DNA from: a virus
Length of the DNA stretch: 64,000 nt
Direction: 5' to 3' (one strand)
Virus record (IMG/VR): IMGVR_UViG_3300045738_001212
Coordinates: 1 to 64,000 of that record
Positions 1 through 64,000 of this stretch are shown one piece after another. Positions within the stretch are counted from its first letter, which is position 1, and each line of letters opens with the position of its first letter. Position numbers and translations under genes: made by a program. The notes under the pieces are model-generated. The model ran no database searches and was not told the DNA's origin. It saw only the letters and a program-made list of their open reading frames with translations.

Positions 1-149
1 ACTCCTTGCTCGTAAACTTTGACAACCTGAGAGAGGTTCGCCTTGTTGCCGGGGCAGGATACATTGTGGTCCTTTATTTTTCCTTCTAGAGCTTGAGCAA
101 GTCTGATCGAAAATTGGATCACCGGGTCTTGTTCTATGTTCTCTCTCAT
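1..149 (-). CDS. partial hypothetical protein, N-terminal 49 residues
   Basis: The reading frame starts at an ATG at 149 and stays open to the left edge, so only the N-terminus is present. It begins MRENIEQDPVIQF and holds one Cys-Pro-Gly motif. No Shine-Dalgarno is obvious before the ATG. It is divergent from the secreted-protein gene at 257, and the AT-rich 107-bp gap holds that gene's promoter. I do not recognise the family. Confidence 0.5.
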   Translation of the reverse strand, partial: MRENIEQDPVIQFSIRLAQALEGKIKDHNVSCPGNKANLSQVVKVYEQG

Positions 150-206
150 TTTTGTTATTATTTTCCGCTTAAAAAAAAGTTTTTCTAAATTTTTTTCGTT
201 ATTTTC

Positions 207-235
207 TTGACTTTTACCCCGAACCGTGGTATTCT
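207..235 (+). promoter_or_regulatory. sigma-70-type promoter for the secreted protein gene
   Basis: TTGACT (207-212), a 17-base spacer and TATTCT (230-235) precede a leader with the Shine-Dalgarno AAGAAAGGAA, then ATG at 257. Unlike the promoters of the 28-42 kb zone, this one gives a leadered mRNA. Confidence 0.6.
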
Positions 236-256
236 TTTATAAGAAAGGAACCCAAT

Positions 257-844
257 ATGAAAAAAATAGCCTTATTCCTGCTTGGTATTACACAAATTTT
301 ACCCGTTTATTCAGCAGAAAATTTCAAATTTCGAGATGGCACATCCGTCGATGGACGCATCTATGTAGAAAAGGGTTTTGAGCCTGATGGATATGGGATC
401 ATCTTGAACATAGAAAACAGTGTTTATGTTCACCATTACCCAGCGACGGACAGGTCTCTCTCTTGTCCCTTATTCTACTACGGCGGACCCAACCCATTTG
501 GCCCAACGCCAGTTTGTACTCCCTCTAGGATTTCGTTTTTTCATTTTGAAACGTTCACCTTAGCTGGAATAAAAGAAAGCGTAACTAGCATGGACATTCC
601 TAAAGAGAAGAAAAAGAAAGCTCTCGCTTCTATCGACAAAGCTCTCTCGGGTGAAATACCGGAAGTTATGACTAACCCGAAGTTGACAACTCGCTCTGCA
701 AATCAAAAATGGGAAATGTGGGTTGACATATCTCTAGGGAAAGAGTTTAAAAAGGGGACAATGATCTGGGGGAAAGACCTACATCTTCTCAAGAAGTATA
801 ACCCTGAGTATCGTAGTCTTTCCTATTCCAAAAAACGAAGATAA
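257..844 (+). CDS. putative secreted protein, 195 aa
   Basis: The N-terminus (MKKIALFLLGITQILPVYSAE) is a classical Sec signal peptide with likely cleavage after YSA around residue 20, so the protein should reach the periplasm. The mature part has three cysteines and a Lys/Arg-rich C-terminus. The ATG at 257 follows a good Shine-Dalgarno (AAAGGAAC) and its own promoter. Its 3' end overlaps the convergent C39-like lipoprotein gene by 66 bases, so the two transcripts are antisense there. No family is recognised. Confidence 0.7.
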   Translation: MKKIALFLLGITQILPVYSAENFKFRDGTSVDGRIYVEKGFEPDGYGIILNIENSVYVHHYPATDRSLSCPLFYYGGPNPFGPTPVCTPSRISFFHFETFTLAGIKESVTSMDIPKEKKKKALASIDKALSGEIPEVMTNPKLTTRSANQKWEMWVDISLGKEFKKGTMIWGKDLHLLKKYNPEYRSLSYSKKRR

Positions 845-1252
845 ATTCGGAGTTACAGGGAAGCAACCCCAATGATAGTTTAACGTCCCCTTGTCGCGAA
901 CCAGAACAATTGCTGTTTTATCAAAGGTTAATTTCTTCAATGATTCTACGGGGAGAATACTTATTTTAATATTTCGTTTGCTTAAGTAGCTTTTTATTTC
1001 TTCAGGGAACGTAATTCCCTTGGCTCGTTTATCGAACATTGACATCACATCTCTAAAAAGAGAGTAGCATTCATGGTTATCTAAAATCTCGCGACTGATG
1101 CTAAACCTCGAAGCGTCGAAATTCATTCTCTCCATCGCGTCATAAAGAGCCTCTGGACCGCAACTGCTATGATGAGGATACGAGCCTTTTTGAAAAACGC
1201 TACACCCCGTACAAAATAAAAAAATTAAAATACAAGTCCATAAGTGCTTCAT
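779..1252 (-). CDS. lipoprotein with a C39-peptidase-like (papain-fold) motif
   Basis: The 157-residue protein starts with a signal peptide ending in a lipobox (FLFCTGC; lipidated Cys about residue 17), which implies outer- or inner-membrane anchoring. After it, SSCGPEALYDAM matches the catalytic-cysteine block of C39/papain-fold peptidases (CGPxxL), and YHWGCFP near residue 128 could supply the histidine. Size and motif order fit a C39-like domain. Peptidase activity is inference, and the acidic triad member was not located. A promoter-like AAGTGTAAT lies just upstream, over the stop codon of the glycosyltransferase gene. The last 66 bases overlap the convergent secreted-protein gene. Confidence 0.65.
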   Translation of the reverse strand: MKHLWTCILIFLFCTGCSVFQKGSYPHHSSCGPEALYDAMERMNFDASRFSISREILDNHECYSLFRDVMSMFDKRAKGITFPEEIKSYLSKRNIKISILPVESLKKLTFDKTAIVLVRDKGTLNYHWGCFPVTPNLSSFFGIGKTTILRVILLEKM

Positions 1253-1263
1253 CCCACAAGGGG

Positions 1264-1272
1264 ATTACACTT
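1264..1272 (-). promoter_or_regulatory. AAGTGTAAT element upstream of the C39-like lipoprotein
   Basis: On the minus strand TTTAAGTGTAATC overlaps the end of the glycosyltransferase gene and lies 11 bases before the ATG at 1252. The same 9-mer occurs upstream of the genes at 19136 (minus), 54054 (plus) and 57004 (plus). No TTGACA-like -35 is evident. Confidence 0.4.
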
Positions 1273-2203
1273 AAATAGATGTTCCGCAATACTCTCGCTC
1301 TGAAATCCCCATGCTTGCAGAGCTTTCATCGTACATGACGGGCTCAGGGCGACGCAAATTTTTTCCTGAAGACGTTAACGCATCTTCGTGTATTACTTTC
1401 AGTTTATCTTCTGAAAGCCACTCTTTGAAGTGTTCGTAAATTGGGCCGGGGTCTGTTCCGAGTTCTACTGCTCCTAAAAAATAATTTCTTATTTTGTTGT
1501 TCAACGTTAGCGGATATTTTACTCCGTCCGGTCTTCCAAACCTATGCACCCATCTTAAGAAAGGGAGACATAAAGTTTTGTGTCCAGCTTTTCTATACTT
1601 CTCATGGATGTATCCTTCTTCTCCTCCAAACCCCCTGAATAAAGGATTGAAACCTAACCAGTTTTCTTTCTTAGCAGAAAAAACCCCTAGTCCCTGCATG
1701 GGAATTTCGAACGGTTCTGCGTCTGGATTTTTTGCTCTATCATCAGTTGCCCAAGTTCCGTACATCTGAGCCCTCCAAACGGGGTCAAAATGAGAAGAGA
1801 TGGTTTTTAAATCATCGTACAAAAGTGGCCCCTGCAATAAGTCTTTTGAGTCTGGATTTTGTTCGTAGTAGTCTATTAGTTTTTTTATGGACCCCGGAAC
1901 AAATAAAATATGGCAATCCATAGAAACAACATATGGAGCAGATGCATGTTCAAAAATTTTATTCCTGACAACTGTGCTTTGGTATTCTGTAAATGGTATG
2001 TATTTTGTCTTAGCCCAGTGCCCCGCAAGATTCTTGGTAATTTTACCATGTGGACCATCAGGGTTATTATCAACAACTAAAATCTCTATATCATCGATAA
2101 CCTCGGGGTGGTACATCCTCAACGCTTGAATAGAAAAGTATACCCCGTGATAATCATCGAAGGTGGCCATACCGATTGTTAGCTTAGGTCTTCTTGGGCT
2201 CAT
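1271..2203 (-). CDS. glycosyltransferase, GT-A fold, polypeptide GalNAc-transferase-like
   Basis: 310 residues. The N-terminus (KLTIGMATFDDYHGVYFSI...EILVVDNN) is the nucleotide-sugar half of a GT-A enzyme. The metal site reads MDCH (Asp96-x-His98), the DxH form typical of polypeptide N-acetylgalactosaminyltransferases rather than the DxD of ordinary GT2. The later PMQGLGVF (168-175), GFGGEEGYIHEKYR (191-204) and VHRF (His220) blocks line up with the PxxAGGLF, WGGENxExSFR and GHVFR blocks of GT27. The two genes upstream in the operon encode a Thr-rich mucin-like protein and a collagen-like fibre, so modification of virion protein Thr/Ser residues is a natural guess. Donor sugar and acceptor are not known. 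Confidence 0.75.
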   Translation of the reverse strand: MSPRRPKLTIGMATFDDYHGVYFSIQALRMYHPEVIDDIEILVVDNNPDGPHGKITKNLAGHWAKTKYIPFTEYQSTVVRNKIFEHASAPYVVSMDCHILFVPGSIKKLIDYYEQNPDSKDLLQGPLLYDDLKTISSHFDPVWRAQMYGTWATDDRAKNPDAEPFEIPMQGLGVFSAKKENWLGFNPLFRGFGGEEGYIHEKYRKAGHKTLCLPFLRWVHRFGRPDGVKYPLTLNNKIRNYFLGAVELGTDPGPIYEHFKEWLSEDKLKVIHEDALTSSGKNLRRPEPVMYDESSASMGISEREYCGTSI

Positions 2204-2258
2204 GCTGTAAAATCCTTATCAATCATAATATGCTTAAATAGTCGAGTTCGTCAACTTA

Positions 2259-2642
2259 TTAAGGCGCAGCGGTAGTCGTTGTCGTGGGTTGAGCAGTCGT
2301 TGTCGTCGTGGGTTGAGCAGTCGTTGTCGTCGTGGGTTGAGCAGTCGTTGTTGTCGTAGGTTGAGCAGTCGTCGTTGTTGTTGGATCGGGGGTCGTTGAC
2401 GTTGTTGTTGACGTTATTGTTGTCGTTGTCGTTGTTGGTGTTGGCGTGGTCGTACACTCGCAACTTTGCATATAATCGTGCCACGTTATCCAAGTGCCGT
2501 TTATGTTTTTATTCGCAAAACATATCTGTTCCCAAGTGCCGTCGGCTTTAGCGTATACGTCGGTTACGCATTCCCATGCGCCATTATCCCTTACAAACAA
2601 ACCGGGGATGCACGGGCCGGATGTGGTGGTTGTGGTTGGCAT
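2259..2642 (-). CDS. threonine-rich mucin-like protein
   Basis: 127 residues. The first 70 form a small Cys/Trp-containing domain (CIPGLFVRDNGAWECVTDVY, then WEQICF and WITWHDYMQSCEC). The rest is almost pure Thr with Pro, Ala and Gln, including four copies of TTTTTAQP from a 24-bp DNA tandem repeat at about 2270-2380. Such tracts are classic O-glycosylation substrates. The gene starts 3 bases after the stop of the 1301-residue collagen-like gene and sits next to a GalNAc-transferase-like gene. It is probably a fibre or tail-associated surface protein. No Shine-Dalgarno is seen, so coupling to the upstream gene is likely. Confidence 0.65.
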   Translation of the reverse strand: MPTTTTTSGPCIPGLFVRDNGAWECVTDVYAKADGTWEQICFANKNINGTWITWHDYMQSCECTTTPTPTTTTTTITSTTTSTTPDPTTTTTAQPTTTTTAQPTTTTTAQPTTTTTAQPTTTTTAAP

Positions 2643-2645
2643 GGT

Positions 2646-6551
<3,906 letters not shown>

Positions 6552-6567
6552 TTCATCTCTTCACAGC

Positions 6568-8328
6568 TTATGGGTCTACACAGTCTGTCCACGTCTGAGA
6601 GGCACCTTGACAATTGCCTTTAGTTAGGTACTGGTCATCGTCACAGAAGCCAGCTACCCCTCCGCAAGGGGCACTCCAAGTAAGCTTCCAAGTTATGTCC
6701 AGACCATTTTGATTATCAGGATAAGGGTAGTCTTTGGTTGATTCGGTGAATTTGGGTTTATTGGCTATTGTATTATAAGGCCATGTCCCGGTGTTGAAGG
6801 TGGGTAAAAATTCTCCCCCGGCGGGATGATTAGTTGGGTCGTAAGAACCAAACAAGGCGTCGAAGAATGGATATAAGCTATCCATGTTCTCACCTACACC
6901 GTCACCCTTGGCTCCCCCAAAAACTAATGATTTGTAAGGTATATATGTGCCGGGACTGGATGGGTCTTGCTGGGCGTTAATAGCAGTCCACGATAAAGTT
7001 CTGGTCAGGTGTCTGTCTCTATCTGTATCAATTGCCCCCGTGTAAAAAATATCAGAACTATGATTTAGGCTCGTGACACAAAATGGAGGTACCTGCCCGT
7101 TCTGAGCGGTTATACCTGCAAGTTCAATTTCTCCAACGGCATCATCTGGATTGGGACAAATGGAGCCTATTCTTCTATATTTTTTAAATCTTTCCAGCCT
7201 CTTCACGCCTGTTCGTAATTCGTTTGGCGTAGTAGGAGGGGGTGGCTCCCCACCACCTCCCGCTTCATCGGGCTCCTTCGTCAAGGCGTCGGGTAAATCA
7301 TAATAAAAATCCGGGAAACCTGTCGCGACGTATATGCCAGTCGTATTCCAGTGCAATGTATTATCACTAGCTACTCCCTGCATTTTGCCGTGGGTAAGCC
7401 TATAAATATTTGGCTTTGCTTTACCTCCATAATAATAATCATATAAATATTGAGTATCATCTGTAGAAAAATAAGCCCAAAAATTTCCAGTAGAAGAAGG
7501 CTCCAATGGCTCCCCGTAATCCAACATGACCGCATCGCCCGCTACAACTTTTGAATCTTCTCCACCGCCATAACCTCCCTCTTCTCCTTCTTCAAGCTTT
7601 GTCCCTTCACCAGCGACTACTTGAATTCCGGGATGTAGAATTCTTGCTTGTCCGGTCAAATATTGCCACCTGATTGAGTCAACACCCTGAGCGGTCACTA
7701 AACCAACGAAAGGATCAAAATCCCTGACAGAAGAATCGACGGTGAAGGTGAGCTTGTAGGATATAACTCCATAGTCTCCACTAGGGATAGTAAAGTCTTT
7801 TAGAACCCTGCTAAAAGCCGTAATGCCACTTAAGTCATCAGTAAAATGTGGAGGATAGTCCGTTGTTCTCTCCCCTAGTCCCCCTGTCGTGGCGGGGCTA
7901 GTCATGCACTCCCTAACGTGCATGTCTTCATCCATGTATGTCCCATTTAGTTCCGGTAGTCTCCATGCCCTGTGTAGTTCTACTATTCCTCCGTCCGCAG
8001 TATGGTCTGTCGTAAAACCGCATCCTCCCGGAATAAGTCCCGTCATCCACATAAAATTTTCCTTACGATTGGAATCACTGAATGGAGGCAGGGTATATAT
8101 GTAAGGGAACATTGACTTTTCCAAGCCTGTTGTGAACATCGTATTGGCAAGATTTCCAGAACCGACACTAAGGTACTTAAAACAAGCCGCAAAGGGCATC
8201 GTTAACGGGTAATTTAGCCCCGTCATGGTAATAAAATTACCGAAGTAATCCGACCCACTTAACAGTTCGTCTTGCTGGTTATAAATATCGACCTTAAATT
8301 GGCCGTCCAGAGTAATCATGCTAGGCAT
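6568..8328 (-). CDS. large structural protein, paralogue of the 1233-aa upstream protein
   Basis: 586 residues. The first 75 (GQFKVDIYN...LLSGSDYFGNFIT..TGLNYPL..FA.CFKYLSVGSG..ANTM) match the N-terminus of the neighbouring 1233-residue protein almost position by position, suggesting a shared attachment domain. The C-terminus shares TWSAPCGGVAG with that protein and then carries a short Cys motif (CDDDQYLTKGNC...WTDC). The Shine-Dalgarno GAGGAGG overlaps the end of the upstream gene. It is probably a tail or baseplate-associated virion protein; no catalytic motif was found. Confidence 0.65.
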   Translation of the reverse strand: MPSMITLDGQFKVDIYNQQDELLSGSDYFGNFITMTGLNYPLTMPFAACFKYLSVGSGNLANTMFTTGLEKSMFPYIYTLPPFSDSNRKENFMWMTGLIPGGCGFTTDHTADGGIVELHRAWRLPELNGTYMDEDMHVRECMTSPATTGGLGERTTDYPPHFTDDLSGITAFSRVLKDFTIPSGDYGVISYKLTFTVDSSVRDFDPFVGLVTAQGVDSIRWQYLTGQARILHPGIQVVAGEGTKLEEGEEGGYGGGEDSKVVAGDAVMLDYGEPLEPSSTGNFWAYFSTDDTQYLYDYYYGGKAKPNIYRLTHGKMQGVASDNTLHWNTTGIYVATGFPDFYYDLPDALTKEPDEAGGGGEPPPPTTPNELRTGVKRLERFKKYRRIGSICPNPDDAVGEIELAGITAQNGQVPPFCVTSLNHSSDIFYTGAIDTDRDRHLTRTLSWTAINAQQDPSSPGTYIPYKSLVFGGAKGDGVGENMDSLYPFFDALFGSYDPTNHPAGGEFLPTFNTGTWPYNTIANKPKFTESTKDYPYPDNQNGLDITWKLTWSAPCGGVAGFCDDDQYLTKGNCQGASQTWTDCVDP

Positions 8329-8331
8329 TAC

Positions 8332-11300
8332 TTAAGCCTCCTCTTCTATGCAACCAGCAACCCCAGCGCAGGGGGCCGACCACGCGATGTCCATATAAAC
8401 TTCTAGAGTATTTAAATTACTCATGCCGGGGTATACTCCCCCTTGATCAATCTCTTCTCTCTTGAACGAGTCTGCGGTAGCACTTCCTTTCGCAAAATTC
8501 GGCAAAAGCCTTGGAGATTCATAATGAAGGAAATATCCTTCAGGAGGAAGGAAGTCGGTCATCTTAATTGTTCCTTGGAATTCGGTAGTCGGATTCCAAT
8601 CCATGTCAACGCCAACTTCACCGCGACTGGCTAGTACGTAAACCGCATCAGTTCCGTGTCCGTACCATTCATTGGTTGGTGTCCAAGTTTTTCCTGCGTC
8701 TTGGCAAAGAGTCTTGGTAGCGTGGCCCCCGGCACTACAGCTTCCTTCGGTTTCATAACAATCTACTTCAGTAGTAAATTGAGTGTCTGAACAGGTGGGC
8801 GTTTGCTTTGCTGCCGGAGTCATATCGCAACCAGAGAATATAAAGGCCATCGTATTGCCATCTTGAGCGTCCAATCCGTCTCCTGATCTACGAGCTACCA
8901 TGTTGGTTGCTCTATCGGGATAACTTCCGAAGCCATCAAACATGTTTGTTACTACTCCCACGGGGTGTTCGTTTGAAGCTTGTTGAGCCCCGAAATAAGG
9001 ACTCATGCTTTCACCGAAAACACTTTCAGAGGAATCGGCAACGGTAGGAATCTGAACATAACCTGCTGGCGGGAATACAGAAGGATCAGTATCACCCACC
9101 CAAGTCGTATTGGTTATATTGCCGTTTGTTAAGTGAGCGGCGGGAACCAAGTAGCCCGTGACAGCTTGCACAATCCAAGTCTTACCTGCCGTTGTGCACT
9201 GATCTTTAGTTGCGTACTGGACATCATCACAAACGCCAGCGAAGGTCGTCATATTGTCTCTCAGGATACCCATAGCAACACTGGTATTCAACGAGGTTGA
9301 CAGGGCTTCCAACTCAATACCATCGTAAGGAATCGGGAATGAATCATCCAACTGCTTCCATTTACTGGTATCAGTTAAGCTATCCTCGGTGTTGTCGTCT
9401 ACCTTGGACATGTAGAGCAACGAGCCGTCGTTATCAACGATGTCCCCAATTGAGTAAGTCTTTGCCGTGTCATGCGCCCCTAAAGCTTGAGATTGTTGGT
9501 AACGGTCAACAGCGACATAACCAGTAGCTCTCGAAAGGAAGAATCCTACGTGTTGAGTGTTTGATACGTAATTTTCCGTGATGCTGGTAAGGGGTATTTT
9601 TTGTGTTGGATCAAGGGTTTGATTCACAAACGTATCCAAGTCCGTGTTGAAAGTAAGATCGGCAACCATTTGGTCCTGCGCCGAGAAGTAACCCTTCTCT
9701 GTGCTGGCCCAAGCATTAGTTGCTGTCCACTCTGAGGCAGCACTTTCACAATCTGTTTTGTTTGTGTCCGTGCCGTTAAGACAAGTTCCGTCAGTTTCAA
9801 GACAGGTTGCCTCAGTAGTATATTGAGAGTCAGAACAAGTCCATACGTCGGGGTCAGCGATAATTCCCAGCCCTGCGTCATAATAATGTAGGTCAGCTAC
9901 GCTAAAGTTAAGCTTTCCACCGTCTACATTCGGCCAGTATAAATCGTCGGTTGAGAACCACCGTGAGTATGCACCTTCGTCAGTGATTCCGGCGGCGGTA
10001 GGAGGTTCTTGAATTGCTGTTCTTGCTAGGATACCATCTGGATACCAAGTTTTAATATTAGCTTCACATTCAATCTTGGTCTCGTATTGAGTGTCTTCGC
10101 AAATCGGTCCTGTTTGTATTGCGATTCGATGGTCAGCAATTCCATAGTCTAAACTCGTAGGAAATAAATTCCCTTGAATTGCCCCAACTCCATAATAAAG
10201 CTCACCATCAACTACCACTTTCCCGGCGTTAACGTGATCTGGCGCAAAAGTCCCGGTATCGCCGGGGACGAGATAACCAGCGGTTACGTCATGCTCCCAC
10301 TCAAAGTCGAACTTCGCACCGGGTAGGGTATTTGCGGTTAAGGCGGTTGGTCCAGAAATGCGTACCGCAGTAGGATCAAGATTTATAGTCTCGTATGGCC
10401 ACTCAGTGTTAGTTGTTTGTGAACCTTCATAGAAACCGCTATGCCCAGTGATACGGCTTTCCGCAAGGTTGGGATCATAAACAATTGGTCCATGAATAGT
10501 CTCAAGGTTAAATCCACCATTCGTACTCGGTTGCGTGGTGAGTCTGGATTTAATGATACCCCTACCTCTTTCCGTCAGATAGCATCCATCAAACGCACGA
10601 TAATGCTGCATGACAGACCTTCCAGACGTGTCAAAGAACATGCAATCTACGGCTGGCCAATAGTCGTCACCATTTTTCATGGCGTAAACCAAGGAACCAA
10701 ATCTTGAATTATGTCCCAAGGCATTAATTGGCGTAATAAAAGCCTTTCTGACTATGTTCCTTCTTCGCCCCGTGAAGTCTGCAAGACTGACTCCAAGGTT
10801 GCTCATCATGCTTGAGTAAGCAGCCTTGAATCCTCTATCGAATTGATTTCCCTGCAACCGCTCTTTTCCATATGTAGCCATTGAAATTGCCGCGTCAGCA
10901 TCTGAAATATATCCATAATTGCTATCGTTAAGATCAACGCTTTGAGACGTGGATTGTGTATAATCGATTAAGCGAGGAGGCTTCTCATCATTCGGTGGCT
11001 TAAGCCTTATGCTTGGGTGATGTTCGAATGGACTACTGGTATCATCAGGATAGCTAGAAAAGGCCATCTTTGCGTTTTGTTGCGCGAGGATTTGATTATC
11101 TGGAACATTTGCGTTCTTGGCTAAGTCATGGTTGAAACTTAACGCGCATAAACCGTCAGTGGCATAAGCTTTATACACGTCTGTTTGACCTCCCGCGTGA
11201 CGATTGACATCGAATTGACCATTTTCAGGAGAAAAATAAATCGCAAGGTCTGATAGTCGAACCTGACTTGGTTCCATTGGGTCGCCGTACTTGGGAATAA

Positions 11301-12033
11301 AGGTGCGCCCCTGATTGTCAACGCATCTTAATCCGTGGTAACATTGTCTGTAGTAACCTGATAAGTGTCCGAAACTGTCAACTAGATGCTCTTGTTCTGA
11401 TATCTCTGCGTTGTCAGTTTTGAAGGTTCCATCATAAAAGTAACTAACGCCTGTATGTTTAATTTTTACATTCAACATGTAGGTGATAATAGTTTTCGTG
11501 CCAGAGGGAATAAGTACACTTCTCGGTACCCTGCTAAAAGCCCACTTTCCGGTTTCATCCATGCCCGTGCTAGGCGAAACAACAAACTCAGAGATAGGCA
11601 CGATGTCTTCTGTATAAACATTGTCTCCCGTGGGAAGTTTCCATCCCCTATAGAATGAGGGGCCGTCAGCACCAACAATTGTGCCACAGCTTCCTGCGCT
11701 ACTATTCGATTGCTTGTCTAAATGGGCATCGCCCAGATAATCCCACCATTGGATACCAATAACACCATCATCATAGTCCTTAACTTTGGCTGCGACAGGT
11801 GACCCAACAGGCATAAGCCCCGTAACATCCATCGTATTCGCCGAGCCATTCGAGCCAAGAGATAGGTACCTAAAGCAATCAGCAAAGTTATAATAAAGAG
11901 GGTAATGCAGACCTGTTTGAGTGATGAAATTAGAAAAGTAGTCGGTGGAATCTATCAGTTTGTCTTCTCGATTATAGATATCGACTTTGAACTGCCCTTG
12001 TAATCCATATTCTACTTGTTGTTGAATCTTCAT
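8332..12033 (-). CDS. 1233-aa structural protein with repeated Cys-motif inserts
   Basis: The N-terminal domain is shared with the 586-residue paralogue. The body contains at least four copies of a small Cys motif, C(S/E/D)DxQ(Y/F)xT(K/E)xxC followed by W (for example CEDTQYETKIEC, CDDVQYATKDQC, CSDTQFTTEVDC), and one CBM5/12-like stretch (TYSIGDIVDNDGSLLYMSK...W). It ends WSAPCAGVAG like its paralogue. The AGGAAAA Shine-Dalgarno lies before ATG 12033. A large virion component (fibre, baseplate or appendage) is likely; exact role unknown. Confidence 0.65.
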   Translation of the reverse strand: MKIQQQVEYGLQGQFKVDIYNREDKLIDSTDYFSNFITQTGLHYPLYYNFADCFRYLSLGSNGSANTMDVTGLMPVGSPVAAKVKDYDDGVIGIQWWDYLGDAHLDKQSNSSAGSCGTIVGADGPSFYRGWKLPTGDNVYTEDIVPISEFVVSPSTGMDETGKWAFSRVPRSVLIPSGTKTIITYMLNVKIKHTGVSYFYDGTFKTDNAEISEQEHLVDSFGHLSGYYRQCYHGLRCVDNQGRTFIPKYGDPMEPSQVRLSDLAIYFSPENGQFDVNRHAGGQTDVYKAYATDGLCALSFNHDLAKNANVPDNQILAQQNAKMAFSSYPDDTSSPFEHHPSIRLKPPNDEKPPRLIDYTQSTSQSVDLNDSNYGYISDADAAISMATYGKERLQGNQFDRGFKAAYSSMMSNLGVSLADFTGRRRNIVRKAFITPINALGHNSRFGSLVYAMKNGDDYWPAVDCMFFDTSGRSVMQHYRAFDGCYLTERGRGIIKSRLTTQPSTNGGFNLETIHGPIVYDPNLAESRITGHSGFYEGSQTTNTEWPYETINLDPTAVRISGPTALTANTLPGAKFDFEWEHDVTAGYLVPGDTGTFAPDHVNAGKVVVDGELYYGVGAIQGNLFPTSLDYGIADHRIAIQTGPICEDTQYETKIECEANIKTWYPDGILARTAIQEPPTAAGITDEGAYSRWFSTDDLYWPNVDGGKLNFSVADLHYYDAGLGIIADPDVWTCSDSQYTTEATCLETDGTCLNGTDTNKTDCESAASEWTATNAWASTEKGYFSAQDQMVADLTFNTDLDTFVNQTLDPTQKIPLTSITENYVSNTQHVGFFLSRATGYVAVDRYQQSQALGAHDTAKTYSIGDIVDNDGSLLYMSKVDDNTEDSLTDTSKWKQLDDSFPIPYDGIELEALSTSLNTSVAMGILRDNMTTFAGVCDDVQYATKDQCTTAGKTWIVQAVTGYLVPAAHLTNGNITNTTWVGDTDPSVFPPAGYVQIPTVADSSESVFGESMSPYFGAQQASNEHPVGVVTNMFDGFGSYPDRATNMVARRSGDGLDAQDGNTMAFIFSGCDMTPAAKQTPTCSDTQFTTEVDCYETEGSCSAGGHATKTLCQDAGKTWTPTNEWYGHGTDAVYVLASRGEVGVDMDWNPTTEFQGTIKMTDFLPPEGYFLHYESPRLLPNFAKGSATADSFKREEIDQGGVYPGMSNLNTLEVYMDIAWSAPCAGVAGCIEEEA

Positions 12034-12095
12034 GTTTTTCCTATTATTTTACAATTTAATTTAAAATTTTCAACCTAAATTAATTTAATTTTTAG

Positions 12096-12734
12096 TTACG
12101 CTATTCCGCCTAAATATCTCCCCGTCTTAAAGAAATATTGCGATTTCAATGTCCCCGGCTCTGCTTTGTCTGCACTCCACTTGAGTCTTCCCTTGAAGAA
12201 TTCTCCTGTTTCAAAAGCCATTGTCCCCCCCATGTTATCTTTCTGTATACCAAGCAGATTCCCCTTGGAGGGGACATGTCCCACCACTAGCGGTTCATCC
12301 CAATCAATACCTTTTTGCTCTACCGCTGGTATCGTCCACCTATAGTATCCGACTTCCCTCATTGAGGGTTCATAGTTTCCGCTAACATACCACATAATAG
12401 ATGGCTCATCCCAATCCATTGAGTTTACCAACCCAGTTGGAGTTATCGACAATGAGGGATAATCTACCGATTCTCCCCTAATGAGCCCGGTCTGTTGGGC
12501 GTTAAAATGGAACCTATCGTGTACTAGCGGGATAAAATCCCCCGACGTAATTAAATTAAAATTTTGAAGTGGATAATCAAAATAAATTACATCACAATGT
12601 CCTGTAAAACCCCACCTTAAAGTCGGCCTATCTATTCCGTAGAAGAAGGTCTTCTGGACATCCGTACCAATGTACCTAGCATTGCTAATGCCTAGATGCT
12701 CAATCTGCTGGAGTTGATTGTACGGATGCCCCAT
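12096..12734 (-). CDS. putative structural protein, 212 aa
   Basis: It lies between the tubulin-like GTPase and the 1233-residue protein in the virion operon. The sequence is rich in aromatic residues and Gly, with DWDEP repeated (MDWDEPSIMWYVSG and IDWDEPLVVGHVPS), suggesting two related beta-rich segments. No signal peptide or TM helix is seen. By position it could be a tail, head-tail connector or decoration protein. I do not recognise the family. Confidence 0.55.
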   Translation of the reverse strand: MGHPYNQLQQIEHLGISNARYIGTDVQKTFFYGIDRPTLRWGFTGHCDVIYFDYPLQNFNLITSGDFIPLVHDRFHFNAQQTGLIRGESVDYPSLSITPTGLVNSMDWDEPSIMWYVSGNYEPSMREVGYYRWTIPAVEQKGIDWDEPLVVGHVPSKGNLLGIQKDNMGGTMAFETGEFFKGRLKWSADKAEPGTLKSQYFFKTGRYLGGIA

Positions 12735-12744
12735 ACGTTACCGT

Positions 12745-13908
12745 TTACATATCACCCAACTTAGCAAGCTCCTCCAGTTTAAGGCTTGGCCGAGCAAGTC
12801 CTCCAACTGCTGTGAACACTGTCAGGTTTGGTTTGTTTCCACTATAAATTCCACTATGAACAATATTTCCGGGCTTTAACATTCTGGAAAGTTGTTCGAA
12901 TGCCTGATCTAAATCTCTTTGAGGAATGTTATCTAGCTGCTCTTTCCCACCGATAACAACGGCAGCGGCGCAAGTGCCACTTGATAAGTCCAATCCTCCA
13001 GATAATAGATTGTTTTTTAGATTTTCCCTTACTGCTCTCGAAATGCTTACTGCATCTTTCCAGTCTGCTACGGGAGAAGCTCCAAATACAATACACCCCG
13101 AATCAAGAAGTGTTTCGTAATCCTTTTTATCGAAAGCTGAATAACTGCTATCCTTAGAAGCTGTAAGGTTGAATAAGTTAAATAACCCACACATACTCAT
13201 ATTTGCGGTTTGCCAAAAATTGGAAACAACAAGGTTGGGGTAAAGCTTGGTAATTTTTTCATTATCTAAAATGATAAGAGGAGACACAATCCCCTTGTCA
13301 ACAAGATCGAAAGCTTTCTTTAGCGTGTTGTGAGCGTTGGCGTTAACCTTTTTTCCTTCGGAAGCTTTAGGTAAAGCGAGAATAACTCCAACTTGTTTCG
13401 CGGAAGCTTTCACTGTCTCTTGGAGTTCCTTGGCCGCGTAAGCCAACGGCTCCATCATCCCTGCTCCAGAGCCGCCACCAGCACCAAGGCTAATAATGAT
13501 TCTGTCTAATTCTTCCCCGAAAGAGTACTTCATAAAATCGAGTACATCTTCAGACTTCTTGTTGAAAAGCTCCTCCGCTACCCTCGGGTCTTTTCCTGCT
13601 CCACCATCCCCAATACATAGTTTGTTTTCTATTAACTTGAGGGTGTTGAGGTCTTGCATGGCGGTGTTGATTGCCGCAGTTTTCCTGTATCCAAGTTGGT
13701 GAAATGTTTCCGCAATTCTTGATCCACCTTGTCCGGCACCAATGAAGGCGAATTTAAATGCTACATCAATTTCGTCCTTTATCTCTGTTTTTTTCTCCGG
13801 CTCTGGCTCTGGCATGGGAATGTCAGGCAGTGTAATGTCGATGTCTGCTTCCCCATACACGGCTTTAATTTGCTCGTCGTTTTGTTGCTCTTGATTTTCT
13901 TCGCTCAT
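12745..13908 (-). CDS. FtsZ/tubulin-family GTPase
   Basis: 387 residues. A 48-residue acidic, Pro-rich extension precedes a tubulin core. The nucleotide-binding start is FIGAGQGGSRIAETF (55-69) with AAINTAMQDL. The tubulin signature is GAGGGSGAG (142-150). The T7 catalytic loop is recognisable as FDKKDYETLLDSG, keeping the DxxD acidic pair (260, 263) seen in FtsZ as DFAD. Phage tubulins such as PhuZ and TubZ form filaments that position DNA or capsids. Here the gene starts 2 bases after the portal stop codon, with Shine-Dalgarno AAGGAG, inside the virion operon, which suggests late expression and a role tied to assembly. A cytoplasmic filament is inferred. Confidence 0.8.
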   Translation of the reverse strand: MSEENQEQQNDEQIKAVYGEADIDITLPDIPMPEPEPEKKTEIKDEIDVAFKFAFIGAGQGGSRIAETFHQLGYRKTAAINTAMQDLNTLKLIENKLCIGDGGAGKDPRVAEELFNKKSEDVLDFMKYSFGEELDRIIISLGAGGGSGAGMMEPLAYAAKELQETVKASAKQVGVILALPKASEGKKVNANAHNTLKKAFDLVDKGIVSPLIILDNEKITKLYPNLVVSNFWQTANMSMCGLFNLFNLTASKDSSYSAFDKKDYETLLDSGCIVFGASPVADWKDAVSISRAVRENLKNNLLSGGLDLSSGTCAAAVVIGGKEQLDNIPQRDLDQAFEQLSRMLKPGNIVHSGIYSGNKPNLTVFTAVGGLARPSLKLEELAKLGDM

Positions 13909-13910
13909 AG

Positions 13911-15953
13911 TTACTCCTTAATAATTGATTTTGACATATGCAAGATACTTGCGGCTTCAAGGTCCACATCGTGTTCGCAAGCTATGCTTTCTATTTCCTT
14001 AACTCTTTCTTTGTTTTTGTCTGTGGGGTCATCGCAATAATCTTTAGCTTTCTTGACCCAGTTTTTCGGTTTCTCGTTAGCCATTACGATATGGCTGATT
14101 TGTAGGGCTACTTCCTTTTGTTGTTTTGTTAATCTTTTAACGTCGTGCTTTTCTCTTAACACTTTTGAAACTTCTATTTCTAAATTCTGAGCCAAGACAT
14201 ACCCCTCTTTCACCTTTGACATGCAGTAACCTTCCTTACCTCCGATAGGTGTCATTTTTCTATCCGACTTGTAAGGAGCATTTTTCGTGCTGGATGGTCT
14301 TCCTGCTGGCTTGTTTACTTTTTGTCCACTAGGAGGAGGGGGTCCGGCTGGCCCTTGTGGTGCCTTAAGTTTTTCTCGTCCCATTTTTTCTTGAGACTTG
14401 AGGTTTTTATCCTGTAGGTCTTTTTGAACTTCTCCTTGTTTGTCTGCAAGTTCTTTCTGGGTTTCAGGTCCACCAGTGACAGGCTCGTAAAGACCCTTGT
14501 CTCTAAGTTTTTTAAATTCTTTTTGGGATTCTATAGACTCTTCATTAGTTGGTAGACGGTTGGTCTCAAGAGCCTTGATTGCCTCTTCTGGGGTTAAGAC
14601 CCCCAACTCAACGAGCCTTGTGTATATTCTTGAGGTCTCAGAATCAGTTTTTAACTCGAAGTCCTCGAAGTAAGGCACGGGAAAGTTTTTTAAACTGAGG
14701 CTTCTTGCTATGCGCTTGATTTCGGGTAACAAGAACTGATTAATAAAAGCTTGCCTACCTTGAGCTAGTCGAGAAATAAACACATCAACCTTGGCTGACT
14801 GATTTGCAAATTTTTCCCCTCCGACAAAGATATTGTTTAATCCAATATTAATATCACGATCAATGACTTCGTACTTTTTGGAATCCAATAGTGCTCCTAT
14901 TTGAGGAACAACAAATTCAGCCTTGGTGGTGTAGTCGGCAATCAGGACTCTACCCACGGACTCGTTTGAAAACAAATCCTGCATCTTTTTCAAGTTCTCG
15001 TGGTTTATTCCACCCTTCTCGGGCTCAGTGCCCATCGTGACGAGAAGAATCGCTTGTTGCATCGTTCTTGCAATCGCCATGTCCATTTTTTTCATCTCGT
15101 GTTTGAAGTTGATATCTTCAAGTACGGGATATCCCATTGGTACAGCGAACGGCTCGTAATCTTGCTTCTTGTAAAAAACCGCCGCGAGTTTCTTTGACTC
15201 TAGGGGGATGCTAAGGGAAACAGTTGAAGTTTTTCTCTTTAACAGTTTTTTCGATTCTTCATCTAGCGCATTGTAAACTTCCAAGTCCTCATCCGTCTTA
15301 GGGTTTCTAACTCTTTCAAGTTCGTAATCAGTAAGAACCTTGTAGTACTTTGCTTCTGAAAAATTTAAATTGCCGTGCATCTGAATGTCGGCAGGATTCA
15401 TAATTATGTAACGAGAAGGGATTGTCATTTCTTCCACTTCCATTTTTGGGAGATCGTCTTTCCCAAACGTTTGGGTAATTTTCTTTACGTCGTTCGGGGA
15501 AATCTTTGAATCATACCTATAGACAAAAACGTTTCCGCTCCGATAATACTCCCTGAAAAATCTATCCATCAAATCCCAAATATTAATTTTCTTAAAGTAA
15601 GCACTGAAGAAGTCTCTGGATTTTTTTGACCCTCCACGAAAGTATACGTTATTGACGGAGAACTCCGTCATGGTATCTATGATGTTCCTGAAGATAGCAA
15701 AATTATAATAACACTTTTGGCACAAGACGACAGCTTCCCTAATGGAAATGCTTGATTTCCCATACCCCTTGGTCGTCTTAAAGGGAACTAGCCCGTCGTC
15801 GATATTTTTAAATCTATCCGTTCTTTCTATGACCCCGGCGAGATTCCTTCTGGACGTGGTGACATTAGCGGAACCATACGCCATGAGAGGCTCTGATGGC
15901 AGAGCTTTTTTAGTCCCCCTTCTCGTCGTCGTCTTTTTCTTTTGTGCGGCCAT
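13911..15953 (-). CDS. portal protein
   Basis: The 680-residue soluble protein lies next-but-one downstream of the terminase, the usual portal position. It has a basic N-terminus (KKKTTTRRGTKK), a central alpha/beta region (FFREYYRSGNVFVYRYD, SRYIIMNPADI, IFVGGEKFANQSAKVDVFISRL) typical of portal stems and clips, and a Gln/Lys/Pro-rich C-terminal tail. FxxEYYxSGNVFVYR resembles the conserved portal segment of many tailed phages. The C-terminal 100 residues (KEGYVLAQNLEIEVSKVLREKHD) may form a separate helical appendage. No strong Shine-Dalgarno is seen before ATG 15953. Confidence 0.7.
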   Translation of the reverse strand: MAAQKKKTTTRRGTKKALPSEPLMAYGSANVTTSRRNLAGVIERTDRFKNIDDGLVPFKTTKGYGKSSISIREAVVLCQKCYYNFAIFRNIIDTMTEFSVNNVYFRGGSKKSRDFFSAYFKKINIWDLMDRFFREYYRSGNVFVYRYDSKISPNDVKKITQTFGKDDLPKMEVEEMTIPSRYIIMNPADIQMHGNLNFSEAKYYKVLTDYELERVRNPKTDEDLEVYNALDEESKKLLKRKTSTVSLSIPLESKKLAAVFYKKQDYEPFAVPMGYPVLEDINFKHEMKKMDMAIARTMQQAILLVTMGTEPEKGGINHENLKKMQDLFSNESVGRVLIADYTTKAEFVVPQIGALLDSKKYEVIDRDINIGLNNIFVGGEKFANQSAKVDVFISRLAQGRQAFINQFLLPEIKRIARSLSLKNFPVPYFEDFELKTDSETSRIYTRLVELGVLTPEEAIKALETNRLPTNEESIESQKEFKKLRDKGLYEPVTGGPETQKELADKQGEVQKDLQDKNLKSQEKMGREKLKAPQGPAGPPPPSGQKVNKPAGRPSSTKNAPYKSDRKMTPIGGKEGYCMSKVKEGYVLAQNLEIEVSKVLREKHDVKRLTKQQKEVALQISHIVMANEKPKNWVKKAKDYCDDPTDKNKERVKEIESIACEHDVDLEAASILHMSKSIIKE

Positions 15954-15959
15954 GATTTT

Positions 15960-19136
<3,177 letters not shown>

Positions 19137-19173
19137 GTCCTTCTACTTGTATTTTAATTTAAATTTGTTTTAA

Positions 19174-19182
19174 ATTACACTT
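19174..19182 (-). promoter_or_regulatory. AAGTGTAAT late-promoter candidate before the collagen-like gene
   Basis: Minus-strand AAAAAGTGTAATTT is followed by about 37 bases of AT-rich leader with the Shine-Dalgarno GAAGGA and ATG at 19136. The gap between the terminase and this gene is the only sizeable one in this stretch of the late operon, consistent with an internal promoter. Confidence 0.45.
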
Positions 19183-19208
19183 TTTATTTTAAAATGCGAC
19201 TAAATAAT

Positions 19209-21044
19209 TCAATTAATCATTATTGGGGTAAAGGTGCTACTCTCTGATTCTCCCCGTTTTGACATCATATCGAAGTAAAGTTTCGTTGACCAAGTTCCCA
19301 GCATTAGCGTCGTATAATTATCTTTTCTTGCCCTTGTGGACGACGTGCTTTTCTTTAAATGTAACGGTAAATCAAAGGTTTGATTGCCTCTAGCGGTAGT
19401 TTTGACCTCTACCAAGGCACATTGCCTTTTCGTCTGATACATTAGGTCATCCTGTGTTTCCGCTAGTTCTAGGAGGGTTTCAGCGTTTAGCAAATTGGTG
19501 TCTACATAGGTACTTATGGCTTTATCGAAAGCTTGTCCGTGAGCCGTGACCCTTGAAGCGAACCAGACCCTCTTATAGTCGATACACGCCTTTAAGTGTT
19601 CGTTTGCTTTCCTGATGAAATTACTTGTGAAGACCTGTTTGATGCACTTTTTCCCTGATTCTCTGTTGTATTGATATCTAGCCTTTCGGAGGGCTTGTTC
19701 GTAGTCTAGTCCTTCTGCGTCTGAATCGAAATCAAAAAACTCTAATTTAATTTTATCCTTTTTAAAATATTTACTTTCATTAGCACTGTCAATAAATTGA
19801 TAACCAGCGTTGTCTATCATTATTAATTCGAAATTAAAAAATTTATTTAAATAATAAAAATATTTGATATGATCCTTTAAATGTCCTCCCGCTACCGCGT
19901 ATCCATGAACCAAGGTGCATTGCTGTTTTTCTTCATCAAGTTCCATGACTGACATAGCAAAGTAGTCAGAGCTTGGGCTATCGCTAAACGAAGGATCAAT
20001 CGCTAAGACGTATTTTAAACCTCTCCTGCCACTGATCCTAGTCGTAGGCTCCTCGCCATCAGGGATGGTGCATTCGTGCATTTTCTTTGCGCTATAATAG
20101 CTATCGCTTCCATCAGTGAAAAGAGCGCAATACTCCCTCTGAAAACTTGAATGACTTTGCCCACCCTCTTGGGCCTCTTCGATAATTGTTCTATCAATCA
20201 TATGCTTGGGCAACGCTTCGTAACCCATTTGAGAAATAAAATAAGTAGCCCCTGCTTTCCCTATTTTTTCTCCGTAAATTTTATCCATCCACTCTTTGTA
20301 GGTTTTAAACAAGTTTTCGAAGGTGTAACTAGCAGAAGAAAGAGCTATCAATTTACTGTCGTTCTCGAAGACCATTCTGTCTTCTTCCCTCATGTCTCCT
20401 CTGTCGATGAGCTTGTCTTCTATCTCTCTAATCTCCAGCCTCTCCTTGATGTTTTGAGGAGCAACCAAGAACGGCATAAGGACAGTCTTAATTATCTCCT
20501 CTGGAAGCAGTAAGTACTCGTCCAATACAAGAACGTTGGCGCGAAAACCCCTAATCTTTTCACCACTAAGCGGAATGGCCGTAATGGACCCACCGTTGAT
20601 AAGCCATTCATACTGGTCGTTACGTTTGGATTTCGCGCCAAAAGCTTGCATGAGAAGTTCCGCGCCTCTACTGTCATAAATTTTTTCAATATTATTAAAT
20701 ATAAAACGAGCGGTACGGAACGTCGGGCCAGCAACTAAGATTTTTGTGTTGGGTTCGAAAATAGTTTGTAAAATAGAAAAGACAGAAGCGATAAAAGTCT
20801 TACCACAACCACGTCCCCATACGCACATGCTGAAATTTCTATTGAATAAGGCTTTCAAGGTGACTTCTTGGTATGGAGCCAACTTAATCCCGGTGAGAAG
20901 CTCGGTAGTAAAATAAACATTCTTCCTCAAAAATTTAGCCAAGCTAATTTTCGCCTCATTATCTTCTAGTTGCCCCTTCAACTTTAGGAGTTCCTCGTTA
21001 AAGTCCGGGATCGTTTTCTCGTATTTTTTGGGGCAATACCACAT
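19209..21044 (-). CDS. terminase large subunit
   Basis: 611 residues. The ATPase half carries Walker A WGRGCGKTF (about 75-83), Walker B VLVLDEY (about 171-177) and a coupling-like SSASYTFENLF segment. The C-terminal half begins LAIDPSFSDSPSSDYFAM, the RNase H-like nuclease strand with its first catalytic Asp, followed by LIMIDNAG with a further Asp. Length and domain order are those of a packaging motor ATPase-nuclease. It sits immediately downstream of the ERCC4-nuclease gene, one base after its stop. It translocates DNA into the prohead through the portal encoded two genes on. Confidence 0.9.
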   Translation of the reverse strand: MWYCPKKYEKTIPDFNEELLKLKGQLEDNEAKISLAKFLRKNVYFTTELLTGIKLAPYQEVTLKALFNRNFSMCVWGRGCGKTFIASVFSILQTIFEPNTKILVAGPTFRTARFIFNNIEKIYDSRGAELLMQAFGAKSKRNDQYEWLINGGSITAIPLSGEKIRGFRANVLVLDEYLLLPEEIIKTVLMPFLVAPQNIKERLEIREIEDKLIDRGDMREEDRMVFENDSKLIALSSASYTFENLFKTYKEWMDKIYGEKIGKAGATYFISQMGYEALPKHMIDRTIIEEAQEGGQSHSSFQREYCALFTDGSDSYYSAKKMHECTIPDGEEPTTRISGRRGLKYVLAIDPSFSDSPSSDYFAMSVMELDEEKQQCTLVHGYAVAGGHLKDHIKYFYYLNKFFNFELIMIDNAGYQFIDSANESKYFKKDKIKLEFFDFDSDAEGLDYEQALRKARYQYNRESGKKCIKQVFTSNFIRKANEHLKACIDYKRVWFASRVTAHGQAFDKAISTYVDTNLLNAETLLELAETQDDLMYQTKRQCALVEVKTTARGNQTFDLPLHLKKSTSSTRARKDNYTTLMLGTWSTKLYFDMMSKRGESESSTFTPIMIN

Positions 21045-21045
21045 G

Positions 21046-21987
21046 CTAAAGTTTCTTTAAGTCGTAAGCTAACTGAAGGTCAATCTTCTCGTGGAGACAA
21101 CCAGAGAAAAAAATCTTCTTAATTATTCTAGATGATTCTTCTCGGTTTTTAACAAATAAAAATTGAACATGAGGATACTTCTGGATAAGAGACCTTACGT
21201 TACGAAAGATAAATTCAGGAGTAACTCGTATCTTTTTTGATATGTAAGGAAGATACTTAAACGAAAGAGCGTTGCTCAACGTGTCTTCTACCAAAACAAC
21301 CAAGTAGATTTCCTCTTCTTTGGCTCTTTGAATTTCCCTTTCGAACCTGTCGAAATTTTTAACGCTCAAAGTAGAAATAAAATCGGATAAAGATTTTCTT
21401 TCTATATGGCAATTGCAAGTAACGCTAGGGTCACTCAGTGCGTAGTCTCCAGCCTTTAACGTTTTGGGCTCGCTAGGCCAATCAAAATCCAAGGGAAGCT
21501 GTTCTCTGGTATCGATATAAATTACGTAGTCATCCTTGTTGTAAGCAGCCCCCGTCATAATTTCTCCAAATTTATTATGCTTACTCTTCAGGCCCAGCTT
21601 TTCACATAGCTCATAGTAATCTCCAAACAATGAATCATAATAATAAACAGGCGGGAACATGAGTGTCCTCAGTTCGACCTGTGATGGAGCGTAAACGAGC
21701 TTCTTAGCGACTTTTCTGGCCTTGAGGAGGTTTATACTGTACTTTTTCGCATCGTCCTCTGGAGCCTCCTTGAGCCACATTTTCAAGTTTGTACGAGAAT
21801 TAAAATCAGTAGCAAAATACTGTTCCTTATTTTTAAATTTTATGAACTTACCATCGTAGAGGTCATGCCTTGGGTGGTATTGCTGATAGTATTCAGCTAT
21901 GCGAAGACTGTGAGCCTTCAGGTGTCTGTGAAGGCTCTTGCTGTCTTGGAATTCTTTTTCACAGACCTTACAAGAAACACTATCCAT
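21046..21987 (-). CDS. C2H2 zinc-finger plus ERCC4-type nuclease
   Basis: 313 residues. Residues 6-25 form a C2H2 finger (CKVCEKEF..SLHRHLKAH). The C-terminal half carries the ERCC4/XPF-family nuclease signature: IDTREQLPLDF, KAGDYAL and IERKSLSDFIST (the DxxE...ERKxxxD metal site), then FDRFEREIQRAKE. XPF-family nucleases cut branched or junction DNA. Placement between an unknown gene and the large terminase suggests a role in resolving DNA before packaging, or site-specific cutting guided by the finger; both are inferences. Its start overlaps the end of the 371-residue gene by 8 bases. Confidence 0.8.
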   Translation of the reverse strand: MDSVSCKVCEKEFQDSKSLHRHLKAHSLRIAEYYQQYHPRHDLYDGKFIKFKNKEQYFATDFNSRTNLKMWLKEAPEDDAKKYSINLLKARKVAKKLVYAPSQVELRTLMFPPVYYYDSLFGDYYELCEKLGLKSKHNKFGEIMTGAAYNKDDYVIYIDTREQLPLDFDWPSEPKTLKAGDYALSDPSVTCNCHIERKSLSDFISTLSVKNFDRFEREIQRAKEEEIYLVVLVEDTLSNALSFKYLPYISKKIRVTPEFIFRNVRSLIQKYPHVQFLFVKNREESSRIIKKIFFSGCLHEKIDLQLAYDLKKL

Positions 21988-23095
21988 TTAAAGCCTCGTC
22001 CTTACTCAGTCCTAAAATGCGACTTTTCAATTCATCCATTGAGGTTAGGTTGTCAACCTCTTTCTCTAGAGAAGCTTTTTGTAACTGAGCTAACTTAATC
22101 ATCTTATTCCTAGACTCTTCATCTTTCCAAGCTTCTACTAAATTAAGGATACTTGCGCTCGCGTTAATTTTTTTAGCTAACTTGTCGCTACGTTTTTGCT
22201 TAAGGTCTCCTAATAGCTTATGCTGCCTATTGACGCATTGGTTGTATTCGTTTTGGGCGGTATTGATAGCTTCGACCAAGGACATGGAAATACGTGCGCC
22301 TTCAGGGTTATTCGCAACATCGTCTAGGAGCCTTTGCAGATGTTCTACTCGGCGTTGGATATTAGCTGAAATGACAACCTCTCCAGATAGGACAATATAT
22401 TGATCTATCTCTTCTTGAGCTAGGTCGCTTTTGTTGTAGGTGTAACGGACGAAAGAACTCTCAAATAATTCGCGACTAACCTCGTCATCATAACTGTTGA
22501 TTTGATGATTGAACCTAAACACAGACAGATAACTAATCAGGCAGTTTACTTCGTTCTTTTGTTTGGTTGTGATTTTACTTTTGTCTACGCCGTTGAGTAC
22601 GTACTTGTTGATTCTATACAGGGTTTTGTCGAAGGTCTTAGGCGGTTTATAATCCTCTTGAACAACCCCTTGTTCTTCGTTGTAAGAAGCGTCACTAAAA
22701 TCCAATGTTTTAATGTAGTCGTTAATAGTTCTAGCTTCTTGGCTTACGTGAGATAAGGACGGGTCATCAAAAATGATCCTAGCTATCTCAAAGCCTTTCA
22801 TCATCATTGCGTTATTTTCGATGTACTCTTTGTGATCGTCCGTCAGTTCCAGTTTCTTTTTGGGGACGTAATCATGAAGGCTTCGTGGGACTATATCTCT
22901 AGAAGATAAAAAAGCTCTAACCGCTCTCCCTTCTTTCGTTCGGCCATCTGCATTTTTAATGTCAGGGAAAGCTGCTCTAATTAATTCGTTCAGTGATGGG
23001 GGGTTCTTAGAGCCCTCTTGATTCCATGTGTCTAAAATCAAAGACTGCTGCTCGGGAGTAATCACTACGCCCTTATGCTCGAAAGGTTCTTTCAT
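21980..23095 (-). CDS. hypothetical 371-aa late-operon protein
   Basis: A soluble, largely helical, Lys/Glu-rich protein. Its N-terminus (ITPEQQSLILDTWNQEG...SLNELIRAAFPD) resembles a helix-turn-helix region, and the C-terminal third (LVEAINTAQNEYNQCVNRQHKLLGD) looks coiled-coil. It lies directly upstream of the ERCC4 nuclease and large terminase. That position would suit a small terminase or other DNA-recognition subunit, but sequence alone does not establish it and it is long for a small terminase. Confidence 0.5.
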   Translation of the reverse strand: MKEPFEHKGVVITPEQQSLILDTWNQEGSKNPPSLNELIRAAFPDIKNADGRTKEGRAVRAFLSSRDIVPRSLHDYVPKKKLELTDDHKEYIENNAMMMKGFEIARIIFDDPSLSHVSQEARTINDYIKTLDFSDASYNEEQGVVQEDYKPPKTFDKTLYRINKYVLNGVDKSKITTKQKNEVNCLISYLSVFRFNHQINSYDDEVSRELFESSFVRYTYNKSDLAQEEIDQYIVLSGEVVISANIQRRVEHLQRLLDDVANNPEGARISMSLVEAINTAQNEYNQCVNRQHKLLGDLKQKRSDKLAKKINASASILNLVEAWKDEESRNKMIKLAQLQKASLEKEVDNLTSMDELKSRILGLSKDEALNG

Positions 23096-23096
23096 C

Positions 23097-23783
23097 TTAA
23101 AGAAATTCTATATCGCCCTTTTCTATTAATTTCTTAATCTTTTTAACGATGGTTTTTTTAATGTTCTGAATTTGTTTGTATCCCGGACTTCTTTTTTTCT
23201 CAGACGTTTTAAAACCTAATTTCTTCGCTACGGTAAGTTCGTTCTCTTTTTCTATAAATAGGGACTCATAAACCAATAATTCAGTTGGCTTTAGTATTTC
23301 CTTCATCTTCTCCGTAAGTTGTTCTATTTTCGCATCGTAGTCAATGTAATCATCGAATATGGTGTTGACCTCTTGGTGGTGGTTCTCTAAAGAGAGGGGC
23401 ATCTTCAAGTTGTAGGCATTCTGTTTTCTTTTTTCCCAATGAGCATACAAAGGGCATTCGTTACATTGAGTGGTGTAAATGCGGCATCCACCATCTCCTT
23501 CCTCCGCTGCACATCGTAAACAGGGACGAGTGTAGTTGGTGTAGTTATTGCGAATTATGTTTTTAAGCTGATTCGATATGACTCTATTCAGCCAAGGCTG
23601 GATCGGTTTGTCGGAGTCATACTTCTCCCATTTTTCATATATATGGATACGAATGATTTGAGCTACATCTTCAAAGTCAATCCAAGATAGAGAAGTTAGA
23701 TTCCATTTCCCTCTTCTCTTGGCGATCTCTTGATCGATGATCCCAATGCAGTCTTCGAAACTAGGTTTTTTCTTCTTTGCCAA
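23097..23783 (-). CDS. RNA polymerase sigma-70-like factor with a zinc-binding insert
   Basis: 228 residues. A region-2-like block (WIDFEDVAQIIRIHIYEKWEKYD...WLNRVISNQLKNIIRNN) is followed by a Cys cluster (RPCLRC, then GGCRIY, then TQCNECPLY) that could bind zinc. A C-terminal region-4-like helix-turn-helix follows (LKPTELLVYESLFI...ELTVAKKLGF...GYKQIQNIKKTI). It overlaps the end of the zinc-ribbon gene by 23 bases at the head of the late operon. It is a good candidate for redirecting host RNA polymerase to the AAGTGTAAT promoters, though no -35-like partner for that element was found. Confidence 0.75.
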   Translation of the reverse strand: MAKKKKPSFEDCIGIIDQEIAKRRGKWNLTSLSWIDFEDVAQIIRIHIYEKWEKYDSDKPIQPWLNRVISNQLKNIIRNNYTNYTRPCLRCAAEEGDGGCRIYTTQCNECPLYAHWEKRKQNAYNLKMPLSLENHHQEVNTIFDDYIDYDAKIEQLTEKMKEILKPTELLVYESLFIEKENELTVAKKLGFKTSEKKRSPGYKQIQNIKKTIVKKIKKLIEKGDIEFL

Positions 23784-24129
23784 CTGACTGGCCTCCTCTA
23801 ATAGGGCCAGCTTCTTTACGGAATTGTTCCATAAACGTTTCTTCGTCTATTGTAGGACCACCTCGCATTGTTTCTAATCCGCCAGAAACTGGTCCTTGTT
23901 GAATTAAGCCCCCTACTGTCTCACTAAAGGAGGGGGTATCCATAATTTCGACATCCAGCTTGGTAGCTTGGATATCGGTGATTTCTTCTGCTTCCTCTTC
24001 CTCTTCTTCTCTTTTAGGCAAAGTAGTTTTCTTGACATTTGAGGCTAAAGTCGTAGCATCCCCACAGTGACAACAGAACTTGGAACCGATAGGATTAGCT
24101 TTTCCACAACTGGGGCAGTACTTTTTCAC
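23761..24129 (-). CDS. zinc-ribbon protein at the head of the late operon
   Basis: 122 residues. The N-terminus is a zinc ribbon (YCPSCGKANPIGSKFCCHCGD: two CxxC pairs), followed by an acidic run (EEEEEEAEE) and an unstructured tail. The start is GTG at 24129. A TATAAT sits 7 bases upstream, so the message is predicted to begin at the start codon. It may act with the downstream sigma-like factor, perhaps as an RNA polymerase-binding or anti-sigma-like partner; that is only inference. Confidence 0.6.
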   Translation of the reverse strand: MKKYCPSCGKANPIGSKFCCHCGDATTLASNVKKTTLPKREEEEEEAEEITDIQATKLDVEIMDTPSFSETVGGLIQQGPVSGGLETMRGGPTIDEETFMEQFRKEAGPIRGGQSVGKEEKT

Positions 24130-24136
24130 GTTAACT

Positions 24137-24142
24137 ATTATA
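24137..24142 (-). promoter_or_regulatory. TATAAT with start-codon spacing of 7 (leaderless promoter)
   Basis: On the minus strand TATAAT is followed by AGTTAAC and the GTG start at 24129. A weak TTGGCC lies 18 bases upstream. The spacing matches the leaderless promoters of the 28-42 kb zone. Confidence 0.45.
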
Positions 24143-24182
24143 CATTTTTTTAGATAAAAAGGCCAACATTTTTAAGGTGGAG

Positions 24183-24377
24183 ATGAAAAAGAAGATAAGA
24201 GCCATTGTCCTAGACGATTTCGACAAGGTGCTGAACGTGTCCTTTAAGTATTGCAAATTTGAGGAAAACGAGAGGGTTCGAGATTCGGCTAGAAAAATTA
24301 ACGATATAGCTTACGGCACCATTAAATACATAGACAGGTACGTGAAAAAATCCAAAAAGAAAAAAAAGAAGAAGTGA
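24183..24377 (+). CDS. small basic protein, 64 aa
   Basis: Starts at ATG 24183 behind AAGGTGG (a GTG six bases earlier is possible). The protein ends in a long Lys run (KKSKKKKKKK). Its last codons overlap the GTG start of the GT9 gene (GTGA), so the two are translationally coupled. Nucleic-acid or membrane binding by the basic tail is possible. No family is recognised. Confidence 0.55.
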   Translation: MKKKIRAIVLDDFDKVLNVSFKYCKFEENERVRDSARKINDIAYGTIKYIDRYVKKSKKKKKKK

Positions 24378-25264
24378 GAAGCATCGCCATACAAAGACCG
24401 GGAGCAATCGGAGACGTACTGATGATCATGAATTGTCTTCCCAAATTAAGAGAGCAATTCGATAGTATTGATTTTTTTTGTCACGAGTCGATTGCGGATG
24501 TCTTACATAACTTTTGTACAACTAGTGGATTGGTAGACGGAATGGGATCGATGGGGTGCTTCTTTGGCCGAGAATCGAGTTATGACAAAATTGTCAATTG
24601 TGTAGGATACCCACTTCGCGAAGGCTACCCCAACGTGAAAATGAAAAAACACCTAGTTTCTTATTTCTCTGACGAGCTAGGGGTGAGTGATTCATTTGAT
24701 AGCGTATCGTTACCTCCGTGCGCTGTCCCAGACAAGATAACGAAAACCCCTTACGTAACCATACAAAATAAAACGGGCTGGTCCGCGTATAAAGAATGGT
24801 GGGGGTGGCAACAACTCGTAGACAAACTAAAAAACGAAAGATCGGACGTGGGCATCTATCAAATCGGCGGGCCTAATGATCCGAGTCTAGAGAACATAGA
24901 TGATTCATTTCTTGGAGACTCGTTCGACGATAACCTAGCGGCGCAAGCTTGGGCGAAAACTCATGTCGGTCTCGATTCCGTATTTAATCATACGTCTAAT
25001 TATCAATGGCGGGATTCAGGAAAAAAGAATTGTGTTATCTTATGGGGATCAACTCAATATAATGCGTCAGGATATAGGCATAACACAAATATTTCCTTGA
25101 ATCTACCGTGCCAGCCCTGCTTCAGAGAAGACCCAGACATCTCCAAGATGTCTAGGGGTGTATGCCCGAACCCCCCAAACCAGACATATCAAAACCCAAA
25201 ACATGAATGCATGGCAGGGATAACGGTAGACACAGTTTACGATGCGGTAACTAACTTGCTATGA
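24374..25264 (+). CDS. glycosyltransferase family 9 (heptosyltransferase-like)
   Basis: 296 residues. The N-terminus RPGAIGDVLM is the conserved GT9 start. The middle has PYVTIQNKTGW, and the C-terminal half has IYQIGGPNDP, KTHVGLDSVFNH and the Cys motif CQPCFRE, as in ADP-heptose transferases. GT-B fold, cytoplasmic. The start is GTG overlapping the preceding stop, and the end overlaps the GT2 start (ATGA). Together the pair could modify host LPS or glycosylate virion proteins; the acceptor is unknown. Confidence 0.8.
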   Translation: MRSIAIQRPGAIGDVLMIMNCLPKLREQFDSIDFFCHESIADVLHNFCTTSGLVDGMGSMGCFFGRESSYDKIVNCVGYPLREGYPNVKMKKHLVSYFSDELGVSDSFDSVSLPPCAVPDKITKTPYVTIQNKTGWSAYKEWWGWQQLVDKLKNERSDVGIYQIGGPNDPSLENIDDSFLGDSFDDNLAAQAWAKTHVGLDSVFNHTSNYQWRDSGKKNCVILWGSTQYNASGYRHNTNISLNLPCQPCFREDPDISKMSRGVCPNPPNQTYQNPKHECMAGITVDTVYDAVTNLL

Positions 25265-26406
25265 AGAAGATAACCCTATGCATGATCGTCAAGGATGAGG
25301 CTCACATCATAAAAAGATGTCTTGATAGCGTTAAAGACCTAGTGGACGAGGCCGTGATCATTGACACGGGGAGTTCGGACAACACAATAAAAGTAATAAA
25401 CGATTTCCTGAAAAACGAGAATTTGCCGGGGAAAGTCATCAAGGAGCCGTGGCAAGATTTCGCATACAATAGAACCTTCGCTCTAAAAGAGGCAAAAAAA
25501 ACTAATTGTGATTATTCTCTAATGATTGATGCCGATGAGGTGCTTAACTTTAGTGACGGCTTCTCCCCCCGGAAGTTTAAAGAATCCCTGAAGGAAGATT
25601 GCTACAATGTGCCAACGAAGACATCCAGTTCATTCTATTTCCGCCCGACGCTAACATCCAACAATAAGAAATTCATATACAAGGCACCTGTACATGAGTT
25701 CCTTGAAGCTCCTAATGATTGCTCTCGCGGCGTGGTAGACCATGAAACTGAATTTTTCAATACGCCAATTCAAGACAGCACAAGAAATAAAGACCCCCGC
25801 AAATATGAGAAGGATGTCGAGGTATTAACGAAAGCCTTGAGTGAAGAGACAGATGCCTTTCTTAAGTCGAGATATACGTTCTACCTTGCTCAGAGCCATA
25901 GGGACGCCGACCAACCAGAAAAAGCCCTAGAGCACTATCTGGAGCGCGGTAAAATGGGCTTCTGGGAAGAAGAGTGCTACATGTCCTACTATAAAGCTGG
26001 ACAACTCAGGGAACAACTAGGCCACCCGGAAGACTCCATACTGAACACCCTGCTGAAAGCCCAAGAACATAATGGTGACCGAATGGAAGCTCTTCATTGC
26101 GCTGTAAAATACTGTAGGACACACAACAGAAATCAACTCGGCTATATTTTGGGCAAGGAAGGAGTAAATAAAAAGTTTCAAGATCATTTTTTGTTTGCAG
26201 AATTGTGGATATATGATTATGCCATGCTAGACGAATTCTCCATTGTGGCTTATTGGGCAGGGCAATACAAAGAGGCTTATCGTTATTGCGAAGCACTACT
26301 TAAAAATTCCAAATTCCCGAAGAACCAGTTGCCGCGATTAAATGAAAACCTTAATTTTGCAAAAGAAAAGCTATATTCTGGTTATTCCTCACAAAAAAAA
26401 CTATAA
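25261..26406 (+). CDS. glycosyltransferase family 2 with C-terminal TPR-like helices
   Basis: 381 residues. LCMIVKDEAHIIKRCLDSV, VIIDTGSSDNT and MIDADEVL (the metal-binding DxD) define a GT-A family 2 enzyme of the subgroup that carries TPR-like repeats. The C-terminal half is helical (FYLAQSHRDADQPEKALEHY, YKAGQLREQLGHPE), consistent with TPRs that bind a protein acceptor. It is coupled to the GT9 gene by a 4-base overlap. Confidence 0.85.
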   Translation: MKKITLCMIVKDEAHIIKRCLDSVKDLVDEAVIIDTGSSDNTIKVINDFLKNENLPGKVIKEPWQDFAYNRTFALKEAKKTNCDYSLMIDADEVLNFSDGFSPRKFKESLKEDCYNVPTKTSSSFYFRPTLTSNNKKFIYKAPVHEFLEAPNDCSRGVVDHETEFFNTPIQDSTRNKDPRKYEKDVEVLTKALSEETDAFLKSRYTFYLAQSHRDADQPEKALEHYLERGKMGFWEEECYMSYYKAGQLREQLGHPEDSILNTLLKAQEHNGDRMEALHCAVKYCRTHNRNQLGYILGKEGVNKKFQDHFLFAELWIYDYAMLDEFSIVAYWAGQYKEAYRYCEALLKNSKFPKNQLPRLNENLNFAKEKLYSGYSSQKKL

Positions 26407-26412
26407 TAAATC

Positions 26413-26877
26413 ATGCCTCAAATGAAATTATTCGGATCACTCAGCAGAGAAGAAAAAATGGTCTTCTTTCAAAGATGCCAAGACCTTCTAGTTAAAAACC
26501 AACCGGACAGTCCCTACGTGTTAAGGGCTAATGCTCAACGCAAAAGTTTCTTTTTAGATATGTTTTTGAAATATCAGGGTCTTGCTTATGAATCGGACAA
26601 TGTAGCTGTCTTGTTCAACAAGCATAGTTGCCCCGGTGGTATTGATGAAATCCATAACAGATATAGAGAACAATTATTTTCCCCGCCAGATTCGAATCCA
26701 AACTGTTATTCCATTGACTTTATTACCACCAAGATGAACAGTGCGCTGCTTAAGGAATTGAGCCCGCATTTCAACGACGAAGGGATAAAGTACATTTCAT
26801 TCTTGAGGGGCACGAAACTTAGCGTATTCGATTTTCAACGATTCAAGGAGTCCTTGTACGAAAAGTTCCGAGTGTAA
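26413..26877 (+). CDS. hypothetical protein, 154 aa
   Basis: Soluble protein beginning MPQMKLFGSLSREEKMVFF, six bases after the GT2 gene. It has a mixed alpha/beta look with no catalytic motif I can name. It ends 6 bases before the convergent gene at 26884, with no clear terminator between them. Its position suggests co-transcription with the two glycosyltransferases. Confidence 0.5.
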   Translation: MPQMKLFGSLSREEKMVFFQRCQDLLVKNQPDSPYVLRANAQRKSFFLDMFLKYQGLAYESDNVAVLFNKHSCPGGIDEIHNRYREQLFSPPDSNPNCYSIDFITTKMNSALLKELSPHFNDEGIKYISFLRGTKLSVFDFQRFKESLYEKFRV

Positions 26878-26883
26878 CGTCGA

Positions 26884-27078
26884 TTATTCTTCAAGTACAC
26901 TTTCGACCTCATCAAAGTCCAAGAATCCCTCTTCCTTTAGGTAGATCGATATGTTTGCTGCTTTAGCAAAGTCCTTACTGGAATCGTCCTGCCTATTCGG
27001 AAAGACTAGTTCTTTCTTGTAGTAATCGATGATTACGTCTTCTCCATGCACGGTCATTGATAGAAACATTTTCTTCAT
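26884..27078 (-). CDS. small acidic protein, 64 aa, leaderless
   Basis: The start is set at ATG 27078 (MKKMFLSMTV) because TTGACT-N17-TATAGT ends 7 bases upstream, so a longer frame to 27135 would run through the promoter. The C-terminus is acidic (DFDEVESVLEE). Function unknown. Confidence 0.6.
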   Translation of the reverse strand: MKKMFLSMTVHGEDVIIDYYKKELVFPNRQDDSSKDFAKAANISIYLKEEGFLDFDEVESVLEE

Positions 27079-27085
27079 TACTAAA

Positions 27086-27114
27086 ACTATAGCAGATATC
27101 TGCTTTGAAGTCAA
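27086..27114 (-). promoter_or_regulatory. leaderless promoter for the 64-aa gene
   Basis: TTGACT, 17 bases, TATAGT, then TTTAGTA and ATG 27078. The spacer contains the palindrome GCAGATATCTGC (27091-27102), a possible operator. Confidence 0.65.
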
Positions 27115-27118
27115 GTAT

Positions 27119-27448
27119 CTATTGACCTTGAACAACTTCTAAAAGTTGCAAATTTTGTCGCTCCAGACTCCTGTTCTCCATGTACCAAAAAACATTTAAA
27201 GCTAAACTCATACCTAGTGCCGCCGACAAGAGGTACAGCGTTGCTGTTTTGCAAAATTCTTTAATTGATCCTAACGGGAAAGCTCCACAGTTCATTTTTT
27301 TAATCCTTTTCTGGGGTTTTGGTGTGATTTTCTGTTTTTTCTTCTTTTTCGGATGCCAATCTCCGTCATGGTACTCGTAGTCACTCGCATCTTCACGAGC
27401 GTTAAGCTGCCATTTGCCATTTACGTAAACCGCTTTGTCTTGCTTCAT
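27119..27448 (-). CDS. single-pass membrane protein, 109 aa
   Basis: Hydrophilic N-terminal 65 residues with a Lys/Pro-rich stretch (KKKKKQKITPKPQKRIKK), then a hydrophobic segment (TLYLLSAALGMSLALNVFWY) near residues 70-90, and a short C-terminal coil (RSLERQNLQLLEVVQ). It starts one base after the PhoH stop. Function unknown. Confidence 0.55.
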   Translation of the reverse strand: MKQDKAVYVNGKWQLNAREDASDYEYHDGDWHPKKKKKQKITPKPQKRIKKMNCGAFPLGSIKEFCKTATLYLLSAALGMSLALNVFWYMENRSLERQNLQLLEVVQGQ

Positions 27449-27449
27449 T

Positions 27450-28235
27450 TCATTCTACGTTTTTAAGTCTTGTGATTAGAAATTTGACAAGTTTTGACCT
27501 CATAATATCTTCTTCTGTGAAAGAGAATGTGTGGATTCCCATTTCTCGACTTTCTTCGTCGCTAAAGGTCTTTGCCATCTTTTCAAATCCGCCTATTAGT
27601 TGATGGCTCTTAATGTCTGTTTGCATTGGGTCTGCTAGGACAAAACATTTGCTGCCTTTCCCAAGCCTAGTTAGAACGGTGGTGATTTCTTTTATGGTGC
27701 TGTTTTGTGCTTCATCTAAAATTATGCACTTGGCAGTCCAATTCATTCCCCGCGCAAAATTAACAGGGAACATGCTTATTCTTTTTTGTTCTTCTAATTT
27801 TTCTATTCGAGTGTTTAGGAGAAGCTCGTCCAATTTGTCCAGAAAAGGTAAATTATAGAATCTTAGTTTGTCTTCTGCGCTTCCGGGTAAGAAGCCTAAA
27901 CTGTGTGCGCCGCTTTCCACGGCAGAGCGAAGGTACATGATATCAGATATGACTTTCATGTTTAGTAATTGAAGAGAGCAATACACCGAGAGCAGAGTTT
28001 TAGAAGAGCCAGCGGGACCGTCAACAAACATGACCTTTGTGTCGGGATGCAAAGCTATCTTAAAGAACTCCTTTTGCCTTTCGGTCCAAGGGAACTGTTT
28101 AATTTTAATAAGTCTTTTTATTGGGTTGGGATTTTTAAAACTATCCGATAGGGAATCTTCCATTTCTTGAACTTCTTGTTGTAATTCCAATTTTCCCGCC
28201 GCTCTGGACCTTTTGCTAGGCATTTTGTCTTTCAC
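27450..28235 (-). CDS. phoH: PhoH-like ATPase
   Basis: Walker A FVDGPAGSSKT (about 76-86), TKCIILDEAQNST (Walker B) and the conserved ADPMQTD block identify a PhoH-family P-loop ATPase, common in marine phages and often linked to phosphate stress or RNA metabolism. A GTG start at 28235 gives 261 residues, while an ATG at 28223 (MPSKRSRAAG) with AAGGTG 11 bases upstream is an equally good start. An AAGTGTATA element lies just upstream. Confidence 0.85.
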   Translation of the reverse strand: MKDKMPSKRSRAAGKLELQQEVQEMEDSLSDSFKNPNPIKRLIKIKQFPWTERQKEFFKIALHPDTKVMFVDGPAGSSKTLLSVYCSLQLLNMKVISDIMYLRSAVESGAHSLGFLPGSAEDKLRFYNLPFLDKLDELLLNTRIEKLEEQKRISMFPVNFARGMNWTAKCIILDEAQNSTIKEITTVLTRLGKGSKCFVLADPMQTDIKSHQLIGGFEKMAKTFSDEESREMGIHTFSFTEEDIMRSKLVKFLITRLKNVE

Positions 28236-28245
28236 CTTACATAGA

Positions 28246-28254
28246 TATACACTT
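28246..28254 (-). promoter_or_regulatory. AAGTGTATA promoter-like element before phoH
   Basis: Minus-strand TCTAAGTGTATATC, ending 10 bases before the GTG start of phoH. It matches the AAGTGTAAT class at seven of nine positions. The rest of the 28256-28476 gap holds a weak hairpin (CCCCGTCGGGAT, about 28329) and no gene I can support. Confidence 0.35.
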
Positions 28255-28476
28255 AGATAGGTAGTCTACGAAAAGCCTTCTTAGTTATGCGAACCAATTG
28301 AAATGCAAATAAAAATTTTAAAAAAGATACCCCGTCGGGATTTTTCGAACCCTAATGCAACTGAAAGGTTTGGTCTCGGGGAGACTGAAAAATAGCACCC
28401 CCCTACCGCCTGACAATTTCCATTTAGAAAAAATTTGCAATATTGGGGCCGGGGGGAATTGCTTTTTTTATTTTTC

Positions 28477-28505
28477 TTGACGAGTTCCCGTTTCTGTGTT
28501 ATATT
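28477..28505 (+). promoter_or_regulatory. leaderless promoter, plus strand
   Basis: TTGACG, 17 bases, TATATT (28500-28505), then GTACCC and ATG 28512. The transcript start is predicted at the start codon. Confidence 0.7.
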
Positions 28506-28511
28506 GTACCC

Positions 28512-28718
28512 ATGAGCGAGACCTACAATGACCCTTCTGATTCCACCCGTGTGCGCGAGCGTTGTGAAGACGCGCCGTGCTGCGGCTGCTGCGGCCCCGA
28601 TACCGTGGGCGGCTACGACCCCCAACCCTACGGCGGCTTTGAAGGCCAGTGGGCTGGTGACGGCTCCGGTTTGGATGACCTCGCGGACTTTAACGCGATG
28701 GAGGGCATGGATATGTGA
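28512..28718 (+). CDS. small Cys-rich acidic protein, 68 aa
   Basis: Starts MSETYNDP at the first ATG after its promoter. The codons ATGAGCGAGACCTAC match the starts of three other leaderless genes or leaders. CCGCCG sits near residue 23, the rest is Gly/Asp/Tyr-rich, and it ends MEGMDM. Base composition is more GC-rich than the flanking genes. Possibly metal-binding; no family known. Confidence 0.6.
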   Translation: MSETYNDPSDSTRVRERCEDAPCCGCCGPDTVGGYDPQPYGGFEGQWAGDGSGLDDLADFNAMEGMDM

Positions 28719-28730
28719 ATAACTTTACCC

Positions 28731-28759
28731 TTGACAAGGGGACGTTCGTGTGTTAATAT
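28731..28759 (+). promoter_or_regulatory. leaderless promoter, plus strand
   Basis: TTGACA, 17 bases, TAATAT, then TATACCA and ATG 28767. It begins 12 bases after the previous stop codon, so each of these two small genes has its own promoter. Confidence 0.7.
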
Positions 28760-28766
28760 TATACCA

Positions 28767-28943
28767 ATGATGAACGAGACGACATTTGAAGTTAGCTGGG
28801 CCTACGGCGAAACCACCTTTATCAACGCCCGTGACGAGGCGCAAGCCGAGCGTATGGCCGCGCAGATGGGCAGAGCCCACGGGTTGGGCAAGGTCAAGTG
28901 GGTGCGTCACGCATCGCTGGACAAGGCAAACAGCGAGTTTTAA
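28767..28943 (+). CDS. small protein, 58 aa
   Basis: Starts ATGATGAACGAG immediately after its promoter (7 bases beyond the -10). The sequence (TFEVSWAYGETTFINARDEAQAERMAAQMG) has a beta-hairpin then helix pattern, like the small xYxVxV...A...A proteins found elsewhere in this window. It is followed by a hairpin (28957-28982). Confidence 0.6.
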   Translation: MMNETTFEVSWAYGETTFINARDEAQAERMAAQMGRAHGLGKVKWVRHASLDKANSEF

Positions 28944-28956
28944 CGACTTACCCCTT

Positions 28957-29015
28957 TAACTCGCCGCGAAGCGGTGAGTTAAGGAAGCCCCCGCACTTTT
29001 TTCAACTCAGTGCAA
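28957..29015 (+). terminator. hairpin plus CACTGAGTT element after the plus-strand pair
   Basis: TTAACTCgCCGC-GAA-GCGGtGAGTTAA forms a near-perfect hairpin. It is followed by AAGCCCCCGCACTTTTTT and CAACTCAGTGCAA. This is one of eight copies of the CACTGAGTT-type element between 28.9 and 40.1 kb. Confidence 0.5.
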
Positions 29016-29060
29016 CAAAAACATCTCAGGACAGATGCGCTTATTTCGTTCCGATTAAAA

Positions 29061-29108
29061 TTTGCTATTTTCTTAATTTAAATTTGCTGAATTTGCTATT
29101 TTCTTAAT
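29061..29108. repeat. direct repeat TTTGCTATTTTCTTAATTT, two copies
   Basis: Copies start near 29061 and 29090, directly 3' of the SleB gene. Related AATTTGCTATTTT strings recur in the 42.9-43.1 kb array, so this may be a dispersed short repeat. Confidence 0.4.
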
Positions 29109-29557
29109 TTGAAAAACTTATGTTTACCAACGATTTTTATAGGTGTGCTTGTGCGCGTCCAATAGTTGTGAGTGTTAACGTGACAGTAGTGGTCGGCATT
29201 GCCAACGTAGCTATGCTGTAAGTTGTTTATGTTTGTTGCAAGCATCTTTGCATAGGCCGCGTGTTGGTGCGTCTTTAATAGCGTGGGTAGTTTCTTTCTA
29301 TTAGGGTCACGCTCATCCCAACAAGAGAATTGCCATATCCTCTTACCCTTTTGCAAGCAGACTTGCTTTGCTGTTTTGTTTCTATTGATTACACGTTGAG
29401 CGATAACACAGGCCACGCCATACATACCGGCTTCGCCCTCGCCACGCGCTTCGCCTAAGATCGTCATGGCTACCACGTCGCGTTCGGTATACTCTTCGGC
29501 ACACAGCCCCATCAGTATAATAAAAAGCATGACAAAAAATATAAATCTAACGAACAT
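29096..29557 (-). CDS. SleB-type cell-wall hydrolase (candidate endolysin)
   Basis: 153 residues. An N-terminal hydrophobic signal or anchor (FIFFVMLFIILMGLCAEE) is followed by a Hydrolase_2/SleB domain: RDVVAMTILGEARGEGEAGMYGVACVIAQRV (catalytic Glu in GEARGE) and HYCHVNTHNYW near the C-terminus. SleB-type enzymes cleave peptidoglycan. The signal suggests export by Sec (a SAR- or secreted-type lysin). Start ATG 29557 follows AAAAGGATTATTT. It is separate from the holin/spanin-type cluster at 57-58.5 kb. Confidence 0.8.
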   Translation of the reverse strand: MFVRFIFFVMLFIILMGLCAEEYTERDVVAMTILGEARGEGEAGMYGVACVIAQRVINRNKTAKQVCLQKGKRIWQFSCWDERDPNRKKLPTLLKTHQHAAYAKMLATNINNLQHSYVGNADHYCHVNTHNYWTRTSTPIKIVGKHKFFKLRK

Positions 29558-29635
29558 AAATAATCCTTTTGTTGAATGTTAAAAGTAGGGTGACGCAAGG
29601 AGAGACCACTAACCTTGCGCCACCCTGTTCTATGA

Positions 29636-30019
29636 CTACCACCAGCACGAGTAAACTATCTTCCACCCGCCAGCTAGTGCCTTCCTAGCCTTCTGGATGA
29701 ATTCGATGTCGTCATCCTTGTAGCCGTATTCACCTTCATAATCCTCATAGGAATCATTGCCGAAGAAGAAGCCTCCTGTCTCTGGTAGTTCCTTGTCTAG
29801 GATAGCTTGCTCTAGGCTGTCCAAATCCTCCTCGTCAATAGTTACATCAACAAGATTGAATTCTCCATCGCCACCCTTGCTGCGCCAAAGCTCTTCCATC
29901 CACCCTTGCAAGCGATTATGCTTGCGCCAGTAGTGAAGCTCCGTCTTGGTGATGGTGTCGGTGCGTGTGTCTGAATCGTAGTCAGACTTAACTTGATATG
30001 CTGTTTGGTCGAGTCCCAT
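29636..30019 (-). CDS. conserved phage protein with WRKHNRLQGWMEEL and GFFFG motifs
   Basis: 127 residues. MGLDQTAY, then YWRKHNRLQGWMEELW, DLDSLEQAI, LPETGGFFFG and a C-terminal WW. This combination recurs in marine phages. I recall it sometimes labelled phosphoglycerate kinase, but no kinase motif is visible here. Shine-Dalgarno AGGAGA precedes the ATG. It is second in the operon after the 93-residue gene. Confidence 0.6.
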   Translation of the reverse strand: MGLDQTAYQVKSDYDSDTRTDTITKTELHYWRKHNRLQGWMEELWRSKGGDGEFNLVDVTIDEEDLDSLEQAILDKELPETGGFFFGNDSYEDYEGEYGYKDDDIEFIQKARKALAGGWKIVYSCWW

Positions 30020-30028
30020 AGTAATCTC

Positions 30029-30310
30029 CTAGTTAGTGGTTGCGGTTGGTAGTGGTGGTAGTGCCAGCGGTTTAGGTAGCGGTGGCAACGGTGGGAGGCT
30101 GGCCATGTAAGCCAATCTCTCTACTTCAGCGAATGAAATACTGAATTGCTTCTTTAAGATAGGCAGCGCAGCCTTAATCTTGTAGAGGCGATAGGCTTCA
30201 GCCTTTGCCTCCTCGTGGGTTGCGCCTTCCTTCTTTCGGGCTTTGATGTGGTTGGTTACTTCAGCAGCCTTGACTGCGTTGCGAGCTTGGTAGGTTTTGT
30301 ATGTCTTCAT
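30029..30310 (-). CDS. hypothetical protein, 93 aa, leaderless
   Basis: The start is ATG 30310 (MKTYKTYQ), not an upstream one, because TTGACA-N17-CATACT ends 7 bases before it. The protein is Ala/Lys-rich and helical, ending in a Pro/Leu repeat (PPLPPLPKPLALPPLP). Function unknown. Confidence 0.6.
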   Translation of the reverse strand: MKTYKTYQARNAVKAAEVTNHIKARKKEGATHEEAKAEAYRLYKIKAALPILKKQFSISFAEVERLAYMASLPPLPPLPKPLALPPLPTATTN

Positions 30311-30317
30311 TGGTAAG

Positions 30318-30346
30318 AGTATGCCTGAATTTGGTGTTGGTGTCAA
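30318..30346 (-). promoter_or_regulatory. leaderless promoter
   Basis: TTGACA, 17 bases, CATACT, TTACCA-type 7-base gap, ATG 30310. Confidence 0.65.
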
Positions 30347-30354
30347 GTTTATTC

Positions 30355-30597
30355 CTATATGGTTACCGCTGAGAGGCCGTTGGCTAGGATGGGCCGCTTG
30401 TGCAACGGCGCGAACGAATTGATGCGATGCCAGTTGAATCGGCGGATGACGTTTTCATAACCGTCACGGCATACCGTAGCGACAAAGCCCCCGTTGCCCG
30501 AAAAGAAGAATTCGTCGGGCGTGAGGATGAGATAGTTTTCAGTCTTGCCGTTGGCCTTGGTGTAGTTGAGTTCGAATGCTTTCTTGGTGTATGTCAT
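30355..30597 (-). CDS. hypothetical protein, 80 aa, leaderless
   Basis: The start is fixed at ATG 30597 (MTYTKKAFELNYTKANGK) by TTGACA-N17-TATATT ending 6 bases upstream. Beta-rich with a Gly/Phe stretch (FFFSGNGGFVATV). No family recognised. Confidence 0.6.
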   Translation of the reverse strand: MTYTKKAFELNYTKANGKTENYLILTPDEFFFSGNGGFVATVCRDGYENVIRRFNWHRINSFAPLHKRPILANGLSAVTI

Positions 30598-30603
30598 GGT
30601 TAT

Positions 30604-30632
30604 AATATACCATGAAAGAGCCTCGTTGTCAA
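30604..30632 (-). promoter_or_regulatory. leaderless promoter
   Basis: TTGACA, 17 bases, TATATT, ATAACC, ATG 30597. The -35 lies just after the stop codon of the upstream TM micropeptide. Confidence 0.7.
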
Positions 30633-30640
30633 GCAGTTTC

Positions 30641-30739
30641 TCACAGTGTTTCAATGTAAATCCCTGTTGCCAGTATCACCACGAATGACACGATGCCAAT
30701 AATGAGAACAAAATAAATATCTCTGAAATCGTCTTTCAT
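30641..30739 (-). CDS. TM micropeptide, 32 aa
   Basis: ATG 30739 overlaps the stop of the upstream gene (ATGA) and has the Shine-Dalgarno GGAGGG within that gene's last codons. The peptide is one hydrophobic helix (FVLIIGIVSFVVILATGIY) with acidic ends. It ends just before the next promoter. Small inner-membrane peptides of this kind may tune holins or host membrane complexes; role unknown. Confidence 0.6.
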   Translation of the reverse strand: MKDDFRDIYFVLIIGIVSFVVILATGIYIETL

Positions 30740-30954
30740 AATCCCTCCTTGATATAATTATGCGTTCCCATCTTTTCAATAAAATGAGTTTCAAGCATAT
30801 CAAATTGATGCATCGCCGTGCCTCTGTTGTTGGCCCATTCTAACGCCCTAAAGAGTGAACAAGCTTTTTGATAAGTCTCACACACTTGAGCCGCTGCTAT
30901 GTTTTGATGCACTGACGTTGGCACTACGTTTTGTTCTTTTCCGTTTTTGGTCAT
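30736..30954 (-). CDS. hypothetical protein, 72 aa
   Basis: MTKNGKEQNVVPTSVHQNIAAAQ...; helical, soluble. The start overlaps the stop of the 37-residue gene (ATGA) and the stop overlaps the TM micropeptide start, so the three are coupled from the promoter at 31071-31099. Confidence 0.55.
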   Translation of the reverse strand: MTKNGKEQNVVPTSVHQNIAAAQVCETYQKACSLFRALEWANNRGTAMHQFDMLETHFIEKMGTHNYIKEGL

Positions 30955-31064
30955 AAAGGTTTCTTGTGTTTAGGTTTCCGAGTGTAAGAGCCTTTGCCCT
31001 TCTTAACGCGATGCTCACGGGACGCGCTGCCCATGTAGCCCTCTTTGTTTTTCCGCGCTTTCAT
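30951..31064 (-). CDS. basic micropeptide, 37 aa, leaderless
   Basis: ATG 31064 lies 6 bases after TATATT of a perfect TTGACA-N17 promoter. The peptide (MKARKNKEGYMGSASREHRV...HKKPL) is strongly basic. It is coupled to the next gene by ATGA. Possibly nucleic-acid binding. Confidence 0.6.
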   Translation of the reverse strand: MKARKNKEGYMGSASREHRVKKGKGSYTRKPKHKKPL

Positions 31065-31070
31065 AGTGAT

Positions 31071-31099
31071 AATATACCACTGAAACGTCTCACTGTCAA
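31071..31099 (-). promoter_or_regulatory. leaderless promoter, part of the 107-bp repeat
   Basis: TTGACA, 17 bases, TATATT, ATCACT, ATG 31064. The -35 and most of the spacer lie in a 107-bp sequence repeated at 33151-33257. Confidence 0.7.
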
Positions 31100-31189
31100 G
31101 GATAAACCACCCAACCCGCCGCGTAGCGGTGGGTTGTTTTAGCTTGCACTGAGATAAAAAATCTGCGGGCGTTTTTCTGACTCACTGTC
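31083..31189. repeat. 107-bp direct repeat, copy 1 (other at 33151-33257)
   Basis: Base-for-base identical by eye. It spans the -35/spacer of a promoter, a hairpin AACCCGCCGC-GTA-GCGGTGGGTT (31113-31135) and a CACTGAGATAAAAAAT...GCGGGCGTTTTT element. It therefore joins the end of one cassette to the promoter of the next. Confidence 0.85.
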
Positions 31190-31194
31190 AAGCC

Positions 31195-31617
31195 TTAAAC
31201 TACAGCCCAGCACCGATGCCCCACGAAACAATACGCTGATTTGGCGATGGGACGTTTCTCTTTTACCGTCACAAAAGTCTTATGCTTGTAAGGGTCGTAA
31301 GTCACCTCCACCCACTTGCCATCCACAGCCATCGTCTTCGCTTGCTTTAGCATCTCTTGAGGGGAAATCATATTTACAACAGGGCGATGCCCGGTATACG
31401 TAATCCACTTACCGCGCACGTAGGCGTGTACGTTCTTACGCATCTCATCCCGGACGCGATCATTGCCCTTGGCACCAACGACGAATTCAACATCATGCAA
31501 CAGAATACCTCTCACATGTTTGGCCACTAGGCCATCGTGTCGGGTACGCACCGAGTAAACCCGATCCGTCTTGTCTCCCCTGTGCAGGTTCCTGTAAACG
31601 TCTACCTTGCTTTTCAT
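31195..31617 (-). CDS. hypothetical protein, 140 aa
   Basis: Basic protein (MKSKVDVYRNLHRGDKTDRVYSVRTRHDG...). The start overlaps the stop of the upstream gene (TAATG) with GGAGAA as Shine-Dalgarno. Beta-rich, no motif recognised. Confidence 0.55.
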   Translation of the reverse strand: MKSKVDVYRNLHRGDKTDRVYSVRTRHDGLVAKHVRGILLHDVEFVVGAKGNDRVRDEMRKNVHAYVRGKWITYTGHRPVVNMISPQEMLKQAKTMAVDGKWVEVTYDPYKHKTFVTVKEKRPIAKSAYCFVGHRCWAVV

Positions 31618-31997
31618 TAGTCTACGTTCTCCATGTCGTCGTGCATCATATTCTCAAGCTTGCCAATCTTGTCATCGCTTAACCCCGCTCGCCAATCATC
31701 ATCATCATATTCATTCTCCTCCTTCTCCCAGCGGTATCCCTCTGGCGGCATGATGTGCCACAAATCATTCGCCCTTGCCTCGCCTATGATGTAAGGCTTA
31801 ATCTCTTCCATTGAAACGTCGCCCCATTCATTCTCAACACCCATAACGTAGCCGAAGGCTATGCCGTTTTCGTCTGGCTCTCCCAGATAATACTCCCACA
31901 TATTCCGAAGGATGATGTGCTGGTGAACGGTGAACGCGCTGATGGGTAAGGTGCGGTTGTTTATGGGGACTATGTTTCTAGGTTTTGTAGGTTTCAT
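31617..31997 (-). CDS. hypothetical protein, 126 aa, leaderless MKPT start
   Basis: Starts ATGAAACCTACAAAACC, sharing its first 11 bases with four other leaderless genes. The C-terminal half is very acidic (KEENEYDDDDW...DDMENVD). TTGACA-N17-TACATT ends 7 bases before the ATG. Confidence 0.6.
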   Translation of the reverse strand: MKPTKPRNIVPINNRTLPISAFTVHQHIILRNMWEYYLGEPDENGIAFGYVMGVENEWGDVSMEEIKPYIIGEARANDLWHIMPPEGYRWEKEENEYDDDDWRAGLSDDKIGKLENMMHDDMENVD

Positions 31998-32004
31998 TAG
32001 GTAT

Positions 32005-32033
32005 AATGTAACACTTTAGAGGCCGCTTGTCAA
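32005..32033 (-). promoter_or_regulatory. leaderless promoter (CTCTAAAGTGT spacer family)
   Basis: TTGACA, spacer AGCGGCCTCTAAAGTGT, TACATT, ATACCTA, ATG 31997. The spacer is nearly identical to those at 32331, 32585 and 32832, so these four promoters share ancestry beyond the core boxes. Confidence 0.75.
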
Positions 32034-32323
32034 GCGGTTTTTTGAGTTTCGACGCCGAACATCTTCTCACCGCGACCCACCCACGAAGGGCCGTCAACGA
32101 GCCACGACGCTGTGCCAGTATCCGACAAGCAAGCTACCGTCGGGCTTTCAATTTCCCCTTCCGTTAAGCCACAGGCGGCCTTGAAGCGGTCAACGTCAAA
32201 ACGCGGGTTGTCCTTGGCAAACTGGGTTGCGGCTAGTGTAGCCAGCACAGCGGCGGGTGTGCCGTTGTTGGCTGCGTTGATGAGGGCGGCGACGAATTCG
32301 AAGTGTTCTTTTGTTGTTTTCAT
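32030..32323 (-). CDS. hypothetical protein, 97 aa, leaderless
   Basis: MKTTKEHFEFVAALINAANNG...; Ala-rich helical N-terminus resembling small phage proteins of unknown role, ending in a Trp/Gly-containing segment (SWLVDGPSWVGRGEK). Its stop codon lies within the -35 region of the next promoter. Confidence 0.55.
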   Translation of the reverse strand: MKTTKEHFEFVAALINAANNGTPAAVLATLAATQFAKDNPRFDVDRFKAACGLTEGEIESPTVACLSDTGTASWLVDGPSWVGRGEKMFGVETQKTA

Positions 32324-32330
32324 TAGGTAT

Positions 32331-32359
32331 AGTCTAACGCTTTAGAGGCCGCTTGTCAA
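32331..32359 (-). promoter_or_regulatory. leaderless promoter (CTCTAAAGTGT spacer family)
   Basis: TTGACA, 17 bases, TAGACT, ATACCTA, ATG 32323. Confidence 0.7.
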
Positions 32360-32364
32360 GCTTT

Positions 32365-32577
32365 TTATCTGCATCGTTCAATGTCCTTTTCTCTTTTTAG
32401 CTCCGCCTCTTCTTCGTGGGTGAAAAGTCTGCCGAGGGTGATTGACTCAATCTCAAGGCCGATCTTGCTACCGAAATACATATCCCGCACGTTAGCGAAT
32501 GAGGTTCCGGTTGCGGCCCAGCGTGTGCCATTGGTTGTGGTTACGATAAAATCGGTTGTTTCTTTTATGTCTTTCAT
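32365..32577 (-). CDS. hypothetical protein, 70 aa, leaderless
   Basis: MKDIKETTDFIVTTTNGTRWAATGTSFANV...; an alpha/beta pattern with a charged C-terminal helix (EEEAELKREKDIERCR). Function unknown. Confidence 0.55.
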   Translation of the reverse strand: MKDIKETTDFIVTTTNGTRWAATGTSFANVRDMYFGSKIGLEIESITLGRLFTHEEEAELKREKDIERCR

Positions 32578-32584
32578 TAGGTAT

Positions 32585-32613
32585 AGTCTAACACTTTAGA
32601 GACCGATTGTCAA
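32585..32613 (-). promoter_or_regulatory. leaderless promoter (CTCTAAAGTGT spacer family)
   Basis: TTGACA, 17 bases, TAGACT, ATACCTA, ATG 32577. Confidence 0.7.
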
Positions 32614-32626
32614 GGATAAAGTTGTC

Positions 32627-32652
32627 CCCCCGCGCAAGCGGGGGGGGGTTAG
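32627..32652 (-). terminator. GC-rich hairpin between two cassettes
   Basis: Minus-strand CCCCCCCCGC-TTGC-GCGGGGGG lies 2 bases after the stop of the 56-residue gene and just upstream of the next promoter. No U-tract is present, so it may act as a stabilising or intrinsic-like terminator. Confidence 0.45.
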
Positions 32653-32653
32653 C

Positions 32654-32824
32654 CTAGACCCCCCTGTGCGCTTCCACACAGGCCACCTCTTTAGGGAAGC
32701 CCTTGCGGAGTAGTTCAAGATTGTTGCTGTCAGCCTTACGAATAAGGCGCAACAGTTTAGCGGTGAACCAACTACCCTCTCCACAGAGGATGTTGCCGAT
32801 GTTGTTTTTGTCGTAGTTACTCAT
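32654..32824 (-). CDS. small protein, 56 aa, leaderless
   Basis: ATG 32824 (MSNYDKNNIGNILCGEGSW) is 7 bases after TACAGT of a TTGACA-N17 promoter. A longer frame across this DNA in another phase is a shadow. Helical centre (AKLLRLIRKADSNNLELLRK). Function unknown. Confidence 0.6.
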   Translation of the reverse strand: MSNYDKNNIGNILCGEGSWFTAKLLRLIRKADSNNLELLRKGFPKEVACVEAHRGV

Positions 32825-32831
32825 TGGGTAT

Positions 32832-32860
32832 ACTGTAACACTTTAGAGGCCGCCTGTCAA
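32832..32860 (-). promoter_or_regulatory. leaderless promoter (CTCTAAAGTGT spacer family)
   Basis: TTGACA, 17 bases, TACAGT, ATACCCA, ATG 32824. It overlaps the 3' end of the upstream gene. Confidence 0.7.
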
Positions 32861-33132
32861 GCACCAAGTGCGTCCCACGGGTCTACGGGTGCGTTGGGTT
32901 CCTCGTTCCGTTTCATCCAAGGGGTGCGAAGTAACTCCTCCCATTCGCTTGAGCCAACAGCGTCATGATACGCAGCGCGTACTAGCGCGTGGTGGCCGCT
33001 CATTCTCCAATCCCAATCGTTCATATCCTTTGACTTGATAGTGCTGGTCTTGCCCTCTGGTGAGACATAGGTGAACACATGGTTGTTGGTCTTGCGGTTA
33101 GAGTAGAGTAGAAACTTTTCTTTACCTTCCAT
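32857..33132 (-). CDS. hypothetical protein, 91 aa, leaderless
   Basis: MEGKEKFLLYSNRKTNNHVFTYVSPEGK...; small beta domain, then a Trp-rich helix. ATG 33132 is 6 bases after TACATT. Function unknown. Confidence 0.6.
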   Translation of the reverse strand: MEGKEKFLLYSNRKTNNHVFTYVSPEGKTSTIKSKDMNDWDWRMSGHHALVRAAYHDAVGSSEWEELLRTPWMKRNEEPNAPVDPWDALGA

Positions 33133-33138
33133 ACGTAT

Positions 33139-33167
33139 AATGTACCACGCAAACGTCTCACTGTCAA
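33139..33167 (-). promoter_or_regulatory. leaderless promoter, part of the 107-bp repeat
   Basis: TTGACA, 17 bases, TACATT, ATACGT, ATG 33132. Confidence 0.7.
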
Positions 33168-33257
33168 GGATAAACCACCCAACCCGCCGCGTAGCGGTGG
33201 GTTGTTTTAGCTTGCACTGAGATAAAAAATCTGCGGGCGTTTTTCTGACTCACTGTC
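33151..33257. repeat. 107-bp direct repeat, copy 2
   Basis: Identical to 31083-31189. It contains the hairpin AACCCGCCGC-GTA-GCGGTGGGTT and the CACTGAGAT element between the 53-residue gene and the next promoter. Confidence 0.85.
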
Positions 33258-33269
33258 GCATGGCCACGC

Positions 33270-33431
33270 TTACCACGCATGGGGCCACACGCCGACTATT
33301 TCGCTATTTGGGTGATCGCCTAAAGCGTGAGTCTTGGCTACCGTAAGGGTCATGCCCCAGTAAGAGGCTTCGTAATAGCTGCCCGATGTGAAATTCCGGG
33401 TTCTGATTGTCCAGTTAGATGTTTCGCTCAT
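33270..33431 (-). CDS. small Trp/Tyr-rich protein, 53 aa, leaderless MSET start
   Basis: Starts ATGAGCGAAACATC six bases after TACATT. Rich in aromatics (SGSYYEASYWGMT, GVWPHAW). Not seen in any family I know. The shared ATGAGCGAAAC start and consensus promoter support it being real. Confidence 0.6.
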   Translation of the reverse strand: MSETSNWTIRTRNFTSGSYYEASYWGMTLTVAKTHALGDHPNSEIVGVWPHAW

Positions 33432-33437
33432 GGGTAT

Positions 33438-33466
33438 AATGTAACACGAAAAACGCTACCTGTCAA
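33438..33466 (-). promoter_or_regulatory. leaderless promoter
   Basis: TTGACA, 17 bases, TACATT, ATACCC, ATG 33431. The gap from here to 33656 holds a CACTGAG-type element (33474-33515) and no supported gene. Confidence 0.7.
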
Positions 33467-33656
33467 GGAAAAACAGTGAGGCTCAAAAAATGCTGCCGCT
33501 TTTTCAACTCACAATCAATTAGGTCAATTAATCACGTTTATATAGGGTAATTGTTTCGCAAGGCACCCCAGTAAAACAGATATTTAGATGATAAGAATTT
33601 CCTATTTACCCCTGATTTCTCCGATGAGAAATACCCCCTTTTTAAGAAATTATATG

Positions 33657-33685
33657 TTGACAGATAGGCTATTTGGTGGTATAGT
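33657..33685 (+). promoter_or_regulatory. promoter of the tRNA-like RNA
   Basis: TTGACA, 17 bases, TATAGT. Seven bases later, at 33692, begins the 5' strand of the tRNA-like acceptor stem, so the primary transcript would start at the mature 5' end. Confidence 0.7.
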
Positions 33686-33691
33686 ATTCTT

Positions 33692-33818
33692 GTTGGTGGC
33701 AATGGTAGCCCTCGCTGAATAAGTGAGTGCCCTCGCAGGAAAGCCCCTAGTGGAAGCGCGACGAAGCTAGACGGTGATACGATACTGGAGGGGTGAGGTT
33801 CAATCCCTCGCACCAATA
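33692..33818 (+). ncRNA. tRNA-like structured RNA
   Basis: The ends form a 7-bp acceptor-type stem, GTTGGTG (33692-33698) with CACCAAT (33811-33817), with discriminator A33818 and no encoded CCA. The 3' part is a canonical T-arm: stem TGAGG/CCTCG around loop TTCAATC, with G53-C61 and TTCAA kept. The 5' part has GGCAATGGTAGCC (D-arm-like) and a hairpin CTCGC-TGAATAA-GTGAG whose 7-base loop lacks the usual U33. About 65 bases with CTAG...CTAG and CCCCT/AGGGG pairings replace the variable region. CCCTCGC occurs three times. It is too long for a tRNA and too short for a tmRNA, so a diverged or intron-bearing tRNA or a tRNA-mimic leader of the downstream gene is possible. Confidence 0.5.
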
Positions 33819-33825
33819 ACAATTT

Positions 33826-34023
33826 ATGATGAACGACAAATGTAAATGTGGAGGTTGTGGTGCGCCCGTAGCGTGGGAGTACGACGCCCCTTATCAGGAG
33901 TACCCCGGCGCGAAGGTGTGGGGCGGGGAATGGTTCGTCGAGTGCGAGAAATGCGGGTGGAGCGATGCCACCAAACAAGACTTGAGCCATTACTCCATAC
34001 GCGAGAACACGCGGGGGTGGTGA
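33826..34023 (+). CDS. small zinc-ribbon protein, Lar-like
   Basis: 65 residues. CKCGGCG near the N-terminus and CEKCGW in the middle give a two-knuckle zinc site around an aromatic core (WEYDAPYQEYP...WGGEWFVECEKCGW), like Lar-family restriction-alleviation proteins. It begins ATGATGAACGAC 7 bases after the tRNA-like RNA, on the same predicted transcript. Its stop codon lies in the loop of a strong terminator. Anti-restriction is plausible but unproven. Confidence 0.6.
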   Translation: MMNDKCKCGGCGAPVAWEYDAPYQEYPGAKVWGGEWFVECEKCGWSDATKQDLSHYSIRENTRGW

Positions 34024-34064
34024 GTTAAGAAAGCCCCCGCATTTTTTTCAACTCAGTGCAAGCC
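34010..34064 (+). terminator. rho-independent terminator plus CACTGAGTT element
   Basis: GCGGGGG (including the last codons), then TGGTGAGTTAAGAAAG as loop, GCCCCCGC and TTTTTTT, followed by CAACTCAGTGCAA. A clear plus-strand terminator for the zinc-ribbon gene. Confidence 0.7.
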
Positions 34065-34079
34065 TTTTCTTTTGTCGAT

Positions 34080-34138
34080 CACGAGTGATCGTCTAAATAG
34101 TTTGTCAATCATATTTCCACTATTTTGATCGTCTAAAT
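34080..34138. promoter_or_regulatory. operator-like inverted and direct repeats
   Basis: CGATCAC-GA-GTGATCG is a 7-bp inverted repeat (34079-34094), and TGATCGTCTAAAT occurs twice (about 34087 and 34126). On the minus strand a TTGACA lies between them. This looks like a repressor-binding region or decayed promoter; no gene starts here. Confidence 0.35.
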
Positions 34139-34149
34139 TTGCTAAACGA

Positions 34150-34179
34150 AAAGCCCCCCCGCTTGCGCGGGAGGGCTTT
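34150..34179 (-). terminator. terminator downstream of DUF932 gene
   Basis: Stem AAAGCCCTCCCGC-GCAA-GCGGGGGGGCTTTT on the minus strand, 20 bases after the stop codon. It is symmetric enough to act on both strands. Confidence 0.7.
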
Positions 34180-34199
34180 GGTTCTTCACCCCTTGGCTT

Positions 34200-35093
34200 T
34201 TAGTTCAGAGCCAGCTTGACCACTTCAGAGGGAACGGCCTTGACCAGCTTGTCAAGCTTGGCGGATTGCTCCGCAGCACCCCGCAGCTTCCGCAGCACCT
34301 TGGTGCTAACGGTGTTGGCGTACTCGAAACGCTCCCTGCTCACGTCATGGGTGAGGTGTTGGGTGGCTGCGTTGTAGAGTGTCCACAGATTGCGGGCTTC
34401 GTCTTCCTCGCGGGCGGGATTCTCCCACACCTTGAGGATGCCGTCCTTGACCACGTTAGACAGCACCTTCGAGCGGTTCAACTGGTCGAGGATGTTGCGC
34501 CCCTGCTCTTGCGTGATGTCACGCTCGCCCAAGATGCTGAAGCCTTGCGCGGCTTCGTTGAAGCTTCCGGTGGCTCTGTCGAGAGCGTCCCCGATAAAGC
34601 TAATCTCTACCGCTGCGGTATGACGGCGATTCATGCCGAACTCATTCTCCAAGGTGGTCATGCCGTTGAGGCAAACCAGCCGCACCATGCCAAGCGCGAA
34701 GGATACGCGCAGGGAACGGTCAAAGGAGTTTTGCAGGGTGAGGCGCATTCCTAATTCCATGCCCTTCACTCTGTCCTCGCGCCGTGTGGCGATGGCCGTC
34801 TCATTCGCGAAGTCGTACTGCGCGAACATCTTCTCGCCGCGACCAGTCACGACAATGTGGCGGCTTGTGGGAACCATCCCGCGAGACTCAAAAGCCTCTT
34901 CGGCATTGGCAATCAAATCACCGTTTTGCACAAAGCCGTACTGCTCCGTGCCCCAACCTAATTCCTCGCCCGTATCGGTACGGACGTGCGCGTATACGCG
35001 GGAGCGGTTGCTGTTGGGAAGGGTAAGGGGGACACGCTCCACGGTGTAATCGAAAGCGGTGGGGTCGGAGGTTTGAATAGTGTTTCTGGCCAT
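34200..35093 (-). CDS. DUF932 family protein
   Basis: 297 residues. VYAHVRTDTGEELGWGTEQYGFVQNGDLIANAEEAF near the start and VCLNGMTTLENEFGMNRRH in the middle are typical of the DUF932 phage/plasmid proteins, whose biochemical role is not established. It has a leadered mRNA (about 40 bases) from a TTGACA-N17-TACACT promoter and its own terminator, so it is a stand-alone unit. Confidence 0.8.
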   Translation of the reverse strand: MARNTIQTSDPTAFDYTVERVPLTLPNSNRSRVYAHVRTDTGEELGWGTEQYGFVQNGDLIANAEEAFESRGMVPTSRHIVVTGRGEKMFAQYDFANETAIATRREDRVKGMELGMRLTLQNSFDRSLRVSFALGMVRLVCLNGMTTLENEFGMNRRHTAAVEISFIGDALDRATGSFNEAAQGFSILGERDITQEQGRNILDQLNRSKVLSNVVKDGILKVWENPAREEDEARNLWTLYNAATQHLTHDVSRERFEYANTVSTKVLRKLRGAAEQSAKLDKLVKAVPSEVVKLALN

Positions 35094-35142
35094 GATTTGT
35101 AGGTCTTTCTTGGTTAAGGGTTATCTCTCACTCACTACAAAG

Positions 35143-35171
35143 AGTGTATCACCAATCCACTATCCTGTCAA
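35143..35171 (-). promoter_or_regulatory. promoter of the DUF932 gene
   Basis: TTGACA, 17 bases, TACACT, with the start codon about 50 bases downstream: one of the few leadered promoters in this zone. Confidence 0.65.
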
Positions 35172-35198
35172 ACCTTTTTTTCTGTCATTGGATACAAA

Positions 35199-35266
35199 CC
35201 CGCCGCGCAGCGGTGGGTTTGGGCTTGCACTGAGTTAAAAAATGTGCGGGCGTTTTTACGACTCAT
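35199..35266. terminator. hairpin and CACTGAGTT terminator-like element
   Basis: AAACCCGCCGC-GCA-GCGGTGGGTTT is followed by GCTTGCAC-loop-GTGCGGGC-GTTTTT, an 8-bp stem with two G-U pairs and a T-run, and then ACTCA. Confidence 0.5.
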
Positions 35267-35315
35267 TCCCTCCGTTAACCCATCCCTCCGGGCTGGGTTT
35301 ATATTTACACGCTAT

Positions 35316-35600
35316 TTAACTCTCATTCTTTTGCTTATTGCTAAACGGCGAAATCGACTCGGCTCCGCGCAAGTGATGCCGGATACCTAGTTCCACCTTA
35401 TGTTCAGCAGTATAGTCCCAATCGTCTTGGTCAAGGCTATACTCTGATTGGTATGCTGCCTCCATGTTGAAATTGAAATCACATAGAGTCGTGTCGTCAG
35501 TAAGGTTATGCTTCTGCACATACTCACTCAATGCCTCTGCGATAATCTTTATACGCAAGGGGTCGCCTTCAAGTATCATCTCATGCTCTTGTATCTTCAT
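35316..35600 (-). CDS. hypothetical acidic protein, 94 aa
   Basis: MKIQEHEMILEGDPLRIKIIAEALSEYVQKHN...; the first half resembles a small alpha/beta fold. Shine-Dalgarno GGAGG-ATAA lies before ATG 35600, and the start overlaps the preceding EDK stop. Last of a coupled run. Function unknown. Confidence 0.55.
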   Translation of the reverse strand: MKIQEHEMILEGDPLRIKIIAEALSEYVQKHNLTDDTTLCDFNFNMEAAYQSEYSLDQDDWDYTAEHKVELGIRHHLRGAESISPFSNKQKNES

Positions 35601-35797
35601 TTATCCTCCAATCTCTCGTGTTCTAAAACATCATACTTATTAGCGTCGTCGAGGGTATAACCGTATTCCAGTTGACAGTCGTCTCCATAGTCTCCCTCCC
35701 CACTCATTGCCGTCTTGATAGCGTCGGCCTCATCCTCTGCCTCTACCACGATGTAGCAGTAGTGAACCTCTGGAACCTTAACTGTGAATGTTTTCAT
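35597..35797 (-). CDS. small DpnD/PcfM-like protein, 66 aa
   Basis: MKTFTVKVPEVHYCYIVVEAEDEADAIKTAMSGEG: the strand-strand-helix pattern with VxVEAxxxxxAIxxA is like DpnD/PcfM-type small proteins and recurs at 37110, 40203 and 43994. It ends LEDK because the Shine-Dalgarno of the next gene (GAGGATAA) is its last codons. Confidence 0.5.
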   Translation of the reverse strand: MKTFTVKVPEVHYCYIVVEAEDEADAIKTAMSGEGDYGDDCQLEYGYTLDDANKYDVLEHERLEDK

Positions 35798-35994
35798 TTA
35801 TCCTCCAATCTCTTAAACTTGTCTACTATGATATCACAAACATCTTCCGTAATGGATTGCTTCTCTTCGTCTGTGAACGTGAATGGTGGGGTGTAGCCCT
35901 CCATGTATGTAATCACATCTTCCTGTAGCTGCTCCTTCACCTCTTTAATGACAAGGGATTGCGTGTGCTGAAATGGTTTGCGTAATGTTCTCAT
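35794..35994 (-). CDS. hypothetical protein, 66 aa
   Basis: MRTLRKPFQHTQSLVIKEVKEQLQED...; helical and charged, ending RLEDK like its downstream neighbour. The shared EDK end reflects the GGAGGATAAATG stop-start element. Function unknown. Confidence 0.5.
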   Translation of the reverse strand: MRTLRKPFQHTQSLVIKEVKEQLQEDVITYMEGYTPPFTFTDEEKQSITEDVCDIIVDKFKRLEDK

Positions 35995-35996
35995 GC

Positions 35997-36191
35997 TTAA
36001 TCCTCCACTCCGTAAATTTCTTCGTAGTGTTCAATAATCTCATGGTCGTCTATGTTATCCATGCCAACGCAACCTTCCCAAAGGACTTGTTTCAAATCCT
36101 CGTCTGAAAAGCCCTCCCATTCAGATTCAAAAAGACGCTCGCGCATCGCTTGAATTTCTTTATCTGTATATTCTTTTACTGTGTCAGTCAT
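35997..36191 (-). CDS. hypothetical protein, 64 aa
   Basis: MTDTVKEYTDKEIQAMRERLFESEWEGFSDEDLKQVLWEG...; acidic and helical, similar in style to the 65-residue gene at 56098. Shine-Dalgarno GGAGGATTAA lies within the end of the upstream gene. Confidence 0.5.
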   Translation of the reverse strand: MTDTVKEYTDKEIQAMRERLFESEWEGFSDEDLKQVLWEGCVGMDNIDDHEIIEHYEEIYGVED

Positions 36192-36194
36192 AAT

Positions 36195-36365
36195 TTAATC
36201 CTCCAGTAGATGGTCTTTGGCTGCTTCAATTACCTCTTGGTAATACTCGTTGTCCATTGGCTTAAAGCCTTCGAGACAATCTGAAATGGCGCATAGGCCA
36301 TCGACTATTCTGCTTCTGTCCACCATTCTCCCATTGTGGCTAATTGGGCCTTCATCTTGTTTCAT
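36195..36365 (-). CDS. small protein, 56 aa
   Basis: Starts at ATG 36365 overlapping the upstream stop (ATGA). MKQDEGPISHNGRMVDRSRIVDG...; helical, ending LLED, where GAGGATTAA forms the last two codons and stop and also the Shine-Dalgarno of the next gene. No homologue is recognised. Confidence 0.55.
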   Translation of the reverse strand: MKQDEGPISHNGRMVDRSRIVDGLCAISDCLEGFKPMDNEYYQEVIEAAKDHLLED

Positions 36366-36577
36366 GCTGTGATGTACTCTCCTTCCTCATTGAATACGAG
36401 TTCGAGATGTTTCAACTCCCAAGCGTTAGGTGCGTCCTTGAACCATTGGGTGTCCATGAACTTAATCCATGCGCGAGCGTTAGCGTGGGTGTAGGAAATG
36501 CCATCTGCAAACATCACATAGCTCTCATCCCATGTGTTGTAGAAGGTGGCCGTGTAGGCTTTCATTGTAGGTTTCAT
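36362..36577 (-). CDS. hypothetical protein, 71 aa, leaderless MKPT start
   Basis: ATGAAACCTACAATG at 36577, 7 bases after TATATT. The remainder (MKAYTATFYNTWDESYVMFADG) could be an independent protein start to which the MKPT leader was added. First gene of the coupled group 36577-35316. Confidence 0.6.
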   Translation of the reverse strand: MKPTMKAYTATFYNTWDESYVMFADGISYTHANARAWIKFMDTQWFKDAPNAWELKHLELVFNEEGEYITA

Positions 36578-36584
36578 TACAAGT

Positions 36585-36613
36585 AATATACCACACCGGA
36601 GCGTGGTTGTCAA
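36585..36613 (-). promoter_or_regulatory. leaderless promoter
   Basis: TTGACA, 17 bases, TATATT, ACTTGTA, ATG 36577. Confidence 0.7.
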
Positions 36614-36616
36614 GGA

Positions 36617-37051
36617 CTATTCGCTTAACGAGATTTGGTGGTCGCTCTCGGGAATGTTTACCTTTGAGATGTTTTCCTCCCACCTTTGATTCTCAAACAT
36701 GTTGGCGACGGCTTTTGCTACATCTTCTTTTGAAACGTCAGAGAAATCCCTTTTAGGTGTGCTGCCTAATACCTCACCCCAAGGGACATTGATTCTCCAC
36801 CCGACTGCTAAACACTCATGCCATACACCCTTCACGCAAACGTAATCACCCACCATCATTGAGCGAACTTCGAGCTTCTTAAAGAGGGTACACTCCCGAC
36901 CACTCCCGTTGTTCCAATCCTCCCACACCGCGTCAAGGATGTCTGGGTCTGTGTACTCACGCCCCTTGCTGTCCTCTACTGGGTAGTCCAACCAGAACTT
37001 CTTACATTGCTTCTCGGTCATGTCCCGATATTGAATTTTAACTCTTATCAT
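36617..37051 (-). CDS. hypothetical prot., 144 aa, behind a leader peptide
   Basis: MIRVKIQYRDMTEKQCKKFWLDYP...; beta-rich with two Cys. Its ATG at 37051 lies inside the 15-codon MSET leader peptide, whose sequence supplies the Shine-Dalgarno (CACGGAG). Translation is probably coupled to the leader. Function unknown. Confidence 0.55.
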   Translation of the reverse strand: MIRVKIQYRDMTEKQCKKFWLDYPVEDSKGREYTDPDILDAVWEDWNNGSGRECTLFKKLEVRSMMVGDYVCVKGVWHECLAVGWRINVPWGEVLGSTPKRDFSDVSKEDVAKAVANMFENQRWEENISKVNIPESDHQISLSE

Positions 37052-37085
37052 AATCGTTTGCTCCGTGGGTGTAGGTTTCGCTCAT
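37038..37085 (-). CDS. 15-aa leader peptide (MSET) upstream of the 144-aa gene
   Basis: ATG 37085 is 6 bases after TACATT of a perfect promoter. The peptide MSETYTHGANDYDKS ends inside the next gene. ATGAGCGAAACCTAC matches the first 15 bases of the RuvB-like gene exactly. It looks like a standard leaderless start module followed by reinitiation. Confidence 0.55.
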   Translation of the reverse strand: MSETYTHGANDYDKS

Positions 37086-37091
37086 AGATAT

Positions 37092-37120
37092 AATGTAACA
37101 CACAAGGTACTACTTGTCAA
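37092..37120 (-). promoter_or_regulatory. leaderless promoter
   Basis: TTGACA, 17 bases, TACATT, ATATCT, ATG 37085. Confidence 0.7.
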
Positions 37121-37391
37121 GAGGTTTCTTCTTAATCATATCCAGTAACTTCTTATCGCACACGCGGGGGTGCTTTCCCCACTTCTCAACTACGTCTGCC
37201 ACCTGCTCACCCTTCTCATAGTCGGGTAGCTTAACAACGTACATGGAGTCACGGTCTCTTAACGTCTCATTGTATACCACGATCATCGGGTCGTCTGAAA
37301 GACGAGCCGATTGAATAGCCTCCTCCTCGGAGTTGGCATCTACGATATAGGTAGCCGAGTGCATTTCAGTTGTTATGACTTTATACTTCAT
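37110..37391 (-). CDS. hypothetical protein, 93 aa, DpnD/PcfM-like N-terminus
   Basis: The start is ATG 37391, overlapping the upstream stop (ATGA), behind GGGGGA. MKYKVITTEMHSATYIVDANSEEEAIQSA has the same strand-helix pattern as the 66-residue proteins at 35597, 40203 and 43994, followed by a charged C-terminal half. Confidence 0.5.
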   Translation of the reverse strand: MKYKVITTEMHSATYIVDANSEEEAIQSARLSDDPMIVVYNETLRDRDSMYVVKLPDYEKGEQVADVVEKWGKHPRVCDKKLLDMIKKKPLDK

Positions 37392-37603
37392 GCCCAGTCC
37401 CCCTGTGAGTCTCCATCTATACCGTGCCTTTGGCATAGCTCATCCCATTCTGTCTCCTCGTAGCGTGACTGCCTTGATTGAGTGTCAAGTGCTACTTCTT
37501 TTAAGTGATTGGTAAGTTCTCCTACATCCTCGAATTGGATGCGAACGATCTTCTCCATTGCCTTGTCTAGTGCTGCTCCATGTAGGTTTCTTGTAGGTTT
37601 CAT
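37388..37603 (-). CDS. hypothetical protein, 71 aa, leaderless MKPT start
   Basis: ATGAAACCTACAAGAAACC at 37603. Helical and charged (KAMEKIVRIQFEDVGELTNHLKE). First gene of a two-gene unit. Confidence 0.55.
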   Translation of the reverse strand: MKPTRNLHGAALDKAMEKIVRIQFEDVGELTNHLKEVALDTQSRQSRYEETEWDELCQRHGIDGDSQGDWA

Positions 37604-37610
37604 TACAAAG

Positions 37611-37639
37611 ACTATACCCTACTTCTACCCCCGTGTCAA
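37611..37639 (-). promoter_or_regulatory. leaderless promoter
   Basis: TTGACA, 17 bases, TATAGT, CTTTGTA, ATG 37603. Confidence 0.7.
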
Positions 37640-37663
37640 TATCAAAGTTTTTTAAAGTTTTTA

Positions 37664-37708
37664 ATTGCACTGAGTTAAGAAATGTGCCCCCGCTTTTTTA
37701 ACTCACTA
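37664..37708. repeat. CACTGAGTT element copy
   Basis: TTGCACTGAGTTAAGAAATGTGCCCCCGCTTTTTTAACTCACT lies at the 3' end of the SprT gene and just before the next unit. Confidence 0.5.
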
Positions 37709-38242
37709 CCTTGTGATGGGTTTGCTGCACTGTTGACATCGATATTTGCGCCCACGCCTAATCCTATTATGTATTGTCGTGGATATCATATGAGGTCTAT
37801 CAATACAGCCACAGGTGTATTTCCACCGTCTCTGTTTCTTAGTGGATGAGTTCGTGGTATCATAGTTGTGACACCTATCAGGACGTAAGCCAAGCTTACG
37901 CATTACGTTCTTCCATTCGCGCCCGTGCGCCGTGCCACCGAATAGGCAATCTTTAATTAGGTGCGCGTACTCATGGCCAAGCGTTTGCTTTATAAAATGC
38001 TCGGTGTTTTCTTTTAAGAGAATGTAGTTTATTCGTATTTCGTTTTTATTAGAGTTTGCCGTTCCGGCCACCCTGCCTTTCAAGTTAAAGCGCAGCCTTG
38101 TCTCTGGCATACTATGCTTAAACTTTTTCTCTGTGTACTCGTGCAACTCCCTTATTCTATCCTCACACAAACGCACAAGGTCAGCCGTCCTTGGCGCGGC
38201 CAGCCCTGATTCCGTCTCTGTGAAATGTTCTATGATGATCAT
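37706..38242 (-). CDS. SprT-like zinc metalloprotease
   Basis: 178 residues. HEYAH (in TLGHEYAHLIKD) is the HExxH zinc site, and the C-terminal part has CGC...CQQC, a zinc ribbon as in SprT/Spartan-type proteins. SprT-domain proteases act on protein-DNA crosslinks in cells; here a role in freeing phage DNA is possible. Its ATG overlaps the stop of the 20-residue micropeptide. Confidence 0.75.
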   Translation of the reverse strand: MIIIEHFTETESGLAAPRTADLVRLCEDRIRELHEYTEKKFKHSMPETRLRFNLKGRVAGTANSNKNEIRINYILLKENTEHFIKQTLGHEYAHLIKDCLFGGTAHGREWKNVMRKLGLRPDRCHNYDTTNSSTKKQRRWKYTCGCIDRPHMISTTIHNRIRRGRKYRCQQCSKPITR

Positions 38243-38301
38243 TGTTTTCTAGATATCCAAATGTAGCCGAGCCAAAGTATAACCGCTATGAGTACCCACA
38301 T
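38239..38301 (-). CDS. TM micropeptide, 20 aa
   Basis: ATG 38301 overlaps the stop of the gp88 gene (TAATG), with Shine-Dalgarno GGAGG seven bases upstream inside gp88. The peptide (MWVLIAVILWLGYIWISRKQ) is a single hydrophobic helix with a basic end. Its stop overlaps the SprT start (ATGA), so gp88, peptide and SprT form one coupled unit. Confidence 0.6.
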   Translation of the reverse strand: MWVLIAVILWLGYIWISRKQ

Positions 38302-44951: not shown

Positions 44952-45164
44952 TTAGCTCGGCCTATGGCCTGAATCTGTCTCTTTAAGGTGTTTTCCCCAA
45001 GCTTCCATTTGCTGCTCTTCAGTTAATTCAAAGACGGCGGCGATCATTCGCCTCTCGTCACTCAAGCTCGACTTATCTTTAAAATACTCTTCTCTCCATT
45101 TTAGCCACTCTTCGTAGTTCATTTTCTCACTTGTGCTTTTGTTTTCCACCTGCGGTGAATTCAT
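44952..45164 (-). CDS. hypothetical protein, 70 aa
   Basis: The start is set at ATG 45164 (MNSPQVENKST) because GGAGGGG lies 5 bases upstream. It overlaps the upstream gene by 38 bases. Helical, charged (YEEWLKWREEYFKDKSSLSDERR). Confidence 0.45.
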   Translation of the reverse strand: MNSPQVENKSTSEKMNYEEWLKWREEYFKDKSSLSDERRMIAAVFELTEEQQMEAWGKHLKETDSGHRPS

Positions 45165-45315
45165 TTTTCCCCTCCACAATGTCTGGCCTCTCCCTTTCAA
45201 TCATGTCTATGATGTCTTGGCAACGGTCAAAGTATTGGTCTATGCTAAAAGTCGATGACCTTGGCGAATTGGGGCATCTATCGTAGATTGCTTGCAATAG
45301 TTCGTAATTTCTCAT
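45127..45315 (-). CDS. hypothetical protein, 62 aa
   Basis: MRNYELLQAIYDRCPNSPRSSTF...; helical with two Cys. ATGA overlap with the upstream gene. Function unknown. Confidence 0.5.
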   Translation of the reverse strand: MRNYELLQAIYDRCPNSPRSSTFSIDQYFDRCQDIIDMIERERPDIVEGKNEFTAGGKQKHK

Positions 45316-45479
45316 CGCTCTATCCTTTCAAAGTGCTTGTCTACAATGTCGAGTAAATCAACCTCTATTCCCCTGACGTACTCAAAATCAGCCATCGGCA
45401 AGTCGCTCAAAAGAGTAGCGAAATACTTTTCAACATCTTCGTGAATGTCTGCCTTAACGTCTAGTATTTTGTATCCCAT
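45312..45479 (-). CDS. hypothetical protein, 55 aa
   Basis: Start ATG 45479 (MGYKILDVKADIHEDVEKYF) overlaps the TAA of the upstream gene (TAATG) behind GGGGAGG. Acidic, helical. Function unknown. Confidence 0.5.
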   Translation of the reverse strand: MGYKILDVKADIHEDVEKYFATLLSDLPMADFEYVRGIEVDLLDIVDKHFERIER

Positions 45480-45685
45480 TATGCGTCCTCCCCGTAAAAG
45501 ACTTTCCATTCGCTGTCGAATACCTCATTGTCGTAGTGGGCTAGACCCTCTTCTATCTTGTCCACCGCGAACTCGTACAGGTCTTTGTCGTCCCATGAGT
45601 CAACCATGTCTCGCGCCAACTTCTCCCTGTTCTCATCATTGTTGGTGATGAGTTGGCCTCCGTTTGGTAATTGTAGTTTCCACAT
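45479..45685 (-). CDS. hypothetical protein, 68 aa
   Basis: The start is ATG 45685 (MWKLQLPNGGQLITNN) with AAAGGATAACAAT. Its end (EWKVFYGEDA) resembles those of nearby small genes. Acidic. Similar MWKL/MWLY starts occur at 56639. Confidence 0.5.
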   Translation of the reverse strand: MWKLQLPNGGQLITNNDENREKLARDMVDSWDDKDLYEFAVDKIEEGLAHYDNEVFDSEWKVFYGEDA

Positions 45686-45699
45686 ATTGTTATCCTTTC

Positions 45700-45870
45700 T
45701 TAATTTAGTTCGTGTTGAAAACATTCTAGTTCCCCGCCATTTTTCATCTTGAGTACATAGATTCGGTGCTTACCCCTCCTGCCATGCTTATCAATTACCG
45801 TCCCGTATCCTGAGCATATGCCTTCGTCGGGGTCTTTCCAGTACACTTCGTCTCCAATTTCAAATACCAT
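45700..45870 (-). CDS. small SH3-like protein, 56 aa
   Basis: MVFEIGDEVYWKDPDEGICSGYGTVI...RIYVLKMKNGGELECFQHELN: a five-strand barrel pattern (GDxVYW...GxVI...IYVLK) like small SH3/KOW-type folds. TAATG overlap with the upstream gene. Confidence 0.55.
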   Translation of the reverse strand: MVFEIGDEVYWKDPDEGICSGYGTVIDKHGRRGKHRIYVLKMKNGGELECFQHELN

Positions 45871-46112
45871 TAGTCTTCCTCCCTCATTACGTCATTCCTG
45901 TAATCTTGCATTTGGAAAACTGCCTCCATGACTGCATCATGGCATTTTTCATCGTCAGCTTCTAGTGCTTCAGCAGAATAATTTCTCGCTGTTTCCAATA
46001 GTATGCCCATTGCTTCTCTATTAGTCATAATTTTACCTTTCTTTTTTAAATAATTTTTTAATGCTGCTTCCGCCTCATAGAAGGTGGAACTATCCGTGTT
46101 GTTGTGCTTCAT
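45870..46112 (-). CDS. hypothetical protein, 80 aa, or 52 aa from an internal start
   Basis: The C-terminal 52 residues (MTNREAMGILLETARN...MQDYRNDVMREED) are a paralogue of the 45-residue gene just upstream. An internal ATG at 46028 has the Shine-Dalgarno AAAGGTAAAATT. The N-terminal 28 residues read through that site in frame, so the long form may be a fusion of two former genes. Confidence 0.5.
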   Translation of the reverse strand: MKHNNTDSSTFYEAEAALKNYLKKKGKIMTNREAMGILLETARNYSAEALEADDEKCHDAVMEAVFQMQDYRNDVMREED

Positions 46113-46246
46113 TCCTCCCTCATTAGATCATTTGAGTAGTCTTGCAGTTGATCAATCGCTTCGAGAATTTCTTCTTCTTCTTCGTAATCGTCTGCGTGAC
46201 GATTCGCTATCTTCAATACCAACTCCATTGCTTCTTTGTCGCTCAT
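46109..46246 (-). CDS. small acidic protein, 45 aa
   Basis: MSDKEAMELVLKIANRHADDYEEEEE...LQDYSNDLMREE: paralogue of the adjacent downstream gene. Shine-Dalgarno AAAGGTAAAAGC lies in the end of the upstream gene, and the stop overlaps the next ATG. Confidence 0.55.
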   Translation of the reverse strand: MSDKEAMELVLKIANRHADDYEEEEEILEAIDQLQDYSNDLMREE

Positions 46247-46250
46247 GCTT

Positions 46251-46649
46251 TTACCTTTCTTTTTGCGCTTCATTCTTCTCGCGCTTTTTTATATCTCTTT
46301 GGTTATATCTTGTCTGCGCTTCGGATGGCATATCTTTTTTGACTGCCGCGACTGCCGCTTCGCCTTCCTCATCTGTCGGCCAAGGGTAACCGCGCCCAAT
46401 TTTTCTTTTACTTTTTTTCTCCACCAAGGCGGGACTTTTGACAGGCGGCAAATCTCCCTCTTCGTAGGTATCAAAGCCCGATATGGCCTCCATATACTCC
46501 TGCTCCGTAAAAAGCTCTCTAATGCGCTTCTGGAGGGCATTAATGACCATCTGCTTCTCGTTCTTAAGGCAGTCGTACCAATCCTCGTACTCACTATTGG
46601 GAACTGCGAACGCTATATCCATTGCGTGATTGTATTTCTTTTCTTTCAC
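46251..46649 (-). CDS. hypothetical protein, 132 aa
   Basis: GTG start at 46649 behind AAAGGTAAACA. MKEKKYNHAMDIAFAVPNSEYEDWYDCLKNEKQ...; the N-terminal half is helical, the C-terminal half charged and repetitive. Two orphan GAGGATTAAAAC elements lie upstream (46680-46726). Confidence 0.55.
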   Translation of the reverse strand: MKEKKYNHAMDIAFAVPNSEYEDWYDCLKNEKQMVINALQKRIRELFTEQEYMEAISGFDTYEEGDLPPVKSPALVEKKSKRKIGRGYPWPTDEEGEAAVAAVKKDMPSEAQTRYNQRDIKKREKNEAQKER

Positions 46650-46679
46650 TGTTTACCTTTCTTGTTGTTGTCTCCTAGT

Positions 46680-46726
46680 GTTTTAATCCTCTTATACTTA
46701 TGATCTGCTGTTATGTTTTAATCCTC
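46680..46726 (-). repeat. two GAGGATTAAAAC elements
   Basis: Copies at 46680-46691 and 46715-46726, 35 bases apart, before the 132-residue gene. The upstream copy lies in frame within the 48-residue gene (DRGLKHN), and the other has no start codon after it. Confidence 0.6.
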
Positions 46727-46844
46727 TGTCTTCGCCTGTTAAAACCCATCGTATGTACTCATACATTAGCTTGCTAAAGCTGATGCCGTTACAACTTACT
46801 CGGCTTACTCGATTTTTAAAAAATTTAAATTCACCGTGCTTCAT
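46698..46844 (-). CDS. small basic protein, 48 aa
   Basis: ATG 46844 overlaps the upstream TAA (TAATG). MKHGEFKFFKNRVSRVSCNG...; basic, one Cys. An orphan GAGGATTAAAAC lies in its 3' part. Function unknown. Confidence 0.4.
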   Translation of the reverse strand: MKHGEFKFFKNRVSRVSCNGISFSKLMYEYIRWVLTGEDRGLKHNSRS

Positions 46845-47044
46845 TATACATCCCACTCATTCATTGCCTCTTCCAACACTTGCTCAAAGCTTTTACTATG
46901 CGCGTTTGCTTCTGCTGCTGCGTTTAGCGCACTCCACATCACCTCCGCTTCAAGCCCCCAAGGACGAGCCGCTGCAAGAGCCTGTTCGACTAATTGAATC
47001 TTTGATGGCCTTGGGTTGGTTGAGTCTATGTCTTTGAGTTTCAT
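46844..47044 (-). CDS. hypothetical protein, 66 aa
   Basis: MKLKDIDSTNPRPSKIQLVEQALAAARPWG...; Ala-rich helices. The start at ATG 47044 lies just after the upstream stop; a start six codons earlier is possible. Confidence 0.5.
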   Translation of the reverse strand: MKLKDIDSTNPRPSKIQLVEQALAAARPWGLEAEVMWSALNAAAEANAHSKSFEQVLEEAMNEWDV

Positions 47045-47046
47045 GT

Positions 47047-47454
47047 TTATTCTGCCGCCCATCCTGCGAAAAGATAAAGGTCATCTCCATCTATGTCGCC
47101 GCATTTAGCGGCCCAAACTTTTTCCCACTTCTCGGTATTGTCCCACGCTTCTTCTTCCCAATCCGCGACACATTTTTTACACCATTCGTCCTCAGTCATA
47201 TCCTTAAAGTGCTTATCAATTTGCTTGAAACCGAAACCATTCCCTACGTTGACTGTAAACTTGACAGACCCTTCGCGCTCGCGAGCAAGAAGTCCCTCAA
47301 GCTCTTTAGTCCTATCCAAATAGCCGCTGGTAGTTGAAATGGTTCCGTTATAGCCATTACTCCCGTGCTGGCTCGTAGCGTAAGTTACAGCGGTGTCATA
47401 AGCTTCTCTCATCGTTTCTCCTACTGCTCTGTCTGATAGGTTATGCGCTCCCAT
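47047..47454 (-). CDS. hypothetical protein, 135 aa
   Basis: MGAHNLSDRAVGETMREAYDTAVTYATSQHGSNGYNGTISTTSGYLDRTK...; the C-terminal half has CKKC and many Trp/Glu. Contains VKFTVNVGNGFGF. Function unknown. Confidence 0.5.
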   Translation of the reverse strand: MGAHNLSDRAVGETMREAYDTAVTYATSQHGSNGYNGTISTTSGYLDRTKELEGLLAREREGSVKFTVNVGNGFGFKQIDKHFKDMTEDEWCKKCVADWEEEAWDNTEKWEKVWAAKCGDIDGDDLYLFAGWAAE

Positions 47455-47455
47455 T

Positions 47456-47623
47456 TTATTCTCTTTCTTCTAAGGGTTGACTGTTTTTAATTCTCTCCGC
47501 TTGTAGTTGTAGCCACAACTTTGCTTCTTCACCGGACTTGAAAGGCCCGAAATCATCTATGTACCAAGTGGTGTTGTCTTCAGCACTAGTGAACTTACTA
47601 AATGTAAGGTCGTCGGTACTCAT
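47456..47623 (-). CDS. small protein, 55 aa
   Basis: ATG 47623 overlaps the upstream TGA (ATGA). MSTDDLTFSKFTSAEDNTTWYIDDFGPFK...; acidic, C-terminal helix (GEEAKLWLQLQAERI). Function unknown. Confidence 0.55.
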   Translation of the reverse strand: MSTDDLTFSKFTSAEDNTTWYIDDFGPFKSGEEAKLWLQLQAERIKNSQPLEERE

Positions 47624-47814
47624 TCTTTTGGTTCCAGCATCATTGCCATATCCTTAATCCACTTCATCGCTTCGTCTCTTGACTCGAAATTGGCAGGAAA
47701 GATATATTGTACCTCATTATCTCCCCACACCCATTGGCCCACCACCCACTTCTCTTTGCCATTGGGCCACTTGCCAAACTTGAATGCTTTAACATATTTT
47801 TCTAATACTTCCAT
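47620..47814 (-). CDS. hypothetical protein, 64 aa
   Basis: MEVLEKYVKAFKFGKWPNGKEKWVVGQWVWGDNEVQYIF...; Trp-rich strands, then a helix. Shine-Dalgarno GGAGGGA inside the upstream gene; 13-base overlap. Confidence 0.55.
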   Translation of the reverse strand: MEVLEKYVKAFKFGKWPNGKEKWVVGQWVWGDNEVQYIFPANFESRDEAMKWIKDMAMMLEPKE

Positions 47815-48068
47815 AATGCTCCCTCCTTTAATCCTTCCATTAGGTGATCTTCCTTTACCCGCATCTGTTCAGTTGAATCATACTCATTCTCAAAATCATC
47901 TGACTCATTGACAACTTCCCAACTGTCCTTGTCCTTCTCATAGTAGATTGCTATGTTCTGGTGAAGGAATCCTCGTTGAAGGTAGCCCTCGAAATGTTCC
48001 ATGCCATCTGACCCAATATCGGCTAACTCTTTTAAGTGTTCGATAGATTTTACTTTTAATCCTCTCAT
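47802..48068 (-). CDS. hypothetical protein, 88 aa
   Basis: MRGLKVKSIEHLKELADIGSDGMEHFEGYLQRGF...; acidic middle. Shine-Dalgarno AAGGATAAATT is also the stop of the 27-residue gene. Function unknown. Confidence 0.5.
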   Translation of the reverse strand: MRGLKVKSIEHLKELADIGSDGMEHFEGYLQRGFLHQNIAIYYEKDKDSWEVVNESDDFENEYDSTEQMRVKEDHLMEGLKEGALWKY

Positions 48069-48071
48069 AAT

Positions 48072-48155
48072 TTATCCTTGCGCTAATAATACCATTGATT
48101 TAATCCATACCAGTCCAAACAATGAGGTAATGAGATATTGTGTGCGTAGTTTCAT
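48072..48155 (-). CDS. TM or signal-like micropeptide, 27 aa
   Basis: ATG 48155 overlaps the upstream TGA, behind AGGAGGATTAA. MKLRTQYLITSLFGLVWIKSMVLLAQG is a short hydrophobic helix with a basic start. Role unknown. Confidence 0.5.
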   Translation of the reverse strand: MKLRTQYLITSLFGLVWIKSMVLLAQG

Positions 48156-48328
48156 TTAATCCTCCTAGCTTTCACTTCAAGGATTTCGTACCCCATTGCC
48201 GCCGCTTGGTGTTTATAAGCCTCGTAGACTGCCTCTACGCTCCTAAACGCCCCCTTCGTTAACGTCCACAAGGGGTTGTCACACCTTACGGGTTCGCTAT
48301 ACTTAATGTGCATCCAATACTGTTTCAT
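48152..48328 (-). CDS. small basic protein, 58 aa
   Basis: MKQYWMHIKYSEPVRCDNPLWTL...; strand-helix-strand pattern (VEAVYEAYKHQAAAMGYEILEVKARRIK). Shine-Dalgarno GGAGGATTAGATT. Function unknown. Confidence 0.55.
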   Translation of the reverse strand: MKQYWMHIKYSEPVRCDNPLWTLTKGAFRSVEAVYEAYKHQAAAMGYEILEVKARRIK

Positions 48329-48363
48329 AATCTAATCCTCCATTTGTGATTTTGTTTTCCATT

Positions 48364-48522
48364 TTAGGAGAGGACAACAATTTTAATCTGCGGTTCGGAC
48401 AGGCCAACTTTCTTTTCTAGTTTGGCAAGACCCTTGCGATACTGTTCTTCGTCCATCCATGTGAAATGTGTAAACTCGGTCGGAATTTTTGATTTTGTTT
48501 TGTTTTCTAGTTTTGCTTTCAT
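48364..48522 (-). CDS. small basic protein, 52 aa
   Basis: ATG 48522 overlaps the upstream TGA. MKAKLENKTKSKIPTEFTHFTW...; Lys-rich start and helical C-terminus. A further 19-codon frame follows before 48328 but is not convincing. Confidence 0.5.
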   Translation of the reverse strand: MKAKLENKTKSKIPTEFTHFTWMDEEQYRKGLAKLEKKVGLSEPQIKIVVLS

Positions 48523-48794
48523 TTTGCACCTCCTATGACTACTGGAGGTCTTTCCCGAAATTCATCTATGTAAACGTCGAGTCCTTCTGAACAAAATTCG
48601 TGGACGTAACTCCAATCCATCTTGTCGTTTATGCGCCGTGCAGCCCACTCCCACTCTTCGTCTGTCCATTCAGACTTGCCAGTGTCCTCGTTAGGTTGAC
48701 CGTGGCCAAACATATCCTTTGTCCACCAAGCAATGACTATGCTTTCTTCTGGGTCTAGGTCGCTGAGATATTTAATTGCTTCTTTCGCTGTCAC
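48519..48794 (-). CDS. hypothetical protein, 91 aa
   Basis: GTG start with AAAGGTAAATCCGC. MTAKEAIKYLSDLDPEESIVIAWWTKDMF...; the alpha/beta pattern with IVIAWW is seen in small phage proteins. Two orphan AAGGTAA Shine-Dalgarno copies lie upstream without a start. Confidence 0.55.
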   Translation of the reverse strand: MTAKEAIKYLSDLDPEESIVIAWWTKDMFGHGQPNEDTGKSEWTDEEWEWAARRINDKMDWSYVHEFCSEGLDVYIDEFRERPPVVIGGAK

Positions 48795-48855
48795 GCGGAT
48801 TTACCTTTCTTCTCTTGGGATTAAAAAAATTACCTTTCTTATCCCTGTGGGTTTA

Positions 48856-49104
48856 TTACCTTGTTCGCCAAACCCGACTAGTCTCATCATTTACCTTGCG
48901 GATGGTGACGCCGAACTCGTCTAAGGTTTTGGACTGTTGATACTTTGCAGCGGAGTAACAGTTCCCTCTTAACTCCGAGTCAAACTCAAACGATTCTCCG
49001 ACTTGTAAAGCCGAAACCGCTTTCGCTATGCTGCTAGTATGTGTTTCTGGCATTGGTATGCCCCTCTGTACTTGGTACTTGTCTAGTTGTTTCATAACAT
49101 TCAT
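48856..49104 (-). CDS. hypothetical protein, 82 aa
   Basis: MNVMKQLDKYQVQRGIPMPETHTSSIAKAVSALQVGESFEFDSELRGNCYSAAKYQQ...; resembles small DNA-mimic or repressor-like proteins only vaguely. No strong Shine-Dalgarno. Preceded by a large hairpin. Confidence 0.5.
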   Translation of the reverse strand: MNVMKQLDKYQVQRGIPMPETHTSSIAKAVSALQVGESFEFDSELRGNCYSAAKYQQSKTLDEFGVTIRKVNDETSRVWRTR

Positions 49105-49130
49105 AATAATTTTTTAAAATTTTAAGTTGT

Positions 49131-49174
49131 AGAGGACACCGAGAGAAGGAGGTAGAAGACTCTCGATGTCCTCT
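49131..49174 (-). terminator. 15-bp hairpin after the rIIB-like gene, loop with ACCTCCTT
   Basis: Stem AGAGGACATCGAGAG with CTCTCGGTGTCCTCT (minus strand, one mismatch), no T-run. The loop TCTTCTACCTCCTT contains the anti-Shine-Dalgarno core. It may end or stabilise the rIIB transcript. Confidence 0.6.
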
Positions 49175-49185
49175 GTTGGGCAACC

Positions 49186-49971
49186 CTATTCTTGGGCTGA
49201 AATCTCTCCCGTCTCGTAATCGTACTCGCCTTCAAAGTAGGTATCTACCACTGGCTCATCCAAAGCCCTTGAGAACACTCCTACGACCTTGTAAGTAGTT
49301 GTCCTGAGTTTCTGACAATCGCAATCCTTCGGGACGCTCACAACGTCAGCGGGATCAATCTCAACTATCACAACATTACTTTGATCGCCACCGAAACTTT
49401 GTGCGTACTCCAAGCTACCCGCATGGAATCCATAAGAACAACCAATGTCGGAATCATCGCAAACAGCGTTGCGAGTCATGGAGTTTACGTCTCCGACCTT
49501 GTTGGAGAATTTACCAGAGTAATGGTCAGTCCAACTACGATTAACGCTCTTGTAGGCAAGGAACTTGCCGTCTGGCGTGAAGGGCATATTCTTGTGCTTC
49601 AAGAATGTGTACAACTCGTTTACCGAGCGGCGTGATGGGTTCACCATCAGACGGTCAAGGAAACGCATGAGTGGTTTGAAATTGCCCTGTATTTGAACGA
49701 GGTCAAGAATACGCTTTGCAATCACGTTGTCGATTTTCTCATCCTTATAACGTAGGATACCAGCGATAAAGTGAATGTTTCCTTCGGAGTGTTTGAGAAT
49801 TGTTGCGGGTATGTCCATAGCCCTGCGAACATTCTCCCAATCTTCCGCCGCAATCGCAGCGCGAGCGGCTTTCCAGTTTGGGTGGTCACTGTTTATCACA
49901 AACATACGATCATCTAGATGTACCGTGAGTGAGTCAGGGGTAAGCACATATTGTTTATCGGCCATTAACAT
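49186..49971 (-). CDS. rIIB: rIIB-like protein
   Basis: 261 residues. MRFLDRLMVNPSRRSVNELYTFLKHKNMPFTPDGKFLAYKSV, then GFHAGSLEYAQSF and VVIVEIDPADVVSVPKD, are the conserved blocks of T4 rIIB-type proteins, which act with rIIA at the membrane in exclusion of other genetic elements. Shine-Dalgarno GGAGGATTAAATT before ATG 49971. Its rIIA partner lies 1.8 kb upstream. Confidence 0.8.
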   Translation of the reverse strand: MLMADKQYVLTPDSLTVHLDDRMFVINSDHPNWKAARAAIAAEDWENVRRAMDIPATILKHSEGNIHFIAGILRYKDEKIDNVIAKRILDLVQIQGNFKPLMRFLDRLMVNPSRRSVNELYTFLKHKNMPFTPDGKFLAYKSVNRSWTDHYSGKFSNKVGDVNSMTRNAVCDDSDIGCSYGFHAGSLEYAQSFGGDQSNVVIVEIDPADVVSVPKDCDCQKLRTTTYKVVGVFSRALDEPVVDTYFEGEYDYETGEISAQE

Positions 49972-49974
49972 AAT

Positions 49975-50238
49975 TTAATCCTCCTTGATTTCCCAATTTT
50001 TGAGTTCTGGTTTTAGTTTAATATCGGTTCCAACTTTGCCGTCAAAACTGTCATACACGACCCAACCGATATGCTTTCTGTTTATCTCAGTTCCGTGAGC
50101 GAGAACCTCGCCAAAACTTTCGATATCAAAGTCGCTTGAATCCTTTTCGTTATTCCCCCATGCGAGTCCCACTAGAGTGCAATCATCTCCGATTGGCTTA
50201 GTGAAGCAAATCTCAGCGGTTGGGGGTTTAACTTTCAT
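49975..50238 (-). CDS. hypothetical protein, 87 aa, leaderless
   Basis: MKVKPPTAEICFTKPIGDDCTLVGLAWGNNE...; beta-rich, ends IKED (GAGGATTAA again the stop and next Shine-Dalgarno). ATG is 8 bases after TATACT. Confidence 0.55.
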   Translation of the reverse strand: MKVKPPTAEICFTKPIGDDCTLVGLAWGNNEKDSSDFDIESFGEVLAHGTEINRKHIGWVVYDSFDGKVGTDIKLKPELKNWEIKED

Positions 50239-50246
50239 CTATAAGA

Positions 50247-50275
50247 AGTATAACTCTAATCCATTCTGAAGTCAA
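50247..50275 (-). promoter_or_regulatory. leaderless promoter before the rIIB unit
   Basis: TTGACT, 17 bases, TATACT, TCTTATAG, ATG 50238. Confidence 0.65.
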
Positions 50276-50308
50276 GGATTTTTTTTAACTTTCTGAGAGT
50301 CGTACTCG

Positions 50309-51085
50309 TCAGAACCCCAAGACGCTGAAGAACCCCTCACAATATGGATTTCTCTTCTTCTCTTCTTCCACGTACAACTTGGACAGATCATTGACAGAAA
50401 CCGAACTCTCTCCCCCGCATTGGAAAAGTGTTAGATTTTTATATCGCCGCATAAAATCTAAGATTCTTTCAAAGCCCCCTCTCTTTTGAGAAAGCCAAGG
50501 CGTATGAATCTCTACGTAGATTGGAACCTGCAAGTCTCCAGCGTTCTCGATGATGACATCCTCCATGCCTTCCACGTCAATTTTTAAAAAATTTAAATCG
50601 TTAATTCTTTCGCTCTCGATAAGGGAAGGTAAGGAAATTGATTCGGCCTCGAAAGAGTTTGCTTCGTCAGCGAAAAAAGCAGCAGTCCTACTTGAACCCA
50701 AGGCTGGACAAGTGTTCGGGCAACCTAGTTTAATGCTCTCAGAATCGCCTCCTAGAGCCTTTGGTAGCAGCTTGACATTTGATATGCCATTTATGTGGAT
50801 GTTCTTGCCTGTGATCCTCAGAGCTTCTGAATCCGGCTCAACTGCGTAAACTGTCTTCGCAAGTTCCGCTCCGTACAAAACAGTCTGCCCCAAGTGGACA
50901 CCCGCATCTATGTAAGAGTGATCCTTATCCAGAAAAGACTCTAACACTTTATAAGTATGGCTCTCCCAATCATCCCAAGCCCAGAAGTTTGGGATAGATG
51001 GAGTCTCGTTCTCGTAAACAAAAAAACGAACGCCCCTGCGTTTTACTTCTGTCAGGGAGTTCGTTCTGTATGGGTCTTCACTCAC
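50309..51085 (-). CDS. FkbM-family methyltransferase
   Basis: 258 residues from a GTG start at 51085 that overlaps the upstream stop. SAM-binding motif SYIDAGVHLGQTVLYGAE, then VYAVEPDSEALRITGKNI, FLKIDVEGMEDVIIENAG and IYVEIHTPWL are the FkbM blocks. Such enzymes often methylate sugars; with four glycosyltransferase-type genes in the window a glycan target is plausible. Confidence 0.8.
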   Translation of the reverse strand: MSEDPYRTNSLTEVKRRGVRFFVYENETPSIPNFWAWDDWESHTYKVLESFLDKDHSYIDAGVHLGQTVLYGAELAKTVYAVEPDSEALRITGKNIHINGISNVKLLPKALGGDSESIKLGCPNTCPALGSSRTAAFFADEANSFEAESISLPSLIESERINDLNFLKIDVEGMEDVIIENAGDLQVPIYVEIHTPWLSQKRGGFERILDFMRRYKNLTLFQCGGESSVSVNDLSKLYVEEEKKRNPYCEGFFSVLGF

Positions 51086-51321
51086 TTTTTCTTTTTGGTT
51101 TTCTTCGCCTCCTTGGCGGCTGTTTCGTACTTTATATTCTCTCGCAGTTCTGACTTGGGGCAGTATGCCCAACCATCGCTAAGTAAATTTCTTAATTGCT
51201 TAAATGATTCTTGGTACTTGCCTTCTGAGTCTGCCTCTTTGGCGATTTCTCTCATGGTGAACCATTGGTTTGGCAGCGGTGATATTTTGGTATACTTTTT
51301 TCCTTTTTTTAGTGTTTTCAT
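51082..51321 (-). CDS. hypothetical basic protein, 79 aa
   Basis: MKTLKKGKKYTKISPLPNQWFTMREIAKEADSEGKYQESFKQLRNLLSDGWAYCPKSELRE...: a winged-helix-like layout with Lys-rich tail (AAKEAKKTKKKK), suggesting DNA binding. Coupled on both sides by 4-base overlaps. Confidence 0.55.
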   Translation of the reverse strand: MKTLKKGKKYTKISPLPNQWFTMREIAKEADSEGKYQESFKQLRNLLSDGWAYCPKSELRENIKYETAAKEAKKTKKKK

Positions 51322-51617
51322 AAAGCCTCTAAATACTCTAACTCCTTTTCTACGTCTTCTGGTTTAAGCCATCCCTTCACTTGGTCATGCCAAGCTTCAA
51401 TTTCCATCATCTTTTCACCGCCAGCATAGAACGCCCCCATTTCAAACAACCCTTTTTCGTGACCATAAGATGATCCATGCCTCACCACTGATACTTCAAT
51501 CCCATTGGAAAGAGCCGTGTACGCTTGGCAGGGATCAGCAAGCCATCCACCCTCTACCTTGTAGGACTTCCCGTATGCCTCGTCCATCGCTTCAAATTCT
51601 AGATTGTCAAATTTCAT
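51318..51617 (-). CDS. hypothetical protein, 99 aa
   Basis: MKFDNLEFEAMDEAYGKSYKVEGGWLADPCQAYTALSNG...; alpha/beta, acidic. First gene of the FkbM unit. Function unknown. Confidence 0.5.
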   Translation of the reverse strand: MKFDNLEFEAMDEAYGKSYKVEGGWLADPCQAYTALSNGIEVSVVRHGSSYGHEKGLFEMGAFYAGGEKMMEIEAWHDQVKGWLKPEDVEKELEYLEAL

Positions 51618-51650
51618 ATTTTTTTTAAAATTTTAATTGCGTCATCCAAC

Positions 51651-51696
51651 TAAAAGAAGGAGACGGGGGAAGCAACCTACTCGCTCCCCCCGCCTC
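51651..51696 (-). terminator. terminator of the rIIA gene
   Basis: Minus-strand GAGGCGGGGGGAGC...GCTTCCCCCGTCTCC followed by TTCTTTT, 44 bases after the rIIA stop. Confidence 0.7.
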
Positions 51697-51739
51697 TAGA
51701 ATGCCCCACCGGAAACCTACTAACGATGAGGCAGATTGT

Positions 51740-53923
51740 TTACTCATCGCACTCATCCAACTTTTTCATATAGTCGCAGAGCGCATTTAAAGCGTCTTTC
51801 CCTTTGTCTTGACGCGCATTGTAGCTGCTAGTGTCAACATGAATTACCAGAGGATAATCCTTTTCCACTTCGTCTGCAAGCTTTTTTAAGGACGTATCCT
51901 GCTTGCCCTTTGCTTTAGGAATTTCAAATCCCCAATCTCTAGCGTTCATTCTGATCTGCTCCACCTTTGTACGAATCTCTTGAGATTCGCCGTACTGTCG
52001 CTGAACAGAAACGTAAGGATGCTCACTTCCGAGAAGTTTTTCAGCCAAATCTAACTCTTCAATTCTGTGATTCCATTCGTGGAGGAACCAGTCTCTTTTC
52101 CCTTCGCTAGATTGGGATGAAATACGATCCAGTTCGGAAAGATTTTCTTCTTCGACAACCTCCGAAAGGTTATCAGCTACCCACTCATGCAACTCCACCC
52201 AATTAGGATTGTCCTTGAGCTTCTTGGATTCTGCTTTTGTGAAACCGTGCAAGGTGTCGGGCATTTCGATTTTATGCTCTTTCAAATACTTTTCGACTCT
52301 CTCGTAAGGCTCGTCAAATTTAACAGGCTCGTCGTAGGGGTAGTCCTGTTCTGGACGCTGAACCTTGTAGCGGTTAATCACCACGTACACGCCTTCATCC
52401 TCATCCACGTCAACCTCTGCCGCCACCCAACGATCACGCCACTTGCCCCATCTGTATCCAGATTTATCCCAAGTGAATGTCTTGTGAGTAGTCCGACCAT
52501 ACGATACTCCGTTGCCAACCCTCTTCGGAGGTTTCGGTAAACCGTCCAAAGAAATCGTTTCCACGTCGAAACCCATCTCTTTGCAAATTTGCTTTTCGGT
52601 TTTGGGTTTGTCGCCGCCGTTAGTCACGCTGAGTACCTTGTCAAAAGTGACGAGGTAAACTTTACGCCCCTCTTCCTCCTGTTGCAGGGTAACGATCTTA
52701 CCCAACGCAAGACGGAAATGTCCAACGTCATTCTTTACCACTACAACTTTGTCGCGGCATTCTATATTGGTTGTCTCCCTAAAGCGTAAATTACCAGCGC
52801 GAGTTTTCTTTAGACAACGAATGTTTACGTTGTTGTACTTGTAGAAGTTGTACTTACCATCATCAATCTTCTTACCGTTGAACGTGATGTTCTCCCGCGC
52901 CCAAGTTGACAACTCGTAGAGACTGCTACCATAGTCGCAAATCTCACCGAGCAAACTCTTGGCGTCAAACATGGTGTTGCAACCGTTGAATTTTTTCTCG
53001 ACTTCATCCTTCAACTCCTTGCTCACTTTTTTGATTTTAGTGATGAGAGCTTTCTTGGTGATGTCGGTAAGTTCAAGAGCTTCACGACTTGCCGTGATGT
53101 TCAACTCACCAATTTCAAACTCTAGAATAAGATGATCGTTTACGATTGACCTTGCTGGATCATCCCTGTCCAAATCCAAGTCATAAGCATCCCACTCGTA
53201 AGGAATCCCGCCCATGACCGCAACAGGATTGTTACCGCTCTCTTTAAGATACTTCCAATCGCTACCCTCAAACAGCGTCTCAACCTTAAGCCCATCAAGT
53301 TCGTGGTCTTCAAGACCATGAATAACTGGCTTCACCTTGAAATGTTTGAACAGGTTAATCGACTTACTGATAAACTTATCTATGTCTGCCTCTCTGACGG
53401 GAATGATAATCTCCAAACCGTCCTTCTCATCAGTTGGGCTTGCGACGAGCTTGGCAATCTGTCCGATTTTGGTTTCATCAATATAAGCGGTGTAACTATG
53501 CCTCTCACCGTCAATGTAAGAATTGATTACAAAACTGTCACCGTAAGCAAATCCTGACTTGGAACCGAGTCCGAGCATACCAATCTGTGCATTGGAATTG
53601 CGCTTCGTTGACTCCCCATACATCGCGTAAACTTCCGCAATCTCTTCCTCGTTAAGTGCGGGGCCAAAATCACGGACAATAAAAGACGGATCAAAAACGC
53701 TAGGCATGGTGACTTCAATCGGTAAGTCTTCTTTCCCTACTTCCCTGTTAGCGTCGATGGCGTTCGCCGTGTACTCTCTAACTACTGCTAAGATTTTGTC
53801 AGAGTAAAGTTGGTTGCGGAGAACATTTAGAATGTGAGCGAGTCCAGTTTGTTTGATTCCAAAGGAGACGGCCTTGGTTATGCCTTGGCTCTGGATTTCG
53901 ATGGGGTCTTCAAGAATTTTCAT
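51740..53923 (-). CDS. rIIA: rIIA-like GHKL ATPase
   Basis: 727 residues. The N-terminal third is a GHKL ATPase: VREYTANAIDANREVG (N box), IVRDFGPALNEEE (G1), LGLGSKSGFAYGDSFVIN (G2), as in T4 rIIA and other viral GHKL proteins. A helical and charged C-terminal half follows. rIIA/rIIB act together in lysis timing and exclusion in T4. Leadered mRNA of about 40 bases, with its own promoter and terminator. Confidence 0.85.
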   Translation of the reverse strand: MKILEDPIEIQSQGITKAVSFGIKQTGLAHILNVLRNQLYSDKILAVVREYTANAIDANREVGKEDLPIEVTMPSVFDPSFIVRDFGPALNEEEIAEVYAMYGESTKRNSNAQIGMLGLGSKSGFAYGDSFVINSYIDGERHSYTAYIDETKIGQIAKLVASPTDEKDGLEIIIPVREADIDKFISKSINLFKHFKVKPVIHGLEDHELDGLKVETLFEGSDWKYLKESGNNPVAVMGGIPYEWDAYDLDLDRDDPARSIVNDHLILEFEIGELNITASREALELTDITKKALITKIKKVSKELKDEVEKKFNGCNTMFDAKSLLGEICDYGSSLYELSTWARENITFNGKKIDDGKYNFYKYNNVNIRCLKKTRAGNLRFRETTNIECRDKVVVVKNDVGHFRLALGKIVTLQQEEEGRKVYLVTFDKVLSVTNGGDKPKTEKQICKEMGFDVETISLDGLPKPPKRVGNGVSYGRTTHKTFTWDKSGYRWGKWRDRWVAAEVDVDEDEGVYVVINRYKVQRPEQDYPYDEPVKFDEPYERVEKYLKEHKIEMPDTLHGFTKAESKKLKDNPNWVELHEWVADNLSEVVEEENLSELDRISSQSSEGKRDWFLHEWNHRIEELDLAEKLLGSEHPYVSVQRQYGESQEIRTKVEQIRMNARDWGFEIPKAKGKQDTSLKKLADEVEKDYPLVIHVDTSSYNARQDKGKDALNALCDYMKKLDECDE

Positions 53924-53970
53924 AGGTTTCAGTTTCTTTTGTTGGTAGGTTAATCTCTAATGCTATTAAG

Positions 53971-53999
53971 AGTATACTCTCGTTCTCTTTTCGAGTCAA
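53971..53999 (-). promoter_or_regulatory. promoter of rIIA
   Basis: TTGACT, 17 bases, TATACT; start codon 47 bases downstream. Confidence 0.65.
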
Positions 54000-54037
54000 G
54001 AGTTTTTTTTCATTTTAAAGTTTTTATGAGTGTTCAT

Positions 54038-54046
54038 AAGTGTAAT
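54038..54046 (+). promoter_or_regulatory. AAGTGTAAT leaderless element
   Basis: CATAAGTGTAAT-TCTTTGT-ATG 54054: TGTAAT ends 7 bases before the start codon, so the transcript should begin at the ATG. No TTGACA-like -35. Confidence 0.5.
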
Positions 54047-54053
54047 TCTTTGT

Positions 54054-54383
54054 ATGCACACCATTGAAGACCTTCATTTGCTACTGCAAAGCCTACGAGA
54101 GGAAGCGATGGAGAACGGGTTTGAGTTGAATGTAGAACATACAGCAGACGATAATCTATTCGTGATTGCTAACCTTAAAACCGAAAAGGTTGCTTGCCTT
54201 GCCCTCACTGAAATTAGTGGTACGGATGTAATAGTATCTTATATGATTTCCCTGCGTAAATGGAAATGGTATGATGATGAAGGCTTTAGTAGGGAACAAG
54301 TAGTCGATAAAAGGGACATCAGAGAAGACATCTTTAATTTCATCCCCGCTGATAAAATTATAAAACACCTAAAAGAAAAATGA
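54054..54383 (+). CDS. hypothetical protein, 109 aa
   Basis: The start is ATG 54054 (MHTIEDLHLLLQSLREEA) because the upstream frame runs through the promoter element. Alpha/beta; ends at the ATG of the methyltransferase (ATGA). Function unknown. Confidence 0.55.
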   Translation: MHTIEDLHLLLQSLREEAMENGFELNVEHTADDNLFVIANLKTEKVACLALTEISGTDVIVSYMISLRKWKWYDDEGFSREQVVDKRDIREDIFNFIPADKIIKHLKEK

Positions 54384-54889
54384 TCGAGGCGAAAAATATC
54401 AAAACCAGAACCAACCTAGCTCAATTTGTAGGGAAAATAGGTGCTGAACTGGGAGTCCAAACAGGCAACTTTTCCCGACACCTCATTCGACACTCAAGCT
54501 GCGATAAGTTTTACTCGATAGATAAATGGAGCGGAGACAGAGGTCATGACGGAACAGAGTACGCAGCGACAGTAAGTAACCTCAAAAAGTTCGGAGGGAG
54601 AAGCAAAATTATAAGATCATCTTTTTCTGACGCTCTCCCCATGTTTAAAAACGAATACTTCGATTTTGTCTACATAGATGGATATGCTCACACAGGGCAA
54701 GAGGGAGGAGAAACAATAAACTCATGGTGGAGGAAGGTGAAGTCAGGAGGTTGCTTCGCGGGGCATGACTACCACCCTCAATTTCCATTAACCTGCAAGC
54801 ACGTTGATGAATTTGTAAAAAATCATTCTCTTGAACTTCACCTTACTAAAGAAAAATACTATCCTTCTTGGTTCGTCTTCAAGCCCTGA
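54380..54889 (+). CDS. class I SAM methyltransferase (Methyltransf_24-like)
   Basis: 169 residues. AELGVQTGNFSRHLI (motif I), KFYSIDKWSG, FDFVYIDGYAHTGQEGG and SGGCFAGHDY form the class I fold typical of the Methyltransf_24 group. Substrate unknown; sugar or small-molecule methylation is plausible next to the glycan genes. Confidence 0.75.
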   Translation: MIEAKNIKTRTNLAQFVGKIGAELGVQTGNFSRHLIRHSSCDKFYSIDKWSGDRGHDGTEYAATVSNLKKFGGRSKIIRSSFSDALPMFKNEYFDFVYIDGYAHTGQEGGETINSWWRKVKSGGCFAGHDYHPQFPLTCKHVDEFVKNHSLELHLTKEKYYPSWFVFKP

Positions 54890-54948
54890 GCCAAATTTTT
54901 TAAAATTTTTATAAGACTGAAAAGGCTAAAGAAGCTAAAGTCTAAGAC

Positions 54949-55203
54949 TTATTCATTGATGCCGCCGCGCACCCACCCGTAATTAAAGTTCGCGTGTACG
55001 CTATATTTATTTGGCGATTTTGAAATTTGCGTGGACTTTTCGAGTTCGCTCTCGCGTGATATACGTTTATTTGGCGATTTTGAAATTTGCGTGGACTTTT
55101 CGAGTTCACTCTCGCGTGATATACGTTTATTTGGCGATTTTGAAATTTGCGTAGACTTCTTACGTATACGTTTATTTGGATTTTTTATTATTTGCGGGGT
55201 CAT
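54949..55203 (-). CDS. protein built on a 20-residue tandem repeat
   Basis: 84 residues. Two and a half copies of KSTQISKSPNKRISRESELE come from a 60-bp DNA repeat at about 55014-55160 (copies differ by one base). Coupled by ATGA to the upstream gene. Very basic and probably disordered; could bind nucleic acid. Confidence 0.55.
   Translation of the reverse strand: MTPQIIKNPNKRIRKKSTQISKSPNKRISRESELEKSTQISKSPNKRISRESELEKSTQISKSPNKYSVHANFNYGWVRGGINE
55014..55160. repeat. 60-bp tandem repeat, about 2.5 copies
   Basis: TTTGGCGATTTTGAAATTTG...TCTCGCGTGATATACG repeats with a period of exactly 60 bases and one substitution, keeping the reading frame of the 84-residue gene. A third, shortened copy ends in TTATTTGG. 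Confidence 0.9.
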
Positions 55204-55571
55204 TTATAGACCTTCTTTGTCCTCTTGGGCATGGGAACACCGTTCTTGGTCTTCTCCTTTTTGCTCCATTTTATTTTCTTGTAATTTGCACTAAACTTTG
55301 CGCCGACACTTCTCGGCCAATCACCTTTCCCTGCGTCTCTGTATTGTCCTCTTCTCACTCTTTGAACTTCCTTATAATCGTAACCACACGCTGGCCCTTC
55401 GAGTTCGTAATGATTTTTTACGTAATGTCCACCGGAGGTTACGTCTTCGCACATTCTTGAGGTCTTCACGACCCCTTTGCCTTTGGTTTTATCTATCGTC
55501 TTCTTTTCCTGCAAGACCTTGTACTTGCCCTCTAGAAGCTTAGTCTTATTTTTTTTCCTTTTTCTTGCCAT
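55200..55571 (-). CDS. hypothetical basic protein, 123 aa
   Basis: MARKRKKNKTKLLEGKYKVLQEKKTIDKTKG...; Lys/Arg/Gly-rich with two Cys. First of a pair with the repeat protein. Function unknown. Confidence 0.5.
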   Translation of the reverse strand: MARKRKKNKTKLLEGKYKVLQEKKTIDKTKGKGVVKTSRMCEDVTSGGHYVKNHYELEGPACGYDYKEVQRVRRGQYRDAGKGDWPRSVGAKFSANYKKIKWSKKEKTKNGVPMPKRTKKVYK

Positions 55572-55587
55572 GCTTATTATAAATAAA

Positions 55588-55920
55588 TCACAGGAAAAAT
55601 TCCAGAATTTGATCGTCTTTTACTTTAAAGCTAAAAAATTTGATTATCTCTGATGTTGAGGGCACTGATCCGTCTTGAATTTCCCCTACAGCCATCATTT
55701 CCCCATATTTTGCCTCAAACTCTGTTTCTCCTTTGCTTATGTACAGGGTACATTTTTCATATATTATTAATAATATGTGGTTTTTGGAGTGGCATTCCCA
55801 TCTAGCTTTCCCCTCGGGAGAGAAAGAGCCCGTTATACACTCAATCTTCCGGTTACCGTATTCCCAAAGGTCTATCTTGGGAACTGTACGTTGAAGACTA
55901 ATTGCTTCACTAAGGTCCAT
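55588..55920 (-). CDS. hypothetical protein, 110 aa
   Basis: MDLSEAISLQRTVPKIDLWEYGNRKIECITGSFSPEGKARW...; beta-rich. Overlaps the upstream gene by 11 bases. Confidence 0.5.
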   Translation of the reverse strand: MDLSEAISLQRTVPKIDLWEYGNRKIECITGSFSPEGKARWECHSKNHILLIIYEKCTLYISKGETEFEAKYGEMMAVGEIQDGSVPSTSEIIKFFSFKVKDDQILEFFL

Positions 55921-56110
55921 CTTTCTCTTGGTATTTTTCCGCCCAAAGAAACAGCTTATAGCCAGCTAGGGTGGCTTCTTTATTGTCTGGCGAATCAACA
56001 TGTTGCAGAAACAGCAAAATGTTATCCGACAACTCCCTTTCGTCCATTTGGGCTACGACCTGTTTGACCCAGAGTTTTTCGTGAGGTTCCACCACATCTA
56101 ATCTTTCCAA
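55910..56110 (-). CDS. hypothetical protein, 66 aa
   Basis: MERLDVVEPHEKLWVKQVVAQMDERELSDNILLFLQHVDSPDNKEATLAGYKLF...; helical. Starts 13 bases inside the end of the upstream gene. Confidence 0.5.
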   Translation of the reverse strand: MERLDVVEPHEKLWVKQVVAQMDERELSDNILLFLQHVDSPDNKEATLAGYKLFLWAEKYQEKDGP

Positions 56111-56295
56111 AAATAACTTGAGCCGAGTATAAGCTCAAACTCTTCAATAAGCGTGTCCTCTTCCATGTTTTTATATCCGTCACTTCCCGCATATAGAAGC
56201 TCACACAACTGTGCGCCAGCTAAATTTTCAGCCCAATGCTCCGCTAACGCAGTACGCATCTGTTCTATTTGGTCACTCGCGTAGGCGGTTTTCAT
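56098..56295 (-). CDS. hypothetical protein, 65 aa
   Basis: MKTAYASDQIEQMRTALAEHWAENLAGAQLCELLYAGSDGYKNMEEDTLIEEFELILG: the pattern (helix, W, LxELLYxG, GYxNMEDxxLIEEFE) resembles the 64-residue gene at 35997 (QVLWEGCVGMDNIDDHEIIEHYEEI). Likely paralogues. Confidence 0.55.
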   Translation of the reverse strand: MKTAYASDQIEQMRTALAEHWAENLAGAQLCELLYAGSDGYKNMEEDTLIEEFELILGSSYFWKD

Positions 56296-56297
56296 GC

Positions 56298-56639
56298 TTA
56301 GTAAGCTCTCGCGATGTCTAGCCTTGCCGCTTCATCTTGAGCGTGTTTCATGGTTGCCCACACGTCATGATAGGCGACCAACCTGCTCGTGTCCTTAACT
56401 GAATTTTTATAATTGCTATAGTTTAATTCAGACTCAAGATATTTTTGGAGCCGCACGGCTACCACTTCTTTTGGAAGATATGTTCGATACTTGTAATCAG
56501 TACCCGCGTCCACCTCTATGTCCGCATCGGGAAAATGGGCTTCTATATCGCCTTTATATCGCCCACGGACAAGAAACTCACTCTTTTCGTGAAAATTCTC
56601 CACTACGCTAAGAAAACCCTTGTTTGTGTATAACCACAT
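56298..56639 (-). CDS. hypothetical protein, 113 aa
   Basis: The start is ATG 56639 (MWLYTNKGFLSVVENF) behind AAAGGGTAACAAC; longer frames read through the upstream gene. Alpha/beta, soluble. The MWLY start and Shine-Dalgarno resemble those of the 68-residue gene at 45685. Confidence 0.55.
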   Translation of the reverse strand: MWLYTNKGFLSVVENFHEKSEFLVRGRYKGDIEAHFPDADIEVDAGTDYKYRTYLPKEVVAVRLQKYLESELNYSNYKNSVKDTSRLVAYHDVWATMKHAQDEAARLDIARAY

Positions 56640-56643
56640 GTTG

Positions 56644-56880
56644 TTACCCTTTCTTTTTTTTTGGTTTAGTTGGTTTAGTTGGTTTAGTTGATTCACCGAG
56701 AATCTTTTTTTCTTCTCGACGTTGTTTGTCTTGCTTGGTCTTTTTATTTGGCCAAAAGTTCTTTGCTCCGTGAGCTTTGCATAGGTCATCCCACCAATCT
56801 TTATCCGATTTCACTTCTGGATTATCTATGGCTACGGGTGTTCTATGTACGATTTTTCCTGTGCTGTGTGTAGAATTCAT
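56644..56880 (-). CDS. basic protein with Thr-Lys-Pro repeat tail, 78 aa
   Basis: MNSTHSTGKIVHRTPVAIDNPEVKSDKDWWDDLCKAHGAKNFWPNKKTK...; ends STKPTKPTKPKKKKG, from a 9-bp DNA repeat. The lysine-rich tail suggests disorder or nucleic-acid contact. Confidence 0.5.
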   Translation of the reverse strand: MNSTHSTGKIVHRTPVAIDNPEVKSDKDWWDDLCKAHGAKNFWPNKKTKQDKQRREEKKILGESTKPTKPTKPKKKKG

Positions 56881-56895
56881 AACTTTACTAAAAAA

Positions 56896-56924
56896 AGTTT
56901 AACATACTCCTGCTTTAAGGTCAA
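56896..56924 (-). promoter_or_regulatory. promoter of the 56880 unit
   Basis: TTGACC, 17 bases, TAAACT; start codon 16 bases downstream (leader about 8 bases). Confidence 0.55.
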
Positions 56925-56987
56925 GAAGAAAAGCCTTTATTTTTTAAAAAAAATTAAAAAAAACTCAATTAGGATTTTCCCCTTTAT

Positions 56988-56996
56988 AAGTGTAAT
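56988..56996 (+). promoter_or_regulatory. AAGTGTAAT leaderless element before the lysis-type cluster
   Basis: TATAAGTGTAAT-TACTAAC-GTG 57004, the same spacing as at 54054. Divergent from the 56880 gene. Confidence 0.5.
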
Positions 56997-57003
56997 TACT
57001 AAC

Positions 57004-57438
57004 GTGCCTATCGAACTAATAACAATGATCGGCGGCGGCGTTACGGGCTTCATCTTTCGCTATATGGCTGAAAGGGCAAAGGAAAGATCAAGGCTCTGGG
57101 AAATGGCTCTCGGCAATAAGGAAGCTGAAGATACTAGCGCAGACAAAGCCGCCAAGAGAGTACCCGTAGACGTTGGGAAATGGGTCAGAAGACTGATCGT
57201 TGTTTGTGTTTTATTTGGCGTGATACTCGCTCCGTTTATTCTAACCCTCTTAGGATACTCTACAATCGTAGAAATAGAAGAGACTGACCCTACTTGGTTT
57301 TTTGGGCTGTTCGGTGGTGGAACTGAAATCTCGTTCATCGAGCTTCCCGCCTATTTAATGGTGAATGAAGTAAGACAAACGCTAACCGCAATCATAGGTT
57401 TCTATTTTGGAAACGCAACAGCAGCATGTAAAACATAA
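57004..57438 (+). CDS. membrane protein, candidate holin, 144 aa
   Basis: GTG start at 57004. An N-terminal Gly-rich hydrophobic stretch (MIGGGVTGFIFRYMAE), a charged loop, a long TM segment (RLIVVCVLFGVILAPFILTLLGY) and a C-terminal hydrophobic tail (LTAIIGFYFGNATAA) fit a three-segment holin-like topology. First gene of a cluster with further TM peptides and a spanin-like lipoprotein. Lysis function is inferred. Confidence 0.6.
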   Translation: MPIELITMIGGGVTGFIFRYMAERAKERSRLWEMALGNKEAEDTSADKAAKRVPVDVGKWVRRLIVVCVLFGVILAPFILTLLGYSTIVEIEETDPTWFFGLFGGGTEISFIELPAYLMVNEVRQTLTAIIGFYFGNATAACKT

Positions 57439-57584
57439 TGGCAGTAAGAAAAAAAGCGTTCACATACGAACATAAAAAAGTTAAGAAGAAAACTCGTCAA
57501 GGCTGTGGCCAATACAGCAAGGGTATGAAAAAATACAGAGGCCAAGGTGGGCCACGTAAAAGATGTAAACTACAAAAGAAATGA
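57438..57584 (+). CDS. small basic protein, 48 aa
   Basis: Starts right at the holin candidate's stop (TAATG). MAVRKKAFTYEHKKVKKKTRQGCGQYSKGMKKYRGQG...KRCKLQKK: highly basic with two Cys; likely nucleic-acid binding or structural. Its stop overlaps the next ATG. Confidence 0.6.
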   Translation: MAVRKKAFTYEHKKVKKKTRQGCGQYSKGMKKYRGQGGPRKRCKLQKK

Positions 57585-57667
57585 GCTCGTGGTACTTAAC
57601 GTTATTGTGGCTGCCGTTTTTTTGCTTAATGCTTTGGCTATTGCACATAACTAAAAAGAAAAAGTGA
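57581..57667 (+). CDS. TM micropeptide, 28 aa
   Basis: ATGA overlap with the 48-residue gene. MSSWYLTLLWLPFFCLMLWLL..., then TKKKK: one hydrophobic helix with a basic tail, ideal for an inner-membrane peptide. Confidence 0.6.
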   Translation: MSSWYLTLLWLPFFCLMLWLLHITKKKK

Positions 57668-57750
57668 AAGACTCTTACCCCAGATTAATTCCCATGTGGG
57701 CTTTGCCCATACCTATACTGATAGCCCTTTGGGCGTCTACATGTCAGTAA
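57664..57750 (+). CDS. TM micropeptide, 28 aa
   Basis: GTG start overlapping the previous TGA. KDSYPRLIPMWALPIPILIALWASTCQ: a Pro-rich hydrophobic helix ending in Cys. Second small membrane peptide of the cluster. Confidence 0.5.
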   Translation: MKDSYPRLIPMWALPIPILIALWASTCQ

Positions 57751-57763
57751 CCAAGGATAAAAA

Positions 57764-58540
57764 ATGAAATTTAAACAGAAATCTAAATGCTCTAGCAACA
57801 AGGTTAATAAAACCCTACTTCTTCAACTCTTTGTTGTTATTGGCGTGGGTATGCTCATTACCTGCGCTTCTGGATGTAAAACAGGAGGGAAACGGTTGAA
57901 CCCAAATTCTGCCGGAACGATTATTCGGACAAGTGATCCTCGCTCCAACTTTCAACCTCTACCACCAATACCCATTACTCCGCCAAAATCAACACCAGCA
58001 ACGACAAGTGACGCCGTAAGGTCTAGACCCGTCTTACCAGAGCCCAAGTCTGCCGAAGCTAATCCCGTCGTAATTACCCCAGAACCAGCGGGAGAAACAG
58101 AACCATTTACGCCAACGATTAGCACTCCACCAGTAAAACTTCCGCCAGTAAAACTTCCGCCAGTAAAACTTCCGCCAGTAAAACTTCCGCCAATAAAAGC
58201 AGAAGTTAAGTTGCCCGCAAAGCTAATCAAAGGCGACAGTGGGAGCGTTGTTATCACCGATGACGATGGAGCAGCGGGTAAAGACCCACAAATCGCTGGC
58301 TCACATGAGGCTGCTCCAGTAAAAGAATCAACGAATAACTGGCTAGGATTATTTAGTTTTTATATAATTTGCCTTCTTGGCTTAATCATTCTCTGGGTTG
58401 TGTATGACATCATTAAGGATGCCATCCAAATGAAAAAACAAGGCTCCCCAATCAATGACCACCTAGAGAATCTAAAAAAGCCAGCTAAAGGCACAAGAAA
58501 AAGTAGAAAAAAAGCAATCACAAGGAAAAATAAAAAATGA
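57764..58540 (+). CDS. candidate unimolecular spanin (lipoprotein plus C-terminal TM)
   Basis: 258 residues. Signal peptide and lipobox LITCASGC (Cys about 38) for outer-membrane attachment; a Pro-rich periplasmic stretch with five LPPVK-type copies from a 15-bp DNA repeat (about 58130-58195). A TM helix (LGLFSFYIICLLGLIILWVVY) near residues 190-210 and a basic cytoplasmic tail follow. Lipobox at one end and TM at the other is the architecture of u-spanins, which link and fuse the two membranes at lysis. Function inferred from topology and from neighbours. Confidence 0.65.
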   Translation: MKFKQKSKCSSNKVNKTLLLQLFVVIGVGMLITCASGCKTGGKRLNPNSAGTIIRTSDPRSNFQPLPPIPITPPKSTPATTSDAVRSRPVLPEPKSAEANPVVITPEPAGETEPFTPTISTPPVKLPPVKLPPVKLPPVKLPPIKAEVKLPAKLIKGDSGSVVITDDDGAAGKDPQIAGSHEAAPVKESTNNWLGLFSFYIICLLGLIILWVVYDIIKDAIQMKKQGSPINDHLENLKKPAKGTRKSRKKAITRKNKK

Positions 58541-58803
58541 AAAAAAGACTCAAGAAAATCTGGAACAAATTCGTACACTGGTGTTGTAAAGTGGGTCTAT
58601 GTAACTTAGACAAGTGCGCTTGCGACTGTCACGGACACCCCAAGGGGCGTAGCAAGGCTTTCTATCCCACCACTCTAAAAGAAGCGAAAGTCACAGTGAA
58701 AGCTGATACGACTGAACTCAAAAAGGTAGTCGAAAAACATAACGCACCCAGCATTGAAAAAGAAAAAACAACATCAAGAGGCAACATGTCCTTTGGCGAT
58801 TAA
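58537..58803 (+). CDS. Cys-rich small protein, 88 aa
   Basis: MKKRLKKIWNKFVHWCCKVGLCNLDKCACDCHGHPKG: a basic amphipathic start and a cluster of six Cys plus His that could bind metal. Overlaps the spanin candidate's stop (ATGA). Last gene of the cluster; convergent with the sulfotransferase gene. Confidence 0.55.
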   Translation: MKKRLKKIWNKFVHWCCKVGLCNLDKCACDCHGHPKGRSKAFYPTTLKEAKVTVKADTTELKKVVEKHNAPSIEKEKTTSRGNMSFGD

Positions 58804-58810
58804 GCCCCAG

Positions 58811-59485
58811 TCACGGGCGATAACTGTTTTTATTACAGTGAGGAAACTTTGACGAAGGGGAAGGTACATTTAAGAACGGGCATAGCTTTTCGTATCCATC
58901 ACCCTTGGTGATGTCCATTTCAAGAATATTTTCAAGTGGATTATCAAACTTATAGTTTTCGACTCTCTCGTAAAAATTTAAATAAATTTTTATAAAAGCC
59001 TCTCTCTCAAAAAAAAGTCGCCCGAATCTATATTTTCTATTCACAACCATTCGGTCCGATAAATTTCTTCTTCCACCTTTCGGGCCAAACTCTCCGAACT
59101 GTCTCGCGCATGACATTAGCCACGGCTCTAAGTCTCTTTTAGTCCAGACCAGCCTAGCGTTAGGATACTGTTCTTTTATTTTTTCAAAATCAATCAACCC
59201 ATAAATCTCGGCAATGGAATCCTTTCTTTCCAGAACCTTGTACCAATAGTCTTCATCAAACCAGTCGCAAGGGAAGCTGAAAGTGGAGGCACCTTCTCGG
59301 CATTGCCGGACGAGCAGTTCCCGAAATAATTCGTCTTTCTTTCTAGAGCTTGCCAGTAGTCTCCGATGACGTTGCTCTTTGACCACTAAAGAGTGGCGAG
59401 CAGAGAAACCTAATTTTCTAAGAGCTTTGCAAAAGCTTACCGTACCAGTTTTTGGTAAACCTATGCATATGATCTTTTGTTTCAC
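58811..59485 (-). CDS. sulfotransferase-like protein
   Basis: 224 residues. KIICIGLPKTGTVSFCKALRKLGF is the 5'-PSB (PAPS-binding) loop of sulfotransferases, and RLVWTKRDLEPWLMSC supplies the 3'-phosphate-binding-type segment; ends LCPFLNVPSPSSKFPHCNK. Likely transfers sulfate from PAPS to a sugar or small molecule. Start overlaps the stop of the saccharopine-dehydrogenase-like gene. Confidence 0.75.
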   Translation of the reverse strand: MKQKIICIGLPKTGTVSFCKALRKLGFSARHSLVVKEQRHRRLLASSRKKDELFRELLVRQCREGASTFSFPCDWFDEDYWYKVLERKDSIAEIYGLIDFEKIKEQYPNARLVWTKRDLEPWLMSCARQFGEFGPKGGRRNLSDRMVVNRKYRFGRLFFEREAFIKIYLNFYERVENYKFDNPLENILEMDITKGDGYEKLCPFLNVPSPSSKFPHCNKNSYRP

Positions 59486-60609
59486 TAAGCCTCGATCCCA
59501 AGCCGACTCAATCTCTTACCGAACTTGCCGTAAGGGACATGATTGTAAGACAAGTTTCTAGGGAAAGGCTCCCAATAGCCTCTGCGCTGCGCCATGTCCT
59601 TGTCAAAAAACCCTTCCGCCATCAAACTCGCCACACTTGCGGCGGGAAACGCGGTAGCTTTTTGCATTGCTGAAAACTCACTTAAGCCGCCAAAGACTGC
59701 CAATTCCTTTTTCCATTCAACGTCACCTCCATCCACAAATACCTTCATCAAGACGACATCTCCTACTCCCCCCTCGTCCCTGCACCCCCTCTCAAAAGCT
59801 TCTCTCACGCAATCTTCACTCTGATATTCCATTAAGAAGCGAACTACGTCTCGGTGTCCTTTATATCTAAGAGTTTTATAAACGCAGTTTTTAACGCCTT
59901 TTTCTTTCATAGAATGCACCGTATGAGACGCTCCCCCGCTTGTATAAAACGCCTCTAGGTTGCCTAATATCCCACAATCTACGCTCTCCAAACCGTCCAT
60001 CCCCTTCACTAACTTTATTTTGCCATCTTGCAGTATTTCGCAATTATCTTTATACTCGTTTATAAGCCCATCTATAGACCACGTAACGATATAATCTAGG
60101 GGGTGATTTACTTTTACTGTCGGTAAACCACCAACCAGCATCTTAACGGAGTCCACCTGCGTATGAATTTGTTTACACCCATGCTCCGCTAGAATATTCA
60201 CCCATCCCGGAGCTAAACCAAGGTCAGTAAACACTGGCTTGGACGCTTTCTCTTTGGCGTATTCATTAATCCTATGTGATACATCAATTCTGCCCCCCAA
60301 ATCACAGTAACGAAATCCTTTATCAATACACCACGACGCAAGCTTTTCGGTTTGGTGATACGGCAAACTGCTGATTACAACATCAGGTTTTTCAAAAGAC
60401 AGAGCCCTGTCCCAACCTTTCTTTTCATCCGTAAGGTAAAACACCCCGCCAATTCCATCTACGTATTTCCTAAAAGGCTCTACCGCGTCCTTGTTGGAGT
60501 CTACACCAATCACATAGAAACCAAGCTTATTCATGGCGTAACATATTGCTTGGCCCATTCTTCCTACGCCAAGAACTGCTGCTTTTTTACCATCAATGAG
60601 GGCTTTCAT
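59485..60609 (-). CDS. saccharopine-dehydrogenase-like oxidoreductase
   Basis: 374 residues. The N-terminal Rossmann motif KAAVLGVGRMGQAICYAMNKLGFYVIGVD binds NAD(P). VVISSLPYHQTEKLASWCIDKGFRYCDLGG and TDLGLAPGWVNILAEHG match the saccharopine/lysine-6-/carboxynorspermidine-dehydrogenase group. It sits between SpeD and a sulfotransferase, which hints at polyamine or lysine-derived chemistry. True substrate unknown. Confidence 0.75.
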   Translation of the reverse strand: MKALIDGKKAAVLGVGRMGQAICYAMNKLGFYVIGVDSNKDAVEPFRKYVDGIGGVFYLTDEKKGWDRALSFEKPDVVISSLPYHQTEKLASWCIDKGFRYCDLGGRIDVSHRINEYAKEKASKPVFTDLGLAPGWVNILAEHGCKQIHTQVDSVKMLVGGLPTVKVNHPLDYIVTWSIDGLINEYKDNCEILQDGKIKLVKGMDGLESVDCGILGNLEAFYTSGGASHTVHSMKEKGVKNCVYKTLRYKGHRDVVRFLMEYQSEDCVREAFERGCRDEGGVGDVVLMKVFVDGGDVEWKKELAVFGGLSEFSAMQKATAFPAASVASLMAEGFFDKDMAQRRGYWEPFPRNLSYNHVPYGKFGKRLSRLGIEA

Positions 60610-60963
60610 CTACTCTCTCCAAGATAACTTTATCAAATTGTCGCCTAAGAACTCTTGCGTGTACCTAACTGCATCCATAGGATCAAAAGCCTTACAGGTA
60701 TAAATATCGACAGAAAAGAACTTAGGAATCCTGTCGTCCCAAGTATAAATGTGCATCCCGCTTTCTTTCCAATGGACAAAGGCGCACCATCCATATTTGG
60801 GTTCATGATTCAAAACGGGAGAAGTAATTGGCTCCATGTCTAATACCGCACTGATTTCCTTGGCGTATTGAGTCATAGCCTCGGGCAAGAAGAGATTATG
60901 CAGCGTCCCTTCTATAATCAAACGCTGCCTACAGATATCAGGAGCTAAGTCTTCCCAAGGCAT
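60610..60963 (-). CDS. speD: S-adenosylmethionine decarboxylase proenzyme-like (SpeD)
   Basis: 117 residues, the usual SpeD length. WKESGMHIYTWDD contains the Glu67-Ser68 self-cleavage site that yields the pyruvoyl cofactor, and FFSVDIYTCKAFDP carries the conserved VDIxTC. The His that usually follows the Ser is replaced by Gly, which should be checked for activity. The product, decarboxylated SAM, feeds spermidine synthesis. TATAAT sits 7 bases before the ATG. Cyanophages also carry speD. Confidence 0.75.
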   Translation of the reverse strand: MPWEDLAPDICRQRLIIEGTLHNLFLPEAMTQYAKEISAVLDMEPITSPVLNHEPKYGWCAFVHWKESGMHIYTWDDRIPKFFSVDIYTCKAFDPMDAVRYTQEFLGDNLIKLSWRE

Positions 60964-60970
60964 TACGTTT

Positions 60971-60976
60971 ATTATA
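60971..60976 (-). promoter_or_regulatory. TATAAT leaderless element before speD
   Basis: TATAAT-AAACGTA-ATG 60963. No clear -35, so it may need a phage factor. Confidence 0.4.
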
Positions 60977-60987
60977 TGGCCTTATGC

Positions 60988-61356
60988 TCATTTCTTCCAC
61001 CCTTCCTCGGGCTGGCCAACTTCTTTGTGTTTTCTATAGTCCACCAGTAGTTCTTCGCCCCTCTTTATGTCCTTAGATGAATATAAATAATTAAAATTAT
61101 CAACATAGACGATCTTACAGTTGGGAGATTCTGAATGGTTGAATAAGTGATTCGGCTTTATGTTGACCCACCCGTGGTCGGGATGTAATACGTGAATCTG
61201 CTGGAGGTCAAAGTCCTCCTCAATGTCGTATTTGGCAAATAAACCTTTGCCATGTATCTCACTGGGTTTAAGCTCAATCATGTCCCCCAGACAACCATCC
61301 ACCGATTTGGTAAGCACAATGGGAATCTCTTTGTCTAGTTTCATATCTTCGTCCAT
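60988..61356 (-). CDS. SET-domain protein
   Basis: 122 residues. EIHGKGLFAKYDIEE (SET start), HLFNHSESPNC (the NHS/NH..xC knot) and IKRGEELLVDY (C-terminal SET motif) are the hallmarks of SET-domain lysine methyltransferases. Short, like viral SET proteins. Start at ATG 61356 or ATG 61344 (Shine-Dalgarno AAGG favours the latter). Target unknown. Confidence 0.8.
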   Translation of the reverse strand: MDEDMKLDKEIPIVLTKSVDGCLGDMIELKPSEIHGKGLFAKYDIEEDFDLQQIHVLHPDHGWVNIKPNHLFNHSESPNCKIVYVDNFNYLYSSKDIKRGEELLVDYRKHKEVGQPEEGWKK

Positions 61357-61359
61357 CCT

Positions 61360-61500
61360 TCAACTGAGTAACCACCATAAGGTCATTACTCCTATAAAAA
61401 TGCCTATTTCAATTGTGTACATGGCGTTAAACCACAAGCACATAGACGCCACAATCATAGATATCCCTATCAACAAATCTCTCCAACTCCTCTGATTCAT
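61360..61500 (-). CDS. small TM protein, 46 aa
   Basis: ATG 61500 overlaps the upstream TGA (ATGA). MNQRSWRDLLIGISMIVASMCLWFNAMYTIEIGIFIGVMTLWWLLS: two short hydrophobic helices. Role unknown. Confidence 0.6.
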   Translation of the reverse strand: MNQRSWRDLLIGISMIVASMCLWFNAMYTIEIGIFIGVMTLWWLLS

Positions 61501-62075
61501 CTCTCTGGTTTCCTGTGTATTTCTGAGGGAAGCAGTTCGTGAAAGTGCCATTCTTGATTTTGGGATTCGCTTCCGTCGCCCTTACCTGACGACTTTCCTA
61601 CGCTAAAGCCAAGCCTTGGTAGACCCTTGCCTTTAGCCAACCTTCCAACCACTGGCTGCCCACTCTTGAGCCTTGGCATGATTCCTTTTTGCAATTGCTC
61701 ATGAAGCCCCCTACTGTATTCTAACCCATATAGGCGTGGCTCAATCTTTTCTTTCCTGTAACCAAAAAACCTCGCAAAGAGATTAGACTCAGGTTCGCCT
61801 ACTGATTCCAATAAGACATAGATTCTGCCCTTGGATTTTGTAAATTTATTTGGCTCCTTAATAATGACCCAATGAATTAACACTTTTTCAGGCACATCAT
61901 CTTCTAGTGCTGGCCACCCCAAGAATGAGCTAATAGACGACCAAAAAATGATAGTAAAGACGCAAAACGCAGAAATACAAGCAGTTTTAAAATACCACCT
62001 CAACTTCGACTCTGTTAGCACCCAAAAAGTTAAGCCTCCGAATACTAGCAATAAAATTGGTAACGCTACATTCAT
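61497..62075 (-). CDS. membrane protein with soluble C-terminal domain, 192 aa
   Basis: Two N-terminal TM helices (ALPILLLVFGGLTFWVL and TACISAFCVFTIIFWSSI), then a 130-residue soluble part (VLIHWVIIKEPNKFTKSKGRIYVLLES...LYGLEYSRGLHEQLQ) resembling conserved proteins of T4-like marine phages. Function unknown. Confidence 0.6.
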   Translation of the reverse strand: MNVALPILLLVFGGLTFWVLTESKLRWYFKTACISAFCVFTIIFWSSISSFLGWPALEDDVPEKVLIHWVIIKEPNKFTKSKGRIYVLLESVGEPESNLFARFFGYRKEKIEPRLYGLEYSRGLHEQLQKGIMPRLKSGQPVVGRLAKGKGLPRLGFSVGKSSGKGDGSESQNQEWHFHELLPSEIHRKPER

Positions 62076-62275
62076 GGTATCAAGTCATCTTTCAGGTACA
62101 TTTCATAAAATTTTTCCAACTCATTTTCTATATCAAAGTCCAGTTCCCTGTCCATGCCCGTCTCGGCAAAATAAATATTACACTCGTCTTCGTTCAGATC
62201 AAGCCACTCTTCAAAAGTCATTTTTGTTTTTTGCTCAATTTGCTTTTTGGAGGGCATTTTAATAATATTTTTCAT
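62072..62275 (-). CDS. hypothetical acidic protein, 67 aa
   Basis: MKNIIKMPSKKQIEQKTKMTFEEWLDLNEDECNIYFAETGMDRELDFD...; the internal ATG (MPSKK) is an alternative start. Overlaps the next gene (ATGA-type). Function unknown. Confidence 0.5.
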   Translation of the reverse strand: MKNIIKMPSKKQIEQKTKMTFEEWLDLNEDECNIYFAETGMDRELDFDIENELEKFYEMYLKDDLIP

Positions 62276-62315
62276 TACACGTTTATCTCATCGACATATT
62301 ACTTGGACATGTCCT

Positions 62316-62519
62316 TTAAGGCTTTAAAAAGGTACTTGTCTTATCCATTTTGCATCCTTCCATTATCTTTTCGATAAGCCATTTTTCCATGCCCCTTTTT
62401 GTGGCCCTCTTTTTGCCCGTCGCCTTCTTGTAGGCTTGCTTCCACTCTTCATCGAACTCACATTCAAGGAGTAAGCTCCCATCTTTTTGCGGTTTTTCTG
62501 ATAATATTTTGAACATCAT
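62316..62519 (-). CDS. hypothetical protein, 67 aa
   Basis: MMFKILSEKPQKDGSLLLECEFDEEWKQAYKKATGKKRATKRGMEKWLIEKIMEG...: small alpha/beta protein with a basic linker, like conserved phage proteins of unknown function. Confidence 0.55.
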   Translation of the reverse strand: MMFKILSEKPQKDGSLLLECEFDEEWKQAYKKATGKKRATKRGMEKWLIEKIMEGCKMDKTSTFLKP

Positions 62520-62520
62520 A

Positions 62521-63144
62521 TTAAAATGTTATTTTGCGCTCCAGCTTCCACAAGCTACCGGAAATTTTGCGTGTCCAGTTAAGTGATCTAGTTAAAAGCC
62601 TAAACTTAAATCTTACTAGCTTATTCCAATACTTGAAGCAATATTTGTATCTCCATTTCTCTTCATATTCTTTTCGGTCTTTTGCTTCTTCTTTCCATTT
62701 TATCTGATTGGCTTTGATCTCTGTGTTGTCATCAAGCCTGTATTGTGCTAGTTCCACGTCTCCTTGCACTTCTCCACTCTTTACATGGACGCGGTAATCT
62801 ATCCAAGCATCATGCGTACTGTCTACATCATGAAGAATATCGTAGAACGTAATATAGCCTGTAAAGTTGTCCCTTACCCACTCATGGCTCTTTTCTTCCA
62901 TAGACCACATAGGACTCCAAAACCCCCCGCTATCTCTATCCTTCTTCTCCTTTTCAGTTAGCTCCCTGTCCTCGTACTCCACCTTCTTCTCGTAAAGAAT
63001 TTTATCTTTGCCAATCTTGTACTCCATGAGGCAGTTAGCCAAATCCTTGGTTTGGAATACGTGGTCGTACCTAAAAGTAGGGACAGTATTCGCCCCGCCT
63101 CGTGGTAGCGGCATTTCGCAACTTATATTATCAAACATCCCCAT
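62521..63144 (-). CDS. conserved phage protein, MFDxI...FQTKDL family
   Basis: 207 residues from ATG 63144 (MGMFDNISCEMPLPRGG). MFDNISCEMPLP followed by FQTKDLANCLMEYKI is a recurring phage N-terminal domain. The C-terminal 60 residues are very basic. Function unknown. Confidence 0.65.
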   Translation of the reverse strand: MGMFDNISCEMPLPRGGANTVPTFRYDHVFQTKDLANCLMEYKIGKDKILYEKKVEYEDRELTEKEKKDRDSGGFWSPMWSMEEKSHEWVRDNFTGYITFYDILHDVDSTHDAWIDYRVHVKSGEVQGDVELAQYRLDDNTEIKANQIKWKEEAKDRKEYEEKWRYKYCFKYWNKLVRFKFRLLTRSLNWTRKISGSLWKLERKITF

Positions 63145-63146
63145 AA

Positions 63147-63383
63147 TTAATATCCATTCTGTCTTGTTATTGTCGTCCCAAATCCTAAAATTCTCAAAGT
63201 AAAATACCAATAAAACTCATCTTCTCTATGCAAAAAACACTCAGTAGGAAAACTAAAGCCATATGCGTAATACGGCTCATCGGGAGCCACCCAGCCCAAT
63301 TTCTTTCTTCTCCCTACCCACGGGAAATTGACATCGACTTCCCAATAGTCGCTCCAGTGTTTTTCTTTTCTATAAAGTTTCAT
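63147..63383 (-). CDS. hypothetical protein, 78 aa
   Basis: MKLYRKEKHWSDYWEVDVNFPWVGRRKKLGWVAPDEPYYAYGFSF...: aromatic-rich and beta. Coupled to the TM gene upstream (ATGA). Confidence 0.55.
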   Translation of the reverse strand: MKLYRKEKHWSDYWEVDVNFPWVGRRKKLGWVAPDEPYYAYGFSFPTECFLHREDEFYWYFTLRILGFGTTITRQNGY

Positions 63384-63550
63384 TTTTTTAAAATTCTAAT
63401 TAGCAAAAGAACAGCTATCACCATTAAAGTCCATTTAATCCAAAGCAAAGCGTCGGTTATTTCCGGTGGCGTTACTATTTGTATGTCTGGGTTAACCTCT
63501 ATATTTATAGGGGGGCCAAGGATACCGTCAATTATTCCTTTCTTGTTCAC
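63380..63550 (-). CDS. small membrane protein, 56 aa
   Basis: GTG 63550 overlaps the upstream TGA (GTGA). A Pro/Ile-rich N-terminal half is followed by a TM helix (TLMVIAVLLLIRILKK). Not annotated by size-limited gene finders. Role unknown. Confidence 0.55.
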   Translation of the reverse strand: MNKKGIIDGILGPPINIEVNPDIQIVTPPEITDALLWIKWTLMVIAVLLLIRILKK

Positions 63551-63984
63551 AATAAAGCTTCTTCTATATTAATTTTATTTTTATTTTCACCCAAGGTGTG
63601 TGAGAAAAGGTCGTCGTATCTTTCTTGATAATAATTTAAATACTTGAGCATACCGTATTTCCTGATTTTGTCTTGAAAATTGGTGTCAAATTCTGGAAAG
63701 TCGGCAGTGTAATAATCTTCATTGTCTTTTATTTTTTCGTATTCTTCTTTGTATAGGTCTACATGATCCAAAAGGCCAATTATCCTATAGAGGTCTTTTA
63801 GCACTTTTACAATAATGACACCAAGCTCCTTGCTCGTCTCCTCGAAAGTTTTATTTAATTTCTCCGCTTCTTCAGGGTCTTCGAGGAACAAAACAAGTTC
63901 TTCGTTGGATATTCTATGATGCTCCTTAAGGTAAAACCCCAAAGAGTCATAGTTCATCATGTAATCATCAAAAAAATCTTTCAT
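63547..63984 (-). CDS. hypothetical protein, 145 aa
   Basis: MKDFFDDYMMNYDSLGFYLKEHHRISNEELVLFLEDPEEAEKLNKTFEET...: acidic, helical, soluble. First gene at the right edge; upstream sequence is AT-rich without a clear Shine-Dalgarno. Function unknown. Confidence 0.5.
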   Translation of the reverse strand: MKDFFDDYMMNYDSLGFYLKEHHRISNEELVLFLEDPEEAEKLNKTFEETSKELGVIIVKVLKDLYRIIGLLDHVDLYKEEYEKIKDNEDYYTADFPEFDTNFQDKIRKYGMLKYLNYYQERYDDLFSHTLGENKNKINIEEALL

Positions 63985-64000
63985 AATTTAAATTTAGAGG

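What the first reader, a model, noticed from the sequence alone, without database searches (positions are those of the whole stretch)
1271..2642. GalNAc-transferase-like enzyme next to a mucin-like phage protein
Seen: a Thr-rich protein with four TTTTTAQP repeats, immediately followed in the operon by a GT-A enzyme with MDCH (DxH), PMQGLGVF, GFGGEEGYIHEKYR and VHRF. Known: polypeptide GalNAc-transferases (GT27) use DxH, WGGEN-type and GH blocks and modify Thr/Ser next to Pro. Inference: a phage-encoded mucin-type O-glycosylation module for a virion surface protein.
Basis: partly seen in the sequence, partly recalled or inferred. Interest (0 to 1): 0.75.

Follow-up and report, generated by a model that had tools for sequence, protein, structure and literature searches.

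The report
Phage enzyme that sugar-coats threonine tracts
This phage carries a small enzyme whose predicted fold and active-site motifs match the animal enzymes that start mucin sugar-coating, and its gene sits directly behind a gene for a threonine-tract protein; many other phages and bacteria repeat the pair, so prokaryotes probably have their own mucin-like protein glycosylation.

Summary
The ORF at 1271-2203 (-) encodes a 310-aa GT-A enzyme. Its AlphaFold model matches polypeptide GalNAc-transferases (CAZy GT27) above all other solved structures: the 29 best aligned entries are GT27 (Z 20.4-24.7), the next is chondroitin polymerase (18.9). A family profile also finds GT27 across the catalytic region, with DxH, a GGEE block and a His 28 residues later. 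Relatives are common in metagenomic phages and in bacteria; none was found in the cultured-phage collection. Thr-tract proteins lie directly beside the enzyme far more often than elsewhere (phages 12/90 neighbours vs 3/677 distant ORFs; bacteria 9/70 vs 4/694). With Thr tracts masked, 38 partner proteins fall into 30 unrelated families: only the tract is shared. Among 45 random viral records, the two with the enzyme were the two with long Thr arrays. A second, GT8-like family (phrog_4417) sits behind poly-Thr genes in other phages, including cultured Lactobacillus and Staphylococcus phages. Best reading: phage-encoded O-glycosylation of a Thr-tract protein. Sugar, activity and virion location are untested. 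The lectin domain is absent and WGGEN is FGGEE, so it is GT27-like, not a proven GT27 member.

The parts
1271..2203 (-). GT27-like glycosyltransferase, 310 aa, single GT-A domain; D96-x-H98, EPFEIPMQG, F192-G-G-E-E196, H220
2259..2642 (-). Thr-tract protein, 127 aa: short Trp-containing segment (about residues 15-65), then Thr runs and 4 x TTTTTAQP + TTTTTAAP; proposed acceptor
2646..6551 (-). collagen-like (Gly-X-Thr/Pro) tail-fibre protein, 1301 aa, directly upstream in the same direction; places the module in a tail-fibre gene block and is a possible second acceptor

Best explanation
The gene pair 1271-2642 is a phage-encoded protein O-glycosylation module. The enzyme is a stand-alone GT-A glycosyltransferase built like the catalytic domain of GT27 polypeptide GalNAc-transferases. 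It most likely binds a UDP-sugar and a metal through D96-x-H98 and H220. It then transfers one sugar to Thr residues of the TTTTT-A-x-P tracts of the protein encoded just upstream, giving a densely O-glycosylated, mucin-like stalk on a tail-fibre-associated virion protein. Shown here: predicted fold, motif conservation and the recurrent genomic pairing with Thr tracts whatever protein carries them. Inferred: catalysis, Thr as acceptor, virion location. Unknown: the sugar (a UDP-HexNAc or UDP-hexose; GalNAc is possible but unproven).
For: (1) AlphaFold model (pLDDT 88) has polypeptide GalNAc-transferases as all 50 top Foldseek PDB hits (best E 3e-15) and the first 29 VIA-align entries (Z 20.4-24.7, 248-269 residues), then a drop to K4 chondroitin polymerase, 18.9. 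(2) Family profile vs PDB: GalNAc-T10 (1.5e-4), PGANT9 (0.003) and GalNAc-T4 (0.008) align from the nucleotide-binding half through GGEx to the His; most plain GT2s match only in the N-terminal half. (3) D-x-H and H220 are invariant in the 18-sequence alignment; FGxEE to HxF spacing is 28 in 176 of 185 domains. (4) Poly-Thr ORFs adjoin the enzyme in 12 of 49 enzyme-selected phage loci, always immediately upstream on the same strand: 12/90 neighbours vs 3/677 distant ORFs, p 1e-9; bacteria 9/70 vs 4/694, p 1.5e-7. (5) 38 partner proteins form 30 unrelated families after masking Thr; the shared part is Thr runs with spacers such as AQP, VAP, AAP, PAP, PEP. (6) Random viral DNA: 0 such ORFs in 951 kb; of 45 random records the 2 with the enzyme are the 2 with long mixed-codon Thr arrays, p 0.001. 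(7) An unrelated GT8-like family occupies the same position behind poly-Thr genes in other phages. (8) Bacterial homologues sit beside Thr-rich proteins, several with RR-type export-signal-like N-termini and some with PqqD peptide-binding domains.
Against: No biochemical or proteomic evidence exists. Most phage representatives (37 of 49) have no strict poly-Thr ORF adjoining; in one large clade (example L015) the enzyme lies beside a nuclease, with Thr arrays elsewhere in most but not all of the records tested. Of 40 records picked for poly-Thr, only 2 carry this enzyme, so poly-Thr does not require it. FGGEE replaces WGGEN and the GT27 lectin domain is missing. Model-to-PDB sequence identity is only 13-19% for the GT27 rows.
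Confidence: 0.78

Rival explanations
1. The enzyme glycosylates a different acceptor in the same gene block, mainly the Gly-X-Thr collagen-like fibre (2646-6551); the Thr-tract protein is an unmodified linker.
For: The collagen-like fibre gene is next in line and rich in GXT triplets. Other bacterial collagen-like proteins carry sugars on Thr (own knowledge).
Against: Across the family the recurring neighbour is the Thr tract; most partners share no other sequence. The partners read in full are mostly not collagen-like.
Confidence: 0.1
2. The enzyme is an ordinary GT2 acting on glycans, for example host O-antigen or capsule modification, as many phage glycosyltransferases do; adjacency to Thr tracts is incidental.
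For: Pfam and NCBIfam call only a generic GT2 N-terminal half; one member weakly matches a GtrB-like PHROG.
Against: GT27-first fold and GT27 alignment through the C-terminal half; strong enrichment of Thr-tract neighbours in two independent collections. The predicted enzyme is a single GT-A domain of about 280 ordered residues.
Confidence: 0.07
3. The enzyme glycosylates a hypermodified DNA base.
For: Phage glycosyltransferases that modify DNA are known (Pyle et al. 2024, cited in PMC12619734).
Against: No thymidylate-synthase-family match in this record or 11 others with the enzyme (incomplete records); the gene sits among tail-fibre genes; DNA glycosylation does not explain Thr tracts.
Confidence: 0.03
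4. The Thr tract is a neutral low-complexity repeat and its adjacency reflects hitchhiking in hypervariable gene regions.
For: The TTTTTAQP units are near-identical at DNA level, so the array expanded recently.
Against: Mixed synonymous codons (median entropy 1.63 of 2 bits; adjacent codons identical 0.34 vs 0.37 expected) point to selection on the amino acid; the tract gene is always upstream on the same strand in the 12 strict cases.
Confidence: 0.02

Closest known systems
GT27 polypeptide N-acetylgalactosaminyltransferases (GalNAc-T1, T2, T10, Toxoplasma GalNAc-T3)
   Same: GT-A catalytic fold, DxH, GGEx block, metal His 28 residues after the aromatic residue, Thr/Pro-rich candidate acceptor
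   Different: Prokaryotic/viral, about 280 ordered residues, no ricin-type lectin domain or membrane stem, FGGEE instead of WGGEN, sequence identity 13-19%, sugar unknown
Virion glycosylation of mycobacteriophages (Freeman et al. 2023, as described in PMC12619734)
   Same: Glycosylation of virion proteins of a phage
   Different: There the glycans are on the C-termini of capsid and tail-tube proteins; the paper itself is not held, so its enzymes were not compared
K4 chondroitin polymerase and other GT2 enzymes
   Same: GT-A fold, next best structural matches (Z 18.9 and below)
   Different: Sequence match mostly limited to the N-terminal nucleotide-binding half; glycan acceptors
phrog_4417 (function unknown; GT8/glycogenin-like fold)
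   Same: Lies directly behind poly-Thr genes in phages
   Different: Different GT-A family (DxD, best fold matches glycogenin/LgtC, Z about 15); known from cultured phages

Membership tests
CAZy GT27 (polypeptide GalNAc-transferases) | Catalytic-domain fold closest to GT27 structures | tested here: met
   29 GT27 entries first, Z 20.4-24.7, next non-GT27 18.9
CAZy GT27 (polypeptide GalNAc-transferases) | Sequence similarity across the whole catalytic domain | tested here: met
   profile E 1.5e-4 to GalNAc-T10 over positions 36-222; remote only, a single-sequence search gives nothing
CAZy GT27 (polypeptide GalNAc-transferases) | DxH metal motif plus distal metal-binding His | tested here: met
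   D96-x-H98 and H220 invariant in A1; spacing 28 from the FG block in 176/185 domains
CAZy GT27 (polypeptide GalNAc-transferases) | WGGEN block | tested here: not met
   The position is FGGEE or FGAEE in nearly all members; GG and the first E agree, W and N do not
CAZy GT27 (polypeptide GalNAc-transferases) | C-terminal ricin-type lectin domain (typical, not universal) | tested here: not met
   Pfam finds only Glycos_transf_2; the ordered part ends after the catalytic domain
CAZy GT27 (polypeptide GalNAc-transferases) | Retaining transfer of GalNAc from UDP-GalNAc to Ser/Thr of proteins | not testable with these tools
   Needs an enzyme assay
Pfam PF00535 Glycos_transf_2 | Match above gathering score | tested here: met
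   35.8 bits vs 23.3, N-terminal half only

The most novel reading that the evidence does not exclude
Prokaryotes and their phages have a widespread, previously undescribed mucin-like O-glycosylation system: GT27-like enzymes (in bacteria often fused to HprK-like, PqqD-like or GT25 domains) and, in other phages, GT8-like phrog_4417 enzymes, each dedicated to poly-Thr tracts on exported or virion proteins. It would be a prokaryotic counterpart, possibly a relative of the source, of animal mucin-type O-glycosylation.
Probability: 0.5. Interest if true: 0.9.

Novelty: new variant of a known kind. Interest (0 to 1): 0.8.

Why it matters
If true, phages encode their own mucin-like coat: enzyme and substrate as a portable two-gene module that attaches to unrelated fibre and tail proteins. 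It would give a function to the poly-Thr proteins seen in phages, offer small single-domain O-glycosyltransferases for making mucin-like proteins in bacteria, and make the prokaryotic roots of the GT27 fold directly testable.

Tried and rejected
Single-sequence PDB search: nothing. INPHARED cultured phages by tblastn with three family queries, up to E 1: no match, while a positive control worked. A classical GT2 control from L014 and the window's other GT gave only 3 loci each, too few for a matched control; random viral stretches were used instead. Literature searches for poly-Thr phage proteins, phage GT27 and Thr-tract glycosylation found no description; the library lacks most subscription journals. 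The ACN hits at 93794 of the record did not give a Thr ORF in the non-overlapping ORF list. Thr-tract thresholds were set after seeing the first loci, and neighbouring loci share ancestry, so p-values are indicative.

Full report
OBSERVATION. The two ORFs exist as described, on the minus strand: a 127-aa Thr-rich protein (2259-2642; 50 Thr, four TTTTTAQP and one TTTTTAAP) and a 310-aa glycosyltransferase (1271-2203) with MDCH, EPFEIPMQG, GFGGEEGYIHEKYR and VHRF. The Thr ORF starts 4 bp after a 1,301-aa collagen-like tail-fibre ORF ends, and the GT ORF has an AAGGA-type ribosome site. The record is a 158-kb viral contig; the window holds a terminase gene and two large collagen-like fibre genes, so it is a tailed phage.

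WHAT THE ENZYME IS. Pfam sees only a generic GT2 N-terminal half, which I do not take to separate GT2 from GT27. A profile of 18 sequences, the window protein and 17 viral relatives, finds GalNAc-T10, PGANT9, GalNAc-T4, T12 and T7 in the PDB; the alignments shown for T10 and PGANT9 run through DxH, the GGEx block and the distal His, while most plain GT2 hits cover only the N-terminal half. The AlphaFold2 model (pLDDT 88.3, pTM 0.84) gives GT27 structures as the 50 best Foldseek hits and the 29 best VIA-align entries, Z 20.4-24.7, followed by chondroitin polymerase at 18.9. The FGxEE-to-HxF spacing is 28 residues in 176 of 185 family domains; W331-H359 in GalNAc-T2 has the same spacing (own knowledge of numbering). 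Asp209, His211 and His344 are the key residues of GALNT1 (PMC4202792).

DISTRIBUTION. A scan of IMG/VR found 349 relatives, and one of GTDB genomes 86. None is found in 50,697 cultured-phage records. A tree of 121 domains separates most phage from most bacterial sequences, with Thr-paired members in several separate clades of both. The bacterial forms are mostly larger: among those scanned are HprK-related, PqqD-like, TPR, methyltransferase or GT25 domains in the same protein.

THE PAIRING. Phage loci fetched by the enzyme alone: 49 representatives (clustered at 80% identity); 12 have a strict poly-Thr ORF within 300 bp, all immediately upstream on the same strand. This is 12/90 neighbouring ORFs vs 3/677 ORFs over 2 kb away (p 1e-9); in bacteria 9/70 vs 4/694 (p 1.5e-7). 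With a relaxed Thr/Ser/Pro/Ala criterion: 22/97 vs 14/696 and 17/70 vs 7/694 (the phage set there includes three loci picked for poly-Thr and two from the random set). After masking Thr tracts, 38 partners form 30 unrelated families. By my own reading, partners range from Calx-beta-like and tail-like phage proteins to bacterial proteins with RR-type export-signal-like N-termini. Thr codons are mixed.

UNBIASED CONTROLS. 113 random viral stretches, 951 kb: no poly-Thr ORF. 45 random viral records of 30 kb or more: two have long mixed-codon ACN arrays, G030 and G050, and exactly these two carry the enzyme, next to the arrays; Fisher p 0.001. Of 25 records carrying the enzyme, 23 have at least one ACN6 match, some only a few. 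In the reverse direction only 2 of 40 poly-Thr records carry the enzyme.

A SECOND ENZYME BESIDE POLY-THR. Among 66 poly-Thr loci, 8 have a different enzyme directly downstream (gap from -6 to 44 bp) on the same strand, not seen in the random stretches or the GT27-like loci. It is phrog_4417, function unknown, and its model is GT8/glycogenin-like. In cultured phages it lies just behind genes for Thr-tract proteins in Lactobacillus phages Semele and iLp84, Staphylococcus phage SA2 and Chryseobacterium phage MA9V-3; in Enterococcus phage 9183 no such gene was seen. Two unrelated sugar transferases in the same position argue that the tract is the acceptor.

MECHANISM. Most likely: UDP-sugar + Thr tract gives dense O-linked sugars, stiffening and shielding a fibre-associated protein. 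Shown: predicted fold, motifs, pairing. Inferred: activity, acceptor, virion location. Unknown: sugar, host, any extension of the glycan.

LIMITS. Thresholds were chosen during the work; loci are not independent; records are incomplete; no experiment. The clade whose member L015 lies beside a nuclease and near DnaB, and L058 and L069, with no ACN6 array in their records, are not explained (L058 does have a relaxed Thr/Pro-rich neighbour). The family meets the fold and most motif features of GT27 but not the exact WGGEN block or the lectin domain, so I call it GT27-like and do not file it as a GT27 member.

Noticed in passing
L105, L127, L134, L143, L151, L156, L167, L182; cultured-phage loci L463-L465, L467: phrog_4417 (function unknown in PHROGs) is a GT8/glycogenin-like enzyme found immediately downstream of poly-Thr genes; in Lactobacillus phages iLp84 and Semele the adjoining annotated 'major tail protein' consists largely of TTTTT-VKP-type repeats.
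   Followed up: partly
L225, L236, L242, L252, L266, L270, L274, L301: Bacterial homologues are mostly larger proteins, several with HprK-like, PqqD-like or GT25 domains, and sit beside Thr-rich proteins, several with RR-type export-signal-like N-termini; in L236 and L266 a PqqD-type domain is on the Thr-rich protein itself.
   Followed up: partly
window 25261-26406 (+): A second glycosyltransferase (phrog_13126, beta-1,4-glycosyltransferase, GT2 type), with relatives in very large uncultured phages and Tunturiibacter phage Tunturi_5.
   Followed up: no
window 779-1252 (-): Small lipoprotein-like ORF (N-terminus MKHLWTCILIFLFCTGCS) directly downstream of the glycosyltransferase, overlapping the opposite-strand ORF 257-844.
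   Followed up: no
window 59485-60609 (-): Saccharopine-dehydrogenase-like protein (Sacchrp_dh_C 1.4e-25), an unusual metabolic gene in a phage.
   Followed up: no
window 50309-51172 (-) and 40404-41372 (-): FkbM-type methyltransferase, and an AAA/RuvB-like ATPase with a RuvB C-terminal domain.
   Followed up: no
window 15960-19136 (-): A second large collagen-like tail-fibre protein (1058 aa), besides 2646-6551.
   Followed up: no

What the first reader, a model, noticed from the sequence alone, without database searches (positions are those of the whole stretch)
12745..13908. Phage tubulin/FtsZ homologue inside the virion operon, right after the portal
A GAGGGSGAG signature and a DxxD T7 loop are present. 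Characterised phage tubulins (PhuZ, TubZ) position phage nuclei or plasmids and are not usually tucked 2 bases behind a portal gene. The acidic, Pro-rich 48-residue N-terminal extension is also unusual. Late co-expression suggests capsid or DNA trafficking.
Basis: partly seen in the sequence, partly recalled or inferred. Interest (0 to 1): 0.75.

Follow-up and report, generated by a model that had tools for sequence, protein, structure and literature searches.

The report
Phage tubulin beside the portal gene
An uncultured tailed phage, and more than a hundred related virus contigs, carry their own intact tubulin-like protein right behind the gene for the DNA-packaging portal; it forms a separate family from known phage tubulins and probably builds filaments late in infection to help place capsids or the packaging site.

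Summary
Confirmed. On the minus strand, 12745-13908 encodes a 387-aa tubulin/FtsZ-superfamily protein (Pfam Tubulin above cut-off; AlphaFold2 model matches plasmid TubZ at Z 35.9 over 332 residues), 2 bases behind a gene whose fold matches phage portals. All GTP-binding loops and both T7 aspartates are conserved in 98 unique relatives, so a GTPase/polymer cycle is under selection. The family ('TUB') is a 100%-supported clade, outside FtsZ and PhuZ and nearest to TubZ (deep placement unresolved). It has no detectable relative in 50,697 GenBank phage records. Of 135 loci, 104 have the portal immediately upstream and 16 have one gene between. A portal-seeded control shows TUB is accessory: 17 of 80 loci have it, and 18 of 18 TUB-less records lack any tubulin; presence is clustered on the portal tree and TUB co-diverges with the portal. 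Two T4-like phage groups carry TUB elsewhere, one with a T4-type late promoter upstream. I found no TubR-like neighbour, iterons, integrase, multi-subunit RNAP or chimallin (that last test is weak). Best reading: a late, GTP-driven filament acting on capsids or packaging in phages without a recognised nucleus or partition system. Filaments and cargo are inferred, not shown. New variant of a known kind.

The parts
12745..13908 (-). TUB: tubulin/FtsZ-superfamily GTPase, 387 aa, TubZ-like fold
   Evidence: PF00091 1.4e-9; AF2 pLDDT 83.5; TubZ 2xka Z 35.9, 332 aligned
13765..13908 (-). N-terminal acidic arm, residues 1-48, predicted disordered at least over residues 1-33
   Evidence: pLDDT under 50 for residues 1-33; 16 D/E, 4 K/R, 5 P
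13810..13839 (-). Conserved linear motif in the arm, D24-x3-P28-D29-I30-x2-P33
   Evidence: 97/96/94/91/100% conserved in 98 unique sequences while neighbouring residues vary
13714..13743 (-). T1 loop IGAGQGGSRI, residues 56-65
   Evidence: conserved columns
13459..13488 (-). T4 tubulin signature LGAGGGSGAG, residues 141-150
   Evidence: conserved columns
13120..13131 (-). T7 catalytic loop D260-K-K-D263
   Evidence: both aspartates conserved in 100% of 98 unique sequences
13911..15953 (-). Portal protein, 680 aa, 2 bases upstream of TUB
   Evidence: Foldseek: all 23 hits with E<1e-3 are phage portal/neck entries
15960..19136 (-). Collagen-like (GxTG repeat) protein between terminase and portal
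   Evidence: reading of the sequence; replaced by unrelated genes in other relatives
19209..21044 (-). Terminase large subunit
   Evidence: PHROG 2, 1.9e-22; PF03237 5e-6
21046..21987 (-). ERCC4-type nuclease with zinc finger, conserved neighbour
   Evidence: PF02732 2.5e-11; synteny
23097..23783 (-). Phage sigma factor at the head of the same gene run
   Evidence: PF04542 3.6e-7; synteny
12096..12734 (-). 212-aa gene just downstream of TUB; not a constant partner
   Evidence: downstream genes fall into 11 unrelated families in 103 loci
3..149 (-). Start of the next head-module gene, cut by the end of the record (homologue of the 201-aa gene before scaffold/major capsid genes in L019)
   Evidence: blastp 32% over 44 aa, E 5.6e-5

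Best explanation
TUB is a phage-encoded, GTP-dependent filament-forming tubulin of a distinct TubZ-related family. It is made late, together with terminase, portal and capsid proteins, and its filaments position or move capsids (or the packaging site or replicated DNA) in the infected cell. The conserved motif in its flexible N-terminal arm is the likely attachment point for a cargo or anchor, a job done by C-terminal tails in TubZ and FtsZ. Shown: homology, fold, conservation of all nucleotide and catalytic loops, gene context, vertical inheritance with the portal. Inferred: polymer formation (from conservation), late expression (from gene order and a promoter-like box in one group), capsid/packaging cargo (from the portal neighbourhood and the PhuZ precedent), motif as binding site.
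For: Full TubZ-type fold. Conservation of N81, N216, T4 glycines and T7 D260/D263 and enrichment of conserved columns in T loops. Low dN relative to the portal (0.052 against 0.099; dS saturated, so ratios are rough). TUB behind the portal in 120 of 135 loci, 104 of them with no gene between, gap -17 to +11 nt. Mantel r 0.78 between portal and TUB distances and only 4 changes of TUB presence on the portal tree against 23.8 shuffled: long co-inheritance with the head module. TATAAATA 33-36 nt upstream of TUB in 4 of 4 loci of a T4-like group, where chance is about 0.4% per locus from the site density. Precedent: PhuZ filaments carry capsids by treadmilling and raise yield although not essential (PMC12908238; PMC13282480).
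Against: No polymer, GTPase or localisation data. TUB is accessory: most of the portal-seeded loci lack it and long TUB-less records have no tubulin, so head assembly does not require it. In two T4-like groups TUB lies outside the head genes. The region behind the portal is a variable slot that also holds fibre-like, collagen-like and unknown genes, so the neighbourhood could be a cargo slot rather than a functional tie. No conserved partner gene follows TUB. The TATAAATA loci are related and the total number of such boxes is not above chance.
Confidence: 0.5

Rival explanations
1. TubZ-type DNA segregation: TUB partitions a plasmid-like phage genome in a carrier or pseudolysogenic state, as in phage c-st.
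For: Nearest family is TubZ (tree 96/83; TubZ folds rank first; the TubZ-like C-terminal domain PF22453 is above cut-off in relatives L154 and L159).
Against: The gene upstream is the portal, not a small TubR-like gene as in the plasmid TubZ loci and in L162/L163; no iteron array near TUB, tandem repeats are nearly all in collagen-like coding sequence; no tyrosine integrase in 10 records; co-directional with head genes. Records may be incomplete.
Confidence: 0.15
2. Capsid-assembly or portal-vertex factor: TUB acts as a GTP-switch chaperone or nucleator on the portal or prohead (or is a virion part) without long filaments.
For: Tight coupling to the portal and co-divergence with it; conserved linear motif in a disordered arm.
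Against: T7 loop aspartates, which act only across a subunit contact in the superfamily, are conserved in 100%; most members of the lineage assemble heads without it; T4-like relatives carry it away from the portal.
Confidence: 0.15
3. Host cell-division antagonist: TUB co-assembles with or poisons host FtsZ, or occupies FtsZ partners, to block division or control cell shape.
For: Same superfamily; the arm motif P-D-I-P in most members resembles the D-I-P core of the FtsZ C-terminal peptide.
Against: The P of that core is only 71% conserved and the F-L that follows it in FtsZ tails is absent (FtsZ tail in the alignment); late gene position; full GTPase cycle conserved although a poison would not need it; host unknown.
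Confidence: 0.1
4. Recent acquisition of a host FtsZ with no phage role.
For: None beyond superfamily membership.
Against: FtsZ is a separate clade at 100/99 with a long branch; FtsZ equivalog score 56 against 295; no relative found in 84,980 genomes by seed search; old co-divergence with the portal.
Confidence: 0.01

Closest known systems
TubZ of Bacillus plasmids (and of Clostridium phage c-st)
   Same: Best sequence and fold match (4ei7 E 1.3e-12; 2xka Z 35.9 over 332 residues; c-st TubZ 4xcq Z 32.0); sister clade in the tree (96/83); same T loops.
   Different: About 20% identity; no TubR-like upstream gene, no iterons; gene lies in the packaging/head run; short C-terminus without the long basic tail, acidic N-terminal arm instead. 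The deep placement is not settled (AU test does not reject a TUB+FtsZ grouping, p 0.51).
PhuZ of nucleus-forming jumbo phages (Chimalliviridae)
   Same: Phage-encoded tubulin; PhuZ moves capsids to the packaging site (literature).
   Different: Very distant (PHROG PhuZ E 0.051; separate 100/100 clade); no multi-subunit RNAP and no chimallin match in these records (chimallin search has limited reach); PhuZ is not beside a portal in 201phi2-1.
Bacterial/archaeal FtsZ
   Same: Superfamily fold, T loops and DxxD T7 loop; Z about 31.
   Different: Far under the FtsZ equivalog cut-off; no C-terminal conserved peptide; separate clade.
BFVD entry A0A6J5RW92, 'FtsZ Cell division GTPase' of an uncultured Caudovirales phage
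   Same: Closest viral structure, Foldseek E 2.7e-30, 27% identity over 395 columns; probably a distant relative like locus L159.
   Different: Annotated automatically as FtsZ; no study of it was found; not tested for portal neighbourhood.

Membership tests
Tubulin/FtsZ superfamily | Pfam Tubulin GTPase domain over the curated cut-off | tested here: met
   38.9 bits against 33; all 12 records searched over the cut-off
Tubulin/FtsZ superfamily | T4 G-box signature and T7 catalytic aspartate(s) | tested here: met
   GAGGGSGAG; D260 and D263 100% in 98 unique sequences
Tubulin/FtsZ superfamily | GTP-dependent polymerisation | not testable with these tools
   needs biochemistry
TubZ (TubZRC partition) | TubZ-type fold / C-terminal domain | tested here: inconclusive
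   TubZ ranks first by fold, PF22453 over cut-off in L154 and L159 but under it in the window protein
TubZ (TubZRC partition) | Adjacent small DNA-binding TubR gene | tested here: not met
   upstream gene is the portal or another large gene in 120 of 135 loci; small upstream gene present in plasmid TubZ loci
TubZ (TubZRC partition) | tubC/tubS iteron array | tested here: not met
   no iteron-like array beside the gene in window 1-30000; rest of genome not scanned
PhuZ / nucleus-forming phages | Groups with PhuZ in phylogeny | tested here: not met
   PhuZ 100/100 apart; AU test for TUB+PhuZ p 0.09, so the deep root stays open
PhuZ / nucleus-forming phages | Chimallin in the same genome | tested here: inconclusive
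   no match in 10 records, but the same search also missed 2 of 4 tubulin-bearing jumbo-phage controls
PhuZ / nucleus-forming phages | Phage multi-subunit RNA polymerase | tested here: inconclusive
   PF04997 absent in 10 records; no jumbo-phage control was run and records may be incomplete
FtsZ | FtsZ equivalog score (TIGR00065) | tested here: not met
   56.2 bits against 295.2
FtsZ | C-terminal linker and conserved peptide | tested here: not met
   protein ends 12-16 residues after the last strand; no such peptide in the alignment

The most novel reading that the evidence does not exclude
A third kind of phage tubulin: a TubZ-derived cytoskeleton redeployed from DNA partition to capsid or packaging-site positioning, inherited with the head module of a widespread uncultured tailed-phage lineage that has neither a recognised phage nucleus nor a partition cassette, and shared with T4-like phages.
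Probability: 0.4. Interest if true: 0.8.

Novelty: new variant of a known kind. Interest (0 to 1): 0.62.

Why it matters
Characterised phage tubulins fall into two settings: plasmid-prophage partition (TubZ) and the nucleus-forming jumbo phages (PhuZ). A conserved tubulin inherited with the portal in phages of ordinary large size would show that cytoskeletal organisation of assembly is not tied to a phage nucleus, and would make it testable whether capsid transport or packaging-site positioning by filaments arose more than once. It also gives a genetic marker (TUB present or absent in close relatives) for comparing phages with and without it.

Tried and rejected
FtsZ acquisition: rejected by tree and equivalog score. 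PhuZ-style nucleus phage: no chimallin or multi-subunit RNAP found, the first test being weak. TubZRC: no small upstream gene, repeats or integrase. Core gene of the lineage: first suggested by TUB-seeded loci, rejected by the portal-seeded control. FtsZ-tail mimicry by the arm motif: P31 only 71% conserved and no F-L after it, left as a weak lead. Dedicated downstream partner: 11 unrelated families. Sigma-70 promoter and terminator scan of the operon: counts near chance. Relatives in genome contigs: none by seed patterns, which find close relatives only. E. coli FtsZ as a seed in viral contigs: nothing. Literature: no paper on this family found; one cited paper on chimallin- and PhuZ-encoding phage diversity (BMC Genomics 2025, PMC12625630) was not held, so prior notice cannot be excluded. 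AU tests leave the deep position of TUB between TubZ and FtsZ open. Habitat and host of the contigs could not be determined with the tools used.

Full report
1. Observation. The ORF lies on the minus strand; the frame on the plus strand is closed. The protein hits Pfam Tubulin above the curated cut-off, FtsZ TIGR00065 only weakly (56 of 295 bits), PHROG PhuZ marginally, and TubZ and FtsZ in the PDB. With a 28-row alignment AlphaFold2 gives pLDDT 83.5 with a complete GTPase domain, H7, and a C-terminal activation domain. Foldseek puts TubZ first; VIA-align gives TubZ 2xka 35.9 (332 residues, 2.5 A), CetZ2 35.5, c-st TubZ 32.0 and FtsZ about 31; values within 1 are ties, so the fold does not separate TubZ from CetZ.

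2. Is the neighbour a portal? No family model hits it. The AlphaFold2 model is poor overall (pLDDT 58), yet all 23 Foldseek matches with E<1e-3 are phage portal or neck/connector entries. Its place after terminase fits. The downstream head genes are visible in relatives: a weak capsid match (PF25209, 0.0013) for the 389-aa gene and a ClpP-type head protease (PHROG 94, 8e-50). The window's record (157,997 bp) ends just before these genes: its first 150 bases hold the start of the gene that precedes them in L019.

3. Distribution. The TUB search found 67 close relatives in IMG/VR and at least 199 with an alignment, none in 50,697 GenBank phage records and none by seed search in 84,980 genomes. 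Loci share the order PhoH - sigma - 371 aa - ERCC4 - terminase - (variable) - portal - TUB - (variable) - scaffold-like - 213 aa - capsid-like. Across 135 loci, 104 have the portal immediately upstream with gaps of -17 to +11 nt, 16 have one gene of about 435 aa between, 15 are other contexts.

4. Control without selection on TUB. Eighteen TUB-less records, up to 133.6 kb, hold no tubulin at all. So TUB is accessory. On a portal tree of 98 rows TUB presence needs 4 changes against 23.8 for shuffled labels, and TUB and portal distances correlate (Mantel r 0.78, 0 of 2000 permutations). TUB is therefore an old resident with few losses or gains. In L221 and L230 it sits in front of the portal, in L200, L217 and L233 after an inserted gene.

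5. Other contexts. L055, L063-L065 are T4-like (terminase PHROG 5989 4e-56, tail tube, gp32-type SSB) and L153-L157/L160 are another such group (SbcC-type subunit 7e-85); TUB there lies away from terminase and tail genes and is often transcribed against its neighbours. In L055 and L063-L065 the box TATAAATA lies 33-36 nt before the TUB start in 4 of 4, and similar boxes precede a 1065-aa and a tube gene. The density of such boxes overall is at chance, so only the conserved position counts. L159 carries a 538-aa divergent member with a 140-aa N-terminal extension and a basic tail. L162/L163 carry TubZ-type proteins with a small gene directly upstream, the expected partition arrangement.

6. Phylogeny. 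With 43 rows, TUB is one clade (100/99), joined by L159 (96/95), then by the TubZ-Bc/Alicyclobacillus clade (96/83); FtsZ (100/99) and PhuZ (100/100) are separate. An AU test does not reject TUB+FtsZ as one side (p 0.51), nor TUB+PhuZ at 5% (p 0.09). So 'distinct family, nearest to TubZ' is fair, 'derived from TubZ' is not proven. 'Recent host FtsZ' is excluded by FtsZ monophyly.

7. Function. Shown: every nucleotide and catalytic loop is conserved, with conserved columns enriched in T loops (P 1e-9). T7 aspartates act on the GTP of the neighbouring subunit in this superfamily (established knowledge), so their conservation implies a polymer. The arm is predicted disordered yet carries D24-x3-P28-D29-I30-x2-P33 and D45 at 91-100%, which I read as a binding motif (inference). 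No downstream gene is constant (11 families in 103 loci). Against partition: no TubR-like neighbour, repeats or integrase. Against a nucleus: no multi-subunit RNAP; chimallin not found, though that search misses distant chimallins. The PhuZ literature provides the only demonstrated case of a phage tubulin moving capsids (PMC12908238, PMC13282480), and a review already suggested that moving large capsids and tails may be why phages keep filaments (PMC7950403). I therefore favour late filaments acting on capsids or the packaging site (0.5), over partition (0.15), an assembly factor (0.15) and host-division interference (0.1); the rest is unassigned.

8. Novelty. Known phage tubulins are c-st TubZ and PhuZ. 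One uncultured-phage protein in BFVD (A0A6J5RW92, 27% identity) shows that distant members are already in databases under the name FtsZ. I found no paper on this family, but one relevant 2025 paper could not be read. I rate it a new variant of a known kind.

Noticed in passing
window 1-149 and end of record: The 157,997-bp record breaks inside the head module; scaffold-like, 213-aa and capsid-like genes of relatives are missing from it.
   Followed up: partly
L071:14337-15065 (record about 94.3-95.1 kb): Homologue (61%) of the ClpP-type head protease that lies just downstream of TUB in relatives such as L017; in this phage it sits far from the head genes.
   Followed up: no
L071:1130-2608 (record about 81.1-82.6 kb): TnpB/IS605 OrfB-like gene (PF07282 1.9e-17, PF01385 5e-15).
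   Followed up: no
window 2646-6551 and 15960-19136: Two very long collagen-like (GxTG repeat) proteins; the one between terminase and portal is replaced by other genes in relatives.
   Followed up: no
L073:3552-6128 and 1581-2936: Phage-encoded bacterial-type DNA polymerase III alpha (PF07733 6.5e-54) with a separate PHP-domain protein nearby.
   Followed up: no
L159:9584-11200: 538-aa divergent phage tubulin with a 140-aa N-terminal extension and a basic C-terminal tail, between a nucleotidyltransferase-like gene and large structural-looking genes.
   Followed up: partly
L162:9730-11014 and L163:9739-11008: TubZ-type gene directly behind an 83-86-aa gene at the end of a tail-like operon: looks like a TubRZ cassette in a phage.
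   Followed up: partly
L221 and L230: TUB lies between terminase and portal instead of behind the portal.
   Followed up: no
L010-L017, L075-L082, L166-L238: A family of about 435-aa proteins (X436) occupies the slot behind the portal in many TUB-less and some TUB-bearing phages; function unknown.
   Followed up: no
L072:10752-11888: SET-domain protein (PF00856 1.7e-8) in the phage genome.
   Followed up: no

What the first reader, a model, noticed from the sequence alone, without database searches (positions are those of the whole stretch)
33657..34023. tRNA-like RNA whose transcript would start at its acceptor stem
A promoter's predicted +1 coincides with the first base of a 7-bp stem closed by a canonical T-arm (TGAGG-TTCAATC-CCTCG) and discriminator A. 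The anticodon-like loop lacks U33 and there is a 65-base structured insert. The Lar-like gene follows 7 bases later on the same strand. Candidates: diverged or intron-containing tRNA, tRNA mimic, or structured leader controlling the zinc-ribbon gene.
Basis: partly seen in the sequence, partly recalled or inferred. Interest (0 to 1): 0.75.

Follow-up and report, generated by a model that had tools for sequence, protein, structure and literature searches.

The report
New tRNA-like RNA family in phages
A 127-base stretch of a probably marine phage genome encodes a previously uncatalogued RNA that copies the top half of a transfer RNA but carries a different conserved arm in place of a decoding loop, and related phages keep exactly one copy each, often in clusters with other structured RNAs.

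Summary
Window 33692-33818 (+) is a real structured RNA, not a diverged tRNA and not a leader of the downstream gene. Relatives occur in 14 other virus contigs, one copy per record, with compensatory changes in the acceptor-like stem, T-stem, two stems of a long conserved arm and a variable hairpin. A model built without the window and its closest relative finds it at 115.7 bits. The D-loop-like GG lies 6-7 nt after the acceptor with no D-stem, as in the tRNA-like domain of tmRNA. The base after the acceptor is always A, but CCA and G3-U70 are absent, and the 'anticodon' hairpin has loops of 4 to 70 nt, so it cannot decode. The +1 at the acceptor's first base is well supported: this phage group's promoters place leaderless ATGs at the same offset. 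What follows differs between phages (a gene, manA RNA, other new RNAs). Best reading: a stand-alone phage RNA with a tmRNA-like tRNA mimic as its ends and a conserved effector arm, in other phages a unit of boxA-led RNA arrays. Not in Rfam. Biochemical function is inferred, not shown.

The parts
33657..33685 (+). sigma-70-type promoter TTGACA-17-TATAGT
   Evidence: the same -10-to-start offset is used by leaderless genes of this phage group and by L018 and L014
33692..33818 (+). tRNA-like RNA (T-module), whole; predicted transcript start at 33692
   Evidence: R1 129 bits; R2, built without it and its closest relative, 115.7 bits
33692..33698 (+). acceptor-like stem, 5' strand GTTGGTG
   Evidence: 94.5% of cells paired, 3 pairs with changes on both sides
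33704..33705 (+). GG in the D-loop place, 6-7 nt after the acceptor, no D-stem
   Evidence: same offset in 13 of 13 aligned members; L013 lacks it
33711..33727 (+). variable hairpin in the anticodon-arm place (CTCGC-TGAATAA-GTGAG); not an anticodon
   Evidence: several different fully paired stems, loops 4-70 nt
33730..33792 (+). long conserved arm P2-P3: CCCTC/GAGGG, CAG/CTG, GCC/GGT, CTAGT/GCTAG with invariant internal loop GAAA / GAYACGATA
33794..33810 (+). T-arm TGAGG-TTCAATC-CCTCG
   Evidence: kept in every member found with a pattern blind to it
33811..33817 (+). acceptor-like stem, 3' strand CACCAAT
33818..33818 (+). discriminator-like A, no CCA after it
   Evidence: A in 13 of 13
33819..33825 (+). 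linker ACAATTT before the ORF; similar linkers separate RNA modules in relatives
33826..34023 (+). 65-aa cysteine-rich ORF in the same transcript; no family match

Best explanation
The element is a stand-alone (trans-acting) structured phage RNA, here called the T-module. Its 5' and 3' ends form a tRNA-like top: a 7-bp acceptor-like stem, a TTCRANY T-arm, a D-loop-like GG without D-stem, and a discriminator-like A. This is the plan of the tRNA-like domain of tmRNA. The anticodon place holds a variable hairpin, sometimes with another RNA module inserted in it. The effector part is a long arm (P2-P3) with an invariant GAAA / GAYACGATA internal loop. Shown: structure by covariation, one copy per phage record, independence from the downstream gene, exact promoter offset. 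Inferred: in the window the transcript starts at G1, so the 5' end needs no processing. The tRNA-like top lets host tRNA enzymes trim the 3' end after the A, which stabilises the RNA and frees the next transcript as a nearly leaderless mRNA, and in arrays frees the next RNA module. The conserved arm then binds a host or phage protein or the ribosome.
For: Covariation in acceptor, P2, P3 and T stems; RNAalifold recovers acceptor, P2, P3 and T-arm without being told. Leave-out model hits the window at 115.7 bits; the next place in the genome scores 12.1. One copy in each of 15 records, including those of 158, 158 and 178 kb. A scan blind to the T-loop returns the same contigs, so the T-loop is always kept. 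GG at 6-7 nt after the acceptor and A after it in 13 of 13. What follows: the 65-aa ORF (window), manA RNA or another module then manA (L012, L020, L024, L026), C-module (L013, L017, L018, L023, L025), N-module (L015, L019). Arrays in L012, L017, L021, L023, L024, L025 carry a boxA-like GTTCTTTGARA upstream of the element.
Against: No transcript data. No CCA is encoded, unlike the phage's tRNAs and tmRNA. The strongest conservation is in P2-P3, not in the tRNA-like part, so the tRNA likeness may serve only folding or processing. In the window and L018 an ORF lies on the same transcript, so a cis role there is not excluded. L013 lacks the GG.
Confidence: 0.55

Rival explanations
1. Processing punctuation: the T-module has no effector role of its own; its tRNA-like top only marks where host RNase P, RNase Z or RNase E cut array transcripts to free neighbouring RNAs or mRNAs, like the tRNA-like end of MALAT1.
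For: A in the discriminator place and short ACAATTT-like linkers in nearly all members; neighbours are other structured RNAs; manA RNA lies between tRNAs with 0-1 nt gaps in phage S-CREM1.
Against: Only one copy per genome, where punctuation should recur; the P2-P3 arm is the best conserved part and would not be needed; in the window, L018 and L014 the RNA starts at +1 with nothing upstream to free.
Confidence: 0.15
2. Cis-acting leader (riboswitch-like or T-box-like) controlling the 65-aa zinc-ribbon-like gene or whatever gene follows.
For: In the window the ORF starts 7 nt after the element on the same transcript; a short ORF also follows in L018 after a second RNA module.
Against: Downstream content differs between phages; arrays end without an ORF before the next promoter (L017, L023, L025); the same gene in L025 has its own leaderless promoter and in L002 no such RNA; no terminator or Shine-Dalgarno site visible in the element.
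Confidence: 0.12
3. Decoy or competitor of tmRNA: the tmRNA-like top binds host SmpB, EF-Tu or the ribosome and tunes trans-translation, which these phages also supply with their own tmRNA.
For: GG spacing and missing D-stem match the tmRNA tRNA-like domain; complete tmRNA in all three largest records G000, G005, G012.
Against: No G3-U70 and no CCA in the T-module; no SmpB gene in the three phages; P2-P3 resembles nothing in tmRNA.
Confidence: 0.12
4. Diverged, intron-containing or pseudo tRNA.
For: D-loop-like, T-arm and acceptor parts present in order.
Against: The family is kept by selection with a variable 'anticodon' hairpin; no deletion gives a tRNA; RF00005 does not match.
Confidence: 0.02

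Closest known systems
tRNA-like domain of tmRNA (RF00023)
   Same: 7-bp acceptor, T-arm with TTCRANY loop, GG shortly after the acceptor without D-stem, A after the acceptor, a large helical domain in place of the anticodon arm
   Different: no CCA, no G3-U70, no tag reading frame or pseudoknots, 120-200 nt instead of about 400; the phage carries a separate complete tmRNA
tRNA (RF00005)
   Same: acceptor plus T-arm stack, discriminator-like A
   Different: no D-stem, no anticodon, extra conserved arm, no CCA; no match to the model
mascRNA / tRNA-like end of MALAT1 (RF01684)
   Same: tRNA-like fold attached to a longer RNA and without decoding role; faint Rfam similarity of L015 through the T-arm
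   Different: animal RNA, about 60 nt, no P2-P3 arm; match far below the cut-off
YrlA-type bacterial Y RNA (from own knowledge)
   Same: tRNA-mimicking non-coding RNA of bacteria and phages
   Different: its partner Ro/Rsr (TROVE) is absent from this phage; no Rfam match
manA RNA (RF01745)
   Same: structured RNA of marine phages, direct array neighbour of the T-module in several records
   Different: unrelated structure; a separate module

Membership tests
tRNA | cloverleaf matched by covariance model or ARAGORN | tested here: not met
   (ARAGORN gives only contradictory calls when its threshold is halved)
tRNA | anticodon loop of 7 nt with U33 | tested here: not met
   loop TGAATAA lacks U33; loops of 4-70 nt in relatives
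tRNA | T-arm of 5 bp with TTCRANY loop next to a 7-bp acceptor stem | tested here: met
tRNA | CCA end (encoded or added) | tested here: inconclusive
   not encoded in any member; enzymatic addition cannot be tested here
tmRNA | acceptor, T-arm and GG without D-stem | tested here: met
tmRNA | G3-U70 alanine identity pair | tested here: not met
   pair 3-70 is U-A, U-G, G-C or C-G (one A/C mismatch) in members
tmRNA | match to the tmRNA covariance model with tag frame and pseudoknots | tested here: not met
   no match in window; only T-arm-level scores in L015
cis-regulatory leader / riboswitch | constant association with one gene class downstream | tested here: not met
YrlA-type Y RNA | Ro60/Rsr (TROVE) protein encoded with it | tested here: not met
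   (phage genome only; host unknown)
manA RNA (RF01745) | match to the Rfam model | tested here: not met
   the T-module does not match; the single manA match of G000 lies at 76576-76766

The most novel reading that the evidence does not exclude
These phages carry operon-like arrays of interchangeable structured RNAs (T-module, manA RNA, C-, N-, R- and K-modules), led by rRNA-operon-type boxA antitermination signals, with modules reordered and even nested between phages. The T-module is a new tRNA mimic in this kit that docks on translation or tRNA-processing machinery, and manA RNA, now filed as a riboswitch candidate, is a trans-acting RNA of the same kit.
Probability: 0.3. Interest if true: 0.88.

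Novelty: new variant of a known kind. Interest (0 to 1): 0.72.

Why it matters
tRNA mimics are few and each has taught something about processing, translation or virus-host conflict. This one is a defined family with a covariation-supported secondary structure, a precise predicted start, a conserved effector arm to test and a tmRNA in the same phage to compare with. Its neighbours question the riboswitch label of manA RNA: in the cultured cyanophage S-CREM1 manA RNA lies between two tRNAs with no gap for a leader role.

Tried and rejected
Intron deletion scan with ARAGORN, 2415 constructs, no tRNA. RF00005 and Rfam at permissive thresholds. BLAST of the element and of arrays against cultured phages: nothing meaningful. 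First IMG/VR pattern too strict. A looser core pattern gave only chance hits beyond the family. Bacterial genomes: 6 pattern hits, none confirmed by the model. R1 found no member in P-SSM2 or S-CREM1. Kissing dimer through palindromic P3 loops (GCGC, ATGCAT) considered, left as speculation. Ro protein and SmpB in the phage: absent. L016, caught by the first family pattern, is not a member (16 bits).

Full report
The window is the first 64 kb of a 158 kb virus record, probably a marine phage: collagen-like structural genes, terminase hits of at most about 30% identity. Host unknown.

Observation. Taken alone it would be weak: shuffled windows give 0.3 acceptor-plus-T-arm sites on average, and the fold is only mildly more stable than shuffles. 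ARAGORN, Rfam and the tRNA model do not call it.

Relatives. The neighbouring DUF932 gene led to contigs L010 and L011, which both carry the element. Their shared core gave a pattern that fetched 15 IMG/VR contigs, 14 of them true members (L016 fails the model). A second pattern without the T-loop added only chance hits. A third, blind to both T-loop and GAYACGATA, returned 12 of the same contigs and no others, so the T-arm is not an artefact of the first pattern.

Structure. On 13 sequences the acceptor, P2, P3 and T stems are 86-100% paired with many compensatory changes. P2 varies as CCCTC/GAGGG, CCTGAC/GTCGGG, CCCGT/ACGGG; P3 as CTAGT/GCTAG, CCAGT/ACTGG, CACGC/GCGTG; the acceptor as GTTGGTG/CACCAAT, GTTGGTG/CACCAGC, AGGGTG/CACCCT, GTCGGTG/CACCGAT. 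The hairpin read as an anticodon arm is always there, but its stem differs completely between groups and its loop ranges from 4 (GCAA) to 70 nt (I chose these stems by eye). GG lies 6-7 nt after the acceptor in all 13, and the base after the acceptor is always A; L013, added later, has a diverged 5' half without GG. RNAalifold on 12 sequences without the window and L018 finds acceptor, P2, P3 and T-arm, and that model scores the window 115.7 bits and L018 104.5, with 12.1 for the next place in the genome. Of eight T-loop consensus sites in 158 kb, seven are the tRNAs and the tmRNA; the eighth is this.

Start site. Promoters of this phage group are followed by an ATG exactly 6 nt (54 cases) or 7 nt (18 cases) after the -10 box, that is by leaderless mRNAs (loci are related, so the cases are not all independent). 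In the window, L018 and L014 the acceptor G1 takes that same place. In L012, L017, L021, L023, L024 and L025 a boxA-like GTTCTTTGARA lies upstream and the element comes further in. Calling it boxA rests on my knowledge of rRNA operon leaders.

Surroundings. Next to the element lie manA RNA (RF01745; L012, L020, L022, L024 over cut-off, L026 just under it), a C-module with a covarying three-way junction, and N-, R-, K- and S-modules. In L014, L019, L023 and L025 the K-module sits inside the variable hairpin, while in L021 it stands on its own. In G000 manA RNA lies 43 kb away (76576-76766, minus), behind a boxA-like site. In cultured cyanophage S-CREM1 manA RNA lies between tRNA-Leu and tRNA-Asn with 1 and 0 nt between them; in P-SSM2 it lies before purL, the kind of placement described by Weinberg et al. 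2010 (PMC2864571).

What it is. Not a tRNA: no decoding arm. Not tmRNA: no CCA, G3-U70 or tag; the phage has a complete tmRNA besides, as some other phages do (PMC9004378). Not a leader of one gene: downstream content differs, and the 65-aa gene elsewhere has its own leaderless promoter or lacks the RNA. Best reading: a stand-alone RNA with a tmRNA-like top and its own conserved arm. Which protein or ribosomal site the arm meets is open. No paper found in the held library describes it; unheld literature was not searched.

Noticed in passing
G000:C1 about 78560-79020 (-); L009 1490-1948: Complete phage-encoded tmRNA (RF00023, 123.9 bits) with an unusually long tag reading frame of about 30 codons ending ATLAA; similar tmRNAs in G005 and G012. 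ARAGORN misses the one in L009.
   Followed up: partly
G000:C1:76576-76766 (-); L094 1416-1630: manA RNA (RF01745), one copy per record; in S-CREM1 it lies between two tRNAs with 0-1 nt gaps, which argues against a purely cis-regulatory role.
   Followed up: partly
L011 8706-8791 (-), L010 7097-7182 (-), also L013, L017, L023, L025: C-module: new structured RNA, three-way junction with a covarying closing stem, conserved CAACCGGA and GAAGCCGTGG or AAAGCCGTGG. Absent from G000.
   Followed up: partly
L015 about 1348-1460 (+), L019, L021: N-module with conserved GGAGCCGAAAGGTGGGGAAACGGG, another unassigned structured-looking RNA.
   Followed up: no
L012 1491, L015 1138, L021, L024, L026, also L020: R-module, GGTGAAGYA...AAACGYCCG..GAGGWARCGGCC closed by a variable stem, next to the T-module or manA RNA.
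   Followed up: no
window 28477-37000, mostly minus strand: Many small early genes each with TTGACA-17-TAnnnT and ATG 6-7 nt after the -10 box: systematic leaderless transcripts.
   Followed up: partly
L073 5901-9300 (-) (G000 about 75.9-79.3 kb): Repeated AGAGGATTACGACAT-like motif before successive genes, apparently a repeated start-region element.
   Followed up: no
window 33590-33655 (+); also L012, L013, L021, L023, L025: Conserved element around ATTTCTCCGATGAGAAATACCCCCTTTTTAAGAAA just upstream of the promoter, with inverted repeats; recurs near arrays in relatives.
   Followed up: no
L016 about 2749-2814 (+): Minimal tRNA-like unit: AGCGGTG/CACCGCT acceptor, one hairpin GATACG-GAA-CGTATC, T-arm TTGGG-TTCAATT-CCCAA; not a member of this family.
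   Followed up: no
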